From positions 1 to 64,000 of the forward strand of contig JAUSOY010000075.1 in assembly GCA_030656615.1 (NCBI GenBank): a stretch of DNA of 64,000 nucleotides. Direction: 5' to 3'. The translations under genes and the position numbers were made by a program. The notes beneath the pieces are model-generated. The model made no database searches. It worked only from the letters and a program-made list of their open reading frames with translations, and was not told where the DNA came from. Positions 1 through 64,000 of this stretch are shown piece by piece; position 1 is the stretch's first letter; every line of letters starts with the position of its first letter. Origin of the DNA: Bacteroidales bacterium (GTDB lineage Bacteria; Bacteroidota; Bacteroidia; Bacteroidales; TTA-H9).

Positions 1-68
1 TTCAAAAATTGCGACATTTTAAAGTGCGAATTATAGGGATTTGTCCTTCATTTGAATGTCGTTTTCGC

Positions 69-97
69 AAGATATCGTAACGGGTTCTTGATATCTT
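69..97. repeat. 8-bp inverted repeat upstream of the yihY-like gene
   Basis: The arms AAGATATC (69-76) and GATATCTT (90-97) are perfect reverse complements around a 13-nt loop. No T-tract follows directly, so a terminator is not supported. It could be an operator or chance in AT-rich DNA. The rest of 1-154 shows no gene and no clear TAnnTTTG box. Confidence 0.3.
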
Positions 98-154
98 TCC
101 GAAAATTTTGAAAAAAATGAATTTTTAGAACCCCCCTAAAAGCATACTAATTTT

Positions 155-1132
155 ATGTCTTTTCTGCGAATCACATTCTTTCGTATCATCATCCATTTAA
201 TAAACTGGGTGTGGCAAAAAATTACAACCATCATTCAATGGTCTAAAAAGGTTGTTCTTCCAGGTTTGGATGGTATGCCGCTGTATGAAGTAATGCGGTT
301 TTTTATCCTTGGCTTAATGAAAGGCCAGCTTACCAGACGGGCCTCTGCCATTGCTTATAACTTTTTCATGGCCATTTTCCCGACCATCATTTTCTTTTTC
401 ACAATCATACCCTTTATTCCTGTAGAAAATTTCCAAGGAAAGTTATTAACCTTGTTACGTGACTTATTACCTACCGGAACCTATTCTACGGTTAATGAAA
501 CACTTACAGACATCATCACCCGACCCAGAAGTGGATTATTATCCATTGGTTTTGTATTAGCTCTTTATTTCAGTACCAATGGTATTGCCAGTATGATGGA
601 TGGATTTAACTCAACAAGACACAGTATTGAAACTCGTTCATGGTTTAAGCAAAGATTAGTAGCTACAATGCTTGTACTTTTATTGAGTCTTATGGTTATT
701 TTTTCAATAGCACTTATAAGCATTGGCGGCTTTACATTCCAGTTTTTACATGACCACGGAATTCTCAATAGCCGGTTTACTTATTATCTTTTGCAATCGG
801 TCAGGTGGTTGACCCTGGTTTCTTTAATATTTTTTGGCACATCCATGATTTATTATTTTGGTCCGGCAAGACAAAATAAATTCCGGTTTTTCTCGGCCGG
901 TTCAACACTTGCTACCTTTCTTATCGTCGCTTCATTAATCGGATTCAATTATTATGTGGCCAATTTTTCGTCCTATAATGCTTTATATGGCAGCATAGGT
1001 ACTTTGTTAATCGTAATGTTGTGGATATATTTTAATTCATTAATATTTTTAATCGGCTTTGAATTAAATGTTAGCATTGGTGAAGCAGGAGCCTTTAATG
1101 AAGAAAGTGAAGCCTTGATGCCGGATGTTTAA
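155..1132 (+). CDS. YihY/virulence factor BrkB family inner-membrane protein
   Basis: This 325-residue polytopic membrane protein belongs to the YihY/BrkB family, once mislabelled as RNase BN. Its true function, possibly transport, is not settled. After a basic N-terminal stretch, residues about 50-85 carry the family region (GQLTRRASAIAYNFFMAIFP) leading into the first membrane helix. Further hydrophobic helices lie near residues 125-145, 165-195, 215-235, 248-268 and 280-300, giving about six. The C-terminus is short and acidic. The start at 155 has no competing upstream ATG in the window. It stands alone, 95 nt before the glycosyltransferase start, and that gene has its own promoter box, so they need not be co-transcribed. 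Confidence 0.9.
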   Translation: MSFLRITFFRIIIHLINWVWQKITTIIQWSKKVVLPGLDGMPLYEVMRFFILGLMKGQLTRRASAIAYNFFMAIFPTIIFFFTIIPFIPVENFQGKLLTLLRDLLPTGTYSTVNETLTDIITRPRSGLLSIGFVLALYFSTNGIASMMDGFNSTRHSIETRSWFKQRLVATMLVLLLSLMVIFSIALISIGGFTFQFLHDHGILNSRFTYYLLQSVRWLTLVSLIFFGTSMIYYFGPARQNKFRFFSAGSTLATFLIVASLIGFNYYVANFSSYNALYGSIGTLLIVMLWIYFNSLIFLIGFELNVSIGEAGAFNEESEALMPDV

Positions 1133-1198
1133 GCATCTTATTTCAGGGGGATTTTGAGCCGTTTACTGAGCTACAACCATAATACTTGTCTTTTTCCG

Positions 1199-1206
1199 TA
1201 CTTTTG
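1199..1206 (+). promoter_or_regulatory. Bacteroidota -7 box (TACTTTTG) for the glycosyltransferase operon
   Basis: TACTTTTG matches TAnnTTTG exactly. It lies 21 nt before the ATG at 1228 and downstream of the alternative start at 1186, so it argues for 1228. The upstream TTG at 1186-1188 is closer than normal for a -33 element. Confidence 0.45.
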
Positions 1207-1227
1207 AATTCCCAATTCTTGTATATT

Positions 1228-2430
1228 ATGAAGACGGTTATGATTGTCGACAATGAAATCCTCAGCGATCCCAGAGTTATGGGAGAAGCGCGCGGATTAT
1301 TCAATGCAGGCATCGAAGTAATTGTATTATGTCCGAATTATGGCAATCGCCCCGCTTTTGAAAAAACTGATGGAATTCAGATAGTCCGCTTTCCTTTTCC
1401 AAAAAAACTTCGGGGCTTATCCTTTGCCATCATGAATTTCATCCCAATCTATGTTTGGTACTGGAGCAGAATTATAAAAAAATTCCTGATTAAGTATAAA
1501 CCAGATATCGTTCATGTTCATGATTTATACATGATTCGTTGCGCATATAAATCCGTCAATACCCTCCATATCCCTATGGTGGCTGATCTTCACGAAAATT
1601 TCCCAGCTGCAATTAGAGAATATGAATGGACGAAAAAATTACCTTACCGTTGGATCGTAAATACCGCATATTGGGAGAAAAATGAAGGAAACCTATTGTC
1701 AAAAGCGGATTATATTGTAACACTCAGCGATAGTTTTGCAGATTATTTATCCACAAAACATCCGTCAATCCGCCGGGAACGATTTATACAGTTTCCAAAT
1801 GTCCCGGATGTCAGAATGTTTGACAAATACTCCGCATCCGCACCTTTGAATGACAACAATCAGGGATTTAACCTTTTCTATTTTGGTGTTATTTCTGCCC
1901 GCCGGGGAATTATAACGACCATTCAAGCGCTTGAATTACTCAGCGATTTACCCGAAATTCGTTTGATACTTACTGGTCCGATTGATAAGGCTGAGCGAAA
2001 TGAATTTGACTTTTGGATGCAAAAACCAGAATTAAAAGACAGAATAATCCATTACCCCTGGAAAGAACTCAAAGAATTACCAGCCCTTGTACATTCTTCA
2101 TCCATTTGCCTTTCTCCCATCGAAAAAAACGAACAACACGAGTCTGGTGTTGCTAATAAAGTCTTTCAATATATGTTATTGGGAAGTCCATTAATCGTTT
2201 CCGACTGTCGCCCTCAAGCTGAAATAGTGACACAATCAGAATGCGGACTGGTTTTTCGTTCAGGTAATGAGGAAGATCTTGCCAGGCAAATTCGAGAATT
2301 ATATAATAATCCGGACATGAGAGAAAAAATGGCAAAAAACGGAACCAAAGCCATTCATGAAAAGTATAATTTAGCCAATAGTATTAAGGTTTTGATTGAT
2401 GCCTACAAAAAACTGAAACCGGAAAGATGA
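1228..2430 (+). CDS. Glycosyltransferase, GT4-like (GT-B fold)
   Basis: This 400-residue glycosyltransferase probably adds a sugar from a nucleotide-activated donor to a surface-glycan precursor on the cytoplasmic face. The N-terminal half shows the acceptor-domain pattern of GT4 enzymes (SDPRVMGEARGL near residue 13, then IVHVHD). The C-terminal donor domain has GVISARRGI and the family loop ESGVANKVFQYMLLGSPLI, whose Glu and Gly/Ser residues typically hold the nucleotide sugar. I chose the ATG at 1228 rather than 1186: the -7 box sits between them and the extra 14 residues have no family match. The stop overlaps the next start by 4 nt (ATGA), indicating translational coupling with the SGNH hydrolase and then the flippase. 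The sugar specificity cannot be read from sequence. Confidence 0.9.
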   Translation: MKTVMIVDNEILSDPRVMGEARGLFNAGIEVIVLCPNYGNRPAFEKTDGIQIVRFPFPKKLRGLSFAIMNFIPIYVWYWSRIIKKFLIKYKPDIVHVHDLYMIRCAYKSVNTLHIPMVADLHENFPAAIREYEWTKKLPYRWIVNTAYWEKNEGNLLSKADYIVTLSDSFADYLSTKHPSIRRERFIQFPNVPDVRMFDKYSASAPLNDNNQGFNLFYFGVISARRGIITTIQALELLSDLPEIRLILTGPIDKAERNEFDFWMQKPELKDRIIHYPWKELKELPALVHSSSICLSPIEKNEQHESGVANKVFQYMLLGSPLIVSDCRPQAEIVTQSECGLVFRSGNEEDLARQIRELYNNPDMREKMAKNGTKAIHEKYNLANSIKVLIDAYKKLKPER

Positions 2431-3137
2431 CTTTAAACAAAATACATATTGTTGTGGCTGGCGATTCTGTTTCGTTAAGAATCAGACCTCCCCGATGCAA
2501 TTCGGATGAAATGACGTATGCCGAACATCTTCAGCATATGATTCCGGAATCACACATAGACCATCTTGGCCATGGCGCTAAATCAATTCGCTATCAGCTA
2601 AGGGATTCCGATGCCTTTTTGCGTTTTTTTCCTGATTATTACATATTGAATTTTGGAATAGTAGATGCAAGTTCCCGCTCTGTTCCGGAATTTATTTTTC
2701 GCTTTATCAATCACATACCAGCTAAAAGGTATTTTATTATTGAATGGAAGAGAAAACTCTTTGGTCTGTTAGAACTAAAATTCCGGAGAAGTCTTGTATT
2801 GCTTAGAGGTCAATCAAGTTGGACCTCCGAATTTGAATTCCGCAAAAAATATGCTGATATAATTGAGCGAATTCAAAAGGAAACATCTTCAAAAATAATT
2901 TGCCTTTCCATCAATCCCACCAACAAACGAGTAGAAGAACAATTGCCCGGTACCACGAAAAAAATTGAAGCGTATAATTTAATTATTCAGGAACTTTGCA
3001 CTAATAATAACTGTCATTATATTGATGCAAAGGCTATTATTACAGAAGAAATGCTACCCGATGGCATTCATTATAACGCAGAAGGCCATCGACGTATCGC
3101 AATAAAAATAGCCGACCTTATTCAAAAAGCCAACTAA
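2427..3137 (+). CDS. SGNH/GDSL-type hydrolase in a glycan operon
   Basis: This 236-residue cytoplasmic-looking protein has no signal peptide. The SGNH nucleophile motif is GDS at residues 12-14 (Ser14), and the catalytic Asp/His pair lies in DGIHYNAEGH near the C-terminus. The middle block reads NFGIVDAS, a G-x-x-D variant of the usual G-x-N-D. It lies between a glycosyltransferase (4-nt overlap) and a flippase (5-nt gap), so a role in adding or removing an acyl group on a glycan precursor is a reasonable inference. The substrate is unknown. A lipase or thioesterase role cannot be excluded, but the context argues for glycan modification. Confidence 0.75.
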   Translation: MTLNKIHIVVAGDSVSLRIRPPRCNSDEMTYAEHLQHMIPESHIDHLGHGAKSIRYQLRDSDAFLRFFPDYYILNFGIVDASSRSVPEFIFRFINHIPAKRYFIIEWKRKLFGLLELKFRRSLVLLRGQSSWTSEFEFRKKYADIIERIQKETSSKIICLSINPTNKRVEEQLPGTTKKIEAYNLIIQELCTNNNCHYIDAKAIITEEMLPDGIHYNAEGHRRIAIKIADLIQKAN

Positions 3138-3142
3138 GGATT

Positions 3143-4651
3143 ATGTTTGCCAAAATCCGTTCAGCAGCAACACAAACGCTGGTATACAGCATAGGTAATC
3201 TTGCAGCCAAGCTTACGGGTTTTATTTTACTACCGCTATACACATCGCATCTCAGTATTGCAGAATACGGAACTCTTGGCCTTCTTGAAACCCTCGGACA
3301 ATTCCTGGCGGCCACACTGGCTATTTCATTACCAACTGCTTTACTTCGTTGGATTTCGACAGAAAAAGATGAAAACAAACGGAAAAGTATTGTTTTTACG
3401 ACACTCATTTCGCTCTTCACTATCCTTGTTCTCTTTAATTCTATAGCCATTCCACTTCGGAATTATTTTTCATTACTCCTTTTCGAACGCACTGATTTTG
3501 GATTATATATCAGCCTGCTTTTTCTAAGCATGTCGTTTGATGTTTTAAACCTGGTTGTTCTTAACCTGATACGTTTTCATGAAAAACCCGGCCTGTATAT
3601 TATTATAAATACTGTTAAACTTGCCCTTATTTTAGGTCTTAACATCTATTTTATTGCAGGTCTCGGAATGGGTGTCGAAGGTGTAATTCTTGGGCAGCTT
3701 ATTGGGTCTGTAGCACTAAATGTGATAAGCATGGTTTTTTTATTCCGGAATATGCTGCCACGTTTCAACCGCACTGCCTTTAAAGAAATGATTCGCTATG
3801 GCTTCCCGCTAATTTTTACAAATGTTTCAGCTCTTATTTTAGCATTAGGCGATCGGTTCATCATTGAAGAATTTTTAGGCCTTGATGACCTTGGGCTTTA
3901 TACAATGGGTTATCGTATTGCCGGATTTATAAATGTATTTATCCTTCAATCATTTCAACTCGGATTTTTACCCATTGCCTATAAAATGTTTGAAGAAAAA
4001 GACGCCCGGCGTTTTTTTAGCAAGGTGCTGACCTATTTTGTTCTTTTACTACTGATTGCTGCACTATTTCTTTCCCTATTTGCACGGGAAGCCATTATGC
4101 TCTTCTCCCCAAATAATCACTCCTATTGGGCAGCATATGCTGTTGTACCCCTCATTTCTCTCAGTTTTGTATTTAAGGGCATGCAATATTATTTCTCTCT
4201 GGGCCTTCATTATGCAAAACAAACTGGTTACAATGCAATGATTGTAATGGTAAGTGCGGTAGTGAGCCTTGGATTGAACTTTTTATTAATACCGAGAATT
4301 GGAATTATCGGATCGGCCATATCAATTAATATAGCTACCATTGTTATGATGGTTTTGTATTATCATTATTCCCAGAAGTTTTATAAAATCAGTTTCGAAA
4401 TAAAACGCATGGGCATGTTATTTCTAATATCAGGGGTTTTGTTCTTTATCGCAATGATTATCCCTGAAATGGGCTTCTGGCTTGGAATTATCGTAAAGTT
4501 GATATTGTTTTCTACCTTTCCGGTTTTGCTGTGGTTTTCCGGTTTTCTTGAAACCGATGAGAAAAAAAGACTATCTCTATTTTGGCTTCAATGGCGCAAC
4601 CCGGTGCATTGGGCAAGCAACTTCCGTGAACTGATTAACCGGAAATCCTGA
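3143..4651 (+). CDS. Wzx-type polysaccharide flippase (MOP superfamily)
   Basis: This 502-residue integral membrane protein has about 12-14 predicted helices, the usual size and hydropathy of Wzx/RfbX flippases. These move undecaprenyl-linked oligosaccharides across the inner membrane. The N-terminus carries the family pattern of a short amphipathic stretch, then YSIGNLAAKLTGFILLPLYT and SIAEYGTLGLLET. It is the last gene of a three-gene run (glycosyltransferase, SGNH hydrolase, flippase) with only 5 nt between it and the hydrolase. The downstream dehydrogenase has its own promoter. A second flippase lies at 44570-45844, so the window encodes two separate surface-glycan export routes. Confidence 0.9.
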   Translation: MFAKIRSAATQTLVYSIGNLAAKLTGFILLPLYTSHLSIAEYGTLGLLETLGQFLAATLAISLPTALLRWISTEKDENKRKSIVFTTLISLFTILVLFNSIAIPLRNYFSLLLFERTDFGLYISLLFLSMSFDVLNLVVLNLIRFHEKPGLYIIINTVKLALILGLNIYFIAGLGMGVEGVILGQLIGSVALNVISMVFLFRNMLPRFNRTAFKEMIRYGFPLIFTNVSALILALGDRFIIEEFLGLDDLGLYTMGYRIAGFINVFILQSFQLGFLPIAYKMFEEKDARRFFSKVLTYFVLLLLIAALFLSLFAREAIMLFSPNNHSYWAAYAVVPLISLSFVFKGMQYYFSLGLHYAKQTGYNAMIVMVSAVVSLGLNFLLIPRIGIIGSAISINIATIVMMVLYYHYSQKFYKISFEIKRMGMLFLISGVLFFIAMIIPEMGFWLGIIVKLILFSTFPVLLWFSGFLETDEKKRLSLFWLQWRNPVHWASNFRELINRKS

Positions 4652-4652
4652 T

Positions 4653-4680
4653 TTGCCTTCCTAAATAAGCCCTATCTTTG
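4653..4680 (+). promoter_or_regulatory. Promoter (TTTG / TATCTTTG) of the gpsA-like gene
   Basis: A -33 TTTG at 4653-4656 is followed after 16 nt by TATCTTTG at 4673-4680, an exact -7 box. The implied transcription start is only a few nt before the ATG at 4693, giving a very short leader. That rules out the longer TTG start at 4678. Confidence 0.6.
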
Positions 4681-4692
4681 CATTTTATTATC

Positions 4693-5673
4693 ATGGAAAA
4701 GGAACTTAAAAATGTTGTAATCGCTGGTGCCGGTGCTATTGGAACAGCGCTTGCTCAAGCGATGGCTGTTGATAGCCGTCTCAATATTCAATTATTATCC
4801 ATTGAGGAAAATGTTATAGAGACCATCAATTCTGAAGGAGTTAATTCAAAGTATTTTCCAGCTTTTAAACTTAATCCCGGAATTCGTGCTACCTCCGATA
4901 AAAACATTCTACAGACTGCACACATTGTATTTCTCGCATTACCCTCCGTGGCGGTCATTGGTTTTATTGAAGAGAACATTGATCAGTTTTCTTCTTCGGT
5001 AATTCTGGTAAATCTTGCTAAAGGCTTTAGCCCAACGCATACCACTATAGCTGAACAAATGATTTCTTCTTTCCCGTTTGCATCTGCCACTATGAAAGGA
5101 CCTACATTTGCCCGCGAACTTATCAATGGCAGTCCTACAGCATTTACTGTAGGAAGCAACTCAGAGCGTGTTTATCATAAGATAGAATTGTTATTTAAAA
5201 ATACCGTAATCTACCTCGATTTCACAAAAGATGTGAAAGGTGTTGAGCTTCTGAGTATCCTTAAAAATATTTACGCTATTGCTATCGGCATTGTGGATGC
5301 GCATTTTAATTCAGCTAATCTTCGGTTTTTGGTACTGACCAAAGCTTTTTATGAAATGCGTTCCATCCTGATTGAATATGGCGGACGCAAACCAAGCATG
5401 TTTAAATACTGTGGTTTCGGTGATTTCGGACTGACCGCCCTGAATGATCTGTCGCGCAACCGGACACTTGGATTGCTGATTGGCAAAGGATTCTTTACAG
5501 ATACCCTTTCAGAAAAAGTTTTGTTGGAAGGCCGGGTGGCCGTTAATATTTTTTGTGAAGAAATATTGAAAGACAATTCCGATCAATACCCCATTATGTC
5601 AGAAATGTATAAGGTCTTCAATCAATCGTACGATGTAACTGGCTTTGTTAACCGGATTTTGAGTAAAGATTAA
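4693..5673 (+). CDS. gpsA: NAD(P)H-dependent glycerol-3-phosphate dehydrogenase-like protein
   Basis: This 326-residue protein has a Rossmann N-terminus (VIAGAGAIGTALAQ) followed by GpsA family blocks: NLAKGF (nucleotide and substrate side), GPTFAREL, the catalytic Lys in LKNIYAIAIG, and FGDFGLT with the SRNRTLG phosphate-binding stretch. The GpsA reaction makes sn-glycerol-3-phosphate from dihydroxyacetone phosphate for phospholipids. The sequence is noticeably divergent: the usual DNAKAA block reads SANLRF. It could be a second GpsA paralogue serving glycan or teichoic-like glycerol-phosphate synthesis, given the neighbouring flippase and glycosyltransferases. The start is ATG 4693, just after the promoter box. 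Its last 26 nt overlap the 3' end of the converging glycosyltransferase gene. Confidence 0.8.
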   Translation: MEKELKNVVIAGAGAIGTALAQAMAVDSRLNIQLLSIEENVIETINSEGVNSKYFPAFKLNPGIRATSDKNILQTAHIVFLALPSVAVIGFIEENIDQFSSSVILVNLAKGFSPTHTTIAEQMISSFPFASATMKGPTFARELINGSPTAFTVGSNSERVYHKIELLFKNTVIYLDFTKDVKGVELLSILKNIYAIAIGIVDAHFNSANLRFLVLTKAFYEMRSILIEYGGRKPSMFKYCGFGDFGLTALNDLSRNRTLGLLIGKGFFTDTLSEKVLLEGRVAVNIFCEEILKDNSDQYPIMSEMYKVFNQSYDVTGFVNRILSKD

Positions 5674-6955
5674 TAATTTCCACCAGTTGGCCAGTCAGTG
5701 CTTCCCGGGAGTACTTTTCAATATCACCGGTAGGTGCAAACTCCCAATTCCCTGATTGCCAAACGTCATACCAGATTGAAAGGTATTGAGTTACAGACTC
5801 CATATTATTATAGTCGAACATTTCACCACTTCCGGTTTCCCTAAGGATGGCTGAGGCGTCGCCATTAACCGGGCCAATTCCCAGTATAGGTCGTTGCGCC
5901 GCAATATATTCAAATAATTTACCGGTTAGAATTCCGGCATTATCTTCAATATCAGGAATTATTAAAAGAAGAACTTCAGATTTTTGCATTTTAATTACGA
6001 CATCCTGATGTGACATATAAGGCACGAAACGGAAATTCGAAGCGATATCACTCTTTAAAATCCACTGATGTAAAGCAGGTGATAACTTACCACACACTTC
6101 AATCTGCCAATTCGTACGACCCGAATCACGCAAACGTATTAATGAATTAACTAATACATCCAAAGGATAATCATCAGAAATAGTACCGGTATAAACAATT
6201 CGAAAAACGTCGGTTATAATATGCTCAACAACCGGGAAATCAGACCGATCGTATCCATTAGCCAGTACATGAATTTTTGAGGCTTCTACTTCATCAGTTT
6301 TTGCAGAAAAAAGCCGTTTCAAACTATCGCTCACCACGAGAATGGCATCGGCCATTTCGATGACGCTTTTTTCATACTTTTTGTCGAGCCACAGAGCCGG
6401 TTTTGTATGATACAGCTGTCGATAATAATAAATATCTGTCCAGGGATCGCGCAAATCAGCAATCCATGGGATACCAGTCTTCTTGCAAAGGCGAAGCCCC
6501 GCCAATTGTGTACTGTGTGGAGGACTGCTGGTTATTATGGCATCGATGTTTTCAGTAGAAATTACTTTCAATGCAGCCTTAATGAGGTATCGATTCCAAC
6601 CTGCTCTGGGATCTGGAATAAAAAAATTCCCACGAATGAACCGGGAAACCCGAGAAAGAAAACCCGGATTACTCTCGTTAGCAAAACCCGAATGGGGTAG
6701 CTCTTTTTTCTTTGTCAATCGCTCATAAATTCCAAATGGCTCAAGCGTTGAAGTTTTGATTATCCGAATATCATTTGGAATCTCAGACAAGAGGCTGGTA
6801 TCCATCACAGGATACGATGCTTTAGCAGGATCAACGGTTATAACTATTGGTTCAATACCATATTGCTTCAGATACTTTACAAACTTCAATGAACGCTGTA
6901 CACCAGGGCCTCCACAGGGAGGCCAGTAATAGCTTATGTATAGCACTTTTTTCAT
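5648..6955 (-). CDS. Glycosyltransferase family 4 protein
   Basis: This 435-residue GT-B glycosyltransferase begins with the pattern common in Bacteroidota GT4 proteins (YISYYWPPCGGPGVQR, residues 6-21). An IDAIITSSPPHST stretch follows near residue 135, then IADLRDPW near 165. The C-terminal donor domain has GTISDDYPLD and the acidic loop NAGILTGKLFEYIAAQRPIL. It would act on a surface polysaccharide or lipid-linked sugar in the cytoplasm. It is transcribed toward gpsA and overlaps it tail-to-tail by 26 nt. YfhO ends 71 nt before its start on the same strand, so YfhO and this gene may share a transcript. Confidence 0.9.
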   Translation of the reverse strand: MKKVLYISYYWPPCGGPGVQRSLKFVKYLKQYGIEPIVITVDPAKASYPVMDTSLLSEIPNDIRIIKTSTLEPFGIYERLTKKKELPHSGFANESNPGFLSRVSRFIRGNFFIPDPRAGWNRYLIKAALKVISTENIDAIITSSPPHSTQLAGLRLCKKTGIPWIADLRDPWTDIYYYRQLYHTKPALWLDKKYEKSVIEMADAILVVSDSLKRLFSAKTDEVEASKIHVLANGYDRSDFPVVEHIITDVFRIVYTGTISDDYPLDVLVNSLIRLRDSGRTNWQIEVCGKLSPALHQWILKSDIASNFRFVPYMSHQDVVIKMQKSEVLLLIIPDIEDNAGILTGKLFEYIAAQRPILGIGPVNGDASAILRETGSGEMFDYNNMESVTQYLSIWYDVWQSGNWEFAPTGDIEKYSREALTGQLVEIINLYSKSG

Positions 6956-7026
6956 TTCAATGAAGTTATTTTATCAATATAAACACAATAAAAGCAGCCA
7001 GATACTTACTGGGATGATGATAAAAT

Positions 7027-9462
7027 TCAAGAATTTTTTAGATTCTTTCTTACTTCTGAAAGTACAATACCTACCAGAAGAAAAAGCAGCAAAAGAGAAC
7101 CGGCCAGTGATATCTTTTCACCGGTGTAGTACGAATTGGGTCTGAACTTAAATTCGATTTTGTGGGTGCCTTCTGGTATGACCATAGCACGAAGGACATA
7201 ATTGGCCCTGAAATGCGGTACAGGTTTTCCGTCAATAAATGCCTCCCATCCTTTGTCGTAGAAAATTTCGGAAAATACAGCCAACTGAGGATGAGTAGTA
7301 ATACTTTGATATACAAGTTCATTGGGTTGATACTTTACCAAAGCAATTTGTGCTGATGAATCTATAACAGGTTCAAATCCATTTAAATTTTCAGCGAAAC
7401 GCTTGTCAATAATGGCAACTTCGGCCGGTTTGAAACTATCCATGGCCTGCATTTCCTGATCGGCATTATCAACCAACTTATATGACTCTACAAACCATGC
7501 GTTTCCTAAAGCTTGCATATTTACCTGAGCGGCTGGCTGTTTTTCCGGGCCTTTTAAAATAAAGTATTTGGTATTGAGCATATTCAATACCTGCATATTG
7601 TTTTTTGTGATTTGATATTCGATCAATTCCTGATAGCGTTCAAGTTTGGCGCCATGATAACCTCCGATGGATTTATGAAAATACGAGGTTGACGCATCAT
7701 TGAATGTACTTACTGTGGTATTAAACACACGATAATTTGGATCAATATCTTTCATTATAAGAATGTCGGCATTGCTTGGTTTGAAAGGATTTTTAACGAG
7801 GCTTGAACGTTCGAAACTATCTTCATTCACATAGCGTCGGTTAACCGTATACATATCTGCAACAATTAATATGGCCAAACCACCAACGACAAAATACTTA
7901 TTGAAACCAAAACGCAGGAATGACCATAACAATGTAGATGCGATGGCGATATAAAGAAACGAACGAATAGCATCCATCTTGAAAATACTAATACGGGCTG
8001 TTGATAAACCTTCCTTAAAAGCATTTAATTGTGCCACATCGTTTCCTTTTGTCTGAAGATCAGCCAACCACTGAACCTCGCTTGCCGTTATAAAATTAAA
8101 AAACGTTGTAGGCGTGATGTAAAACAAAAACGAAACACCTGCAGTAAGTCCGAGAGCCACATAAAATCCTATCATTTTTTTTGCTGAAGGTGGATTTTGC
8201 ATGATTTCTTTCAAGCCCAGAAAAGCTAAAAAGGGAATACAAAACTCCGCAATAACGAGAGTCATCGATACCGCTCTGAATTTATTATAACCGGGAATGA
8301 AATCCATAAAGAAATCGGTAAGTGGCATAAAATTCTTACCCCAGGCCAGCATGATCGAAAGAATTGTTGCGCCAAACAGTGCCCACTTAAGAGAAGACTT
8401 TACGTAGAACATGGCTGCAATGAAAAGAAACATTATAATGGCCCCGGCATATACGGGTCCTGAGGTGCCTGGTTGATCGCCCCAGTAATGATTTTGTTGA
8501 GAAACAATTTCCCTCAAATTGGGATTAACATCTTTAAGCGCATCTGGAGAATTGCCCAGTGCAGCTGTTCCACCACCCTTGGCATTGGGAATAAGCAAAC
8601 TCCATGATTCACCCACACCATAACTCCATTGTGTTGCATATTCTTTATCCAGTCCACTGGTTTCTATATGCTTATCAATGGTAAGTTCTGATTTACCCCG
8701 AATGGTTTCTTTACCATATTCCCAGGTGCTCCACAAATTTGTAATATTTGGAAGAATGGCAAGAAAGGCCGAAAGAACGAGAATTCCGGAAGCCTTAAAA
8801 AAATATGGCAATGCCTTTTCTTTTATGGCATCTGCACATTGTGCTGCAGCGATAAAGGCGATAATTATTGCAAGATAATATGTGATTTGCAAGTGATTGG
8901 CAAACATTTGCAGCGAGAGGAACAAGGCAGTAATTATTCCGCCCAGCAATAATTTCCCACGATAAGTAAGAATAATTCCAGCTACTACCGGAGCCATATA
9001 AGCAATGGCATGAGCCTTTGAATTATGCCCCGCCTCAAGTATAATAAAAAAATATGATGAAAGTCCAAATGCAAATGCACCAGCTGCGGCCAGCCATGGA
9101 TTTAATCCGAGTACCAGTAACAGTATAAAAAAACCTGCAAAATACAGAAATACATAGTCGGCAGGTCTTGGAAGACCCAGACGAAATACTTTGTCGACCC
9201 AGCGCATCAGATTGGCATGATACACAACAGAAATCTGAAATGCCGGCATACCACTGAACATTGAACCGGTCCATAATGCTTCATTTCCTGTTTCTTCCCG
9301 GTAATCCTGTATCTCTTTGGCCATTCCCTTAAAATGAGTGATATCGCCCTGGCGCAGGCTCTTTCCTTCGAGTAAGGGACTAAAATAGAATACAGTAATC
9401 AAAAGAAAAACAGCCAGAGCGGCTATGTAAGGGGCAATCTTACCAAAAGGAATCTTGTTCAT
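7027..9462 (-). CDS. YfhO family membrane protein
   Basis: This 811-residue polytopic protein is of the YfhO family, which is related in fold to GT-C glycosyltransferases and linked in Firmicutes to glycosylation of cell-surface polymers. It has an N-terminal helix, an early periplasmic loop with RQGDITHFKGMAKE (the acidic residue after helix 1 is where GT-C enzymes place a catalytic Asp), about a dozen further helices to residue 560, a soluble domain about 570-770, and a last helix at 780-800. The position of the acidic loop supports a lipid-linked sugar transferase role, but the substrate is unknown. It lies between DUF4834 and a GT4 gene on the same strand. The 169-nt gap upstream holds no clear promoter box. 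Confidence 0.85.
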   Translation of the reverse strand: MNKIPFGKIAPYIAALAVFLLITVFYFSPLLEGKSLRQGDITHFKGMAKEIQDYREETGNEALWTGSMFSGMPAFQISVVYHANLMRWVDKVFRLGLPRPADYVFLYFAGFFILLLVLGLNPWLAAAGAFAFGLSSYFFIILEAGHNSKAHAIAYMAPVVAGIILTYRGKLLLGGIITALFLSLQMFANHLQITYYLAIIIAFIAAAQCADAIKEKALPYFFKASGILVLSAFLAILPNITNLWSTWEYGKETIRGKSELTIDKHIETSGLDKEYATQWSYGVGESWSLLIPNAKGGGTAALGNSPDALKDVNPNLREIVSQQNHYWGDQPGTSGPVYAGAIIMFLFIAAMFYVKSSLKWALFGATILSIMLAWGKNFMPLTDFFMDFIPGYNKFRAVSMTLVIAEFCIPFLAFLGLKEIMQNPPSAKKMIGFYVALGLTAGVSFLFYITPTTFFNFITASEVQWLADLQTKGNDVAQLNAFKEGLSTARISIFKMDAIRSFLYIAIASTLLWSFLRFGFNKYFVVGGLAILIVADMYTVNRRYVNEDSFERSSLVKNPFKPSNADILIMKDIDPNYRVFNTTVSTFNDASTSYFHKSIGGYHGAKLERYQELIEYQITKNNMQVLNMLNTKYFILKGPEKQPAAQVNMQALGNAWFVESYKLVDNADQEMQAMDSFKPAEVAIIDKRFAENLNGFEPVIDSSAQIALVKYQPNELVYQSITTHPQLAVFSEIFYDKGWEAFIDGKPVPHFRANYVLRAMVIPEGTHKIEFKFRPNSYYTGEKISLAGSLLLLFLLVGIVLSEVRKNLKNS

Positions 9463-9631
9463 AGTATCAATATTTGTTGACGGATTTCTAGTTCAGAAAA
9501 ACATTCCGGCCGGTATTAAATGCCAAAATATGGCACAGGAATCCACGCGGAAACTGCACAAATTTACCAAAACAAATAAAAGCTATTGCAAAGTAGGAAA
9601 AATGATAGTAAAAAGAATCTGAAAGAAGGTG

Positions 9632-9892
9632 TTAATCCTTGATTTCTTCAAATTCTGTGTAATCGCCAAGGTCGTCGAGATTGCCCTTTTCTTTCGGATC
9701 AGTCTGCTTATTGTCAATGATTGTAGTGCCTTTTTTTCGCTTTTCTTCTTTAGGCTCTTCAAAGGGAACGCCCATGCGCTTCATCATCCTTTTTGCTGTA
9801 TAGCGAACCAAAAAAGGCAAAAACAATCTCGAAAGGTAACCCATCAACATGATGAGCAGAAAAATGATAAGCAGAGTATTGAGGAAAGTCAT
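9632..9892 (-). CDS. DUF4834 family small membrane protein
   Basis: This is an 86-residue protein with one N-terminal membrane helix (about residues 4-25). A basic segment follows (YTAKRMMKRMGVP), then a highly charged tail rich in Lys, Glu and Asp. This layout matches DUF4834, a Bacteroidota-restricted family of unknown function. It starts 37 nt beyond the rpmH terminator on the same strand, so it may be expressed by readthrough. No TAnnTTTG box is visible in that short gap. YfhO follows 169 nt downstream. Confidence 0.7.
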   Translation of the reverse strand: MTFLNTLLIIFLLIMLMGYLSRLFLPFLVRYTAKRMMKRMGVPFEEPKEEKRKKGTTIIDNKQTDPKEKGNLDDLGDYTEFEEIKD

Positions 9893-9920
9893 GGGTGCTT
9901 ATTAATTACCGGGATTGCTG

Positions 9921-9959
9921 AAAACAATGGAAGGAGGCAGCGATAAACTGCCTCCTTCC
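9921..9959 (-). terminator. Intrinsic terminator of rpmH
   Basis: A perfect 12-bp stem (9929-9940 paired with 9948-9959) has a 7-nt loop. On the minus strand it is followed by ATTGTTTT. It lies 35 nt after the rpmH stop. Confidence 0.8.
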
Positions 9960-9993
9960 GGAATATCATTAAAACGAAATATCCGGTAAGATA

Positions 9994-10152
9994 CTACTTC
10001 TTGCCAGCTCTTTCGTCGGAAACAGTCAGTCTTTTGCGGCCCTTGGCCCTTCTACGGGCAAGTACTTTACGACCATTGGCAGATGCCATTCTGCTCCTGA
10101 AACCATGTTTGTTGGTCCTTTTTCTTCTTGATGGCTGGAATGTCCTCTTCAT
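9994..10152 (-). CDS. rpmH: 50S ribosomal protein L34
   Basis: This 52-residue, very basic protein starts [18 protein letters not shown] and continues with [15 protein letters not shown], the L34 signature, then the short DERAGKK end typical of Bacteroidota. L34 is a component of the large ribosomal subunit. The start is the ATG at 10152, with a near-perfect phylum promoter upstream and a strong terminator downstream, so it is a short independent transcript. The usual rnpA neighbour is not adjacent: pepD lies upstream and DUF4834 downstream, both on the minus strand. Confidence 0.98.
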
Positions 10153-10176
10153 TGTTCAACGTATTTTTAGGGGCTG

Positions 10177-10207
10177 CAAAGGTACAAACTTTTGTTTTTT
10201 ACGCAAA
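10177..10207 (-). promoter_or_regulatory. rpmH: Strong Bacteroidota promoter of rpmH
   Basis: On the minus strand a -33 TTTG (10204-10207) is followed by a 19-nt spacer and TACCTTTG (10177-10184). Both elements match consensus, and this is the best promoter in the window. The ATG lies 24 nt past the -7 box. Confidence 0.75.
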
Positions 10208-10236
10208 TGAAATTATTAAAAATGGCATCATTTAGT

Positions 10237-10288
10237 AAAAAAAAGTGTTCTCCGAACCCAATTCATCTAATTCAGACCGGAGAACACT
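10237..10288 (-). terminator. Intrinsic terminator of pepD
   Basis: An 11-bp perfect stem (10244-10254 with 10278-10288) with a 23-nt loop is followed on the minus strand by a run of T from 10243 down. It begins 9 nt after the pepD stop. Confidence 0.8.
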
Positions 10289-10297
10289 CATTAATTT

Positions 10298-11755
10298 CTA
10301 TTTAACAGGGACATTTTTCAAGGTCTCTGTTAAGAATATCCAAAATTTTTCAACACTGGCAATTAGAACCTTTTCATCCGGTGAATGTGGATAACGAATG
10401 GTGGGTCCAAAAGAAATCATATCCCAGTTTGGATATGAACCACCCAAAATTCCGCATTCAAGTCCGGCATGTATGGCTTTAATTTCCGGAATCTTTCCAA
10501 AACGATTGTTATAAACTTCCTGCATAACTTTTAATATTGCAGATTCCATATTGGGTTTCCATCCCGGATACGCACCTGTGAAAGAACATTCCGCTCCGGC
10601 AAGTTCGAAAACACTGGCAATCATAGAAGCTAAATCCTCTTTAGCAGAATCTACCGAAGAGCGTAGCAGACACTGAATTTTAATCTGATTGGCGTCAGAA
10701 ATTACACTGGCAAGGTTGGTTGATGTTTCCACCAAACCGGGCATCGAATCGCTCATGCGAATTACTCCGTTAGGACAAGCATAAACAGCGTTAATGAGTG
10801 CCCATTGCGTATCCTCATCAATAAGAACTGCGGGCATAGCCGTTTCCTTCGCAACAAACGAAAGACCAGGTTCAGTGGCAGCAAGTTCCTTTTTAAAGAC
10901 TTCAGTCCATGCTCCGAGCGAATCTAAAAAAGCATTCTTCATACCAGCCGGAAGGATAACAATTGCTTTAGCTTCTCGGGGTATAGCATTTCTAAGCCCA
11001 CCACCGGCAACGGAAGCTAGACGCATATCAAAATTCGTTTCGGCTTCTTTCATGAAGCGGAAAAGCAATTTGTTGGCGTTTCCTCTGCCAAGCACAATAT
11101 CCATTCCTGAATGACCTCCTTTAAGTCCACTAACAAGAAGTTCATAAGCAACAGATCCTTCAGGAACTTCTTCGTGTTCAAAATCAAAGAAAATATTAGC
11201 ATCAACACCACCGGCACATCCAACATATAATTCGCCTTCATCTTCTGAATCGAGATTCATAAGAATGTCGCCTTTAAGGACACCGGGTTTCAGGCTATTG
11301 GCACCGGTCATTCCGGTTTCTTCATCCGTTGTAACAAGCATTTCGATAGGACCATGCTGAAGGTCTTTGCTTTCCAGAATGGCCATGGCTGCAGCAACGC
11401 CCATTCCATTATCGGCACCCAAAGTGGTTCCATTGGCTGTCACCCATTCTCCATCGATATAAGTTTCTATCGGGTCGGTTGTAAAATCATGTTTTTTATC
11501 GCTGTTTTTCTGAGGAACCATATCCATATGACCCTGCAAAACGATTCCCATGCGATTCTCCATGCCTGGAGTAGCTGGTTTTCTGATAATTACGTTGCCT
11601 ATTTCATCTACAATAGTTTCCAAACCTAAACCCTTGCCAAAATCGGCTAAAAAAGCACGAATTTGAGTCTCACTTTTTGATGGTCTTGGAATTTGTGTCA
11701 GGCTGTAAAAATGTTTCCAGATGATTTCTGGATTTAATTTCGAAATATTATTCAT
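10298..11755 (-). CDS. pepD: Aminoacyl-histidine dipeptidase (PepD, M20 family)
   Basis: This 485-residue cytosolic zinc dipeptidase of the M20C group cleaves Xaa-His and other dipeptides. The metal-binding blocks are all present: LQGHMDMVPQ near residue 73, TTLGADNGMG near 113, the catalytic TTDEETGM near 145, LNLDSEDEGE near 170, and HAGLECGIL near 428 with the last His. The length matches the family. It is a single gene between rsmG and rpmH with its own -7 box upstream and a strong terminator downstream. No signal peptide is visible, consistent with recycling of cytosolic peptides in a peptide-fermenting organism. Confidence 0.95.
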   Translation of the reverse strand: MNNISKLNPEIIWKHFYSLTQIPRPSKSETQIRAFLADFGKGLGLETIVDEIGNVIIRKPATPGMENRMGIVLQGHMDMVPQKNSDKKHDFTTDPIETYIDGEWVTANGTTLGADNGMGVAAAMAILESKDLQHGPIEMLVTTDEETGMTGANSLKPGVLKGDILMNLDSEDEGELYVGCAGGVDANIFFDFEHEEVPEGSVAYELLVSGLKGGHSGMDIVLGRGNANKLLFRFMKEAETNFDMRLASVAGGGLRNAIPREAKAIVILPAGMKNAFLDSLGAWTEVFKKELAATEPGLSFVAKETAMPAVLIDEDTQWALINAVYACPNGVIRMSDSMPGLVETSTNLASVISDANQIKIQCLLRSSVDSAKEDLASMIASVFELAGAECSFTGAYPGWKPNMESAILKVMQEVYNNRFGKIPEIKAIHAGLECGILGGSYPNWDMISFGPTIRYPHSPDEKVLIASVEKFWIFLTETLKNVPVK

Positions 11756-11829
11756 GGTATAGAATGTTAGTTGGTGAAATTCGAATTTGATAGGAGAAAC
11801 GATACTCTCCGGATTTTGTTATTCAATTA

Positions 11830-11837
11830 CAAAGGTA
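11830..11837 (-). promoter_or_regulatory. -7 box (TACCTTTG) of pepD
   Basis: This is an exact TAnnTTTG match on the minus strand, 75 nt upstream of the pepD ATG. The -33 position reads TTCG (11857-11860), one mismatch from TTTG, at a 19-nt spacing. Confidence 0.5.
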
Positions 11838-11969
11838 AGGCTCTAAATCTTCTTAACGAAGGCTTTTTAGTAACAAATTGGTCGATATCGGCAATATTCT
11901 GACACTGTTGAATCAAAAAAATGCAATTAACAATAATTTAGAAGTAAGTGGATATCTGTTGGATAAAGA

Positions 11970-12587
11970 CTAATAGATATGAACGATTTTTTTTGTGTCA
12001 AAAAAATCCTCATAAAAGTAATTGCTCAGATAATAAACATGAGTACGGCGATCGAGCTCGTACAATTCTTCTGAAAAATCACCACCTTTCAAATAAAGAA
12101 TCCCATTATTCAGAAAATTTATTTCGTCGCGTCGGATAAGGCATTGCGTCATTTCCAGAAAGGCAGGTAAGGCAGTAACTGCTCTACTCACCACAAAATC
12201 AAATTTTTCGTTTACTTCCTGAACCCGTTGGTGACGTGCTTCCACATTATTTAAACCAAGTGCTTTAGCTACTTCGTTTACAACCTTGATTTTTTTCCCA
12301 ATAGAATCGATAAGCGTAAAATGAACTTCCGGAAAAAAAACAGCCAGGGGAATTCCCGGAAAACCACCACCCGTGCCTACATCGAGAACGTAGGTCCCTT
12401 CTTTAAATCGAATAATTTTTGCTAAGCCCAGAGAATGAAGGATATGCCTTTCGTAAAGGTGATCAGCATCTTTGCGGGAAATAACATTTATCTTAGAATT
12501 CCACTCACAATATAAGCCTCCAAGCATACTAAACATACGTTCCTGCTCGGGTGTCAGATTCGGGAAATACTTTCGGATAATTTCCAT
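11970..12587 (-). CDS. rsmG: 16S rRNA (guanine(527)-N(7))-methyltransferase RsmG
   Basis: This 205-residue SAM-dependent methyltransferase modifies G527 of 16S rRNA. The N-terminal region contains NVISRKD and HILHSLGL, followed by the SAM-binding loop DVGTGGGFPGIPLAVF near residues 69-84, LIDSIGKKI, and FDFVVSRAVT near 130. The length matches RsmG. A -7 box lies 44 nt upstream. It stands alone between pepD and the divergent glucosaminidase gene. Confidence 0.97.
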   Translation of the reverse strand: MEIIRKYFPNLTPEQERMFSMLGGLYCEWNSKINVISRKDADHLYERHILHSLGLAKIIRFKEGTYVLDVGTGGGFPGIPLAVFFPEVHFTLIDSIGKKIKVVNEVAKALGLNNVEARHQRVQEVNEKFDFVVSRAVTALPAFLEMTQCLIRRDEINFLNNGILYLKGGDFSEELYELDRRTHVYYLSNYFYEDFFDTKKIVHIY

Positions 12588-12630
12588 AAATGGCAGACAA
12601 ATTCAAAAATGCCTTGAATACAAAGCGGCC

Positions 12631-12638
12631 CAAAGGTA
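12631..12638 (-). promoter_or_regulatory. -7 box (TACCTTTG) of rsmG
   Basis: This is an exact TAnnTTTG match on the minus strand, about 44 nt from the rsmG ATG. No well-placed -33 TTTG was found. Confidence 0.45.
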
Positions 12639-12686
12639 AAAAATAATCAGCAATTACCAGATTCGAATATATCATAATATGCATGG

Positions 12687-12715
12687 TTTGTACGCGTTGT
12701 TTATTCTTACTTTTG
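12687..12715 (+). promoter_or_regulatory. Promoter of the glucosaminidase-ppnP transcript
   Basis: TTTG at 12687-12690, a 17-nt spacer and TACTTTTG at 12708-12715. It lies downstream of the alternative start at 12683, so translation should begin at 12740. Confidence 0.6.
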
Positions 12716-12739
12716 CAGTACTATTTGATTGTACTTTTT

Positions 12740-13738
12740 ATGACAAGACTATTTGTATTATTTTGGTTAGCAGTGGTTTCCGTCGTTGGGGGATATGCAC
12801 AAAACAATGACACATTTACGGTGCGCGAGTCTTATATTCTTCAGTATAAGAGTATTGCGCAAGAAGAGATGAAGCTGTACGGTATCCCTGCCAGCATAAA
12901 ACTGGCTCAGGCACTCCTTGAATCGGATGCCGGGAAAAGTGAACTATCAAGGCGTTCGAACAACCATTTTGGAATTAAATGCCATAAAGAATGGACCGGG
13001 TCTTCGGTATTAAAGGATGACGATGCAAGAAACGAATGTTTCAGAAAATACCAGCGTATTGAGGAATCTTATCGGGATCATTCATTGTTTTTGACCTCCC
13101 GCCCACGTTATGGGGAATTATTCAAAATATCAGTAACTGACTATACGGCTTGGGCATACGGTCTCAAAAAGGCCGGTTATGCCACCAATCCTGTATATGC
13201 CGAAAAACTCATCAAAGTCATTGAGGATCACCAGCTTTTCCGATACGATTCATTTGAAAAGCCTGTGGTAGTTAATGTAGAGCATGATTTTGTCATAACT
13301 GACACCGTGATTCGTGATGAACATCCAAGCCATACAGAAGATTACGGAACCGGTCCATCAGACCGAAAGATATTCACCTGCAATGGAAAAAAATATATCG
13401 TCTATCGTAAGGGAGATACTCCATCATCGGTGGCTCTGGATTTTGACTTATATACCTGGCAGATATACGAATTTAACGATTTGGAAAAAGAAACACCTAT
13501 CAAAGCTGGGCAGGTAATATACGTTGAAAAGAAAAAGCGCAAAGGGGATGTTGATTTTCATATCGTAAAACCAGGAGAAAGTTATCATGATATTGCTCAG
13601 CAACATGGAATGCGCCTAAACATTTTGTTAAACAAAAATGGTCTGAATGGAGGTACAGCTCCTAAATCGGGTGATACTCTGTGGTTACGAAAAAACAAAC
13701 CGGGAACATTTTCATTTTTAAACCTAATAAATCTCTGA
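12740..13738 (+). CDS. Exported glucosaminidase with LysM repeats
   Basis: This 332-residue protein has a signal peptide (hydrophobic segment, then GGYAQ near residues 15-20). A glucosaminidase (FlgJ/Bax-type) domain spans residues about 35-170, with IPASIKLAQALLESDAG holding the catalytic Glu, NNHFGIKCH, and GYATNPVYAEKL. The C-terminus has two LysM-like carbohydrate-binding units, at about 220-275 and 285-325. It should cleave peptidoglycan glycan strands in the periplasm or at the cell surface. The ATG at 12740 gives the cleanest signal peptide and lies just after the promoter. ppnP follows 3 nt later and is probably co-transcribed. Confidence 0.9.
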   Translation: MTRLFVLFWLAVVSVVGGYAQNNDTFTVRESYILQYKSIAQEEMKLYGIPASIKLAQALLESDAGKSELSRRSNNHFGIKCHKEWTGSSVLKDDDARNECFRKYQRIEESYRDHSLFLTSRPRYGELFKISVTDYTAWAYGLKKAGYATNPVYAEKLIKVIEDHQLFRYDSFEKPVVVNVEHDFVITDTVIRDEHPSHTEDYGTGPSDRKIFTCNGKKYIVYRKGDTPSSVALDFDLYTWQIYEFNDLEKETPIKAGQVIYVEKKKRKGDVDFHIVKPGESYHDIAQQHGMRLNILLNKNGLNGGTAPKSGDTLWLRKNKPGTFSFLNLINL

Positions 13739-13741
13739 CAC

Positions 13742-14023
13742 ATGTTTAATGTAAACGAATATTTTGATGGAAAAGTTAAATCCATCGCCTTTATGACCGA
13801 AGACGGACGTGCTACCTTAGGTCTTATGGCCGCTGGTGAATATGAGTTTGGCACCGATACCATTGAGTATATGACAGTTGTTTCAGGTAAAATGCTCGTC
13901 ATGCTTCCTGATGATACCGAATGGCGTACATACGTTCCTTTCGAAACCTTTATCGTGCCTGCTATTATTAAGTTTAAGGTGAAAATGGAAACCGATACAG
14001 CGTATCGCTGTCTATATAAATAG
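13742..14023 (+). CDS. ppnP: Pyrimidine/purine nucleoside phosphorylase PpnP
   Basis: This 93-residue small cupin-like protein of the PpnP (formerly YaiE/DUF1255) family phosphorolyses a broad set of nucleosides to base and ribose-1-phosphate. The full-length family pattern is visible: NVNEYFDGKVKSIAF, GEYEFGTDTIEYMTVVSG, then PDDTEWRTY and a Phe/Pro-rich end with FIVPA. It follows the glucosaminidase gene by 3 nt, an operon with no obvious functional link. It ends 8 nt before the converging 957-residue gene. Confidence 0.95.
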   Translation: MFNVNEYFDGKVKSIAFMTEDGRATLGLMAAGEYEFGTDTIEYMTVVSGKMLVMLPDDTEWRTYVPFETFIVPAIIKFKVKMETDTAYRCLYK

Positions 14024-14031
14024 AATATTAT

Positions 14032-16905
14032 TTACTTTATCGGATAACTGTATATCCTGCTTCCGGAAGCCGTGATAAGGTACAGTTCTTTTGAAGCACC
14101 CATACTTCCTGCTGTAAATGGAAGAGATGCTCTGTAAGGTTCCGCATTTACCAAACCATGTAAATCGATTAAAGAAATCCCTCCGGCAGTATGATCCAAT
14201 ACTGCCAGATATTTCTTTTTACCAACTTCCAGTATTAATGGTTTAATCTTAATGGCCCCGGTAAAACTATGTTTCAACAGAACTGTCTTGAAGCGATCGT
14301 ATACAATCAGCACCCGATCGTCGATGTATATAAAGTCTTTACCGCCATTTCCATCAAAATCGTCGTATAGAAAAAAGTGTTTATTGGAAAAATTGTCAAA
14401 AACTGTTTTTTCGACAGGGCCCGAAGGATTAACATAGGTAAGATTGCCTTTCTCATCGGTTGTAAGCATTACTCCTTTACTGTTCGTGGCATTAAGATAA
14501 ATTTCTGAATTATTGGAATTTACGAATGAGGATGACGACTCACTTTTAATGGAACCATCCATCCCGCAAATCATAATGTGTCCATCTATCATCGGAATCA
14601 ATAAAAATTCTCCTTCGGCAGTACTAAAATAAAGTATCTGGTTTTTAACAGCATTATCAGCCTTCGGCTTTGACCACGATTTCAGCTCACGACCCTGTTT
14701 ATCAAGACAAACCACCGCATTATCCTTCGAACAATAATAGACAGAGGTAGTCCGCGATTTTCTTGAGCGAATTATTGCTACACTATTCATTGCTTGTTCA
14801 GGCAGATTCACCGGATAGTTTTTATATACCTGCCCATTAAAATCAAGTGCCCACAGTTTATCTGCCGTATTAAAAACGATACCCGTTTGTCCGGTCCCTA
14901 ATATATCCGCTTCCTGAATCAAACCAATTACTGCATTATCAGAGCGTATTTTCCATTTCAACTTACCGCCATCATCCAGACAATATATCTGATTTTGCGT
15001 ATCGGTAATCATTACTACCTTTTTATTGCCTCTTCCAAGAATGACAGGTTGGCCAACGATTGGGTTTTCAGTAATATATGTCCAGGCTGCACGCATATCA
15101 GGAAGCGTGTCCTGAGGCATAACCGTCGAAACATCAGGATAATCCCCTTCCGTTTCGGGGTTTTCAATCAAACTATCCTCCGGCACAAGTCCTTCCAAAG
15201 CGGATGCTGTAGCAGAAACCACAGTTGGAATGGCCTTTTTAATAATTATTGTTGAATAAAACCGGTTACCTTCTGTCGAAAACTGAATGGCCAGTCCATC
15301 CATAGCTGCCAGGGAGGGCAACTGACTATCCAAGTTACCTGCTGTAATATCTTCAAACAAAAAATGATGAAAAGCAGCAGAGCGTTCAGGATGATAGTAA
15401 AGGAAAATATTCGATTTTTCATTTAAACCCTGCATCAGAGAAGAAAATCCTCTGTCGTTTATCAGCGTTGAACCCGAAAGGTATGAACTTATAATTTTAT
15501 AAAGGTTATCGGCTGACGGGCAAAAAATAAAATTATCACCAACCGTGTAATAATACGTTTCTTCAAAATCGGGAAGAATATTAAACATGAAATTTCCAAA
15601 AAACTGTTTAAATCCGGCGTAACCAAACTCCCTGCCATTGATGGTAATTTTATTATTGCGCTTATTCGAAGGTAGTGTTTCGGTAAGCATCTGACTAAAA
15701 AGTGCCTGATTTTTACTTCGAACAATAACAAGGGTATTTTCCAGGGCCGTACTGTATCCGGAATTAACCAATGCAACAGTTATTTCGGTTATCCCGGCTT
15801 GCTTAAGATTCTCTAAAACGGAAGCACTCAGCGCTGCGTTGGCTGGTTGGTTATTTTCAGATTTGTAAATGTCGGCCAGATAGTTATTATATTGATCGAT
15901 AAAGTGGCGATAATCATCAAAAGACATACATGCAAAACTTGCCGTTTTTGAAGGAAGTATTGACAATGCCTGGGGAAATGCCGGCTTTTGATTGCTGAAA
16001 AGTTTAAGGAAATCAGTTCCTTGAGCATGCGTATAACCACTAAAGATTAATTTATCAGACTGAACCAGTAAATCGAGACCAGCCCAACGGGCAAAGTTGC
16101 CAAGTTTTCCAAACCCCGTTGAAAAATGCCGGGCAGAAAACGCTGATAATACTGCGGGCATATTTTCAAATTGAACAAATACATTACCGGGAGTTGTTTT
16201 TCCGGAAGTTGAATTGACGAGAACAAATTCCTTTTGAAGGTTAACAGCCGGAGAATCCTTTATCTGGTCAATCGACCGTTTAATCGTTTCCGGTTCGAAG
16301 GCTGCAATAAACAATCCTTTATAAAATGTATGCCAGACCTTAATGCTCTTTTTTCCAAAAATATTCGCTCTGATTTTACAAGAACGATATCGGATACTCT
16401 CTGCAGACTGCTCTTTTCCATATTTATTTAAAAAGCGGTGAAGCATTGGTTCAGAAAACGGCAAAGGCAGTTTCTGAATAAAAAGGAAAACGTTCTTCCC
16501 GGGACTAATTGCATGAATAGAAAGAACAATGCTTGTTTTTCCAAGGAAATCCTGATAATCAGAATTCATGCGCAGGGCAGAATCTATTGATTTAAGTGCA
16601 TCATTGAGCTGAGAGAGTCCTCCTGTCATACTGAAAGTCTGCCAGACTTCACTTTCTTTATTCAATTTTTCCCATAAAACATCCGGACGCTTAGTAGTAA
16701 AAATTGCGGATGCGTCAACAGGCACTGCTGACATTGGATCCATCGAACGGGTTGAAAAATATTCCCACAAAAAGTAGGAGCCACCTGCAAGCACTGGCAA
16801 GGTGATGGATATAATAAGAATTACGGCTAATTTTTTATTTTTCAGCATCCTGAATGATGTCAACCCTCGATCAATTTTACGCCACAAAGGTATTGAAAAC
16901 TCCAT
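14032..16905 (-). CDS. Large membrane-anchored protein with DUF3352-like region and C-terminal beta-propeller-like region
   Basis: This 957-residue protein is not assigned to a characterised family. It has a short cytoplasmic N-terminus and one membrane helix (about residues 28-50), then a long extracytoplasmic region. Residues about 58-580 resemble DUF3352-type proteins (VPVDASAIFTTKRPDVLW, with repeated statements such as SIDSALRMNSDY). Residues about 630-955 look like a propeller built from blades that repeat a DDGGKLKWKI or DKQGRELKSW pattern, as in PQQ- or WD-like repeats. An internal ATG at 16848 is also possible, but the longer start keeps the cytoplasmic tail. rnhB ends 32 nt upstream on the same strand, so it is probably the last gene of a four-gene operon. 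Function is unknown; a scaffold or envelope sensor role would be guesswork. Confidence 0.7.
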   Translation of the reverse strand: MEFSIPLWRKIDRGLTSFRMLKNKKLAVILIISITLPVLAGGSYFLWEYFSTRSMDPMSAVPVDASAIFTTKRPDVLWEKLNKESEVWQTFSMTGGLSQLNDALKSIDSALRMNSDYQDFLGKTSIVLSIHAISPGKNVFLFIQKLPLPFSEPMLHRFLNKYGKEQSAESIRYRSCKIRANIFGKKSIKVWHTFYKGLFIAAFEPETIKRSIDQIKDSPAVNLQKEFVLVNSTSGKTTPGNVFVQFENMPAVLSAFSARHFSTGFGKLGNFARWAGLDLLVQSDKLIFSGYTHAQGTDFLKLFSNQKPAFPQALSILPSKTASFACMSFDDYRHFIDQYNNYLADIYKSENNQPANAALSASVLENLKQAGITEITVALVNSGYSTALENTLVIVRSKNQALFSQMLTETLPSNKRNNKITINGREFGYAGFKQFFGNFMFNILPDFEETYYYTVGDNFIFCPSADNLYKIISSYLSGSTLINDRGFSSLMQGLNEKSNIFLYYHPERSAAFHHFLFEDITAGNLDSQLPSLAAMDGLAIQFSTEGNRFYSTIIIKKAIPTVVSATASALEGLVPEDSLIENPETEGDYPDVSTVMPQDTLPDMRAAWTYITENPIVGQPVILGRGNKKVVMITDTQNQIYCLDDGGKLKWKIRSDNAVIGLIQEADILGTGQTGIVFNTADKLWALDFNGQVYKNYPVNLPEQAMNSVAIIRSRKSRTTSVYYCSKDNAVVCLDKQGRELKSWSKPKADNAVKNQILYFSTAEGEFLLIPMIDGHIMICGMDGSIKSESSSSFVNSNNSEIYLNATNSKGVMLTTDEKGNLTYVNPSGPVEKTVFDNFSNKHFFLYDDFDGNGGKDFIYIDDRVLIVYDRFKTVLLKHSFTGAIKIKPLILEVGKKKYLAVLDHTAGGISLIDLHGLVNAEPYRASLPFTAGSMGASKELYLITASGSRIYSYPIK

Positions 16906-16937
16906 AAATTCATCGAATTCTTACCAAAAAGCATTCT

Positions 16938-17540
16938 TTAATCACTGAATTGGATCTTAATCTGAATATTCGATGAAAAACTCAATCGGTGATGTAATGA
17001 AAGTCCCTGTTTATGAATTAATTCCTTGTGCTCAGGCGTGGGATAACCTTTATTTCTATCCCAGCCATAATGAGGATATTTTTGATGCAATGCTAACATA
17101 TGCTCATCTCTCCATGTCTTTGCCAAGACAGAAGCCGCTGCAATTGACATAAATTTTCCATCGCCCTTGATAATACATTCATATTGTATGTGTTGATACG
17201 GTTTAAACCGATTTCCATCTACCAGAATAATATCCGGCTTAAGGTTTAAATTATCGAGTGCACGATGCATTGCCAGAATGGAAGCGTTTAATATGTTTAT
17301 CTGATCTATCTCATGTTCGCTGGCCATACCAATACCCCACGAAACAGCATTTTCTTCAATATACGGTCGTAAAAGTTCCCTTGATTTAAGCGACATCTTT
17401 TTCGAATCATCCAATAAGGGGTGAAAAAAGCCCTCGGGAAGAATTACTGCAGCGGCAAATACCGGACCCGCCAGACATCCTCTTCCGGCTTCATCGCATC
17501 CAGCCTCAATGTATCTAATGTCGTACTTGTCGATAAGCAT
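16938..17540 (-). CDS. rnhB: Ribonuclease HII
   Basis: This 200-residue enzyme removes RNA from RNA-DNA hybrids, including single ribonucleotides. The catalytic acidic residues are in [14 protein letters not shown] (residues about 14-27: the DE pair), LVDGNRF (Asp near 106) and [13 protein letters not shown] (Asp near 140). The GRG substrate-recognition motif is intact and the length is standard. It lies 9 nt from DUF6427 and 32 nt from the 957-residue gene, all on the minus strand. Confidence 0.97.
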
Positions 17541-17549
17541 ACATCAAAT

Positions 17550-18524
17550 TTACGAATATAACTGAATAATTATCAAACCTATAAGTGTATACATCAATAA
17601 TTCGATCCACAATAGCTTTTTAACACTCAAAAGATAAAACGCCACAAAAGCAACAGCGGGTATTGTTAGGAGCGAAAAATGATAGTAAACCGCCTCACCT
17701 GCATATACAATACTTAATAATCCGATGACTCCAAACCATATTAATACCCACATTTTTTTTCGAAAACTGATTACTTTCTCATTTCGAACAGCATATACCT
17801 TCCAGAATCCGCGAATAAAGAAAAAAGAAATAATTACCACTGAACACCATTGTAAAATGGTTGGCTTTATACTAAAAATTGCTTCGGGCTGATAATGCGG
17901 GATAAAACTCATCAGAGTATCTTTACCAGCATCTGTAATATAATAAGCACACGACAGAAAAAGCAATGGCAGAAAAAGTCCTGTAAGGCTTATCACCCAT
18001 GACCGCCATTGAAATATACTGTTCGACATCAGAGCCAAAAATAAAAACAAAGCAAAACCCCACGCCGGCGGATAAATAAGAATACACAAGGAGGTCAGTA
18101 AAGCTGCTACAAAGATCTCCAGATAAGCTTCTGATTTATTGTATATATCCAGTAATAACATCAAAACCAACAATAATATTAATGATGGTATTGTTAGCGG
18201 ATGAAACCCCACGAAAACTAAATCATGACTATAAAACAACAATAATAAAAAAACAGGTAAAAGTGTATTGCGTTGAATAAAATCATTTTTACTGATGGTA
18301 TTTGTAAGCAGAAACCCCTGAAGAACAACCACTACGGTGCTAATTAGCGAAGCTACAATTCCGGAATTAATAACAGGCGAAAGCAAGGCTTCTCCAAAAG
18401 AGGATAAAGAATACAAAACACCCTTGGGAGGAGATAAAATGCCCGGTATTCTCAACGCCACAATAAAACCCAACAAGATGAAAGCCTGAAGGTTAAAATC
18501 TTTGCGAAAACTTTTAACAACCAT
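17550..18524 (-). CDS. DUF6427 family polytopic membrane protein
   Basis: This 324-residue, very hydrophobic protein has about nine or ten membrane helices and few charged residues. The opening (short basic segment, then helix with VALRIPGILSPP) and overall layout match DUF6427, a Bacteroidota membrane family of unknown function. The family is often found next to the DUF7033-type deacetylase, as here, where that gene ends 15 nt upstream. rnhB follows after 9 nt. The pairing with a deacetylase suggests a cell-envelope role, but nothing in the sequence gives a catalytic motif. Confidence 0.75.
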   Translation of the reverse strand: MVVKSFRKDFNLQAFILLGFIVALRIPGILSPPKGVLYSLSSFGEALLSPVINSGIVASLISTVVVVLQGFLLTNTISKNDFIQRNTLLPVFLLLLFYSHDLVFVGFHPLTIPSLILLLVLMLLLDIYNKSEAYLEIFVAALLTSLCILIYPPAWGFALFLFLALMSNSIFQWRSWVISLTGLFLPLLFLSCAYYITDAGKDTLMSFIPHYQPEAIFSIKPTILQWCSVVIISFFFIRGFWKVYAVRNEKVISFRKKMWVLIWFGVIGLLSIVYAGEAVYYHFSLLTIPAVAFVAFYLLSVKKLLWIELLMYTLIGLIIIQLYS

Positions 18525-18539
18525 TCTTTAGTAAAAAAA

Positions 18540-19844
18540 TTAAAGCGCCATTTGTACTATTTTCTCATACAATCCTGACCAATCTTTCCATTGGCCGCTA
18601 TCATCAAAGGTGTCATTATGCATCAGGGTTACGAATGTTCCACCAGTGTCCTTTATTGATTGGATAATTTGACCGGCAACTTCCAGAATTTTTTTTTCAT
18701 TAAGTCCCATATAATCCTTAAGTGTCCCATCCATCATGCACAAAGGAACCAAAGTTAGCGTGGATTCTTCTTCCAAATCCAAATCATAAAACATAAAGGG
18801 AGTCGAAATTCCAGCTCTGAATCCATAATGGCCGGCAAAACCCAGGCTATAATCATGTGTAATATCCAGTTGCATCAGATTACGAAATGTCTGTGGAAAA
18901 TCGATTTTAAGAAAGTGCTGACGCGATAGTGTAACAGGCGTATGAAGCACATCGGATAATTGACGAACCTCTTTCTTTAAAATATTAAAATCAGCATTAG
19001 AAGCATACGATGGGTGAATCCCTACCGTGGCTTCATCGGCTAATTGATTAATTAAACGGACGAAACTCTGGTTATAAACCGGAATGTTTTTATCATAACT
19101 TCCATAACTCCCAAAGAGAATGAAAAATATGGGTGATAAATTATACTTCCGGTGGATATCAAGAATACTTTCAAACGTATAAAAAGGATCAGGTTTACGC
19201 CTTAGTAGAACATTCGTACGGTTTTTTAAACCCGAAAAATCGCGTTTTACAATAGATGATACATATCCACCCAATGTTCGTAGCATCCCCTTATGAAGAT
19301 ACGAGTATGCCTGATCAACATCTATGGTAGGCACATAACGATATACCGGCTTAACAAACTCTATTGCTGGCCAATATCCTTGCAATTTTTCGGCAATAAT
19401 ATTCGCCCATAAATTCACCACCGGTTTTGTTAAAAATCCTTTCTGAAAAGCAAGACTGTCCTCGGCACGGAAACGGCCATATGGATCCTTTCGAAAAGGC
19501 AGATATTCCTCATAACGGCTTACCATATAAAAAGCGGCAGCAAAAGGATCGAAGGGTAAAATTTGTCTGGAATGAAAAACTGGAAATAAATAAGGGACCT
19601 CTTGGTGATATCCTATTGCGGGCGATTGCCCTGAAATACCTTTTTGAAAAAGCAGTTCAACTGCAGAAAAATGAACAATTCCATCAATTTCCTCTCGGCC
19701 ATATGTAAATCTATAATCCTCAGCGGCTAAAAAATCGTCGCGATTATCCGTTATGCGATATTGTAAGCCCAGAAGATTGCCAAGAATAAGTCGAAAACTA
19801 TATTTTATCCGATTGGTAATCCTTGGGGTATAAACCACGATCAT
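18540..19844 (-). CDS. Polysaccharide deacetylase-like protein (DUF7033-type)
   Basis: This 434-residue protein has a Bacteroidota-specific N-terminal region of about 150 residues, then a polysaccharide-deacetylase-like fold. That fold includes TIDVDQAYSY near residue 168 (Asp pair of the metal site), TVGIHPSYAS near 275 (the His-x-x-Ser motif), SRQHFLKI near 305 and TLMHNDTF near 412 (a late His). Such enzymes remove N- or O-acetyl groups from amino-sugar polymers. No signal peptide is visible, so it may act on a cytoplasmic precursor. It heads the four-gene operon (deacetylase, DUF6427, rnhB, 957-residue protein) and is divergent from dnaX, with a TAACTTGC box about 27 nt upstream as a weak promoter candidate. 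Confidence 0.8.
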   Translation of the reverse strand: MIVVYTPRITNRIKYSFRLILGNLLGLQYRITDNRDDFLAAEDYRFTYGREEIDGIVHFSAVELLFQKGISGQSPAIGYHQEVPYLFPVFHSRQILPFDPFAAAFYMVSRYEEYLPFRKDPYGRFRAEDSLAFQKGFLTKPVVNLWANIIAEKLQGYWPAIEFVKPVYRYVPTIDVDQAYSYLHKGMLRTLGGYVSSIVKRDFSGLKNRTNVLLRRKPDPFYTFESILDIHRKYNLSPIFFILFGSYGSYDKNIPVYNQSFVRLINQLADEATVGIHPSYASNADFNILKKEVRQLSDVLHTPVTLSRQHFLKIDFPQTFRNLMQLDITHDYSLGFAGHYGFRAGISTPFMFYDLDLEEESTLTLVPLCMMDGTLKDYMGLNEKKILEVAGQIIQSIKDTGGTFVTLMHNDTFDDSGQWKDWSGLYEKIVQMAL

Positions 19845-19932
19845 AGAAGAAGGAATTGAATTAACCCGTGCAAGTTACAAAAAATGCTTCGCCCGATTAA
19901 AGCTAAAATCACCAGATGCGTGAAAACTTTTA

Positions 19933-19940
19933 TAATTTTG
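19933..19940 (+). promoter_or_regulatory. -7 box (TAATTTTG) of dnaX
   Basis: This exact TAnnTTTG match lies 24 nt before the ATG at 19965. It sits inside the longer reading frame that begins at 19884, which excludes that start. Confidence 0.5.
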
Positions 19941-19964
19941 AAGACGGATACCAATATAGGTTTT

Positions 19965-21728
19965 ATGGAAAATTTCATCGTTTCGGCCCGAAAATACCGC
20001 CCAAACACGTTTGATCGTGTTGTGGGTCAGGCAGCAATTACAACAACCCTAAAAAATGCCATCAAAAACAATCACCTGGCTCAGGCATTTTTGTTTACGG
20101 GTCCAAGAGGTGTAGGGAAAACCACCTGTGCCAGACTTCTGGCCAAAACAATTAACTGCAGCAACCCGACTTCGGTAGTTGAAGCATGTAATGAATGTGA
20201 ATCTTGCCAATCGTTTGATAACAATGCCAGCTATAATATTTATGAACTCGATGCCGCCTCAAACAACGGTGTTGACCATATTAAAAGCCTAATAGAACAA
20301 GTAAGGATACCGCCGCAAATCGGAAGATATAAAGTCTATATCATTGATGAGGTTCATATGCTTTCTTCTTCCGCCTTTAATGCGTTTTTAAAAACATTGG
20401 AGGAGCCGCCAGCATACGCTAAATTTATTCTTGCCACCACTGAAAAGCATAAAATCTTACCGACCATCCTTTCACGTTGTCAGATTTACGATTTTAAGCG
20501 AATCACGATAGATGATATTGTTAAACATTTAAAGTATGTAGCTGATACAGAAGAAGTAAGCGTTGATAACGATGCATTGCATATCATTGCGCAGAAAGCG
20601 GATGGCGCTCTTCGCGATTCATTATCCATTTTTGATCAACTGGTCAGTTTTGCGGGTAATACACTCACGTATCACAATGTCATAGAAAACCTTAATGTTC
20701 TGGACCACGATTATTATTTCAAAATTGTTGACTTAATTCTTAATGGTGATATCTCGAATAGTTTAATGGTTCTTAATGATATTATTGATAATGGATTTGA
20801 TGGCAACCATTTTATTACAGGATTGGGTTCTCATCTCCGCAATTTGTTAATGTGCCGCGATGCTAAAACAATTGTTCTGATAGAAACTTCCGATAACATC
20901 CGCCAGCTATACCTCACGCAGGCAGCCCATTGCGATTTGAATTTTCTCATTCGTGGACTCGATATTGTAAATTCTTGTGATATTTCCTACAAGAATTCAA
21001 ATAATAAGAGACTTCATATCGAATTAGCACTATTAAAAATGTGCAAGGCGCAAGATATTCAAAATCAGGCATCACCATCCAGCACAGAATTACCAAAGTC
21101 TACACCCAAAACCCCGGTAATTCAAAATCCGGTACCTCCAACAATAACTGTCCCGGTTCAAAAAAAGGAGGTTCCGGCACCGCCACCACCGGTAACCACC
21201 GCACCACCCATTCCTGCTCCTACCCAAACGACTATTATCTCAGAACCCGAATGCATTTCTTTTATTCCGAAAACAAACCTGGGAATAAAACAAGCAAGTA
21301 CAAGCAATTCTCAAACAACTAAAGACGATGAGTCTTCGGATGAAACAGAGATTTTGGCCCATTCCTTCAGTACTCTTGATTTCGAGAAGAAATGGGCCGA
21401 ATTTGCTGAATCTGTTCAAAATGATAACAAATTATTATACACCGCACTGACCAATTCTCCGCCCCAGATAGACAATAACTATACGATTCAACTGGACGTT
21501 ATCAATACGGTTATGGAATCTGAGGTTAACGAATACCGGGCTGATATACTACAGTATGTTCGTTCGGGTCTGAAAAATCATGGCATCAATCTCGAAATAG
21601 AAATTAAAAACAATGGGAATTCAGCCAATCGTCCATACAATCCGTCCGAAAAATGGTCTAAGATGATGGAAACAAACTCACTTGTTGCTGAGTTCCGAAC
21701 CCGCTTCGATTTAGAAATAGATTATTAA
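19965..21728 (+). CDS. dnaX: DNA polymerase III subunit gamma/tau
   Basis: This 587-residue clamp-loader ATPase has Walker A GPRGVGKTT (residues about 45-53), a zinc module with Cys near CSNP and CNECESC, Walker B VYIIDEVHML near 125, sensor ATTEKHKI and the arginine-finger SRC motif at about 168-176. Residues from about 365 to 460 are a Pro/Thr-rich linker, then a divergent tau-like C-terminal domain. It loads the sliding clamp and couples polymerase to helicase. I chose ATG 19965 because MENFIVSARKYRP is the family N-terminus. The frame shows no obvious frameshift signal for a short gamma form, but I did not model it. An intrinsic terminator follows directly. Confidence 0.97.
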   Translation: MENFIVSARKYRPNTFDRVVGQAAITTTLKNAIKNNHLAQAFLFTGPRGVGKTTCARLLAKTINCSNPTSVVEACNECESCQSFDNNASYNIYELDAASNNGVDHIKSLIEQVRIPPQIGRYKVYIIDEVHMLSSSAFNAFLKTLEEPPAYAKFILATTEKHKILPTILSRCQIYDFKRITIDDIVKHLKYVADTEEVSVDNDALHIIAQKADGALRDSLSIFDQLVSFAGNTLTYHNVIENLNVLDHDYYFKIVDLILNGDISNSLMVLNDIIDNGFDGNHFITGLGSHLRNLLMCRDAKTIVLIETSDNIRQLYLTQAAHCDLNFLIRGLDIVNSCDISYKNSNNKRLHIELALLKMCKAQDIQNQASPSSTELPKSTPKTPVIQNPVPPTITVPVQKKEVPAPPPPVTTAPPIPAPTQTTIISEPECISFIPKTNLGIKQASTSNSQTTKDDESSDETEILAHSFSTLDFEKKWAEFAESVQNDNKLLYTALTNSPPQIDNNYTIQLDVINTVMESEVNEYRADILQYVRSGLKNHGINLEIEIKNNGNSANRPYNPSEKWSKMMETNSLVAEFRTRFDLEIDY

Positions 21729-21747
21729 TAATGCTTAATCTTCTTAG

Positions 21748-21784
21748 AGAGCCCTGCAATAATAAGATTGCAGGGCTCTTTTTT
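21748..21784 (+). terminator. Intrinsic terminator of dnaX
   Basis: A perfect 13-bp stem (21748-21760 with 21767-21779) with a 6-nt loop is followed by a T run (21779-21784). It lies 20 nt after the dnaX stop. Confidence 0.9.
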
Positions 21785-21869
21785 AACCCATTTTAACCTT
21801 TTCTGGTAAGATTATTGCGAAAAATAAAGCCATATACTTTGTATATAGTGTTTTGGTTAGTAATAATGG

Positions 21870-21906
21870 TTGGCTGCTTCAGGAGAAGCGGCCAATTGTA
21901 TTTTTA
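21870..21906 (+). terminator. Second terminator-like hairpin upstream of the M28 gene
   Basis: An 11-bp stem with one G-U pair (21870-21880 with 21885-21895), a 4-nt loop, then TTGTATTTTT. It lies ahead of the M28 promoter and could end a short transcript or act as a backup dnaX terminator. Confidence 0.55.
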
Positions 21907-21925
21907 GAGCATTACTGATTTATCC

Positions 21926-21956
21926 TTGCATTTCCCGGCTCTGCAAGATATATTTG
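21926..21956 (+). promoter_or_regulatory. Promoter (TTG / TATATTTG) of the M28 peptidase gene
   Basis: TTG at 21926-21928, a 20-nt spacer and TATATTTG at 21949-21956. The ATG is at 21978, 21 nt beyond the -7 box. Confidence 0.6.
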
Positions 21957-21977
21957 CAAACTCCAAAAACAAAACCA

Positions 21978-23519
21978 ATGCAACCAAAACAAATCCTCCT
22001 GTCAATACTGTTTATCTTAAGCACAGTAATAGTATCCGCTCAAAGTCTTCGACTGTTCAGTAACGAACAGTATCAAAACTTCAATAGTGTACAAATGAAG
22101 TCATCTTTAATTTGTTATTCTGGCGAGGATTTTTCCATCCTCATAAGTGAAACACCAGTATGTATTGCAGAATTAGACAGCCAATGGGATACTCAAAAAG
22201 CCTATTTTCTAATAAGAACTTCAAGTAACTACATCAATTCAGAATGGATGGAATACTGCCGGGATCAATCCGAAATTCTTTATCACCAAGGTGCCGATGT
22301 AATAATAAAAATGGATCCGGTTCGGGTTGCAAATTTTAAACTTCCATATCAATCCACAAGAATAGCACTTCAACCACGGACATGGGAAATAAGCATGCCA
22401 TTGTTTCAGATTCTGGATTTTACCGTAGATACTTTCCCCGAAATTTTTAATTACGTGTCGGAAGTTGATACAAATAAAATTATGGATGCTATTCAGCATC
22501 TTCAGGATTATGGCACTCGATATTGTCTCGACACCAATGCTGTTCATGCGCAAAACTGGATTAAAGAAAAAATGGAAGGTCTTGGCTTAAGTGTAGAACT
22601 GCAGGATTTTCCACTTTGGTCACTGGATCCATCTGATAATGTAATAGCAAGCTATCCGGGAACTGTTTTACCTGATGAGTACGTAATTGTGGGTGCACAT
22701 TACGATTCATATGCTTCGGGCAACAATGCCCCGGGAGCAGACGACAATGCATCCGGAACCAGCGGAGTACTCGAAATAGCGAGAATCCTGAGTCAATATG
22801 ATTTTGAAAAAACACTGATTTTCTGTGCATTTTCGGCCGAAGAAATGGGTCTGGTTGGTAGTGACGCCTATGTTAATCGTTGCAAAAATCAGGGTATGAA
22901 TATCTTAGGATATTTCAATTTAGATATGATTGGTTACCGGGCTCCAGGAAATGGCTTGTTTACCGATATGATTTACCCATCAACAGCCACACCCCTTGCT
23001 AACTTTTATAAAGGCACCACAGCACTCTATGTTGAGGATTTCCCAACCAATACCGGTTTTTTGTCGGGAGGCGACAGCGACCACACCTCATTTAATAATT
23101 ATGGTTACCAGGGGATATTTCCATTTGAAGATGATCATGGTTACAGCCCATTTATTCATTCGGCCGCAGATACCATTGGAAAGAGTGTTAACAGCCCTGA
23201 GTTGGCTGTCAAATTTGTTCAGTCGTCTTTGGCGGCAGCAGCTTGTTTGGCTATCCCTGTTCAAAACGTTGGAATTGCTAATCAAAACACAAAAAAACTC
23301 GTTAAAATACTATCTAATCCTTCAGGGAAGAATATCCGATTCACATACACAGGGCCAAAGGCGATGTATTCAGTTTATTCAATAAATGGTCAGCTAATTT
23401 CTTCTGCCAGCCTTTCGGGTCCGGGAAATTACACAATAAACATAACCTACCCCGGAGTATATATACTGCAAACAAGGAGCGATAAGTCCTTCACAACTGA
23501 TAAAATTATTGTGCAATAG
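21978..23519 (+). CDS. Exported M28 family aminopeptidase with type IX secretion C-terminal domain
   Basis: This 513-residue protein has a signal peptide (residues 1-20, ending VSAQS) and an unassigned N-terminal region to about 180. A zinc peptidase domain of the M28 family follows: His241 in GAHYDS, Asp255 in GADDNASG, Glu288-Glu289 in SAEEMG, then NLDMIGY and a final His in DSDHTSF. The last 70 residues (from VKILSNPSGKNI to TDKIIVQ) are a T9SS type A sorting domain, so the enzyme should be secreted or held on the surface after sorting. It likely removes N-terminal residues from extracellular peptides. The ATG at 21978 fits both promoter and signal peptide. It converges with the YwqK-like gene, 17 nt apart. 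Confidence 0.92.
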   Translation: MQPKQILLSILFILSTVIVSAQSLRLFSNEQYQNFNSVQMKSSLICYSGEDFSILISETPVCIAELDSQWDTQKAYFLIRTSSNYINSEWMEYCRDQSEILYHQGADVIIKMDPVRVANFKLPYQSTRIALQPRTWEISMPLFQILDFTVDTFPEIFNYVSEVDTNKIMDAIQHLQDYGTRYCLDTNAVHAQNWIKEKMEGLGLSVELQDFPLWSLDPSDNVIASYPGTVLPDEYVIVGAHYDSYASGNNAPGADDNASGTSGVLEIARILSQYDFEKTLIFCAFSAEEMGLVGSDAYVNRCKNQGMNILGYFNLDMIGYRAPGNGLFTDMIYPSTATPLANFYKGTTALYVEDFPTNTGFLSGGDSDHTSFNNYGYQGIFPFEDDHGYSPFIHSAADTIGKSVNSPELAVKFVQSSLAAAACLAIPVQNVGIANQNTKKLVKILSNPSGKNIRFTYTGPKAMYSVYSINGQLISSASLSGPGNYTINITYPGVYILQTRSDKSFTTDKIIVQ

Positions 23520-23536
23520 TAAACTAAAACCGGTGA

Positions 23537-24103
23537 TTATTGTCTTACTTCAGCATGGAAATCGCTGAATTTCTTTTCGAGGAGTATGCCGTTATCGTAA
23601 AGAGCCGAATAGCGAAGTTCTCCATTCGGATAATACACATGCCAATCGCTGGTTTTCTTATCTTTTTCAAAAAGCCCCTGCATAATTAATGCTCCAAAAG
23701 CGTCATAGCGCTGCATTGTCCCTTGTTTCAATCCGCTTTGAAAGTGCATGTAATCTCTCTTTCTGCCATTACGATGAAATGTCAGCATATAACCATTAAG
23801 ACGGCCTTCATTAAAATTCACTACCGCCCTCAGTCTTCCGTTACTATAATAATCGAGGTACATGCCTGTATAAATCATTGAATTAGAACGCATAAACAAT
23901 CCAGTCTTTGGATCAAACTGAATACGCTCTTCTTTACGCATCATCCGTTCCAAAGTCAAATTCCGGATTGCGGCCATATTAACCATACGCTCTGCAACCT
24001 TATGGGGTTCGGGCTTTGACTCCTTAGAAATAAAAAATATCAAACTCACGGCCACCACTAATGCGGCCATAATTAGAGAAATACGAGTGAGATTTCCCAT
24101 CAT
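23537..24103 (-). CDS. YwqK/MORN-like repeat protein with N-terminal membrane anchor
   Basis: This 188-residue protein has an N-terminal hydrophobic segment (residues about 8-25), so it is membrane-anchored or exported. From residue about 78 it shows four tandem units of the YwqK/MORN-like pattern: YYSNGRLRAVVNFNEGRLNG, HRNGRKRDYMHFQSGLKQG, DAFGALIMQG, YYPNGELRYSALYDNG. These form beta-hairpin repeats found in many Bacteroidota envelope proteins and in some toxin-system components. I see no toxin domain and the partner is unknown. A -7 box lies 20 nt upstream. It is followed tail-to-tail by the M28 gene. Confidence 0.72.
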   Translation of the reverse strand: MMGNLTRISLIMAALVVAVSLIFFISKESKPEPHKVAERMVNMAAIRNLTLERMMRKEERIQFDPKTGLFMRSNSMIYTGMYLDYYSNGRLRAVVNFNEGRLNGYMLTFHRNGRKRDYMHFQSGLKQGTMQRYDAFGALIMQGLFEKDKKTSDWHVYYPNGELRYSALYDNGILLEKKFSDFHAEVRQ

Positions 24104-24122
24104 TTTTTACGAATTACTCATG

Positions 24123-24130
24123 CAAAGATA
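24123..24130 (-). promoter_or_regulatory. -7 box (TATCTTTG) of the YwqK-like gene
   Basis: This exact TAnnTTTG match on the minus strand is 20 nt upstream of the ATG. No clear -33 TTTG at normal spacing. Confidence 0.5.
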
Positions 24131-24170
24131 AACACTAAGCTGAACTAGTTATGTTTTATCCGATTATTTT

Positions 24171-24207
24171 CAAAAAGTAATAAGAGAGAAATAACTTCTC
24201 CCTTATT
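24171..24207 (-). terminator. Intrinsic terminator of the M16 gene
   Basis: A 10-bp stem with one G-U pair in the minus-strand RNA (24198-24207 with 24179-24188), followed on the minus strand by ACTTTTTG. It begins 14 nt after the M16 stop. Confidence 0.65.
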
Positions 24208-24220
24208 GCTGCCTGAAGTC

Positions 24221-27061
24221 TTATTCTTTAACCCGAATCATATTGGGGTTTTTCGCTGAATTGCCGATATCGTCCGGTAACAAAACAATCTTCATGGTAT
24301 TTTCACCTGTGAGATACTTCTTTGCAATTTCCTGAACTTTTACCCTAGATAATGATTTCAAAAGGGCATCATACTCGAGAATGCTTCCAAAACTCTCGCC
24401 TTCAAAGTATTTAGACGACATCATTTGTAACCAATATCTATTTTCTTTGAGACTTTCGGCGCGGGTCTTCAGTTTATTTTCCTTGAAATTTTGCAACTGT
24501 TTATCGTCAGGTCCATTATCACGGAGTTTTTCAATTTCTGCCAAAACAATACCACACAACTTATCAACATTTTCGGGATCGCAATCGAAACGGATATTTA
24601 ATTGGAATGTGCTTTCGGGATATTTATTCTGATTAGTCCAAACACCAGCGCCGTATGTTCCGCCTTCTTCTTCGCGTATCGTTTCAATATACCGATAACT
24701 CAGAATATCATTAATAGCAGCCAACGCGATGCGTTCTTCTGGTGTATACTGGTAATCGCCCCAAAGCGAAATATAAACCGTTGCTTTTGGATCCTTCATG
24801 TTCCGGATAACTTCTTTGGATACCTTTCCTGTAAGCGGTCTGATGCCAATGTTTTGCCAATTTTCAATTCTCTTTACCTGAGGCAAACTTGCGAGATATT
24901 TTTTTGCATAGGTCCGGAATTCTTTCATATCGATACTTCCGGTAAAAAAGAAGACAAAATTATTGGCGTCCATAAATCTTTCCTTGTAGATATTTTCCAT
25001 ATCCTTTAAATCAATTTCAGACAAACGACCAACGGACATTGGTTTACGGAAAGGGCTGTATCCTGACATTGAAACCAGAATAGTATCCTGAAGTGCGCTG
25101 GCTGGATTCAGACTATTATTCTCCAGAAAGCCCTTCATTCGGTTATTAAAACTCAAATATATACTAGAATCCAGGCGAGGTTCGGTAAAATAAACATGAA
25201 TCATCTGCATCATTGTTTCCAAATCGGAATTAGAACAATTTCCGCGGAAACCTTCTTGCAATTCACTGATAAATGGGCTCATACTTACGATTTTACCGCT
25301 CATGAATTTCTGAATCTGAACAGCATCATAACTACCCAATCCGCTTTCGTCGCAAATACTTGCAGCATACGTTGCTGACAAATTCCGCTCGGCCGGATAA
25401 AGTGAGTATCCCCCTGGACTATATGCCTGCATAAGAATTTCGTCATCCTTAAAATCAGTCGGTTTAATAAATATCTTAATACCATTAGACAAATTCCATT
25501 CGGTAATTCCTGTATTTCCATCTGTTTTTTCGCTAATCACCAAACCAGATTTTAAGGCTTTTTGAATTAACGGTTTGTCTGCAACATTATCAACGTACGC
25601 TTCTATTTTTTCCTGAGAAATTCCATCCACCAAGGCCAAAACCTCTGTTTCGGTCGGATATACCAAATCCTCCTTTTCAGGGCCCTGGATGGCAATTACA
25701 CGATTTTTTGAGGTGATAAAAGAAGCAGATAATTGATTGATTTCTTCGAGTGAAATATCAGGAACGAATGTTCTGGCCAGAACGCTTGCTTTTTCTGTTC
25801 CCGGAACCGGATCTCCATTCAAAAAATGACCGAAGTAATCCCATACATATTGATCCGAACGCTTTTTATTTCTTTCATTAAAGGCATTTTCAATATTCTT
25901 CAGGTAGGTATCTTTAGCTCGTGAGAGCTCGGTAGCTGTAAAACCAAACTTTTTAACTCGTTCATTTTCTATTAATAAGGCTTTCAATGATTTCATTGCT
26001 TCGCCGCCCTTGGTGATTGCGAAAGACACGTATGCATCCTTTGATTTTACAATCTGGGTATAAGCCGTGTACGCCATAACAAAAGGAGGATCAGCCGATT
26101 TGGTAAGTTCATCAAGTCGGGCGCGCATCATCTCATTAAACAATTCATGCTTAAGATTTTCGCGATAAAAACCCATATCTTTTATTTCTACCGGATTGTG
26201 CTTATAATAAACCTGGACCATCGAATACTGAGCTTCCTTATCCATTTCGATACTAACCAGCGTTTGATCGTGATCAGGTACCGGAGCGGTATGGCGCTCA
26301 CGTTCCTTTTCAGGATTACTGAGCGGAGCAAAAAGCTTTTCGATCTTTGCTTTAATTTCCAGAGGATCAAAATCACCAACAGCAATTATTGCCTGTAAAT
26401 CTGGGCGATACCAATCAGAGAAAAATCTTTTAATGACCGGGTAATCAAATTTATCGATGATGTTAATATCTCCAATAACATCGTGTTCAGCATACTTTGA
26501 ATTAAAGAGGATCTTTTTTGAAGCTTTTTTATTCATTCGCTCCATGGCACTCTTTCCGGTACGCCATTCTTCATGAATAACACCTCTTTCGTTATCAATT
26601 TCCTCATTTTCAAAAGAAATAGCTGAGGCCCAGTCATAAAGGACAAGTAAAGCAGTGTCGATATGCTGAGTTTGTTCCACCGGCACTTTCTGCAGCATAT
26701 AGGCCGTGACATCATGGCTTGTAAACGCATTTATTTCGGGGCCAAATTTCATTCCGATCGATTGCAGATACTGTATTATCTGATGCTTTTCAAAATGTTT
26801 GGTACCGTTAAATGCCATATGTTCAGTAAAGTGTGCCAAACCATTCTGATCGGCATCTTCAAGAATAGCTCCAGCGTTCACGACCAGATAAAATTCAGCC
26901 CTTTTTTCGGGCAATGGATTCGAACGAATATAATAGGTCAAACCATTTTCGAGTTTACCAGTTATTACCCCGGGATCAAAAGGAACGGGAGACTTCAAAT
27001 CCTGAGCCTGAATACTGCTTGTCAGAATCAGAAAAGAAATGAATGCAAAGATTTTTTTCAT
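24221..27061 (-). CDS. M16 family zinc protease, exported
   Basis: This 946-residue pitrilysin-type metalloprotease has a signal peptide (residues 1-19, ending SIQAQ). The inverted zinc motif H77-F-T-E80-H81 lies in GLAHFTEHMAFNGT, and the downstream ligand Glu is in NERGVIHEEW near 157-162. The two-lobed clamshell layout of M16 is complete: the second, inactive M16 half runs from about 520 to 940 and lacks HxxEH, as usual. It should degrade peptides in the periplasm. It is a single gene with its own promoter and terminator, between the YwqK-like gene and the divergent PAP2 gene. Confidence 0.95.
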   Translation of the reverse strand: MKKIFAFISFLILTSSIQAQDLKSPVPFDPGVITGKLENGLTYYIRSNPLPEKRAEFYLVVNAGAILEDADQNGLAHFTEHMAFNGTKHFEKHQIIQYLQSIGMKFGPEINAFTSHDVTAYMLQKVPVEQTQHIDTALLVLYDWASAISFENEEIDNERGVIHEEWRTGKSAMERMNKKASKKILFNSKYAEHDVIGDINIIDKFDYPVIKRFFSDWYRPDLQAIIAVGDFDPLEIKAKIEKLFAPLSNPEKERERHTAPVPDHDQTLVSIEMDKEAQYSMVQVYYKHNPVEIKDMGFYRENLKHELFNEMMRARLDELTKSADPPFVMAYTAYTQIVKSKDAYVSFAITKGGEAMKSLKALLIENERVKKFGFTATELSRAKDTYLKNIENAFNERNKKRSDQYVWDYFGHFLNGDPVPGTEKASVLARTFVPDISLEEINQLSASFITSKNRVIAIQGPEKEDLVYPTETEVLALVDGISQEKIEAYVDNVADKPLIQKALKSGLVISEKTDGNTGITEWNLSNGIKIFIKPTDFKDDEILMQAYSPGGYSLYPAERNLSATYAASICDESGLGSYDAVQIQKFMSGKIVSMSPFISELQEGFRGNCSNSDLETMMQMIHVYFTEPRLDSSIYLSFNNRMKGFLENNSLNPASALQDTILVSMSGYSPFRKPMSVGRLSEIDLKDMENIYKERFMDANNFVFFFTGSIDMKEFRTYAKKYLASLPQVKRIENWQNIGIRPLTGKVSKEVIRNMKDPKATVYISLWGDYQYTPEERIALAAINDILSYRYIETIREEEGGTYGAGVWTNQNKYPESTFQLNIRFDCDPENVDKLCGIVLAEIEKLRDNGPDDKQLQNFKENKLKTRAESLKENRYWLQMMSSKYFEGESFGSILEYDALLKSLSRVKVQEIAKKYLTGENTMKIVLLPDDIGNSAKNPNMIRVKE

Positions 27062-27139
27062 GGCAAAAAGTTTTTGAATTGTGTAATATTTTTATCTGAA
27101 TTGAAGTGTTGATTTTACAATGTCTTATAACAATAGCAA

Positions 27140-27171
27140 CAAATGTACAAATTATAGTGCCTTTTCAGCAA
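27140..27171 (-). promoter_or_regulatory. Promoter (TTG / TACATTTG) of the M16 gene
   Basis: On the minus strand a TTG (27169-27171) is followed by a 21-nt spacer and TACATTTG (27140-27147). The leader is about 70 nt. Confidence 0.5.
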
Positions 27172-27189
27172 TATAGCAAAATGCCATTT

Positions 27190-27831
27190 ATGAAGAAGCA
27201 TGAATTTGGAATTGTGTATTTTTGCCCCAGCGCTCCAGGAACAAAACAGATAATCCCATTGATATCCTACTCCTTGTGTAGTAATTGTATAAACGGAATT
27301 CAAGAATTTGATATCCGCTGGCTCAAGATCATTAACACCAACCGTGATACATCCTACGATGTGTTTTACAAAACTATTACGGATACGGCTCCCATCATCG
27401 CATTTGCCATTCCTGCTTTTTTCCTTCTTTGGTTCCTAATTTATAAAAACAGAATTCAATCGATCAATTGGTTGGGAGCATTACTAGCCATTAGTTTTGC
27501 AGCATTAATAGCAACTGTTCTGAAATTCCTTATTAATCGTCCACGTCCTTTCGAATCATACGATTTTATCGAAAAGCTTTCGGGTGGGGGAAATCCCTCC
27601 TTTCCTTCAGGACATACGACCGACGCTTTCGCGCTGGCAATGGTGCTCATCATGATAAGGCCCCGCTGGTATGTTGTTATTCCTGCCTTTGTATGGGCAA
27701 CACTTACCGCATATTCCCGAATGCATCTGGGCGTGCATTACCCATCCGATGTTATTGCGGGAGCTTTGTTGGGAATAATCACCGCAGGTGGCTGCCTGTT
27801 GTTTTACCGCCGGATATTCAGCCAAAAATAA
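27190..27831 (+). CDS. PAP2 family phosphatase
   Basis: This is a polytopic membrane phosphatase of the PAP2 superfamily (lipid phosphatase, undecaprenyl-diphosphatase or phosphatidate type). The three catalytic blocks are complete: KFLINRPRP, PSFPSGHTTDAF and SRMHLGVHYPSDV. Five to six helices surround them. The N-terminus is uncertain. An ATG lies at 27190, and another in frame at 27106 gives an unlikely polar extension. A TATTTTTG -7 box at 27217-27224 suggests a leaderless or TTG start near 27259, just before the family-like EFDIRWLKIIN. It converges on the transhydrogenase operon across a shared hairpin. Confidence 0.85.
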   Translation: MKKHEFGIVYFCPSAPGTKQIIPLISYSLCSNCINGIQEFDIRWLKIINTNRDTSYDVFYKTITDTAPIIAFAIPAFFLLWFLIYKNRIQSINWLGALLAISFAALIATVLKFLINRPRPFESYDFIEKLSGGGNPSFPSGHTTDAFALAMVLIMIRPRWYVVIPAFVWATLTAYSRMHLGVHYPSDVIAGALLGIITAGGCLLFYRRIFSQK

Positions 27832-27861
27832 ATGCAGGGGAAAGAAATCCTCCCCCTGCAT
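27832..27861. terminator. Shared hairpin between PAP2 and the transhydrogenase operon
   Basis: A perfect 9-bp stem (27832-27840 with 27853-27861) with a 12-nt loop lies between two converging stop codons, 1 nt from one and 17 nt from the other. There are A/T-rich but not long T runs on either side, so it is a plausible bidirectional terminator. Confidence 0.6.
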
Positions 27862-27877
27862 CCTTCACATAAAAATA

Positions 27878-30800
27878 TTAAAACGCCGCCTGGAATCCTT
27901 CTTCAAATCTTTTAAGCAAGGTATCAGCACCGAACTCAAACATACGGTTGGCATCATCGGTTCCGGTATATTGCATGAGCATCGATCCACATGATTTTCC
28001 CGGCAGGAGTTTGACAAACTCCATAAAAATATCATCCGTATTCGATGATGCGTCAATTCCTACACCATTACATAGCGCAGTAAAAAACTCAAGACTATTC
28101 ATCGCTGTTTTAGATGGCAATACTGCCTGAAATGGCTGCACATTTTTTTGGGTATTTGTAAATGAACCTCCGAGTTCCGCAGCAAAATTAGCAGGAATTA
28201 ATAAATGAGCCTTCGCACCCGTTTCGGTCATAAAATGATCCATAACTACAATAAATTCGGGCTTAGCTAACCAATTACCAAGCATTTCCTTATCAATAGC
28301 ACAACCCAAAGGATCTTCTCCCAAAATAAAAAGATTCCGGATTTTTCCATTTTCGAGCTTCACTTTGGTGCATCCATTAGGCGAAGGAATTTCCGAAACA
28401 TTCCATTGGTTTGCCAATTGCATACGGAATTTCTCATCGTCAAGGCTTTGATTTCCTGGTCCAAAACTCACACGCATGCCATTATCGATAAGACCCTGAG
28501 AGTTACAATTCTCTTTCAAGGCAACAATGCCAGTGGCTGTCTTACCTAATTTTCCGGTGATGACTGCCAGATTTATGATTTCAAGAGCCGTGGCACCCGA
28601 AATATCCTTTTCAGAATAAATCAATACGGCATTCATGGCATCATTGAATTGACAGGCAAATTGACCAATCGCATCCGCTGTACATCCCGAAGATTTTACC
28701 AAAGAAGCAAAGTCTTCAACCATTAATTGTTTCTTATAGGCTTCGTATCCGTTTACAACTCCATTTACGAATAAATCGTTTTGCAAGCCATTATCAATCA
28801 GATAATAATTTACCGCCTTTACAAAATGATAATAGCTACGAATCCGAATAATTTCATCGGATTTGTATTCCATAGCACTTTCGGGCAATGCGGTAATCAG
28901 ACTCAGAGGTTTATATCCTTTAAACCTGGCTTTCTCGATGATGAAACTTACAGACGAATAATCGGTATTCAACTCACAGCCCATCACAAAATAATGCCCT
29001 GCTTGGGGTAAATCATTCAGTGGCACGTTAAAATCGGATGTGTTCAAATATCCTTTTCCGCGTGCGATGTAATGAAAGCTATTGACATTCGGGGTTTTAA
29101 CTCCTCCTCTTGCAAGCTTCTGAATCATATACATCTCTTCATTCGTCAGACGGGCACCGGCAGTAAATGCATTTTCGGCCGGAGCCACTGCACCTATTCT
29201 TTTCAGGATGATATCAATGGCCTCTTTATAGGAAATTTCCACAAAATCATTTCCTTTCTTAAGCATTGGTTTAGTAATTCGGGCTGCATCATTTAACAAA
29301 CGATAACCAAACTTTGCTCTCCGGCTGATGTTCCCGTCGCGGTTAATAATACCATTTCGTCCTTCGGCACCATATACAAAACCTTTGCGATGTTTCAGGT
29401 TGATTTCAAAACCTTCTGCACTCAAAAAGTCAATAGCAGCAGCATCTTCGGACTGAACGGGACCCGGTTTAAAAGGTACGTTTTCAGTTATTGCACCGGT
29501 AGGACATGCCGAGATACATAATCCACAGGATTCGCAACTCGATTCACATAACGAATCTCCCATGCTGGGAGCGACATGCGTATCAAAACCACGTTCTACA
29601 AGACCAATAGCTCCTGCACCAACAACTTCGCGGCATATACGAACACAACGGCTACAAAGTATGCATTTGTTATTATCGATTTCGATATACGGATGCCTGA
29701 AATCTACCTGATATTCGTTGAATTCGCCTTCAAAACTTTTTTGGTCCGCGTGATATTCTGTGGCATATTTTTTTAAGTCGCAGGTAAAGTACTCGGTACA
29801 TCCACATTCAAGACAACGATGCACTTCATTCATCGCCACTTCTTCGTTTTCGTATCCCAACTCAACCTCTGCAAAATTCATACGGTCATTCGGATCAAGT
29901 ACCGGCATTTCATGCCGATGCTGAATATGGAATTTATCCTGATAGGTTTCCTTTTCCTGAACTTTAAAATTTTCTTTACGGCTGATAAATTCTTTGGAAA
30001 GAGGAACAACAGGCTGTCCACTGAGGTACAAACTGCAGGAATGTGCCGCAATTTTGGCCTGAGCTACCGCTTCAATAATCGTTGCTGGTCCACTGACCGC
30101 ATCACCGCATGCAAAAACACTGGAAATTCCTGTACGCAGTGTTTTTGAATCAGCAGCAATATCACCCCATTTATTAGGTTCCAGCTTTCCATTTTCCGAA
30201 TACGCATTAATATCATCAACGAAGTTAATATCTGTTTTTTGACCAATAGCAGCAAGAACGTAGTCAACGGGGATATCGAATTCAGAACCTTCCACAGGAA
30301 CAGGTCTGCGACGACCTGAGGCATCCGGTTCTCCAAGTTCCATCCGGAGGCAGGTAACTGTTTTAACATTACCATCTTCATCCTTATTAATCCGGGTAGG
30401 ATTCGTCAGAAAGAGATATTCAACACCCTCGAGTTTGGACTCATGAATTTCGATAGGATTCGCAGGCATTTCTGCTTCTGTTCTGCGATATATTACATAA
30501 ACCTTTTCAGCATTACAACGAATGGAAGTCCGGCAGCAATCCATTGCCGTATTTCCTCCTCCCACCACAGCAACGGTCTTTCCTTTGAAATCCGTTTTTT
30601 CACCGGTAAGCTCCATGGTTTTCAGAAAATCGATACCAGAATAAACATTTCCAGCGTCATCACCTTCGCAACCCACGCGAGTGCCTTTTTGTGAACCGAT
30701 AGCCAACACTACTGCATCGTACTGTTTCTTTAAATCCTTATAGCTTAGATTATCACCCAGTTTTTTCTGACAATATATATTCACACCCAAATCGGTGATG

Positions 30801-31564
30801 TTTTTTACCTCTTCATCAAGGATATCATTGGGCAGGCGATATTCGGGGATACCATACCGTAACCAGCCTCCGGTTTTTGGAGCCGACTCGAAAATATCAC
30901 ATTGATGACCAGCTATTTGGAGAAAATATGCTGCTGAAAGTCCGCCCGGGCCAGCACCAATTACAGCCACTTTCTTTCCGGTAGAAGCTCTAATTTCTGG
31001 TACAAATTTTTGATCAGATTTCAGATCGATATCTGCAGCGAAACGTTTCAGATAATCGAGACCTACACCGGTACCTTCATCCAGAAGATTACGTCTACAA
31101 GCGACTTCACAAGGACGAACACAAACTCTTCCACAAATGGCTGGCAGAGGATTATTTTCCTTTACGAGTCCGATAGCATCTGAGTAAAGTCCTTTTTCGA
31201 TGAGGGAAATATAACCCTGGACATCCACTCCGGCCGGGCAGGTTTGTTTACAAGGCCCCAAACAATCAGCATAATGATTACTTAACAGCAAATCGAGCGC
31301 TGTTTTTCGGGATTTTTGAACAGATTCATTTTCAGTCTCTATTTCCATGCCTTCGGCAATTCGTGTTGAGCATGAAGGCTGATGTCCCCGCATTCCCTTA
31401 ATTGCTACCACACACACATAGCATGATGAATACGGATCGAGTCGCGGATCGTGACACATGGTAGGGATGTGAATACCATGGCGGTTAGCCAGTTGTAGAA
31501 TAGTTTCTCCAGGCTCGCCTTTAACAATTTTCCCGTTGAGTACAATATTTAAAAAATCACTCAT
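27878..31564 (-). CDS. stnC: GltD/NuoG fusion subunit of a Stn-type electron-bifurcating transhydrogenase (StnC-like)
   Basis: This is a 1228-residue iron-sulfur flavoprotein. Domain order: a NuoG-like [2Fe-2S] ferredoxin domain (Cys37, 48, 51, 65); a His/Cys cluster segment (H97, C101, C105, C109); a GltD-type Cys row (C144, 148, 152, 156); an FAD fold (GAGPGG, 203-208); an NADPH fold (VGGGNTA 334-340, then YRRTEAEMPA, which favours NADPH); CLECGC 584-589; a two-cluster ferredoxin domain (634/637/640/644 and 677/680/683/687); and a NuoG/molybdopterin-oxidoreductase-like domain from about 700 to the end. That last domain lacks the Cys set for a Mo-linked Fe-S cluster and any Cys/Sec active site, so it is probably structural. 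This order matches StnC of the Stn transhydrogenase, which binds NADPH and takes electrons from the bifurcating StnAB module. A formate dehydrogenase call is unlikely. It is last in a four-gene operon, 29 nt after stnB. Confidence 0.85.
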   Translation of the reverse strand: MSDFLNIVLNGKIVKGEPGETILQLANRHGIHIPTMCHDPRLDPYSSCYVCVVAIKGMRGHQPSCSTRIAEGMEIETENESVQKSRKTALDLLLSNHYADCLGPCKQTCPAGVDVQGYISLIEKGLYSDAIGLVKENNPLPAICGRVCVRPCEVACRRNLLDEGTGVGLDYLKRFAADIDLKSDQKFVPEIRASTGKKVAVIGAGPGGLSAAYFLQIAGHQCDIFESAPKTGGWLRYGIPEYRLPNDILDEEVKNITDLGVNIYCQKKLGDNLSYKDLKKQYDAVVLAIGSQKGTRVGCEGDDAGNVYSGIDFLKTMELTGEKTDFKGKTVAVVGGGNTAMDCCRTSIRCNAEKVYVIYRRTEAEMPANPIEIHESKLEGVEYLFLTNPTRINKDEDGNVKTVTCLRMELGEPDASGRRRPVPVEGSEFDIPVDYVLAAIGQKTDINFVDDINAYSENGKLEPNKWGDIAADSKTLRTGISSVFACGDAVSGPATIIEAVAQAKIAAHSCSLYLSGQPVVPLSKEFISRKENFKVQEKETYQDKFHIQHRHEMPVLDPNDRMNFAEVELGYENEEVAMNEVHRCLECGCTEYFTCDLKKYATEYHADQKSFEGEFNEYQVDFRHPYIEIDNNKCILCSRCVRICREVVGAGAIGLVERGFDTHVAPSMGDSLCESSCESCGLCISACPTGAITENVPFKPGPVQSEDAAAIDFLSAEGFEINLKHRKGFVYGAEGRNGIINRDGNISRRAKFGYRLLNDAARITKPMLKKGNDFVEISYKEAIDIILKRIGAVAPAENAFTAGARLTNEEMYMIQKLARGGVKTPNVNSFHYIARGKGYLNTSDFNVPLNDLPQAGHYFVMGCELNTDYSSVSFIIEKARFKGYKPLSLITALPESAMEYKSDEIIRIRSYYHFVKAVNYYLIDNGLQNDLFVNGVVNGYEAYKKQLMVEDFASLVKSSGCTADAIGQFACQFNDAMNAVLIYSEKDISGATALEIINLAVITGKLGKTATGIVALKENCNSQGLIDNGMRVSFGPGNQSLDDEKFRMQLANQWNVSEIPSPNGCTKVKLENGKIRNLFILGEDPLGCAIDKEMLGNWLAKPEFIVVMDHFMTETGAKAHLLIPANFAAELGGSFTNTQKNVQPFQAVLPSKTAMNSLEFFTALCNGVGIDASSNTDDIFMEFVKLLPGKSCGSMLMQYTGTDDANRMFEFGADTLLKRFEEGFQAAF

Positions 31565-31593
31565 GATTCAGTATTATTTTCTTTTACAATGAA

Positions 31594-33414
31594 TTAAGAA
31601 AGCACAATGGCATCAAACTTACACTTGCTGAAGCAGGCACCGCATCGGATACAATCATCCTGACGAATATAATGCGTCTTTTTACGTTCCCCGTCAATTG
31701 CTTTAGGAGGGCAATTTTTTGCACAAACGGTACAACCGGTACATTTTTCATCGTCAACGGTATACGTCAGCAAAGGCTTACAAACTTTTGCTGGGCATTT
31801 ATGATCCCGGATATGAGCTTCGTACTCATCGCGGAAGTATTTAATGGTGGTAAGTACTGGATTTGGCGCTGTCTGGCCCAAACCACACAAAGAATTATTT
31901 TTGATTTGCTCTGCGAGATTCAGTAGTTTTTCAAGATCGCCTTCCTTTCCATCTCCATTTGAAATGCGAATCAGGACTTCGAGCATGCGTTTAGTTCCAA
32001 TACGGCAGAAAGTGCATTTTCCACAGGACTCTTTCCTAGTAAAATCGAGAAAGAATTTAGCCACATCCACCATACAGGTGGTTTCATCCATAACAACCAT
32101 ACCCCCAGAACCCATTATGGCTCCTGTGGCATTTACCGAATCGTAATCGACAATGGTATCCGCCAGGTATTCAGGAATACAGCCCCCGGATGGTCCTCCC
32201 AACTGCACTGCTTTAAACTTTTTATCTTTTTGAATTCCACCGCCCAATTTAAATATAATATCGCGGATGGTAATACCCATAGGTACTTCCACAAGACCAC
32301 TTCGCTTCAGTTTGCCAGCCAGTGCAAAAACCTTGGTGCCTTTGCTTTTTTCTGTTCCAAACGCTGTATAGGCAGCTGCGCCATTGTTTATAATCCATGG
32401 AATATTAGCAAATGTTTCAACATTATTAATATTGGTCGGTTTTTGCCATAATCCGCTTTCAGCAGGAAATGGTGGACGTTTGCGAGGCATACCTCTTTGT
32501 CCTTCTACCGAAGCAATCAAAGCAGTTTCTTCTCCACATACAAATGCTCCGGCACCTTCCTTGATATACATATCGAAATTAAACCCTTGAATTCCAAAAA
32601 TGTTTTTTCCGAGATATCCCTTTTCCCGTGCCTGGATAATTGCAATATTCAGACGTTTTATAGCCAGAGGATATTCTGCCCTGCAATAAATTATTCCATC
32701 CGTGGCGCCGATGGCATAAGCACCCGTTATCATTCCTTCGATTACGGAATGTGGATCACCTTCCAATAAAGATCGATCCATAAAAGCACCCGGATCACCT
32801 TCATCAGCATTACAAATAATATACTTTTCGTCTGATTTATAAGAATTGGCAAATTTCCATTTCAAGCCGGTGGAGAAACCGCCACCTCCACGACCGCGTA
32901 AACCGCTATCGATAAGTGTTTGAATAACATCCATCTGCGTTAGCTTTTCGGATGCGATTTTACGTATGGCGTTGTATCCTCCATGAACCTCATATTCTTC
33001 GAGCGATTCCGGATCAATATGACCGCAATTACGTAAGGCAATTTTTACTTGCTCACGTGTAAAGGTGTCGTCAACAGTCTCCATAAAGTCAGACTGCACA
33101 ATGTATTCTTTTACCGGAGTTTGCTGCACAATATGCTTATTGATAATTTCAATAGCTCTGTCCTCATCAATTTCGCCATACAGATAAGCTCCTGTTTCGT
33201 CAATAATTTCAACCAGGGGTTCACGATAGCACATCCCCACACAGGATGTCTTTTTCAGTTGAAAGGAAAGATTCTCCGCTTTCTGAAGTTCCAATATTTT
33301 TTGATAGGTTTTATTGGCACCGGCAGCTATACCGCAACTACCTAAACCTACAATCACCTGAGTATTTTCCATGGATATAATCTGATTTTTTAACCGGAAT
33401 TTCCGGTGATTCAT
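31594..33414 (-). CDS. stnB: NuoF/HydB-like NADH-binding subunit (StnB-like)
   Basis: This 606-residue flavoprotein resembles HydB of electron-bifurcating hydrogenases. It has an N-terminal thioredoxin-like [2Fe-2S] domain (GLGSCGIAAGA, then CVGMC); an FMN/NADH core with RGRGGGGFSTGLKW near residue 172 and NADEGDPGAFMDR; the [4Fe-4S] motif ESCGKCTFCRIGT with its distal Cys in LCGLGQTAPNPVL; and a C-terminal two-cluster ferredoxin domain (CTGCTVCAKNC and CIRCGACFSKC). In Stn and HydABC systems this subunit holds the bifurcating FMN, passing one electron to ferredoxin and one up to the pyridine nucleotide branch. The ATG at 33414 overlaps the stnA stop (TAATG), suggesting coupling. A second in-frame ATG at 33372 (MENTQV) begins where family similarity starts, so either is possible. 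Confidence 0.88.
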   Translation of the reverse strand: MNHRKFRLKNQIISMENTQVIVGLGSCGIAAGANKTYQKILELQKAENLSFQLKKTSCVGMCYREPLVEIIDETGAYLYGEIDEDRAIEIINKHIVQQTPVKEYIVQSDFMETVDDTFTREQVKIALRNCGHIDPESLEEYEVHGGYNAIRKIASEKLTQMDVIQTLIDSGLRGRGGGGFSTGLKWKFANSYKSDEKYIICNADEGDPGAFMDRSLLEGDPHSVIEGMITGAYAIGATDGIIYCRAEYPLAIKRLNIAIIQAREKGYLGKNIFGIQGFNFDMYIKEGAGAFVCGEETALIASVEGQRGMPRKRPPFPAESGLWQKPTNINNVETFANIPWIINNGAAAYTAFGTEKSKGTKVFALAGKLKRSGLVEVPMGITIRDIIFKLGGGIQKDKKFKAVQLGGPSGGCIPEYLADTIVDYDSVNATGAIMGSGGMVVMDETTCMVDVAKFFLDFTRKESCGKCTFCRIGTKRMLEVLIRISNGDGKEGDLEKLLNLAEQIKNNSLCGLGQTAPNPVLTTIKYFRDEYEAHIRDHKCPAKVCKPLLTYTVDDEKCTGCTVCAKNCPPKAIDGERKKTHYIRQDDCIRCGACFSKCKFDAIVLS

Positions 33415-33932
33415 TACTGGTTTTCTTTAATCCGGATGTTTTTTACGATTTTAACAGCAGCAGCACCATTAAGCTTTCCAAAGGTATCATTGCCAATCGC
33501 CATAACAGGAGCTAACGAACAACATCCTAAACAAGCTACCGACTCTAGCGTAAATAATCCGTCGGGAGTAGTAGCACCGTCAGGAATTCCAAGTGCATCG
33601 CAAAGAGCCTCACTAACTTCATTGGCGTTTTGAACATGACAAGCTGTACCGTGGCATACTTTAATGATATGCTTCCCCACAGGATTTAGCCGAAATTGAG
33701 CATAAAAGGTGGCAACACCATACATATCACTGAGACTAAGCCCGGTATCTGTTGCAAGTTTTTCAAAAGCTTCTCTGGGGATAAAGCCCAGCAGGCTTTG
33801 AGCCCCCTGCAGGAGAGGAATCATATTGCCTTTTTTGCCCTTATATTTTTTAATGAGGGGGTCAAGCACCTCTAGATCAGGTAAATCTACCTGTGTAGTC
33901 TCCGGTTCTCTTCTGATTCTGGCTATGCGCAT
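33414..33932 (-). CDS. stnA: NuoE/HydC-like [2Fe-2S] subunit (StnA-like)
   Basis: This 172-residue protein of the NuoE/HydC thioredoxin-like [2Fe-2S] family has four cluster ligands at Cys93 and Cys98 (CHGTAC) and Cys134 and Cys138 (CLGCC). It is preceded by the helical region LQGAQSLLGFIP with SDMYGVATFYAQF, standard for NuoE. With StnB it would form the bifurcating core (homologous to HydBC). It is separated by only 4 nt from the upstream sensor-receiver-ATP-grasp gene and overlaps stnB, so the four genes should be one transcript. No hydrogenase (HydA) subunit is nearby, which argues against a HydABC complex. Confidence 0.9.
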   Translation of the reverse strand: MRIARIRREPETTQVDLPDLEVLDPLIKKYKGKKGNMIPLLQGAQSLLGFIPREAFEKLATDTGLSLSDMYGVATFYAQFRLNPVGKHIIKVCHGTACHVQNANEVSEALCDALGIPDGATTPDGLFTLESVACLGCCSLAPVMAIGNDTFGKLNGAAAVKIVKNIRIKENQ

Positions 33933-33936
33933 GAGA

Positions 33937-36900
33937 TTAGATTTTGGTATTATTTAATTCTATTTCTGTTTTTTGATTGGATTCTATATTGAAAAGGATG
34001 GCAGCAAGACGCAATTTCCCATCCATTCTGACCTCCAGTCGTTTATCAAAACGAATATGCTTAAAAAATTTGGTTTGATGCACCAGGGTTTGTTTTTCGA
34101 GTATTGTCCAGTCGACTAAGCATTTATTCGAATTATGCTGAATACTGAAATAACCAACACTCATGCTGGTAACATTATGGAAAAAATGAGAACCCGAAGA
34201 TGCATCCAACGGGAAATCCTCAAGACTTGTTTCAACAATAACTCCTGCATTGCTTATCTGAGGCCAGTTAACCGGAATTCCTATAAATCGATCCCTTGTG
34301 CCCCATCTTCCCGGGCCAATAAGAATATACTTACGTTTTTCCAGTTTCATCTGTTGATTGAGCTTTTCAATTTCTTCGGCCATTTCCAGCGTCATATTTC
34401 GGTCAAACAACGCAGGATCAACATAAATTACATCTGTTAAATCGTCGATAAGGCCATTACCCATGGCTTTGTCTGTTAATAACAAAAGGTTTTCCTTAGG
34501 CAGTTTATCCACATCTACTGAATAATCCTGCGGGTTACCGATGAGTGGTTTAATTTGCAAGAGATAAAAGGTGGCTCTTTGCTCGTCGTCACGATTCAAG
34601 TCTACTGCAAACTCAATTTCTACAGGCGATCCCATGGCTTCTTTCACCACGTCCAGTACCACTTCAATGGTCCGGGCTAAGGGAATGTAATTATACTTGA
34701 GAATATCAGCAAAATTAAGAATGCGTGGTCCGGGTTTTGACAAACCAGGATTAATTGTATTATTATCGGAATTATATACGGATGCCAGATGCCTGAGTGT
34801 TCCGTGATTTTCGGCATCATAAATATCAATTTTTATCAGTCCGGCCTCTTCGCCCTTTCCACGAAGATCAATGTCTGGTTTCCCAAGATTTACGGCATAA
34901 AAATCAACCTGAGATCCTTTAAACTGATCGCGTGGGGAGTTGATTTCAAGGGTAGGATATGAAGGAGCAAAACGGAACGCTTTTTCGCCTTCCACGACAT
35001 ATCTTCCTAATCCAAGAGCCAGAACAGCGAAACCCTCTTCAGGTTTCATATGCGCAAAGGGATAATAATTATATGATTGAGCCACGCCACTGATGTGTGG
35101 ATAATGATAATCGCCATACTGATTTCCTACAACTTCCTGAATTACAACTGCCATACGCTCTTCTTCAATTTTATAATTGATAGCTTCGATATAGGAACGG
35201 GCAATTTTAGAATAGGTGGATGCAAAGACCAGTTTAATGGCATCCATGCATTGATTCAGTCTTTCAGTGAAATCTGTATGATTATTGGGAATCAAAAAAG
35301 TCTCAAAAATACCTGCAAATGGTTGCATTAGCGAATCTTCAAATAAACCTGAAGACCTTATGGCTAAAGGCTTTGTAACCACATTGAGGATTTTCCTAAG
35401 TCGACCTACTAAGACGTCCGATAATTTTGTGTCGAGAAAAATCGCTTTAAGTTCATCTTCATTTGTGATTTGATGAACTTGTTCATGAAGATTATTTCTA
35501 TCCATGAATGCATCAAACTCATCGGTGCCAATTATAAAGGTTTTAGGCGCTCTGATATTGATATTGGGAATGATTTGATGAAAATCAAAATCAAAAATCA
35601 GTGTATTGATAAAAGAAAGACCACGTCCTTTGCCCCCTAGTGATCCAGAAGAAAGTGTAAGAATGGTGGAATCATCATTAATCAGACTCTCCTCAAACGA
35701 TATCACCTTTCCTTTATTCTGTTCATTGCGGTGTTGTTGAATGGCATCAAGCAAAAAATTCCGTATATCCTCAGGTTGTTCAAAATGTTCGATCTTAAAA
35801 GGATATATAATTCGAGCTATTTGCACTTCTCCACGAGCCATAAACCAAAGCGAAAAGTGGTTTCGTTTGGAATGATATATCAGACTATCGTCCGGAATAT
35901 TGCTCAATAATTTTGCAAATTCGCGCAGGGTGCGGGCTGTTGCTATTGGTCGTCCGTTTGAATCTTTATAAACGAAGCTGCCAAAGCCAAGATATGTACT
36001 GATGAAATACTTTATATCCTGAACCAGACTATCTGCATTTTTATTTATAAAACTTGATTTCAGTAAAAATGCCTGATGAGAATTATCACTGTCAGACGAT
36101 TGAATAATGATTGGCAGATCACGCATTTGAGACCGCACTTCTTCTACAAGGCCAAAACCTGCATGATCGTTTAAGACTCCATTTCTCCGGAAACGTACAT
36201 CGGTTATCAGGCAAAGCATATTTTCTTTGTAACGGTTGAAAATACTTATTGCCTCTTCATAATCGGAAGCCAGTAAAATTTTTGGTCTAGCCCTTAACTT
36301 CAGGACTTTGTATAGCTCATCCGTATTCACATCCTCAATAAGTCTTGACGTTTGCTCCAATACAATGGAATACAGCAGTGGCAAATAACGGGAGTAATAT
36401 TTCGCTGAATCTTCAACCAGAAGAATCACCCGTACTAATCCAATCGATGTATCGTTTTCAACATTAACACGATCCTCAAGATGCTTAACCATTGCAAAGA
36501 AAATCTTGGAATCGCCATTCCAAACAAAAACTTTATCAATGGAATCGGGTTTAATTCCTTCCTTTTCAAAATAATGGATATCGGCATTATTATTTAGCAG
36601 AACATAAATTGGGATATATGGATAAGCTTCCCGAATGCGATCTGAAATAGCAAAATGCACCGCTTTGTCCATGCCTACCATGAGAATAATCAAATCGAAA
36701 TGTTTGGTTTCGAGTTGTTCCTGAGCCTCCTCCAGCGTTGAAACACCCGTTATCCTTGGCATACTGGACAAATTAAGATGATAATACTCGCCAAGAATAT
36801 GTTCCGAAAACCGTCCTTCTTTTTCAATGCTGTATGCATCATACAACGTTGCCATCAGCAATACTTCTCTCACTTTAAATGGCATGAGGTCATGAAAAAT

Positions 36901-38226
36901 GTCGCGCTGGTAATTATTCTTATTAATAAATTTTTGAAGTAATTGCCGACTATTGATGAATGAGCGGGGAGCTTTTTTGGGGAACTCTCCGGTCTTTTTC
37001 ATTATATCATGACCTTTAAGGCTATTCAGGTATCCGGCTACCAGGCTGGTAAGATTTGCAATCAGCTGACGCTCCTCTTTAAGAAAAGGACCCTCATCGC
37101 ATTTGGGAAATTGTTTTGAATAGAAAATTTCGATGCTTCCTTTTTTTCCATCAATGGTTTCAAATTCCTGGACCATCCTCCAAGGGCTTTCTAAAAAATC
37201 GTGACTCGAATATTGCTTTTCGTCGAAGGTTATCCGCGAAGAACAAAACTGTGGAAACTGCCAGGCTGCCGGCAGAATATTGGAAAGTTGTTCCAGTGTT
37301 TCATCTACCGGTTTTTTCTCACGTAAAATAAGGGTTGTTTGATTGATGGCCGAAAGTTCCTTAAGCCGTTCCGTACTGAAAAGTTTTTCTTCCCGTCCTC
37401 TAACACTGTTTAAATAACCCGAAAGTATTCCAGCAAGGTTATCAATAAGCTCGCGTTCTTCTCTAAGAAATGGGCCTTCATCAAGTTGAGGATATTCGCG
37501 GCTGTAAAACACCTCAATCATTCCACCTTTACCATCAATGCTTTCAAATTCAGTAGAAATGCGCCACTCAGACTCTGAGAAATTATTACTTAAATAATAA
37601 TTACCATCATATGTGATGCGAGCACTAGTATTTTCTGGAAACTGCCAGGCCGGGGGAATTAAAAGGGCGATAAGTCTTAAGGTATCATGAACTGACTTTC
37701 CTGCCTTAATGATATTGGTTGTCTGGTTAATGGCAGCCAGTTCCTTTAGTCTTTCGCGGGTAAAGTGCTTGCTTTCCTGGCTGATAATTCCATTAATAAA
37801 ACCGGTTACCATATGCGACAAATTCTCGAGCAACAATGCTTCATCATCAGAAAAAGGGCCAATATCAGATACCGGCTGAGGTTCGGAATAATATATCTCA
37901 AAAGCGCCTTTTATTGAATCAACCGACTCGAAAGGTTGCATTAAAACCCAACCGGTCTCTTTAAAGCCCGGACTTGTAAACTCAAAATCATTATAACGAA
38001 TACGGCACATTGCCGATTCGTGATGTCGGCATGCCTTAGAAACAATGGAACAAATTTCATTTAAGGTTTCATAAATAGGCTTCCCTTGCTTAAGAATATT
38101 TGTGGTTTGATTAATACACGCAAGGATTTTCAATCGTTCATTTTGCTCAGTATTTCCACGTGCATGAGCGCTTGTGCTATGATTGCCTTTTTTCGGGGAA
38201 TTATTCATATTAATATCGCTGAGCAT
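33937..38226 (-). CDS. Sensor (3 GAF-like) - two receivers - PPDK/PEP-synthase ATP-grasp fusion protein
   Basis: This is a 1429-residue cytoplasmic protein. Residues about 31-150, 157-278 and 285-405 are three copies of one GAF-like unit, each opening RLKxLxxINQTT and ending in a DEGPF or DIGPF, Glu-rich, NL...GYLN pattern. Next come two receiver-like domains. The first, about 453-585, has no clear phospho-acceptor. The second, 597-745, looks competent: acidic pair E605-D606, Asp676 in LITDVRF, Lys729 in NKNAD. From about 855 comes a pyruvate-phosphate-dikinase N-terminal ATP-grasp domain (GGKGRG 864-869, RSSGLFED at 957, LQIKPL), then a conserved tail with GPGRWG. The phosphohistidine and PEP-binding domains of PEP synthase are absent, so it should not make PEP. 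It likely transfers phosphate or nucleotide to a protein or the complex encoded 4 nt downstream. An alternative start is 38208. Confidence 0.85.
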   Translation of the reverse strand: MLSDINMNNSPKKGNHSTSAHARGNTEQNERLKILACINQTTNILKQGKPIYETLNEICSIVSKACRHHESAMCRIRYNDFEFTSPGFKETGWVLMQPFESVDSIKGAFEIYYSEPQPVSDIGPFSDDEALLLENLSHMVTGFINGIISQESKHFTRERLKELAAINQTTNIIKAGKSVHDTLRLIALLIPPAWQFPENTSARITYDGNYYLSNNFSESEWRISTEFESIDGKGGMIEVFYSREYPQLDEGPFLREERELIDNLAGILSGYLNSVRGREEKLFSTERLKELSAINQTTLILREKKPVDETLEQLSNILPAAWQFPQFCSSRITFDEKQYSSHDFLESPWRMVQEFETIDGKKGSIEIFYSKQFPKCDEGPFLKEERQLIANLTSLVAGYLNSLKGHDIMKKTGEFPKKAPRSFINSRQLLQKFINKNNYQRDIFHDLMPFKVREVLLMATLYDAYSIEKEGRFSEHILGEYYHLNLSSMPRITGVSTLEEAQEQLETKHFDLIILMVGMDKAVHFAISDRIREAYPYIPIYVLLNNNADIHYFEKEGIKPDSIDKVFVWNGDSKIFFAMVKHLEDRVNVENDTSIGLVRVILLVEDSAKYYSRYLPLLYSIVLEQTSRLIEDVNTDELYKVLKLRARPKILLASDYEEAISIFNRYKENMLCLITDVRFRRNGVLNDHAGFGLVEEVRSQMRDLPIIIQSSDSDNSHQAFLLKSSFINKNADSLVQDIKYFISTYLGFGSFVYKDSNGRPIATARTLREFAKLLSNIPDDSLIYHSKRNHFSLWFMARGEVQIARIIYPFKIEHFEQPEDIRNFLLDAIQQHRNEQNKGKVISFEESLINDDSTILTLSSGSLGGKGRGLSFINTLIFDFDFHQIIPNINIRAPKTFIIGTDEFDAFMDRNNLHEQVHQITNEDELKAIFLDTKLSDVLVGRLRKILNVVTKPLAIRSSGLFEDSLMQPFAGIFETFLIPNNHTDFTERLNQCMDAIKLVFASTYSKIARSYIEAINYKIEEERMAVVIQEVVGNQYGDYHYPHISGVAQSYNYYPFAHMKPEEGFAVLALGLGRYVVEGEKAFRFAPSYPTLEINSPRDQFKGSQVDFYAVNLGKPDIDLRGKGEEAGLIKIDIYDAENHGTLRHLASVYNSDNNTINPGLSKPGPRILNFADILKYNYIPLARTIEVVLDVVKEAMGSPVEIEFAVDLNRDDEQRATFYLLQIKPLIGNPQDYSVDVDKLPKENLLLLTDKAMGNGLIDDLTDVIYVDPALFDRNMTLEMAEEIEKLNQQMKLEKRKYILIGPGRWGTRDRFIGIPVNWPQISNAGVIVETSLEDFPLDASSGSHFFHNVTSMSVGYFSIQHNSNKCLVDWTILEKQTLVHQTKFFKHIRFDKRLEVRMDGKLRLAAILFNIESNQKTEIELNNTKI

Positions 38227-38263
38227 AGATTATTGCCTTTCTGTCTGCTTCAAAAATAGACAG

Positions 38264-38300
38264 AAAAAAAAACATCCGGCCTAAGAACTTTCGGACGTTT
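38264..38300 (-). promoter_or_regulatory. Terminator-like hairpin in the leader of the sensor-stn operon (possible attenuator)
   Basis: On the minus strand, a stem of about 10 bp with one G-U pair (38291-38300 with 38270-38279) and a loop of about 11-13 nt is followed by a run of nine T (38272-38264). Just after it, 38240-38246 and 38258-38264 form a second 7-bp hairpin. The element lies 38-74 nt before the first start codon, and no gene lies upstream on this strand (gdhA is divergent). It could only limit expression of this operon. Confidence 0.5.
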
Positions 38301-38432
38301 TGAAAAATCGGTAATCCCTCTAGGGGGTTTTACGTGTTTTACGTAATAAGCATTCAGGAATTTCCTTAAAATTAAGCATATATGAAATTTTCGCGAAATA
38401 TATTTTTATCATTGCATAGAAAATTGTTTTAA

Positions 38433-39812
<1,380 letters not shown>

Positions 39813-39838
39813 TTACACTGAGCACAAGGTTCATTTCG

Positions 39839-39869
39839 ACCCCCGGTTTCTCAAGGCCGGGGGTTTTTT
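39839..39869 (+). terminator. Intrinsic terminator of gdhA
   Basis: A 7-bp G/C stem (39840-39846 with 39857-39863), plus an A-T pair at its base, is followed by six T. It overlaps the 3' end of the converging ligase gene, whose stop is at 39868-39870. Confidence 0.85.
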
Positions 39870-41109
39870 ATTCATCATTGCCCCGCCTGCTAAAAAATAA
39901 ATATGCATTAAAAAAAGTATAAAAGACCACACCGGCCTGCCTCTCAAACATGGATTCAAAAAGCAGATTCATACCGACTATGGCCAGAAAAAGAAAGTAA
40001 AGCAAATCGCGGCTGCGAATAGCATAAAGGCCCGGTATAAGAAACATCAATAATAATGAAACAAATCCGGCAATACCAATAGTTACAAACGTCTGCAAAT
40101 ATTGATTATGCGCATTTTTACGACTTTTTAACGTGGCATCCATGCCTCGTTTTTTGTACTCAAGCATCAATTCATCTTTTACATCACCTGTACCAACTCC
40201 CAGTAATAAATTCTCTTTAATGATTGAAATACTTGCATCCCAAATCAGCAAGCGTTGAGCGGTACCATCTTCTGTAGTATTATCGGTAACCGGGCCTGCA
40301 AGAACTTCCCCGGTATGCTGAAGACGTCCGAAACTACGTGGAAAAAATTCATAACAGACATAGAAAAATATAATAAATGAAAGCAAAAACAAACTTCCTT
40401 TGGCATACTGACGCTGTTCAGTCAGAATAAAAACTGCGGCAACCACAAAAGTCATAATTAAGCTTATCATTCCAGCCCTTGAGCTAAGTAATATCACGAA
40501 CACGAATAAAAACATCACCCCAAAAATTATAAAAACCCAATGAAGGATTTTTAGTTCCGACGAATTTTCAAAAGCATTGACCAACAAAACAGCAATGGCA
40601 AAAACTGAATACATTGCTAAATAGGATGGGTGTTGATTACCGGCCAGAAAACCATAATAAAAAACTTTCACATCTTTAATTTCAAAATACATTAATGTTG
40701 ATTGCCCTAAACTGTATAATGCAATTAAAATTACCGAACACGAAAAAATCATCATGACTTTTTTCCTATGACCTTCTCCCATAAGATCTTGTCCAAAGCC
40801 AGAAAATACAAGAGGAAAAAGAATGAATGGAATTTTCAGAAAAACATCTGTTAAACCGTATGAAAAATTTGTGGTATAAAGTAATCCCGACAAATACAAA
40901 ACAAACATGACAATAAACAGGGATGTAAAGAAAAAATGCTGACGGATTCCAACCAATTTCCTGACAAATTGCCCTTGAAAAACCCATACGGCAAGAATTA
41001 AAACGATAACAGTTGGTGCAAACTGGCTAAATATTACCATGCTCACCGTAAGCAAATATATCAGCCATTGTAGGGATTTCTGAAAATAAGAATCGGATAG
41101 ACGTTTCAA
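39868..41109 (-). CDS. O-antigen ligase/polymerase family membrane protein
   Basis: This 413-residue protein has about 11-12 membrane helices and one large periplasmic loop at about 245-330. The loop carries TAQRLLIWDASISIIKENLLLGVGTGDV, the hallmark of Wzy/WaaL proteins, followed by NAHNQYLQT with the conserved His-x-x-x-Tyr region. It joins or polymerises lipid-linked glycans in the periplasm. The motif does not separate ligase from polymerase. It has its own promoter 26 nt upstream and lies just downstream of the GT2 gene, so it is expressed separately or as an extension of the glycan cluster. Its stop codon lies inside the gdhA terminator. Confidence 0.88.
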   Translation of the reverse strand: MKRLSDSYFQKSLQWLIYLLTVSMVIFSQFAPTVIVLILAVWVFQGQFVRKLVGIRQHFFFTSLFIVMFVLYLSGLLYTTNFSYGLTDVFLKIPFILFPLVFSGFGQDLMGEGHRKKVMMIFSCSVILIALYSLGQSTLMYFEIKDVKVFYYGFLAGNQHPSYLAMYSVFAIAVLLVNAFENSSELKILHWVFIIFGVMFLFVFVILLSSRAGMISLIMTFVVAAVFILTEQRQYAKGSLFLLSFIIFFYVCYEFFPRSFGRLQHTGEVLAGPVTDNTTEDGTAQRLLIWDASISIIKENLLLGVGTGDVKDELMLEYKKRGMDATLKSRKNAHNQYLQTFVTIGIAGFVSLLLMFLIPGLYAIRSRDLLYFLFLAIVGMNLLFESMFERQAGVVFYTFFNAYLFFSRRGNDE

Positions 41110-41134
41110 TTCAGCTTTATTATCAGGGTTTCAA

Positions 41135-41166
41135 CAAATGTACACTTTCAGAAGCAGTCAAACAAA
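41135..41166 (-). promoter_or_regulatory. Promoter (TTTG / TACATTTG) of the ligase gene
   Basis: On the minus strand TTTG (41163-41166), a 20-nt spacer and TACATTTG (41135-41142), 25 nt from the ATG. Both elements match consensus. Confidence 0.55.
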
Positions 41167-41176
41167 CATAGAATTT

Positions 41177-42187
41177 TTACCGGCTTAAACGAAATGTTTT
41201 TTGATGAGGCTTACGGCCAAGTATCGCAAACCAACATAATCCTTCGGCAAACCCAAAACCATATGAGGCATGAAGTACAAAAAAAGCAAACATCAGTTTT
41301 AATGCTTTTATTGGTATGGATGTCTGCCTGATTGAACTGAGCACTGAACCAGCAAAATATACTCCCAGTCCTGCAATATACATTGGAAATATAAATGGTA
41401 AAAATGCCGATCCCAGGGCACCGAAAATTACAAACATCACAAAAATAAATGGGACTAATTGCCGCCAGGTAGTAATCTTCCGGTGCATCACGTTTACGCA
41501 TACTTTCCAGTATCCATACTGGTAATATTGACGTATCAGTCCTTTCCAACTACCCCGCACGTAATAATTACTGCTTATTCCGGGCTCGAAATATATTTTA
41601 TAACCATATTCTGTCAATCGAAAATTCATTTCATCGTCCTGATTTCTCACCAGACGTTCATCAAAAAGTCCGACTTTTTCAAAAACTTCGCGGCGATATG
41701 CTCCAAACGCAACAGTATCTACATATCCTGCTTTACCACCGGTTCGAAATCGTACATTTCCTACGCCAAATTCCGAAGCCATCGCCATAGCGATAATCTC
41801 CGAAACAGCATTCATCGGGATATTTTTAACAAGTCCGCCTGTACATCCAACAGCCGGAAATTGCTCCAATATTTTGATGCATTGGGAAATATAATCCGGT
41901 GATAATTCCGAATGGGCACCAAGAATAATAACCACATCGCCTTCCGAAGCTTTAATACCAGCATTTAAAGCATGAGGTGTATACATTGCCTGATTTTCTA
42001 TCAATCGTACCTGAGGATGCTTACGAGAATAGTCCTGAACGATTATTGGGGTGGTATCTGTACTTAATCCATCACAAACCAGAATCTCTATCAGATTTGA
42101 AGGATAATTTCCGGCCAGAACAGAGTCTATACACTTTCCAATATACAATTCTTCATTACGGCATGGAATGATTACAGAAACCTTCAT
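41177..42187 (-). CDS. Glycosyltransferase family 2 with C-terminal membrane helices
   Basis: This 336-residue inverting GT-A enzyme has the opening VSVIIPCRNEELYIGKCIDS, then LVCDGLSTDTT (first acidic site) and NQDDEMNFRLTEYGYK (the ED-type motif, with the catalytic base region). Two or three hydrophobic helices at about 240-310 anchor it to the inner membrane. Such enzymes extend lipid-linked glycans. Its start overlaps the upstream glycosyltransferase stop by 4 nt, placing it third in a coupled run of three transferases. Confidence 0.92.
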   Translation of the reverse strand: MKVSVIIPCRNEELYIGKCIDSVLAGNYPSNLIEILVCDGLSTDTTPIIVQDYSRKHPQVRLIENQAMYTPHALNAGIKASEGDVVIILGAHSELSPDYISQCIKILEQFPAVGCTGGLVKNIPMNAVSEIIAMAMASEFGVGNVRFRTGGKAGYVDTVAFGAYRREVFEKVGLFDERLVRNQDDEMNFRLTEYGYKIYFEPGISSNYYVRGSWKGLIRQYYQYGYWKVCVNVMHRKITTWRQLVPFIFVMFVIFGALGSAFLPFIFPMYIAGLGVYFAGSVLSSIRQTSIPIKALKLMFAFFVLHASYGFGFAEGLCWFAILGRKPHQKTFRLSR

Positions 42188-43296
42188 GATTTTTCTCCGA
42201 TTTTTATTGAATGATAATATTCAAGTAACAACGCCTCCTCATTTTTCCAGTTATATTTTTCCAAAACGGCAGCTTTTCCACGGGCTCCCATCGCTGATGC
42301 AAGTTCAGGATCGTCTCTCAGGCGTATAACTGCAGCAGCAATTTCCTTTGGTTTTTCCGGATTTACACAAATTCCGCAGCCCGATACTTCGACGATTTCC
42401 TTCCACAATGGAAAATCAGAGGCAATGACAGGCAGGCCGGCAGCCATATATTCAAACATTTTTATAGGCAGCGATTCAATAAAATTAGCAGCGGGTAATA
42501 ATGTTACCAGCCCAATTGAAGCCGTCTCAAGAATTTCTTTCACTTTGTTTCTATCAACGGTTCCAAATTCCTCAACCCTTTCCCAGCCGGACATCGTGCA
42601 TAATTCGGCCCTTAGGCCCTCCGGAGAATATGAACCCGCCAGCAATAATTTTGAAGAGGAAAGCGTCAGACTTTCTATAACTTCTTTAATCCCTCTCACC
42701 TTTGAAACGGAGCCCAAATAACAAAGCAGACCCGAAACTGGTGAATCCCTGTTAATCGTTTTAAATTCATGAAGCATTGGAAAATTTCTAATAACAATGA
42801 CGGGTTTTCCGATGCTGTAAAAAACATCTGCAATTGGCTGAGTAGCAGCAACAATGCCATAAAGATTCTTAACAAAATACTTTTCGAAATGACCAGCCAG
42901 CCATGAAATGGGTTTACGAAAATAAACAGGAATCCAGTGCTTAGCAGTTATTTGTAAAGGCAAATCTTCATGAACATCGTATATCACAATCTTCTTATTC
43001 CGGGTAAACAAACCTGAGTATAAAAGTAATTCTGCATCATGCATATGATATACATCCGCATTAAGGGATAAAGCGTATCTGCTGACTTGCTTTGCTGTTT
43101 TCGTTATCCGGGAGATACGACCGGAAGACTTAATATTAAGGGTATGCACATTTACACCTTTCTCAGAAAAAGAACCCTCTGTCCCAATTGCAACAAGATG
43201 CACTTCAAAGCCAGCACTGGCAAGAGAAACGCATTCTTTATGAAAAATACGGATGTCGCGTACCGGATGAACCGAAGTAAGATGACATATTTTCAT
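42184..43296 (-). CDS. Glycosyltransferase, GT4-like (GT-B)
   Basis: This 370-residue GT-B glycosyltransferase has the Rossmann-type opening KICHLTSVHPVRDIRIFHKEC, with LNADVYHMHDAELL near residue 80. The C-terminal donor domain has YLGSVSKVRGIKE near 195 and the loop FIESLPIKMFEYMAAGLPVIA, whose acidic residue and Gly/Pro contact the nucleotide sugar. It is coupled on both sides by 4-nt overlaps (43293-43296 and 42184-42187). Its sugar donor is unknown. Confidence 0.92.
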   Translation of the reverse strand: MKICHLTSVHPVRDIRIFHKECVSLASAGFEVHLVAIGTEGSFSEKGVNVHTLNIKSSGRISRITKTAKQVSRYALSLNADVYHMHDAELLLYSGLFTRNKKIVIYDVHEDLPLQITAKHWIPVYFRKPISWLAGHFEKYFVKNLYGIVAATQPIADVFYSIGKPVIVIRNFPMLHEFKTINRDSPVSGLLCYLGSVSKVRGIKEVIESLTLSSSKLLLAGSYSPEGLRAELCTMSGWERVEEFGTVDRNKVKEILETASIGLVTLLPAANFIESLPIKMFEYMAAGLPVIASDFPLWKEIVEVSGCGICVNPEKPKEIAAAVIRLRDDPELASAMGARGKAAVLEKYNWKNEEALLLEYYHSIKIGEKS

Positions 43297-44339
43297 GCTT
43301 TAGTCAGAATTTGATGGTATAAACCGGCAAACAATGCGTGATTAGCCTCCCGGCTTCCCTTGGTTTTAATAAGTTCCTGATTGATTTTGACAGCACGTTC
43401 TGCATCCAATTTTAGTGATTCCGATAAAATATCGTCCGAAAGATTGGAAACAACAAGTCCGTTAATCCCATTAAGAACCCATTCCGTATTCGCCGGTAGA
43501 TTTGAAACCACCGGAATGCAACCAGCATCCATTGCCTCGAGCAAACTTATGGATGTTGCATCCGATTCCGGAATAGAAACAAAGATCTTTGAGCGATGAT
43601 AATATTCCGAGTTCTTTTCCTTGCCAATCCAACCAGCAAATTCAATTCTATCCGCAACACCTTCCTTTTGCGCAAGATTATGTAAGGCTTTCGTTTCTTC
43701 CCCCTCTCCGGCTATCACTAGTTTCCAGTCAGATGCAGCATTATTCCTACTGAAACGAGCAAAAGCTTTAACGACCTTATCAATACGATATAAGGGTTTA
43801 TGGGCACGGTTCGAATAAACGATATTTTCTTTTTCAAGATCCATGGGCAGCGTATTAATTCCAAAATTAGCTACCAATACAGAAATATCCTTTTTTGCTA
43901 TTTGCTTCATTCTGGCTGCAACAAAAAGAGAATCAGCCGTGAATGCTGTGGCATGATTTAATATATAAAACAGCATTTTTTTGTGCCAATAACTTTTCTC
44001 CGGATTTATAAGGACATCGCTCCCCCAGGCAGTGGCAATAACTGGGATATTTAATCTTTTAGCTGCATGCAGTAACAACCATGCATGAGTTCCAAGTTGC
44101 TGTATATGAATAATATCCGGCTTAAATAGAAGGATAAAGCGCTTTATTTTCCGTATACTCTGCCAGATAATCATTGGATTACGGAGCGAAAAATTGAAAA
44201 CTTCAGGCTGAATAGCTTGATAGTTAGGATTTATTTTGTCGGATACAATTACGGCCTCGCTAAAACTATCACGAATAAGTTCATAATAATTATAGGTGTG
44301 TATCGTAGAAGTACCACAAATCAGGATTTTATTTCCCAT
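43293..44339 (-). CDS. Glycosyltransferase, GT4-like (GT-B)
   Basis: This 348-residue GT-B enzyme has KPDIIHIQQLGTHAWLLLHAAK in the N-terminal domain, then TAWGSDVLINPEKS. The C-terminal half has YRIDKVVKAFARF, VIAGEGEE and the loop EYYHRSKIFVSIPESDATSISLLEAMDAGCIPV. It is first in the coupled trio of transferases. A TATCTTTG box lies about 90 nt upstream, and the flippase gene ends 231 nt upstream, so the trio may start its own transcript. The donor and acceptor are unknown. Confidence 0.9.
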   Translation of the reverse strand: MGNKILICGTSTIHTYNYYELIRDSFSEAVIVSDKINPNYQAIQPEVFNFSLRNPMIIWQSIRKIKRFILLFKPDIIHIQQLGTHAWLLLHAAKRLNIPVIATAWGSDVLINPEKSYWHKKMLFYILNHATAFTADSLFVAARMKQIAKKDISVLVANFGINTLPMDLEKENIVYSNRAHKPLYRIDKVVKAFARFSRNNAASDWKLVIAGEGEETKALHNLAQKEGVADRIEFAGWIGKEKNSEYYHRSKIFVSIPESDATSISLLEAMDAGCIPVVSNLPANTEWVLNGINGLVVSNLSDDILSESLKLDAERAVKINQELIKTKGSREANHALFAGLYHQILTKA

Positions 44340-44428
44340 AAAACAAATTTCTTGATAATCGGCATTTATTCAATAATCGCCCAATCATACAGATTTTTGG
44401 GCTTTCATTCATATAAGAGTACATCATG

Positions 44429-44436
44429 CAAAGATA
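44429..44436 (-). promoter_or_regulatory. -7 box (TATCTTTG) of the three-transferase run
   Basis: This exact TAnnTTTG match on the minus strand lies 90 nt before the first transferase ATG. The 44340-44569 gap contains nothing else clear; the -33 spacing is poor. Confidence 0.45.
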
Positions 44437-44569
44437 GAAATGTAAAAATCAATTTCAGAACCTGGCATATATCACAAACATAATGCAATTGGAATAATAA
44501 TTATGTTGAAATCAGCGCGGAATAATTCTACAGATTACTCTAAAGACTAAAAATGGATCAATTCAGGTA

Positions 44570-45844
44570 TCAGTATGCATTTCCGGTGGGTTTTCCGGCA
44601 ATACGGTAATACCAAAAAAGCGAAAATATGTATAAAATACTTCCACTAACCGACATCAGAATAAACGACAGCCGGTAATCACCGGTTATACCGCCAGCAG
44701 AAACAGAACCTACTTTCAGAATAAAATCAGCAATCGTTATTACAAAAGCCTCTTTTTGGCGATTTAATATCACTGGCAAACTCGAAAATGGTGAAAGCAT
44801 GAGATTCAAAAAAATCAAAGGAATCAGGATACGTGCAACTTCACCAGATGCCCGATAGGCCTCAGAAAAAATGAAGGCAAAAATATCCGGGGTAAAAAGG
44901 AATAAGACTAAAAAAGGTAGCAATGTCACCAAAATCAACTTCTGCTGAAGCTGCCATACAAGGGGTTTCAGATTAATTCCCTCGGAATTCATTCGCGAAG
45001 CTCTTTCATAAAACACCTGTGAAACGGAAGAACCTATCAGTGAAGCCGGCGATTTCAACACCCTGAAAGCAAATGAATACAATCCAAGAATGAAGGATGA
45101 AAAAAATGCCTGCAACATAAAAACAACTGCTGAATTTTGAAATGTATCGAATAATGCATGCGGTGAGTTCACGAATGCAAAGGCCTTATATTTCCTCGCA
45201 TTTACCTTCATCTGTTCCTTACTAATAGATGAGAAAAAGCGGACAGGATGTCGTAAAAAATTCCAACCCAAAATAAGTGCACTGATAAATTGCCCGGCAA
45301 TACTTCCGGCTACCAGTCCAGAGCCACCGGCATTCATCGCTCCCATTCCCAGATTGACCGAAGCCATAACCACTGACTGACCTACTCTGCCACTGGCATT
45401 CATCCGAAAAGTTTTACGTCGGGTCGACCAGTAGTTAAACGTCTGGAAAACACCCATACTAAACACCATCAATGGAACAAGGTATAAAAAAGGACCCAGT
45501 TTTTCATCGCCCATATACCGGAGGATGAAAGGATGTAAAATAATCACGCCCAATAAACTTATCAGACTTACCATTACGGTTGCAAGTAAACAAAGGCCTA
45601 CCAATGCTCTGGCATCTTTATCCTCTGCAGGCAGAACAATCGCCATTTCGTAACGCATGGTTGCAACAACACCAATTACTGATGTAATGGAAATAAAAAC
45701 CGCCCACACACCAAAATCCGAAGGCGAATACATACGCGAAAGAATTGGCGATATCGCCAGAGGAATCGCCTGTGCAATTACACTGCCTGTAAAAAGAGTA
45801 ATAAAATGCCGGGCGAAATCGCTCTTAATATATTTCTTCCACAT
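44570..45844 (-). CDS. Wzx-type oligosaccharide flippase
   Basis: This 424-residue MOP superfamily membrane protein has about 12 helices. Its N-terminal pattern FITLFTGSVIAQAIPLAISPILSRMYSPSDFGVWAVF is typical of O-antigen or capsule flippases. It moves undecaprenyl-linked repeat units to the periplasm, where the ligase/polymerase of the same cluster can act. It starts 6 nt after the acetyltransferase stop. It is distinct from the flippase at 3143-4651. Confidence 0.92.
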   Translation of the reverse strand: MWKKYIKSDFARHFITLFTGSVIAQAIPLAISPILSRMYSPSDFGVWAVFISITSVIGVVATMRYEMAIVLPAEDKDARALVGLCLLATVMVSLISLLGVIILHPFILRYMGDEKLGPFLYLVPLMVFSMGVFQTFNYWSTRRKTFRMNASGRVGQSVVMASVNLGMGAMNAGGSGLVAGSIAGQFISALILGWNFLRHPVRFFSSISKEQMKVNARKYKAFAFVNSPHALFDTFQNSAVVFMLQAFFSSFILGLYSFAFRVLKSPASLIGSSVSQVFYERASRMNSEGINLKPLVWQLQQKLILVTLLPFLVLFLFTPDIFAFIFSEAYRASGEVARILIPLIFLNLMLSPFSSLPVILNRQKEAFVITIADFILKVGSVSAGGITGDYRLSFILMSVSGSILYIFSLFWYYRIAGKPTGNAY

Positions 45845-45850
45845 GAGCTA

Positions 45851-46444
45851 TCAATGCTGAAGGTTATTCGCAGCCCATTCTTCATAAAAAAGTCTGAGTT
45901 CCGGATTCTGTAAAAGAAAAATATCATCGCGGTCGATTGTACTACCCAACACTTTTGCCGGATTTCCACCAATGATTGAAAAATCAGGGAATTCGCCATC
46001 CAGATAACTATAGGCCTTAACCAGACATCCTTTCCCGATTTTTGTTCCGGGCATGATAACAACATGAGGGCCTATAAAACAAAAGGAACCGACATACACA
46101 GGGGCACGATGGTAAGCTTTCATATCGTTACCTCCATAATGTCTGCCGTAAAGTCGTATCGCATCATGACTCGAATGGGTTGTGATGCTGATAAAACTCG
46201 TGATCTGTGAAAACTCACCGATATGAAGACCGCTACTGGCTTCCAAATAATTATGATGCCCGACATACACATTATCGGACGGAAAAAATGATTCGGGGTG
46301 ATCGATGAACGTTGTACTTCCCCTGCGGAACAAGGGCAGAAATATGCCATCAGAACGTCTGAAACCGTATAGCATCCGTGGGCCTGAATGACGGGCTAAT
46401 AAACTGCCCAACCTATTGCATATACGCTTCAGTATTCTTTTCAT
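45851..46444 (-). CDS. CatB-like hexapeptide-repeat O-acetyltransferase
   Basis: This 197-residue left-handed beta-helix acyltransferase shows the hexapeptide repeats from about 70 to 170: SSGLHIGEFSQITSFISITTHSSH, then VYVGSFCFIGPHVVIMPGTKIGKGC, and the closing IIGGNPAKVLGS. The His of the THSSHD stretch is the likely catalytic base. It would transfer an acetyl group to a sugar of the surface glycan. It sits 6 nt from the flippase and 6 nt from the DUF4340 gene, all on one transcript. Confidence 0.9.
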   Translation of the reverse strand: MKRILKRICNRLGSLLARHSGPRMLYGFRRSDGIFLPLFRRGSTTFIDHPESFFPSDNVYVGHHNYLEASSGLHIGEFSQITSFISITTHSSHDAIRLYGRHYGGNDMKAYHRAPVYVGSFCFIGPHVVIMPGTKIGKGCLVKAYSYLDGEFPDFSIIGGNPAKVLGSTIDRDDIFLLQNPELRLFYEEWAANNLQH

Positions 46445-46450
46445 CCGATA

Positions 46451-47518
46451 TTATTTATTCTTTTCGGATTGCTTTGGAAGAAAAAATACCAATGGCCTCA
46501 AAATCCGGTCGAATGTAAAAAATTGAACCAATACGAAATCCTTATCGTCATGAATAGTGGCAAACATACGATCCATATCATATGGAAGAGGATTTCCATC
46601 ATAATCAGACTGACCTTCATTTCCGGATTTCCTGTATGTTTTTACTTTAATCTCATTTCCATTGATTCCACGAAGCGTAATAATATGTGCTGGCACTGAA
46701 TGCTTTACTGAATCAATAAAAGTAGAATCCATATAATTAAGCAGAGCTTCAAACCGTATTTTTCCGAACGAATTCAGGTACGACATCAGTGCAAGAGTAT
46801 CATAATTATCAACCCTGAGATTTTTCTCAGTAGCAATAAGCTCGAATTTTCCTTCGGTCTGATTAATTTTAAATGACTGTTGCTGCTGGTCAGGGAATTC
46901 GATACTGACGGATGCGATTTCAGACATCTGATGATTGAAAATGGTATGATCGCGCCAATCGTCTTCAAAGGCTGTAAAACGCGTTGAAACAAAACCACGC
47001 AAACCGGGCATATAAACAATAAATGGAATTTCTGCTCCATCTCTCAGCATATAGGTACCCAAATTATCCTTGGTAGCATCGCCAACATAAAACACCCGTG
47101 AAAGTGTTTCACGGACAAAAAATGACTTTCCGAAAAGTACTATCCGTGGTAAGCGCTGATAAATCTCAACCTTAGTGGCTGTGGCCGCAAGCCTCTTAAT
47201 AATATTATCATGGGCAGCAGCAGGCACAGGCTCCCTTACAGTAAGCTGATTCAGGGTTTTTAATACGAGGTCGATGCTGGCCTTTGAAGCCTTAAAATCG
47301 CCATTCAATCGCCATTCACCCGGGTTTAAGCGTTCGAGTAATACAGTATTGTCCCGTTTATTGGCAATAAATATTTTTGTTACAGAAGCGGTATCCTCAA
47401 TAGTAAAATCGTGTAACGATTTACTAAACGTATTATCCGTAGGACGAGTGATAAAATACAGGGCTATAGCTCCAAGTAATACTATCAGGAATAGGAAAAT
47501 GTAGTTTTTCTTCATCAT
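46451..47518 (-). CDS. DUF4340 family protein with N-terminal membrane anchor
   Basis: This 355-residue protein has an N-terminal membrane helix (about residues 5-23) and an extracytoplasmic domain of the DUF4340 type: repeated beta-rich units with NKRDNTVLLERLNPGEWRLNG and a later copy-like VSIEFPDQQQQSFKINQTEGKFEL. DUF4340 proteins are typically found next to ABC or gliding-associated GldG-type genes, which are absent here. I use the ATG at 47518; another directly follows at 47515. The longer start at 47551 falls inside the -7 box. It heads the acetyltransferase-flippase transcript, but a role in glycan export is only inferred from position. Confidence 0.8.
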   Translation of the reverse strand: MMKKNYIFLFLIVLLGAIALYFITRPTDNTFSKSLHDFTIEDTASVTKIFIANKRDNTVLLERLNPGEWRLNGDFKASKASIDLVLKTLNQLTVREPVPAAAHDNIIKRLAATATKVEIYQRLPRIVLFGKSFFVRETLSRVFYVGDATKDNLGTYMLRDGAEIPFIVYMPGLRGFVSTRFTAFEDDWRDHTIFNHQMSEIASVSIEFPDQQQQSFKINQTEGKFELIATEKNLRVDNYDTLALMSYLNSFGKIRFEALLNYMDSTFIDSVKHSVPAHIITLRGINGNEIKVKTYRKSGNEGQSDYDGNPLPYDMDRMFATIHDDKDFVLVQFFTFDRILRPLVFFLPKQSEKNK

Positions 47519-47548
47519 ATTCGTTAAGACAAATGATTTTATGCCATG

Positions 47549-47576
47549 CAAATTTAGAAAATATTATGCCCTACAA
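47549..47576 (-). promoter_or_regulatory. Promoter (TTG / TAAATTTG) of the DUF4340-glycan operon
   Basis: On the minus strand TTG (47574-47576), a 17-nt spacer and TAAATTTG (47549-47556). It lies 31 nt before the start at 47518 and drives the minus-strand cluster. Confidence 0.5.
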
Positions 47577-47601
47577 GCATTCAAAGAATGAGGTAGGGTG
47601 T

Positions 47602-47609
47602 TATTTTTG
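47602..47609 (+). promoter_or_regulatory. -7 box (TATTTTTG) of the alpha/beta hydrolase
   Basis: This exact TAnnTTTG match is 4 nt before the ATG at 47614, implying a leaderless or near-leaderless transcript. It also rules out the longer frame from 47533. Confidence 0.4.
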
Positions 47610-47613
47610 CATT

Positions 47614-48399
47614 ATGAGTATAAAAACACCCCTGTTTTTCAGAGAATACGGTCAAGGAGAGCCGCTGGTAATTTTGCATGGTTTTTTGGGTTTGAGTGAT
47701 AACTGGGTAAGCCATGCGCGACATTTATCGGATACATACCGGGTAATTATTCCCGATATGCGTAACCATGGCCGATCATTTCATAGTAAAATCATGAATT
47801 ATGAAGCGATTCAAGATGACATTTTGTTTCTTTTCGATCATTTAAATATTGATAAAGCGATTCTTCTTGGTCATTCGATGGGTGGAAAGGCTGCCATGCT
47901 TTTTGCCGATAGGCATCCGGAGAAAGTTCAAAAACTCATCATTGCCGATATTGGCCCCGGCGAAAAAAAAAGCGACAACAGCCACCAAAAAATACTTGAA
48001 GCACTTGATAACATATCCCTCGAATCGTTCACGAATCGTTCGGATATCACATTGGCCCTGTCGATGAAAATAGACCAAACCCGTATAATTCAGTTTCTTT
48101 TAAAAAGCATCCTGAAAGATAAAAATGGTCTCTTTTTATGGAAATTCAATCTGGAGGTTTTGAAAAATTGCTTGCCACAAATCACAAAAAGACTGATAAT
48201 GCAAGGAGATTATCATGGGCCTGTGTTGCTGATACGCGGAGAACTATCGGATTATGTAACCGAAAGTGACTTAAACGCAATGAATAGTCTATACCCGCAA
48301 TTAATAGAACGCAGCATTACTGGTGCAACACACTGGTTACATGCTGACTCTCCTGCGGTCTTCCTCAAATACCTTCGCGAGTTTCTCAAATTCTGTTAA
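47614..48399 (+). CDS. Alpha/beta hydrolase (YbfF-like esterase)
   Basis: This 261-residue cytosolic alpha/beta hydrolase has the oxyanion-hole motif ILHGFLGLSDNW near residue 20, the nucleophile elbow GHSMGGKAA (Ser near 90), LIRGELSDYV supplying the Asp, and ATHWLHADSP with the catalytic His near 238. The closest named match is the YbfF type of short-acyl esterase. I start at ATG 47614, since the promoter box lies immediately upstream. Its stop overlaps the outer-membrane protein gene by 4 nt on the opposite strand. It is divergent from the DUF4340 operon. Confidence 0.85.
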   Translation: MSIKTPLFFREYGQGEPLVILHGFLGLSDNWVSHARHLSDTYRVIIPDMRNHGRSFHSKIMNYEAIQDDILFLFDHLNIDKAILLGHSMGGKAAMLFADRHPEKVQKLIIADIGPGEKKSDNSHQKILEALDNISLESFTNRSDITLALSMKIDQTRIIQFLLKSILKDKNGLFLWKFNLEVLKNCLPQITKRLIMQGDYHGPVLLIRGELSDYVTESDLNAMNSLYPQLIERSITGATHWLHADSPAVFLKYLREFLKFC

Positions 48400-49172
48400 C
48401 GACGAAGTGTAGGACGGCCTCTTCTATATTTAAAACGATGTAAGCGGTCGAGATCAGGGAGGTTATATTTTAATCCAATACCTGCAAAAATCAGGTAATC
48501 ATTTTCATCATTTTTATAAATACCATCGAGCTTGTCAGAATTGATTTTATTCACAGTTAGTTCAAAGGTCAAATCCAGGTAATCTGTCAGGCTTTTATTA
48601 GCGCCAACTCCGTAATACACAACGATATCTGCTTTTTGTTGCGTTTGAATGTTGGGGATCTCAAAACCACTTTCGAGGTTGGTAATAGTAGGACGCATTC
48701 GCATCAATCCCATTCCGGCAAATGTGTAAATATAAATTTCCGGGTCTAACTCTTTGGGGTACGAAAACAGATTAACAATGTCGAGCATAAGATTTAGCCC
48801 CATCATGTACGAATTGCCATCCAGTCTGCGGTTATAGGCCGTGTTTTCTGCCATATACCTGCCCCAGCGCAAACGACCCTGAAGAGCCATAAACGGCAGA
48901 AATTTGTTTGAGACCACAAGTTGTGGTGATAGCTTACTTTCCTTGGTAAATTTATTGATAGGATCCTGATCATAAATACTTAAATCACCATAATACATTC
49001 CCGCTCCCAAACCAAAAGTAACAGACCAATGACGATAAAGCATGGCATCAGTATTGGTTTTACGACGTTGATTACCACCAGAGTAATTCTGGGGCAACAC
49101 AGGTAATGCCAATAAAAAAAGGGCTAAACTTATTAGTATTGCTCGCAAAGCTGTTCGGGAAAATAATCTCAT
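48396..49172 (-). CDS. Outer-membrane beta-barrel protein
   Basis: This 258-residue exported protein has a signal peptide (hydrophobic stretch ALRAILISLALFLLALP, cleaved near LPQ) and alternating beta-strand pattern. Strands such as WSVTFGLGAGMYYGDL, LSPQLVVSNKF, YIYTFAGMGLMRM and YLDLTFELTVNKIN support an eight-strand barrel of the kind seen in Bacteroidota (DUF6089-like). It shows no enzyme motif. I used the ATG at 49172, which gives a compact signal peptide; an upstream ATG at 49205 adds 11 hydrophobic residues. tatC is 164 nt upstream on the same strand. Confidence 0.75.
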   Translation of the reverse strand: MRLFSRTALRAILISLALFLLALPVLPQNYSGGNQRRKTNTDAMLYRHWSVTFGLGAGMYYGDLSIYDQDPINKFTKESKLSPQLVVSNKFLPFMALQGRLRWGRYMAENTAYNRRLDGNSYMMGLNLMLDIVNLFSYPKELDPEIYIYTFAGMGLMRMRPTITNLESGFEIPNIQTQQKADIVVYYGVGANKSLTDYLDLTFELTVNKINSDKLDGIYKNDENDYLIFAGIGLKYNLPDLDRLHRFKYRRGRPTLRR

Positions 49173-49336
49173 ATAAAATAAGGATAATACAATAGACTTA
49201 TACACTAAAATGTCTCTGTTGGTTTCAACAGTTTGCAGAACTTTTCAATAATGCAGTCTGCAAATATATGGAATAACGCATGAATTGTCCACTTGTTTTA
49301 CTCTTTACCCTTCTGATCCGGAAAATGAAGGTAGTT

Positions 49337-50185
49337 CTAAACTTTATCAGCCAATTTAGCCTTGCGATTTTCGACCCTGCGGGCAATGATAATACCCGCT
49401 TCATAAAGTAACATCAAAGGCAAGGAAACTAAAACCTGGGAAAAAATATCAGGCGGTGTTATAATAGCGGAAACCGCCAAAATAATAACCAGCATGGTTT
49501 TTCGTGATTTTTTCAACCAGGCCGCTGTAATCACGCCCATTTTTGCCAGATAATAAACAAGAATCGGTAGTTCAAAAACGACTCCAACGGCAAACGTAAC
49601 AGACACAACGGTACTAATATACGAGCTTAATGCGACCTGATTTTCAACACTGCTGCTTACCTGATATGTGCCCAGAAAATTGATGGTCAGTGGCACTATC
49701 AGAAAATAACTAAAAAAAACACCCAGAAGAAATAAAAAGCTAATAACCAAAACCGTTAGTCCCGAACTTTTTGTTTCACGACCCGATAAGGCCGGCTGAA
49801 CAAAAGACCATATTTCCCAGATAACATATGGGAAAGCAACAATTAGTCCGGCAGCCATGGATACATACATATGGGTCATAAACTGGCCAGACATATTAAT
49901 ATTGATAATATGCAAAGTGGAATTGTCCATACATAAAGCCGTAACATCCAGCCAATTACCAAGTTTGCAAAGCAAAACCGTAGTAATAAAATCATTGCTG
50001 ATAGGGCCCAATATAATCGTATCGAAAATAATTTCCCGATTCAGGAAAGCTATTATGGAAAATACCAAAACAGCCACAACAGCTTTTACAATATGCCAAC
50101 GCAGTACTTCCAGATGATCCCAAAAGGGCATCTCGGCAGCTTTATTCTTGCCCTTGTCTTTTTTATTATCTATTGTTTCAGCCAA
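49337..50185 (-). CDS. tatC: Twin-arginine translocase subunit TatC
   Basis: This is the six-helix core receptor of the Tat pathway, which exports folded proteins. The N-terminal FWDHLEVLRWHIVKA contains the conserved Glu of the signal-binding site, then SMAAGLIVAFPYVIWEIWSFVQPAL and the late VVFELPILVYYLA helix with Glu. No tatA or tatB is next to it. The start is uncertain: a TAATTTTG -7 box (50204-50211) excludes the TTG at 50206, so a TTG at 50185 or the ATG at 50131 (directly before PFWDHLEV) is more likely. The barrel gene follows 164 nt downstream. Confidence 0.95.
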   Translation of the reverse strand: MAETIDNKKDKGKNKAAEMPFWDHLEVLRWHIVKAVVAVLVFSIIAFLNREIIFDTIILGPISNDFITTVLLCKLGNWLDVTALCMDNSTLHIININMSGQFMTHMYVSMAAGLIVAFPYVIWEIWSFVQPALSGRETKSSGLTVLVISFLFLLGVFFSYFLIVPLTINFLGTYQVSSSVENQVALSSYISTVVSVTFAVGVVFELPILVYYLAKMGVITAAWLKKSRKTMLVIILAVSAIITPPDIFSQVLVSLPLMLLYEAGIIIARRVENRKAKLADKV

Positions 50186-50285
50186 TCTGTATTTTTGATG
50201 CGTCAAAATTATAAAAAAGCCGTTTCAGGCGAAGATTAAAAATGAGATAGTTTTAAAATATCCATTCACTAATTCCTATTACACG

Positions 50286-50813
50286 ATGATATACGAAAAA
50301 CAACTGAGGGAACAAACGGTTGAATACGTTGCTGCCCTAATGTTATCTGCAATACGTACGGCACCCAAAGGCCGTGGTAGAGATACACTCGATGCCGCTA
50401 TGGCATCGCCTTCCGATGTAGAAAAAATCGTGAACCGCATGAAAGAAATGGCCGCAGAATATGATATGGCCTTTTTAGAAAGAGATGCGTCCAATCTCCT
50501 AAAATCGGATGCATTGGTACTTGTAGCAACCCGCATAGAGTCTCTTGGATTAAAGCAATGTGGATTTTGTGGTATGCAAAACTGCCAGCAAAAAAACATG
50601 AGTCCTGAAGTTCCTTGCGCATTTAATACCATAGACTTAGGAATAGCGCTCGGTTCGGCAGTTAGTGTGGCCACCGCTCATCACATCGACAACCGCATAA
50701 TGTTTTCGGTGGGTTTGGCTGTTAAAGAACTTGGATTATTTGGAGAAGACGCAAAAGTAATTTTGGGTATTCCACTGAGTGTTAGTGCTAAAAGTCCATA
50801 TTTCGACCGTTAA
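50286..50813 (+). CDS. DUF2148 ferredoxin-like domain protein
   Basis: This 175-residue cytosolic protein has a DUF2148-type domain. Conserved features are the helix TAPKGRGRDTLDAA, then RDASNLLKSDALVLVATR, the Cys-rich GLKQCGFCGMQNC (three Cys spaced for a metal or Fe-S centre, with a further Cys in VPCAFNTIDLGIALG), and GLAVKELGLFGEDAKVILGIPLS. The function of DUF2148 is unknown. It is divergent from tatC with 80-100 nt between their starts. Its stop overlaps the converging RNase H-like gene by 4 nt. Confidence 0.85.
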   Translation: MIYEKQLREQTVEYVAALMLSAIRTAPKGRGRDTLDAAMASPSDVEKIVNRMKEMAAEYDMAFLERDASNLLKSDALVLVATRIESLGLKQCGFCGMQNCQQKNMSPEVPCAFNTIDLGIALGSAVSVATAHHIDNRIMFSVGLAVKELGLFGEDAKVILGIPLSVSAKSPYFDR

Positions 50814-51310
50814 ATATGAATATAAGGAAATAAACTGCCTGGAGGTTTTTGAATAATTCCTGTTTTTATCATCACATAAAATCCACAGAGTATTGACTCC
50901 GCTGCGTCATGCCTAAGGGCTTTCTGTTGCCGGCCACCGCAATAATCGATAACCTTCCGGGCCCATTTAACGGATTGTTCTTTAGCAAGGCCCGCCTCCC
51001 AATGCTGGCCATGAAGAATCATTTCGCGCCATTCCTGGGCATGAAGACTATAACAGCTGATGCCCTTGCGTTGAGCAGCGTTTTCCCATAAAGTTGTAAT
51101 ATTGCCTCCTCCTTCGAGAACCAGACAGGCCAAATCACTATTATCCGTTAGAGCAGGAATGGCCTTTTTCAAACATTGAACACTTCCAAAATTTTGAGAA
51201 CGGTACCAAAGCAACTGCCCATCGAATCCAAACATCGACAGTCCCGTTTTTACACCTGCATCAACAGATAACAGCTTTCCCACTTTCCTTATTTCGCCTG
51301 AAGATTTCAC
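50810..51310 (-). CDS. Putative RNase H-fold (RuvC-like) protein
   Basis: This 166-residue protein shows the RNase H/RuvC acidic pattern: Asp in LLSVDAGVKTGLSMF (residues 14-28), Glu in CLVLEGGGN near 65, and a late Asp/Glu in LRHDAAESILCG near 145. Between them, LHAQEWREMILHG resembles the conserved loop of Holliday-junction-type nucleases. It lacks the size of RuvC (about 170) only slightly, but has no obvious neighbours such as ruvA or ruvB. It may be a resolvase-like nuclease or an inactive relative. It lies 2 nt after trmN6, so is the last gene of the rimM-trmN6 run. Confidence 0.65.
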   Translation of the reverse strand: MKSSGEIRKVGKLLSVDAGVKTGLSMFGFDGQLLWYRSQNFGSVQCLKKAIPALTDNSDLACLVLEGGGNITTLWENAAQRKGISCYSLHAQEWREMILHGQHWEAGLAKEQSVKWARKVIDYCGGRQQKALRHDAAESILCGFYVMIKTGIIQKPPGSLFPYIHI

Positions 51311-51312
51311 TG

Positions 51313-52005
51313 TCAGAAATTTAAATATAATTCGGAAGTAAGATGTCGGTAGTCATCAGTATACTGCCCATTATCATCCCGAATAATTAAAGATTCGATT
51401 TCTAAAGGCAAGGATTCAAAACCGAATACTCCAAGTTTTCGTTTTACCGTTGATTCGGGCTTACCATAAACTAAAAGGAGTTTTTGAAGAAAAAGATGAT
51501 GAATATTTGCCTCTGATTCAAACGCACTAAATTCATCGGGTGGAAGTATCAGACAGAATTTTCCGGAATGATTCAATAGACGTACAGCATGGCGCGCCAG
51601 AGAATCAAAACTCAGAAAATGATTATGCCGGGCATTATTGCGACTATCATTATCAGGGACTTTAAGCGCATTTGAAAAATAAGGTGGATTACTAATTAAT
51701 AAATCAAAAGCAGAATCTTGATAATCCTGTAAAGAAATTGTTTGAGCAAATAATCGATTTGACCATGGACTCCGCTGGAAGTTTTTACAAGCCTGGAGAA
51801 CTGAATCTTCGTCAATATCAATCGCTGTAATAAGCGCAGTGGTGCGCTGAGCCATAATCAGGGCTATCAGTCCACAACCGGTACCGATATCCAAAATACG
51901 TGATACACCAGACACATCACACCAGGCAGCTAATAAAACCGCATCAGTGCCCGTTTTCATGCTGCTTCGGTCGTCGTCTACACAGAACTGCTTAAATCGG
52001 AACAT
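51313..52005 (-). CDS. trmN6: tRNA1(Val) (adenine(37)-N6)-methyltransferase
   Basis: This 230-residue Rossmann methyltransferase of the TrmN6 (YfiC) family has a SAM site ILDIGTGCGLIALIMAQR near residues 38-55 and the catalytic LLISNPPYFSN motif near 118 for adenine N6 methylation. The opening FRFKQFCVDDDRSSMKTGTDAVLLAAW is characteristic. It modifies A37 of tRNA1(Val). Its start overlaps the rimM stop by one base (TGATG), suggesting coupling, and the RNase H-like gene follows 2 nt later. Confidence 0.92.
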   Translation of the reverse strand: MFRFKQFCVDDDRSSMKTGTDAVLLAAWCDVSGVSRILDIGTGCGLIALIMAQRTTALITAIDIDEDSVLQACKNFQRSPWSNRLFAQTISLQDYQDSAFDLLISNPPYFSNALKVPDNDSRNNARHNHFLSFDSLARHAVRLLNHSGKFCLILPPDEFSAFESEANIHHLFLQKLLLVYGKPESTVKRKLGVFGFESLPLEIESLIIRDDNGQYTDDYRHLTSELYLNF

Positions 52006-52532
52006 CAGGTATTAAGGTCGATGAGTTTATCAGGAGCATCTATCAATACTTGTCGTTTTTTCTTATCGATACTGATAATGAAGTTCCCCTCAAGTGGAAT
52101 CAATATTTCACCCTTTTCTCCTTCAATTCTCAGTAATGGATTTTTAGGTAATTCCAGAATATCAATAACTTTTCCAATACTTCCACGGCTTTTGTCGATA
52201 ACTTCATACGAGGCAATTTCAAAAGCATAAAAAGCATCCTCTTCCTGTTTTGGAAGTTTATTTAAGGGGACATATACATCCTTTGATAATAATTTTTTTG
52301 CCTTATCCGGACTATTAATATCTTCCAGACCGATTAAAAGTGCGTCCATGCCATGCCGATTTTGTGTACTAACATAATATGGAACAAGGGCTCCATCCAT
52401 ATCCACAAAAAGCGACTTCAGCGAATCGAATTCTCTGGGTTCGAAGCCAATAATTGTCAAAATGATACGACCATCGGTGCCATGTGTTTTAACCAATGTT
52501 CCCAGCTTAAAGCAATCTTCCTTTTTAAACAT
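52005..52532 (-). CDS. rimM: Ribosome maturation factor RimM
   Basis: This 175-residue protein aids 30S head maturation and binds S19. The N-terminal beta-barrel begins FKLGTLVKTHGTDGRIILTI, followed by PYYVSTQNRHGMDALLIGLEDI, and the C-terminal PRC-barrel contains GEKGEILIPLEGNFI near the end. The ATG at 52532 gives the family start (MFKKEDCF); the longer 52580 start adds unrelated residues. rpsP is the usual partner and lies upstream, but a terminator separates them, and a TAATTTTG box (52578-52585) is suitably placed 45 nt ahead of the start for separate initiation. Confidence 0.95.
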   Translation of the reverse strand: MFKKEDCFKLGTLVKTHGTDGRIILTIIGFEPREFDSLKSLFVDMDGALVPYYVSTQNRHGMDALLIGLEDINSPDKAKKLLSKDVYVPLNKLPKQEEDAFYAFEIASYEVIDKSRGSIGKVIDILELPKNPLLRIEGEKGEILIPLEGNFIISIDKKKRQVLIDAPDKLIDLNT

Positions 52533-52584
52533 CGTTTGAAATTTATATGAAGGACAGAAATTTAATTTACTTCCAAACAAAATT

Positions 52585-52618
52585 AAAAAAACCCGGACAA
52601 TTGCCCGGGTCTGTTTTT
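52585..52618 (-). terminator. Hairpin between rpsP and rimM
   Basis: A 6-bp ACCCGG/CCGGGT stem (52591-52596 with 52605-52610) with an 8-nt loop has an A run on one side and a T run on the other, so it could work on the minus strand as the rpsP terminator. Confidence 0.65.
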
Positions 52619-52640
52619 TTTCGAATTAATCCTTAAGCAA

Positions 52641-53177
52641 TTATTCGGCTGCAGGAGTTTCTTCGGTATTTGACTCTTCAGAAGCAACTTCTTCTTGAGG
52701 AGCATCAACGGCTGATTCTGCTGCTTTTTTCTTAGCAAGTGCCTGTAAACGCTCTTCTTTAATTTTAACTTCCTGCTCGAGTTGAGCTTTGGATTTATTG
52801 CGATCAGCAACAATTTTCTCCGTTACTTCATTTTTCTGTTTCGATTCTTTCGCCAGTACCCATGCATCGAACTTCGCTTCGGCCTGATCGAGCGTAAGAG
52901 CACCTTTCTGAACACCTTTCAGAAGATGATTTCTAAGCATAACTCCTTTATTTGAAAGGATTGCTTTTACGGTATCTGTAGGAACAGCACCTACCTGTAC
53001 CCAATATAAAGCACGATCCATATCCAGAATAATCGCTTGCTGAGCGGGCATCGGATTATACGTACCAATTTTTTCAATAAAGCGACCATCACGAGGTGCA
53101 CGACCATCGGCAACGATGATATGATAAACCGGTTGACCCTTTTTACCAAAACGTTGTAGTCTGATTTTTACTGCCAT
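52641..53177 (-). CDS. rpsP: 30S ribosomal protein S16 with long C-terminal extension
   Basis: This 178-residue S16 is about twice the length of the E. coli protein (82). Residues 1-80 are the core: [41 protein letters not shown] near the start and [17 protein letters not shown]. Residues about 95-178 are a Lys/Glu-rich, then Ala/Glu-rich tail ending in EETPAAE, a common state in Bacteroidota. It binds 16S rRNA in the body of the 30S subunit. It is followed by a hairpin and rimM. A weaker CATCTTTG -7-like box (53223-53230) lies 46 nt upstream. Confidence 0.95.
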
Positions 53178-53485
53178 AAGTCTTAATTTTTAGATATAAT
53201 TTGTTTGCGAAAAACAAGGGTGCAAAGATGCGATTTTTTTTGATTCAAAACGCTAAGGATCACAAATATTTTGAGGCAAACAACAAAGTTTTTTATTCTC
53301 CTGCAGGGTCTTCACTCATTCAAGCATCATAAGGGCTGAAAATCCGCATCATTTCTCTCTTTCATTAACCTTCAAAATCCATTCGTATTTTAAGTTCCAT
53401 GAACAAGACCAGGGATTGGAGTAATTGCAAAACCAAAAGACGACTTAGCAAAACAAAATACCGATTGATTTCATGCCTACCAATA
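53178..53485. other. 308-nt intergenic region upstream of rpsP
   Basis: No gene, tRNA or strong hairpin is visible. The only feature is a one-mismatch -7 box, CATCTTTG on the minus strand (53223-53230), with a weak TTTG further upstream at 15-nt spacing. Confidence 0.6.
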
Positions 53486-54382
53486 TTAATTGCCCTTTTT
53501 ATTCTGGTTGAGTTCGTGTAAAATTCTTCTGGCATTCTCGTGCTTTGGATTCAATTCCAATGATCGTTTATAGGCATTAATTCCTTCTTCTTCACGTTTT
53601 AAAATCAACAAACACCCGCCTAAATTGTCGAATGTAATATATCCATCGGGATATAGGGTTGTATTCAGTTTAAATATCGCTAAAGCATCTTCCAATTTCT
53701 GGGCATTCAATAGTTCACGAGCAAAACTATTAATCGCTTCTTCACTAATATTGTAGGTCGCTGTATTTCCTTTTGATTTTTCTGCAAGGATGAGATCTAC
53801 CGTTTTGTCAAGCGAATTTGAAGCTGCATAATAATCAGAAATTGAAAGTAAATTCATATTTCTGGCCTTAATTTTCTGCGCTGCAAGGCTTTCTACGTAA
53901 TAATTCGTTCTTTCTTCGTCAGTAACCTGTGATGTGTCGATGGTGTAAAGTTCCCATTTTGCATTTTGGCCCCATCTGACATATTGAGTTCCATAAATCT
54001 GCGGCTTTTTTCTGCTCATAAGTTCCCTATCGATGGCGGCAGCCAATAACCATCTGTTTATTGTGCTATCCAGGGCAATCGCTTGTCTCATATGATTTAC
54101 CGCCATTCCATAGGCCACCGAATCTTTCCCGTGTTGAAAAATCATTGCCGCATGATAATAATCCCTTCCGGTGATTATCAATCCGGAGTTAATGAACTCA
54201 TACACCCGCTTTTCCCGAATGCTATCATTGGATAACTGATTCCAATCAATTTCTGCAAGCATTCTTGATTTCTGATCGTGCTCATACATTTTTTTAAGCT
54301 CTTCATTATCTGTTGATTGCGAAAATGCAATTATTGGAAACAAGAGAAAAATGAGAATTTTACCAAATGATATTCTGGTCAT
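53486..54382 (-). CDS. Exported TPR-repeat protein
   Basis: This 298-residue protein has a signal peptide (residues about 1-20, ending IAFSQS). A predominantly helical region follows, with tetratricopeptide-type units best seen at the C-terminus: GYITFDNLGGCLLILKREEEGINAYKRSLELNPKHENARRIL. Others are likely around residues 70-105 and 195-230. It shows no enzyme motif. The N-terminal part (RMLAEIDWNQLSNDSIREKRVYEFINSGL) recalls Bacteroidota proteins of unknown role. It is probably a periplasmic scaffold. The next gene on the strand is 129 nt upstream and not clearly co-transcribed. Confidence 0.75.
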   Translation of the reverse strand: MTRISFGKILIFLLFPIIAFSQSTDNEELKKMYEHDQKSRMLAEIDWNQLSNDSIREKRVYEFINSGLIITGRDYYHAAMIFQHGKDSVAYGMAVNHMRQAIALDSTINRWLLAAAIDRELMSRKKPQIYGTQYVRWGQNAKWELYTIDTSQVTDEERTNYYVESLAAQKIKARNMNLLSISDYYAASNSLDKTVDLILAEKSKGNTATYNISEEAINSFARELLNAQKLEDALAIFKLNTTLYPDGYITFDNLGGCLLILKREEEGINAYKRSLELNPKHENARRILHELNQNKKGN

Positions 54383-54511
54383 TGATCTAAGGTTTAACGT
54401 AATAATTTCCGGTTTACTTTTTGAGCTGATCTTTCAATCTCTGATGGATAAACACATCAAAATTATACGATTCTTAAGATAGTAACAATAACAGAATGGA
54501 AATCATCCGAT

Positions 54512-55417
54512 TCAATACCTTAGAAAATTAAGAATATAATTGGCAAAAACATCTGGCAACTGATACATTAGCCCGTGACCGCTGTCGTTGACCCTGATTA
54601 AGCTTGAAGAGCTAATCGAATCGGAAAGCATATCTGAATTTATCGGAGGAACAACCTTATCCTGATCACCGCAAATAATCAATACTGGCATTTTCAAAGT
54701 ATTCAATTGTCCTACCGAACCTCCTCCGGGGCTAAGCCAATTTTGAACTGCAAGATATTGCATGCCGATGGTTTCATAATTATAGGGTTCTTTCGCATCG
54801 GGTAAAACCTTCCAGGGTTCAGGATGTGATGCCATCCAATCATCAGGAAATAAGGTACTCAATCGCTCCAATGGAGTAGCGGAAGGATTTGACAAAATAT
54901 TTATTATTTCCTGCGAAGGATTAACCGTAAGTGTATCTCCAAAATTGGTGGCATACAAAATCAGTTTATTCACCTTATCCGGATGATTAATAGCGAATTT
55001 CTGAGCTACATACCCGCCCATCGACCAGCCTAAAACGTGGGTTTTTTGAATATATAAAGCTGACAGTAATGCATTTAAATCTTCTGCTAACGAATTAATT
55101 GACAGAGTAGTATCGGTATTTGTGCTTAATCCCATTCCCCGGTAATCGAAAACAATCACCCTATATTTATCCTTAAGAATTTCGATTGCACGCGTACTCC
55201 ATAAATCCATATTGGTGGAGTAACCAACACACATGACTAAAGGATCACCAGAGCCGTATATTTTATAGGCTATTTTTGCATTTGTAATTTCAGCGTAGCA
55301 GATTTTTGGTTCCATTGGATCGTCGGTTTCATCCTCATTTTCATTTGCACAAGAAGATACTATCACTAAACTGGTAAAAATAAATAATAAAAAAAGGCGT
55401 GTTGAAATCTTTTTCAT
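54512..55417 (-). CDS. Lipoprotein alpha/beta hydrolase
   Basis: This 301-residue protein has a lipobox (VSSC, Cys at about residue 23) after a hydrophobic stretch, followed by an acidic linker, so it is a lipid-anchored envelope protein. The hydrolase has an oxyanion-type GSGDPLVMCVGYST region near 53, the nucleophile elbow LGWSMGGYVAQ near 133 (Ser), IICGDQDKVVPP with the Asp near 250 and VNDSGHGLMY with the His near 280. It likely cleaves an ester or amide substrate at the membrane; substrate unknown. It stands alone. Confidence 0.85.
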   Translation of the reverse strand: MKKISTRLFLLFIFTSLVIVSSCANENEDETDDPMEPKICYAEITNAKIAYKIYGSGDPLVMCVGYSTNMDLWSTRAIEILKDKYRVIVFDYRGMGLSTNTDTTLSINSLAEDLNALLSALYIQKTHVLGWSMGGYVAQKFAINHPDKVNKLILYATNFGDTLTVNPSQEIINILSNPSATPLERLSTLFPDDWMASHPEPWKVLPDAKEPYNYETIGMQYLAVQNWLSPGGGSVGQLNTLKMPVLIICGDQDKVVPPINSDMLSDSISSSSLIRVNDSGHGLMYQLPDVFANYILNFLRY

Positions 55418-55944
55418 GATGTATTATTTTAAGTTTGGTACACATTATTCAATCCGAGATATATTTTAGAATTCTAAAAACAGATTGCGAATTTTCTATC
55501 ATTATTCCTGAATATTGCTCTGGTTTTTCTACCTGTACATACTACCCTCTATAGCCTTTCCCATAATCAAGTATTCCATAAATGAATTATCAATTTAAAA
55601 TGGATTACTTCAATCGTAGCAACAGCCATCAACACCAAAGTTCATTTATCCATCATCACGGTAAATAACCAGAAACAATATGCCCTTTAGATAAACATAC
55701 CAAACATAAGAAAATTTTATGAAACTACAACAGAATTTTTTCGATTCTCAACACGCTGGAAATATGTGTTTTCAATACCTTTATTAAGCGGTCCAATAAT
55801 GTTTGCCGCACCCGTATTATTCTTTTCAATTCGGGTCATTAAATGTGGAAAGGGAAATGTCTATAAATTATTAATCCTGCCGGAATAGAAATAGCAGACA
55901 AAGAAGTTTGTTGCTACCGGAATCTCTAAATCAACGTCAGGTGT
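55418..55944. other. 527-nt intergenic stretch, no convincing gene
   Basis: It has high A/T content, with no clear promoter box, RNA gene or long frame. One plus-strand frame of about 66 codons without a start codon ends in TAG at about 55887-55889. It contains a hydrophobic stretch (FSIPLLSGPIMFAAPVLFF), so it may be a gene remnant. Evidence is too weak to call a pseudogene. Confidence 0.5.
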
Positions 55945-56721
55945 TTATCGCGAATTTGTTTTCAAATCATCAACAATCACTTTACCACAAAACAACAAAT
56001 CGCCATCAGCACTAATAAGCTTCCAATAATATAGTCCCGCTGGAAATGCAGGAATAGGAGCAGAATGGCCGTTTAAAGTCGTCTGACGAATCTGCATTGC
56101 CTTATTATTATACCATTCCAAACTAAGTTTTACTCTGGCAGGATTACTCCATCTGAGAGAGTCCATTCCTTTCAAGCGAATGAATGATTTGGATATCAAT
56201 TTAACGGCATTTGATGAACGAGTGACGGTTAGAGAACGTCCAGCCAGTTTTTCAAGATCGGGATTGGGCTCCATGGAGGCAAGCATTCCATCCGGTACTT
56301 TCTCAATAATCTGTCTGCTTATTTTTTTTGATGTATCATCACCAGCTACATAGCTGTCAGAGTTTGAAACGGAGCCATCAAATTCTTTAAAAACCTTCTT
56401 AAAAACCATTTGTTCTGAATCCTCTTTTGGTAAAGGCAGGGCTGCAGGCTGAAAGATTGCTTTCAATACAAAAAAGACCGCCAATAATGCAGCAACAGCA
56501 AATATGGAAACCAACGTCCGGCGAAAAGGAGAAGAAATTTTGACGGAATCTACCGGTAATGTCGCAATCTCGCACACCATCATCAATTCCGAAGCACAAT
56601 GATCGCAGGAAGAAATATGCCTTTTCAGTGGTTCAGCAATAGTCTGATACCGCTGTTCGAAGAGGGCGTCGGCACATTCGGCCAACTGAAGCTCGGTCAA
56701 ACACTTCGTATTATGTATCAT
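55945..56721 (-). CDS. Membrane anti-sigma factor (zinc-finger type)
   Basis: This 258-residue protein starts at ATG 56721, overlapping the sigma-factor stop by 4 nt (ATGA). The cytoplasmic N-terminus holds the zf-HC2-like anti-sigma motif H35-x3-C39-x2-C42. One membrane helix spans about residues 69-88, and a periplasmic domain of 165 residues ends in a beta-rich region (SLEWYNNKAMQIRQTTL, then FPAGLYYWKLIS). Anti-sigma factors of this layout hold the sigma factor until cleaved. No separate protease is nearby except the exported CHAT protease divergent from this pair. The protease link is inferred. Confidence 0.78.
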   Translation of the reverse strand: MIHNTKCLTELQLAECADALFEQRYQTIAEPLKRHISSCDHCASELMMVCEIATLPVDSVKISSPFRRTLVSIFAVAALLAVFFVLKAIFQPAALPLPKEDSEQMVFKKVFKEFDGSVSNSDSYVAGDDTSKKISRQIIEKVPDGMLASMEPNPDLEKLAGRSLTVTRSSNAVKLISKSFIRLKGMDSLRWSNPARVKLSLEWYNNKAMQIRQTTLNGHSAPIPAFPAGLYYWKLISADGDLLFCGKVIVDDLKTNSR

Positions 56722-57497
56722 AATTTTGGCATCAAATCGATTATGAATAGGAAAACAATTATTGAATGTACAAAACTTACAGAAACCGGCGGAAGCCTTT
56801 CGATCAGTAACACAAGCGTTTCCCGGGTATGGCAAGCCATTTTATTTCCATTAAGTCCCTGTAAAAGAATATTCATTTGCTTGTTAAACCACATCCTTAC
56901 GGCATCGGGTTTAATGTTTTTATTTTCAACATGGTTTACCGCTAATGCCAGTCTTACAAACAACTCCCCTTTGGAGGTTTTATCATCACGCTGTAACAAG
57001 CCAATAATCTTCTCTGAACTACCCGGAGCCCATGACTCGATATCCTCGGCCTTAATTGGTAAATGGTAATAATAGCAAGCCATCAGTTGAGTTTTTGCTC
57101 CATCGCTTTTCATGTTGCGGAGCAACTGTTCCAGCTGTTTCACTTCACTACGGATGAGCAATGAAGTATCGGTATAATTATCATCACAAACTTCAAGACC
57201 CACATGTTCTTCTGAACGAACGGAGTACCAGTGACGGCTATCGCTACGAATAATTTCGCAACACATACGATTTAGCACGGCTATCAAGTATGTTCGTAAT
57301 GAAGACCGGCCTCCAAATGCTTGCATTATCTTATCCTTTTTCATCAAATATTTCTCAATAACAGCCATTTCAACATCCTGAGCATCACGATCGGGTATAA
57401 CATTGCGGGTCACATACCGACCAACAACCAACCGGCATAATGCTAAAACTGCATCAATATCCAAAGGCTCTGTTAATGAGTTGCTGACGTAATCCAA
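56718..57497 (-). CDS. ECF-like RNA polymerase sigma factor
   Basis: This 259-residue protein carries the region 2 pattern DAQDVEMAVIEKYLMKKDKI followed by FGGRSSLRTYLIAVLNRMCCEIIRSD, the sigma-2 helix and core-binding segment. A diverged region 4 lies near the C-terminus, where HLPIKAEDIESWAPGSSEK may be the helix-turn-helix. It is larger than most ECF factors (about 180-200). The gene is coupled to the anti-sigma gene, a standard sigma/anti-sigma pair. It is divergent from the CHAT gene by about 220 nt, where a common regulatory region could lie. Confidence 0.78.
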   Translation of the reverse strand: MDYVSNSLTEPLDIDAVLALCRLVVGRYVTRNVIPDRDAQDVEMAVIEKYLMKKDKIMQAFGGRSSLRTYLIAVLNRMCCEIIRSDSRHWYSVRSEEHVGLEVCDDNYTDTSLLIRSEVKQLEQLLRNMKSDGAKTQLMACYYYHLPIKAEDIESWAPGSSEKIIGLLQRDDKTSKGELFVRLALAVNHVENKNIKPDAVRMWFNKQMNILLQGLNGNKMACHTRETLVLLIERLPPVSVSFVHSIIVFLFIIDLMPKL

Positions 57498-57717
57498 TTT
57501 TGAAATTATTTAACAAAAATTATGATATAAAAACGACACTTCAAAGTTTCAAATAACGTGCCACATTCATGATTTACCCCATGGATAATGAGTTTCCCGT
57601 TTTTTAATACCTTCGCAAATTCCATGAATAATTGGCACTCTACTTGCATATTTTATGAAGTACATTAAGCAAAGTACATACTTTTTAAATTATAGCAGCC
57701 CACTTTTTTTAAGCATT

Positions 57718-60588
57718 ATGAAAACATTCCGAATTGGCCTAATACTTCTGCTCTTTGCAAGCTGCCTCCAGGCACAAACCGTAAATAAAACCGATTATTG
57801 GGTAAAAGCGCAGGACACGGCCTTAACCAAAACGATTATAAACCTTCCGGGTAATTCATCTACAAAAACCTGTGATTCACTGGTAGAAATCGTATTAGGA
57901 AAGATTCAACAAAAAAACGATATCCAGGGAAACATCAACCAATTAATTCGTTTGGCCAGCAAAATGGCCTCAAATAACCGGATTGATGAGGCTTTGGAAA
58001 TTCTTGAAAAAGGGCAAAAGAAAGTTCTTTTATCGAAAGACACTCTAAACGTTGCTTATTCTCAACTCTTTTTTAATCAGGCGAATTTCTTGAGGGATAA
58101 ACAAAAAATGGCAGCAGGAATCACACCCAATTTGCGCGAAATTTCAATTTTAAAGGCCATTAACCCTGAACATCCCCTTTTGCTCGATTCGTATACCAAT
58201 ATGATGACGAATTATTTTGCCCTGCGAATGACAAAAGAAGGAAGCGTTTATTTTGATAAAATAATCCCTCTGTCAAAAAAACTCAATTACCCGTATTATG
58301 AGATTAACGCATATAGGACTATGGGTGATATCTTTAAATTCTACCAACCAAGTTTAGGTCTGGAATATATGCAACAGGCCAACTGGCTGGCCAACAATTT
58401 TCAACCGGGAATATTTTCAGGAGATCCTTTCTTTTACATCAGCATGGGTGCTTGTTATACTGCCAATAACCTCGCCGATAGCGCTTTGGTATGGTTTAAA
58501 AAGGGCATCGCAGTTGCCAGAAAAAGCCATGAATCATCTTCTCCTGTTATGGGATATTTCTACTATTACATTGGTGTAAATTATAAGAACCTGAACGACT
58601 TATACCCTGCCATTGCTTATGTGGATTCGAGTCTTATTACTGCTAAACAGCAAGCCTTTTTCAACAAAGACTATTACTACCGAACGCTATTGCAAAAAGG
58701 AAGACTTTTAAATATTACCAAACAATACGAAATTGCGCTGCAAACGAATAAAGAAGTTTATGCCAATACCGGTAGTAAAAACGCAATGTACTTTTCGAAT
58801 GCTGCTCAAGAACTAAGCAAGACATATCTCGGCCTTGGCGAACACATGAAGGCGCTGCAAATTATTCAAAAAAATATTTGCTTTCTTACCGATTGTTCAG
58901 ATACATCAGACTTATTATCAATCCCTACCCTAAAACATTCCATTTCACCTCAGGCCGGTTTAATGGAATTGGAAACCAGTCTGGGTTTCAAAGCTGAAAT
59001 ATTAGCCGAACTCTACGAAAAAGAAAACGACGCAAAATACATGAGTGCGCTCATCGCTCATTTCAATTATCTGCTTACCATTATCGATTTACAAGCCGGA
59101 ATTTCTAAATCATCGGACGGTTTATTGGAGTTATCAGCACGTTACAGACAATTTACTGAACGCATGATTGACTTTTTTGCAAAACAAAAACCAGGTCAGG
59201 AAATTCTCGAAAGAATCTACCCAATGGTTGCGCGTTCTCAAGCCTATTCTGTACTATGTCAGTCGTATGCACTGCGTGGGCATGATGGTCAGAAGGTACT
59301 CACCGATAATTCACGAAGACTTGTTTCTTTACGAGAAGAATTGCTTTCATGCAATCAATATATCGACACCATAAAATACCGACAGTTAAAAGAATCTGAG
59401 TTGGATCTTATAAAACAACATTATCTGGCTACCCTGGAAACCGGTATGGAAGCTAAACAGATACAAATTCCTCAATTACAGATTACTGATCAAACCAGAA
59501 CTGATGCAGGAATTGAAGAAAATGAACTTTTAATCGATTATTATATCACCCCGAAAAATTTTGCACGATTTACTATTGCCAGAAATCATTTCAAAGCTCA
59601 GTTTGATGCATTGCCCGCCGACTTTAACACCCAAACCAATTCACTAAAAAGAGCCATTAAAACCGGCAACCAAACAGGCGCAAAAAAATCAGGCACATAC
59701 CTTTCTTCTTTGCTGTTCCACAACCTTCCTGAAATTAAGAAGTATCGTAAACTCACGATTCTTCCTGATCAAAATCTGTATTACATACCATTTGAATTAT
59801 TATATGAGGCCGGAAGTAATGAAATGCTAATCGAAAAATATACCATAAGCTATCGTTACACTTCCCATTTATTCAGCAGTGATTATAAACATAACACACT
59901 CGGCTCACTGGCTGCATTTGCCCCAATGATCGGGCAATTAATGCCCGTTTTAACCTCCACTTTGGTGAGTCTGCAAGAAATTAAAGAATCAGATTATCGC
60001 GAAATTCTTGATGCTAATACCTTATCTTTTACCGATTTGCCATTTTCACTTAAAGAAGTGAATGATGTTGCGCAGATGTTCCAACAAAAAGGATATCAGA
60101 CAAGTGTATATAAAGGCAGTGATGCTACCAAAGAAAATTTTCGCAATTCATTGGCCGATGCAACCATTGTCCACATCGCTACGCATGGATTAGTCAATCG
60201 TGTGGAACCTGAAAAATCAGGATTAGTTTTTTCGGCAGATACATCCGGAAGAAGTGATGCCATGTTATATATGGGTGAAATGTTCGGACTCAAATTCAAT
60301 CCAGGATTAGTAGTTTTAAGTGCATGCAAATCGGGAACCGGTACGCTTCAGAAAGGTGAAGGAGTTATGGCTTTGCCACGAGGGCTATTAGTGGCGGGCG
60401 CTCAAAATGTAATGGCCTCACTTTGGAAAATTCATGATGCCAATACCCATATCCTCATGGTTGCATTTTATAAACATTTACTAGACGGCAACGATTATTC
60501 AGAATCCCTCAGAATGGCAAAACTTGACTGCATCAAAGAAGGCTTTTTACCCATCGACTGGGCAGGGTTTGTGTTGATTGAAAAATAA
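57718..60588 (+). CDS. Exported TPR-CHAT caspase-like protease
   Basis: This 956-residue protein has a signal peptide (hydrophobic FRIGLILLLFASCLQAQ, cleaved near LQA; a lipobox reading is weaker). Residues about 40-480 are a helical TPR-like array, with clear units such as LASKMASNNRIDEALEILEKG and ALVWFKKGIAVARKS. The C-terminal CHAT domain (about 600-950) has the catalytic His823 in HIATHG and Cys870 in LSACKSG, with the conserved SLWKIHD stretch after it. CHAT enzymes are caspase-family proteases. The start ATG 57718 is chosen for its signal peptide; the frame from 57655 adds 21 residues with no such signal. It is divergent from the sigma/anti-sigma pair. Confidence 0.88.
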   Translation: MKTFRIGLILLLFASCLQAQTVNKTDYWVKAQDTALTKTIINLPGNSSTKTCDSLVEIVLGKIQQKNDIQGNINQLIRLASKMASNNRIDEALEILEKGQKKVLLSKDTLNVAYSQLFFNQANFLRDKQKMAAGITPNLREISILKAINPEHPLLLDSYTNMMTNYFALRMTKEGSVYFDKIIPLSKKLNYPYYEINAYRTMGDIFKFYQPSLGLEYMQQANWLANNFQPGIFSGDPFFYISMGACYTANNLADSALVWFKKGIAVARKSHESSSPVMGYFYYYIGVNYKNLNDLYPAIAYVDSSLITAKQQAFFNKDYYYRTLLQKGRLLNITKQYEIALQTNKEVYANTGSKNAMYFSNAAQELSKTYLGLGEHMKALQIIQKNICFLTDCSDTSDLLSIPTLKHSISPQAGLMELETSLGFKAEILAELYEKENDAKYMSALIAHFNYLLTIIDLQAGISKSSDGLLELSARYRQFTERMIDFFAKQKPGQEILERIYPMVARSQAYSVLCQSYALRGHDGQKVLTDNSRRLVSLREELLSCNQYIDTIKYRQLKESELDLIKQHYLATLETGMEAKQIQIPQLQITDQTRTDAGIEENELLIDYYITPKNFARFTIARNHFKAQFDALPADFNTQTNSLKRAIKTGNQTGAKKSGTYLSSLLFHNLPEIKKYRKLTILPDQNLYYIPFELLYEAGSNEMLIEKYTISYRYTSHLFSSDYKHNTLGSLAAFAPMIGQLMPVLTSTLVSLQEIKESDYREILDANTLSFTDLPFSLKEVNDVAQMFQQKGYQTSVYKGSDATKENFRNSLADATIVHIATHGLVNRVEPEKSGLVFSADTSGRSDAMLYMGEMFGLKFNPGLVVLSACKSGTGTLQKGEGVMALPRGLLVAGAQNVMASLWKIHDANTHILMVAFYKHLLDGNDYSESLRMAKLDCIKEGFLPIDWAGFVLIEK

Positions 60589-60641
60589 TTCAGGAAGGAT
60601 TATTGAAGGAGATTATTCAAAACACTTCTTACCAATTCTTG

Positions 60642-60662
60642 TTGCGGGTTGCGGGTTGCGAG
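60642..60662. repeat. Three tandem TTGCGGG heptamers
   Basis: Copies at 60642-60648, 60649-60655 and 60656-60662; the last reads TTGCGAG. They start 54 nt after the CHAT stop. Confidence 0.75.
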
Positions 60663-60990
60663 TTCAAAATCAGAGTTTATTATGTCATAATTCGTAATTA
60701 AAAAAATGGTTGTTCTATTTGTTCATTTAAACCATTGTCCACTGATTTTTACAGATGAACTATCCGGATTAGCACAGATACATCCGTGTCATCATCAGTG
60801 CCATCAGTAGATCTGCATTACCTCCATTTCTCCCATTCACTATTCACGCAATTCATAATTTGCAATCGTTCAATTTTTAAACCGCAGAGATTCGCAAAGA
60901 CATATGCAGAGACACTACCGAAAATTCTAATTTTTACGCTCGTTAATAACTATTTACATTGAATTAACGTGATTTCAATTCATTAGGTTT

Positions 60991-61066
60991 CGTAATTCGT
61001 AATTGCTAATTCGTAATTTCCCTAATCACTTATTATCGTAATTCGTAATTGATAATTCGTAATTTC
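60991..61066. repeat. 30-nt direct repeat, two copies 46 nt apart
   Basis: 60991-61020 and 61037-61066 agree at 29 of 30 bases. Each consists of TTCGTAATT-type units; a partial copy lies near 60686-60700. Only two full copies, with a 16-nt gap, so not a CRISPR. Confidence 0.8.
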
Positions 61067-61095
61067 ACAGATTTGGCTGTTCAACTCTTCACCTT

Positions 61096-61130
61096 ACAAA
61101 AAAACCCCGGCTCATAATGAGACCAGGGTT
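61096..61130 (-). terminator. Intrinsic terminator of the WG-repeat gene
   Basis: On the minus strand a stem of about nine pairs including wobble, near 61122-61130 with 61103-61111, is followed by a T run. It begins 23 nt after the stop of the WG gene. Confidence 0.65.
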
Positions 61131-61153
61131 CTGTTCAACCAAAAAAACTAAAC

Positions 61154-62785
61154 TTATTTCTTTTGTACTTTCCACCAGGTACCCAAAATCCCATGCATCT
61201 TCATTGTCCGTTTATCGGCCGACTGCCCAGATATGGAGTAATTAATATCAGAAAACTTCACTTTTGAACCATTTAGTGCCCAGGATCCGCTATTGGTTTT
61301 AGAATCCTTTTTACTATACGCATCTCGTTCTACCATAGTGCCTGTATGATTCGAATTAAAAGTAAAGCGAGCAAACTGACACGAATTTCCTTGTCGTACC
61401 GAACCAGCACCCATGAATTCTTCAACAACTTCCCAGGTTCCGATCAACCACGATTCGTCTACTGCGGGAGCTGCAGGAGCTGAATATTGGGGTTGCGAAT
61501 TAGTTTGGGTTGCTGAAGATGCAGCTACAGCAGTAGCCGTTGTAGCAGCCGCTGCGGGCTCCGGTGTGGGAGCAGGAGCCGCCCTTTCGAGCTCTGCCAA
61601 CTCTCCGTTTGGCTTAAGGCTGTATTTTGCACCATCCTTCATGACAATGGCTGCGGAATATCCACCCAGTCCAACAAAATCTTCGGCTGAATCAAACTGA
61701 GGTTCCTTAAACCAAGAACCATCCGGTTTAATGTAACCCCACTTTTCGCCAACCTGAACAGCGCAAAAACCCGATTGGAAGCCTTTAGTACCAATGTGGT
61801 CAAATTTGAGAGCAATTACCTCAGCACCCTTACTATTAATGAATCCCCATTTCCCTTCCTTAAAAACAATTACACGGTCAGCACGAATATAATCAGAACC
61901 ACCTATTCTACTGACACTTGTCATATAACTATATGCCTTAGAAATTGGCTTTAAACTTGCGTTATAGATGCGCCAATCACCGGTTTTGCCAATAATGTAT
62001 ACACCTTCTTCAAATGCTATTTTTTCGAAATCGAATTCAATAGCAACATTTCCATCAATTTTGGCAATTCCTGCCTTGCCGCCTTTGTATGCAATTGCGT
62101 GCCCATTCGAGTCAAAACGCAATTTGTCATTAAATGCCGGAGCAAATAATTCTTTACCAGTATTACTTATTAAACCCCACATATTATCCTTCTGAACGGC
62201 AGCAACCCCTTTTTCGAAGGATTCAATTCGATTATATGCCGGTTCAACTATTACTTTGCCTGAAGTATTGCACAAACCTTTCAGTTTGTCTTTTTCAATC
62301 TGAGCAACTCCATCTTTAAATCCATCGATATCATTATATTCAACAGCCAGAATAATGCTTCCTTTATCAGAAATTAATCCGTATTTTTTGTTGTCCTTTA
62401 CTTTTGCAATTCCATTATCAAAGTCATCAATTTTATCGAACTGAGGTGTAAATAATATTTTACCATCCTTACAAATGATTCCCCTTTTTTTATTGAGTTC
62501 AACTTCTGCAAAACCATTTTTAAACCGATCGATATCATCAAACTGAGGTTCAAAAACAACTTTCCCTGTTTCGTCGATTAGTCCCCGTTTTTTATCTTTA
62601 TAAATGACGGCAAAACCATCCTTCATTTTATCGGCGTCATCCCAAACAGGCTGAACTACCCACTCATCGGCATCATTAACAAAACCATATTTTTTTGTGG
62701 GTTTGTCTTTTTTTGGTTTAAGGTTTTGAGCATTTACACAAACACTCATCGAAAACACCATCAGTACTAAGAAGATTTTTTTCAT
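61154..62785 (-). CDS. Exported WG-repeat protein with C-terminal lipocalin-like domain
   Basis: This 543-residue protein has a signal peptide (residues 1-19, ending CVNAQ). From about 30 to 390 it has roughly ten WG repeats with the pattern GLIDETGKVVFEPQFDDIDRFKNG, each with a G-hydrophobic-x-D core and a following NGxAxV. An Ala/Pro/Thr-rich linker spans about 400-445, then a C-terminal domain of about 100 residues (WLIGTWEVVEEF and FTFNSNHTGTMVE) resembles lipocalin-like proteins. WG repeats may form a beta-propeller-like or extended ligand-binding fold; function unknown. A terminator follows. Confidence 0.82.
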   Translation of the reverse strand: MKKIFLVLMVFSMSVCVNAQNLKPKKDKPTKKYGFVNDADEWVVQPVWDDADKMKDGFAVIYKDKKRGLIDETGKVVFEPQFDDIDRFKNGFAEVELNKKRGIICKDGKILFTPQFDKIDDFDNGIAKVKDNKKYGLISDKGSIILAVEYNDIDGFKDGVAQIEKDKLKGLCNTSGKVIVEPAYNRIESFEKGVAAVQKDNMWGLISNTGKELFAPAFNDKLRFDSNGHAIAYKGGKAGIAKIDGNVAIEFDFEKIAFEEGVYIIGKTGDWRIYNASLKPISKAYSYMTSVSRIGGSDYIRADRVIVFKEGKWGFINSKGAEVIALKFDHIGTKGFQSGFCAVQVGEKWGYIKPDGSWFKEPQFDSAEDFVGLGGYSAAIVMKDGAKYSLKPNGELAELERAAPAPTPEPAAAATTATAVAASSATQTNSQPQYSAPAAPAVDESWLIGTWEVVEEFMGAGSVRQGNSCQFARFTFNSNHTGTMVERDAYSKKDSKTNSGSWALNGSKVKFSDINYSISGQSADKRTMKMHGILGTWWKVQKK

Positions 62786-62911
62786 CGGATTTTTGTTATC
62801 AATTATAATACTTTTAAAAATGAAAGAATAACCGGTGATAAAGTTAAAGTTAGATGGTAAATAAACAATAAAAATTTATCCACCGGTCATTCAATTCACA
62901 ACTAAAAAAAC

Positions 62912-63541
62912 CTACTCAAAACTCAATAATTGACCTTTACGAGGACCCTCAGCATATTCGAGAACAAAACGCTGAGCCTCAGAATTATTTCTATCCCATG
63001 AATGCAATTTTGTACCATTACGGTAGATATTACCTCCCTGAATATCAATGGCTTTATTGGTGAAAACGTTTTCAAACATGACGGTATTTTTATCTACAAC
63101 AATTAAACGCCATTGCTGCCATTTTGCGACGCCACCGCCATCCGTGACCCAGGTCTGAACTTCAGCGCCATTGTCTTTCTTCATTTTAAAACGCTTGCCG
63201 GTTTTCTTTTGAATTTGCTCCTTGGCATTCAAATCAACTTTACCCCCTACATCAACAATGTATCCGGCTTTGTTTTTAATAGCAAAAACATCGGTTCCGG
63301 TGATGGAAGGAAAAATAAAGGTACGCTCATAGGAATCTTCATCCTTTTGCCAAATTTGAAATTGTAAATCCTTACGGGCGGTCTCCGGATGACTTCCTGG
63401 TAAATCCCAATATTGGACCGGATTAGCTGCTACACGAATGAAAAAATAGTTGGAGCTGATTTCCTGACGCCAATTTTGGGCCATAACACTGGTGGCACTC
63501 ATTATCATGAGTATCACAAGAAAAGATGCAAATCGATTCAT
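62912..63541 (-). CDS. Exported ricin-type beta-trefoil-like protein
   Basis: This 209-residue protein has a signal peptide (residues 1-21, ending SVMAQ). The body resembles a ricin-B lectin beta-trefoil: repeated QxW-like ends (LQFQIWQKD, KWQQWRLI, AQRFVLEY) and blocks such as NKAGYIVDVGGKVDL and NKAIDIQGGNIYRNGTKL. It may bind sugars at the cell surface or be secreted. No enzyme domain is attached and no T9SS C-terminal domain is visible. It lies 126 nt from the WG gene on the same strand. Confidence 0.7.
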   Translation of the reverse strand: MNRFASFLVILMIMSATSVMAQNWRQEISSNYFFIRVAANPVQYWDLPGSHPETARKDLQFQIWQKDEDSYERTFIFPSITGTDVFAIKNKAGYIVDVGGKVDLNAKEQIQKKTGKRFKMKKDNGAEVQTWVTDGGGVAKWQQWRLIVVDKNTVMFENVFTNKAIDIQGGNIYRNGTKLHSWDRNNSEAQRFVLEYAEGPRKGQLLSFE

Positions 63542-63578
63542 AATAATTTATTTATAATGTGATTGATTGGTAATTGGG

Positions 63579-64000
63579 TTATTCAACAACAATAACCTTA
63601 GTTTCATAGGTAAAAGTCTGTGTAAAATCACCAAAAATTGTTGGTGTTACTGCCTGGGTAGGATAACCACCAGCGTTTTTAATGTAGGTAACATTGCCTT
63701 CTGTATTCTTACTAATAAGATTAGTACTGGTCATGGGAAGAAGCGTACCAGTATACATTTCATTGGCCAAATCCTTAACCGTAGTATTATATTCCATAAT
63801 CATGGTTTCTGTAACTACATTATTTACAAAGGTGGTTTTGCGGGTATTATTACCTTCTGTCCATTCGTAGGTATAATGCGTGTCACCACTAATATCCTGA
63901 CTTCTTATAACTTTACCTGCTGAATTCAGATTATACTGAATTGTATAATTGCCATACGAGAATGTCTCTTCAAGAATAACACCATCAAGATACTCATAGG
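63579..64000 (-). CDS. Partial gene, C-terminal part of a DUF4595-like secreted protein
   Basis: The reading frame runs open from the window edge at 64000 to the stop at 63579-63581, giving about 140 residues; the start lies beyond the window. The visible part has short beta-strand units ending in Tyr/Thr-rich patterns (YEYLDGVILEETFSYGNYTI, SGDTHYTYEWTEG, NTEGNVTYIKN) typical of Bacteroidota DUF4595 or YD-repeat-like proteins. The ATG at 63803 is internal and not the real start. Identification is tentative. Confidence 0.6.
   Translation of the reverse strand, partial: YEYLDGVILEETFSYGNYTIQYNLNSAGKVIRSQDISGDTHYTYEWTEGNNTRKTTFVNNVVTETMIMEYNTTVKDLANEMYTGTLLPMTSTNLISKNTEGNVTYIKNAGGYPTQAVTPTIFGDFTQTFTYETKVIVVE

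Follow-up and report, generated by a model that had tools for sequence, protein, structure and literature searches.

Glutamate dehydrogenase (Gdh) was found to be the main partner of a family of sensor-receiver-ATP-grasp proteins (SRA), one of which is encoded in the window, a 64,000-nucleotide stretch of a Bacteroidales genome (contig JAUSOY010000075.1, positions 1 to 64,000). The association is well supported, and it is seen in every branch of the family, including branches that have no Stn transhydrogenase. The Gdh linkage, the conserved residues and the folds lead us to favour, with modest confidence, a role of SRA as a dedicated, signal-integrating and receiver-gated controller that uses ATP to set Gdh activity, possibly via phosphotransfer. 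SRA would then probably set how Bacteroidota turn ammonia into glutamate.

The SRA gene and its product

The features are listed below by window coordinates; gene calls throughout are simple ORFs.

27878..31564, minus strand: stnC, matching 8oh5_C (E 6.2e-207)
31594..33414, minus strand: stnB, matching 8oh5_B (E 7.6e-258)
33414..33932, minus strand: stnA, 4 nt downstream of the SRA gene
33937..38226, minus strand: SRA, sensor-receiver-ATP-grasp protein, 1429 aa (ORF with ATG start; Pfam PPDK_N)
37795..38139, minus strand: sensor module 1, residues 30-144 (family module profile, E 6.9e-39)
37411..37755, minus strand: sensor module 2, residues 158-272 (same profile, E 7.9e-44)
37027..37371, minus strand: sensor module 3, residues 286-400 (same profile, E 1.3e-47)
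36517..36873, minus strand: receiver-like domain 1, degenerate, about residues 452-570 (Met/Thr at 516 for the phospho-acceptor Asp)
35983..36432, minus strand: receiver domain 2, complete phospho-acceptor set, residues 599-748 (D676 at 36199-36201)
34543..35655, minus strand: ATP-grasp domain of the PPDK/PEP-synthase type, about residues 858-1228 (Pfam, invariant residues, structural match)
33982..34542, minus strand: C-terminal domain, residues 1229-1415, probable diverged phosphohistidine swivel (GRWG; His1347 at 34186-34188)
38457..39812, plus strand: gdh, family I hexameric glutamate dehydrogenase, divergent and 230 nt from the SRA gene

The original prediction of a single protein joining sensors, receivers and an ATP-grasp domain proved right, as the minus-strand ORF encodes all 1429 residues and keeps the catalytic residues of the ATP-grasp domain. 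The three sensor units are true tandem repeats of about 115 aa, each recognised at E < 1e-38 by a profile of the family's own modules. They had been called GAF-like, and this identity was dropped because they matched neither a Pfam GAF model nor any solved structure in the PDB.

Two receiver-like domains, one with a complete phospho-acceptor set, had also been proposed, and both are present, the receiver match by Pfam being weak. Receiver 2 possesses the acidic pair, the Asp, the Ser/Thr and the Lys of a response regulator (E605, D606, D676, S710 and K729); D606 is kept in 99 of 101 sequences and the other four residues are invariant in all 101. In an AlphaFold2 model of residues 425-1429 (101 sequences; mean pLDDT 84, pTM 0.68) it superposes on solved receivers with Z up to 15.9 (ComE receiver, 126 residues, rmsd 1.8), so that the suggested likeness to phosphorylatable receivers is supported by structure. 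Receiver 1 lacks the phospho-acceptor Asp and is degenerate. No histidine kinase was identified adjacent to the SRA gene. Two tandem receivers likewise precede the output domain in PleD-like proteins; there the output is GGDEF, whereas in SRA it is the ATP-grasp engine. The linker between receiver 2 and the ATP-grasp domain gave a sub-threshold match to DUF5752 in Pfam.

The ATP-grasp engine and the C-terminal domain

The PPDK_N family (PF01326) matches residues 862-1234 of SRA with E 3.7e-41. Residues K866, R957, E1205 and Q1224 are invariant in 141 of 141 relatives, the most distant included, and residue 1226 is Lys or Arg in the alignment. These catalytic residues occupy the same columns in a profile alignment with PEP synthase, and their PPDK counterparts are K22, R92, E323, Q335 and R337. 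The ATP-grasp part of the model matches both PEP synthase 2ols and rifampin phosphotransferase 5hv3 with Z 25.7, and these two families are the closest named relatives of the engine. SRA shares the catalytic residues with PpsA and PPDK, and a probable swivel domain follows the ATP-grasp domain; it differs from them in having no PEP/pyruvate barrel, in its added sensor and receiver domains, and in a C-terminal domain that PF00391 does not recognise. Rifampin phosphotransferase (RPH) has the same ATP-grasp engine, working there on an acceptor other than pyruvate, but SRA lacks the rifampin-type substrate domain and has a regulatory N-terminus instead.

The last 190 residues of SRA belong to no Pfam family. 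They carry the motifs GRWG and S-x-G-(S/T)-H-F-F, and GRWG, E1332 and His1347 are invariant in 141 relatives. Attempts to prove a phosphohistidine domain by sequence profiles were not successful: PF00391, the phosphohistidine family, has no match in SRA and in the genome of the window matches the true PPDK alone, the isolated domain gave no phosphohistidine match in profile comparison, and a longer alignment to PEP synthase that extends beyond the ATP-grasp domain covers only the first strands of the C-terminal domain. The isolated domain was modelled with pLDDT 89 and pTM 0.88, and its best structural match is the phosphoryl carrier domain of PPDK (2fm4, Z 6.4). The top four of 999 aligned chains are PPDK phosphohistidine domains (Z 5.6-6.4), and those of RPH and EI-Ntr are also among the top nine, the phosphohistidine matches spanning Z 5.3-6.4. 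Unrelated folds come next in the ranking at Z 5.6 and below, and the swivel match is therefore moderate; Foldseek alone returned nothing below E 0.001. The invariant His1347 appears to lie at the place expected for the catalytic His of a swivel domain. The likeness to the phosphohistidine domain of PPDK had been predicted before the structural comparison gave these top four rows.

Taken from the model, the C-terminal 190 residues are probably a diverged phosphohistidine swivel domain with His1347 as its invariant His, and if so the engine may be complete. The protein had been described as lacking both the phosphohistidine and the PEP domains. The second half of this description holds, as Pfam finds no PEP/pyruvate-binding barrel and there is no room for one past residue 1415; the first holds by sequence, by the PF00391 result, and is doubtful by structure. 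Pfam recognised no acceptor domain in SRA.

These results could also be explained by a non-catalytic protein. SRA might be an allosteric partner of Gdh that binds ATP or ADP, its ATP-grasp domain sensing the energy charge, and that acts by binding without phosphotransfer. Such a partner would draw on the same Gdh neighbourhood evidence, and the absence of a PEP/pyruvate domain and of a recognised acceptor domain is in its favour, as is a swivel match that is moderate and unseen by profile comparison. We nevertheless think it unlikely, if to be taken seriously, because neither the C-terminal His nor any of the ATP-grasp residues that serve phosphoryl transfer varies among 141 divergent relatives, which is beyond the needs of simple nucleotide sensing.

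Gdh as the main neighbour

The SRA family is near-universal in the order of the window, with a match in 258 of 295 genomes, and none of the papers found names it. Three architectures were distinguished. Core proteins carry zero to four sensor modules; the short form (about 580 aa) consists only of the ATP-grasp and C-terminal domains; and the far form (about 1060 aa) joins these two domains to a single module and to a nucleotidyltransferase domain above the Pfam cut-off. The short and far forms adjoin an NAD-type gdhB, often in the order gdhB-short-far with overlapping short and far genes. As all three forms are found beside Gdh, what the Gdh neighbours have in common is the pair of ATP-grasp and C-terminal domains.

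An even sample of 296 genomes was drawn from across the phylum. Of its 51 core proteins, 43 have Gdh no farther than 6 kb away and 40 no farther than 1.5 kb, in four relative arrangements; a core protein occurs in 40 of the genomes, each of which also carries Gdh. Many Bacteroidota genomes carry a close Gdh and no SRA-family protein, so Gdh does not need the family in general. Among 141 loci, which are mutually related, were picked partly by similarity and may have neighbours hidden by contig ends, Gdh adjoins 90: 65 of 110 core, 10 of 11 short and 15 of 20 far loci. When neighbours were clustered, Gdh was the commonest family (48 of 88 loci), the next being a LuxR-type response regulator (23). 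The gdh gene on the other side of the SRA gene in the window had not been mentioned in the original prediction. Genes for 2-oxoacid:ferredoxin oxidoreductase are occasional neighbours of the family.

It could be argued that this is a matter of neighbourhood only, the SRA and Gdh genes being co-regulated or inherited jointly while SRA acts elsewhere. About a third of the loci have no Gdh nearby, some of them owing to short contigs, and the SRA paralogue in the genome of the window is not near Gdh, adjoining dnaE and a thioredoxin-like gene instead. We judge this explanation improbable, as Gdh adjoins the family in each of the three deep branches, with several orientations and gene orders. Post-translational control of Gdh has precedents in other phyla, where GarA and KidO are Gdh-binding regulators. 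A similar function is proposed for SRA, although the folds are unrelated and SRA has neither an FHA nor a Rossmann redox-sensor module.

The link to Stn and NfnAB

The transhydrogenase genes next to SRA were named correctly, StnB and StnC being clearly related to the solved Stn complex of Sporomusa, 8oh5 (PMC10482914), and the 4-nt gap between stnA and the SRA gene was confirmed. The pairing recurs: in 6 of 57 sensor-bearing relatives StnABC comes immediately after the SRA-family gene on the same strand, which with the window makes seven genomes. By a strict count, true NfnAB, another kind of bifurcating transhydrogenase, occupies the same co-directional slot in five others (L098, L106, L114, L116 and L117), two of which were counted although a small ORF on the opposite strand separates the genes. 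Earlier NfnAB counts were too high, as a zinc-ribbon protein encoded after the SRA gene is similar to an N-terminal extension in the NfnB query. The pairing with Stn is thus not peculiar to the window, as it would be if it were incidental. On the tree (FastTree only) Stn adjacency amounts to eight changes, so that it does not mark a single clade.

The original prediction had made SRA a regulator of Stn. Of this, the findings support a regulator that carries an ATP-using engine. They do not support its dedication to Stn, with Stn beside 6 of 57 relatives and Gdh in every branch, and a search for conserved neighbourhoods that recovered the Stn pairing was dominated by Gdh. The 4-nt gap, the six further genomes and the five with NfnAB in the slot speak for a protein devoted to StnABC, but only 11 of 110 core loci, and not one of the 31 short or far loci, have Stn close by, Gdh usually lies on the other side of the SRA gene where Stn is present, and in L123 stnABC comes after gdh instead of after the SRA-family gene. 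We hold such a dedicated role to be very unlikely, and the neighbourhood counts rule Stn out as the main partner. SRA does have a link to Stn/NfnAB and NADPH supply, though one that ranks behind Gdh.

Proposed role of SRA in Gdh control

Under the control of Gdh that we favour, the sensor modules and the phosphorylatable receiver would read the nitrogen, redox or energy state of the cell and gate a PEP-synthase-type engine composed of the ATP-grasp domain and the diverged swivel with His1347. The engine would spend ATP to change Gdh activity, presumably by direct action. The most likely chemistry would be transfer of phosphate from ATP to His1347 and from there either to Gdh itself or to a partner that acts on it. 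In the clade of the window the SRA gene appears to be coupled also to a bifurcating transhydrogenase that forms NADPH (StnABC; NfnAB elsewhere), which could allow Gdh activity and the supply of reductant to be set together. The Stn/Nfn slot and the 2-oxoacid:ferredoxin oxidoreductase neighbours fit a module for the 2-oxoglutarate/NADPH/glutamate node. More specifically, a PEP-synthase engine may have been recast as a receiver-gated protein phosphotransfer switch that turns Gdh on and off in the nitrogen control of Bacteroidota, an idea put forward only tentatively; if true, the circuit would be unlike the GlnD/GlnE/PII systems.

A small-molecule dikinase akin to PEP synthase, with a product bearing on glutamate metabolism, would agree with PEP synthase and rifampin phosphotransferase as the closest named families, but we give it hardly any weight, since SRA has no PEP/pyruvate barrel or other substrate domain, a phosphorylatable receiver and sensor modules are fused to its engine, and the 580-aa members are the two-domain engine alone, with little room for a substrate domain.

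Bacteroides and the trans-acting factor of 1996

In a probable genus Bacteroides, an SRA-family protein is present in 37 of 37 good genomes sampled. Of the 55 copies that were located, 36 have a Gdh gene no more than 6 kb away. Where gdhA is within 6 kb it is always convergent with the SRA-family gene, which therefore lies downstream of gdhA. In a 1996 study of B. thetaiotaomicron a 3-kb segment supplied in trans reportedly restored Gdh activity in E. coli. Reversible inactivation of the Gdh of B. fragilis was reportedly described in 1987. The title of the 1996 report (Baggio and Morrison, PMID 8955404; cited in PMC4539542) names trans-acting gene(s), lying downstream of gdhA, as influencing Gdh activity in B. 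thetaiotaomicron. The core SRA-family gene is 3.0 kb long, and in those Bacteroides-like genomes where the two genes are close it occupies the position downstream of gdhA that this title names, so that by analogy of gene order it is a candidate for the 1996 gene. SRA now provides a concrete candidate gene and candidate residues for the control of ammonia assimilation in these gut bacteria.

Some genomes of the same probable genus carry catalase, and in one Bacteroides-like genome, the one whose gene order best fits B. thetaiotaomicron, the order is gdhA, catalase, SRA-family gene and a second gdh. Since catalase is located between gdhA and the SRA-family gene in this best-fitting genome, the segment of the 1996 title could hold something else. 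BT_1971 of B. thetaiotaomicron is a catalase, which would fit the order gdhA-catalase-SRA.

Distant forms and the gdhB gene

L161:5578-8769 (-), example of the distant family form, with 19 similar proteins
L155:6600-12837, run of gdhB, the 580-aa short form and the 1060-aa distant form; similar loci are L154 and L156-L163

The distant form (n = 20 proteins) was found to combine a sensor module, PPDK_N and a GRWG/GTHFF domain with a nucleotidyltransferase domain at the C-terminus, and NAD-type gdhB adjoined its gene in 15 of the 20 loci. This make-up and neighbourhood suggest nucleotidyl transfer as a possible second chemistry on glutamate dehydrogenase. In the gdhB runs, the short-form and distant-form genes overlapped by a few bases.

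Receiver 2 and the second copy

Window 35983-36432, receiver 2 of the sensor-receiver-ATP-grasp protein (SRA)
G000:C65:134302-137232, second family copy in the window's genome

The first strand of receiver 2 is followed by a long additional helical segment (core residues 184-220), which is kept across the family. The second copy lacks sensor modules and lies away from Gdh, adjoining dnaE and a thioredoxin-like gene.

Other neighbours

L127:7249-7902, NarL/LuxR-type response regulator, 217 aa, adjoining a family member
L116:7355-8224, zinc-ribbon protein, 289 aa, directly downstream of a family gene
L143:5110-8012, alpha and beta genes of a 2-oxoacid:ferredoxin oxidoreductase, directly beside a family gene

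Relatives of the response regulator were found in 22 other loci, mostly of one clade, and it is a possible transcriptional partner of the family protein. The zinc-ribbon protein, which resembles the N-terminal extension of the adjoining NfnB, occupied its downstream position in seven genomes, and the oxidoreductase genes directly adjoined the family gene in a few. In one locus, L123:433-8036, stnABC shares the strand of gdh, which it directly follows, and runs divergently to the SRA gene.
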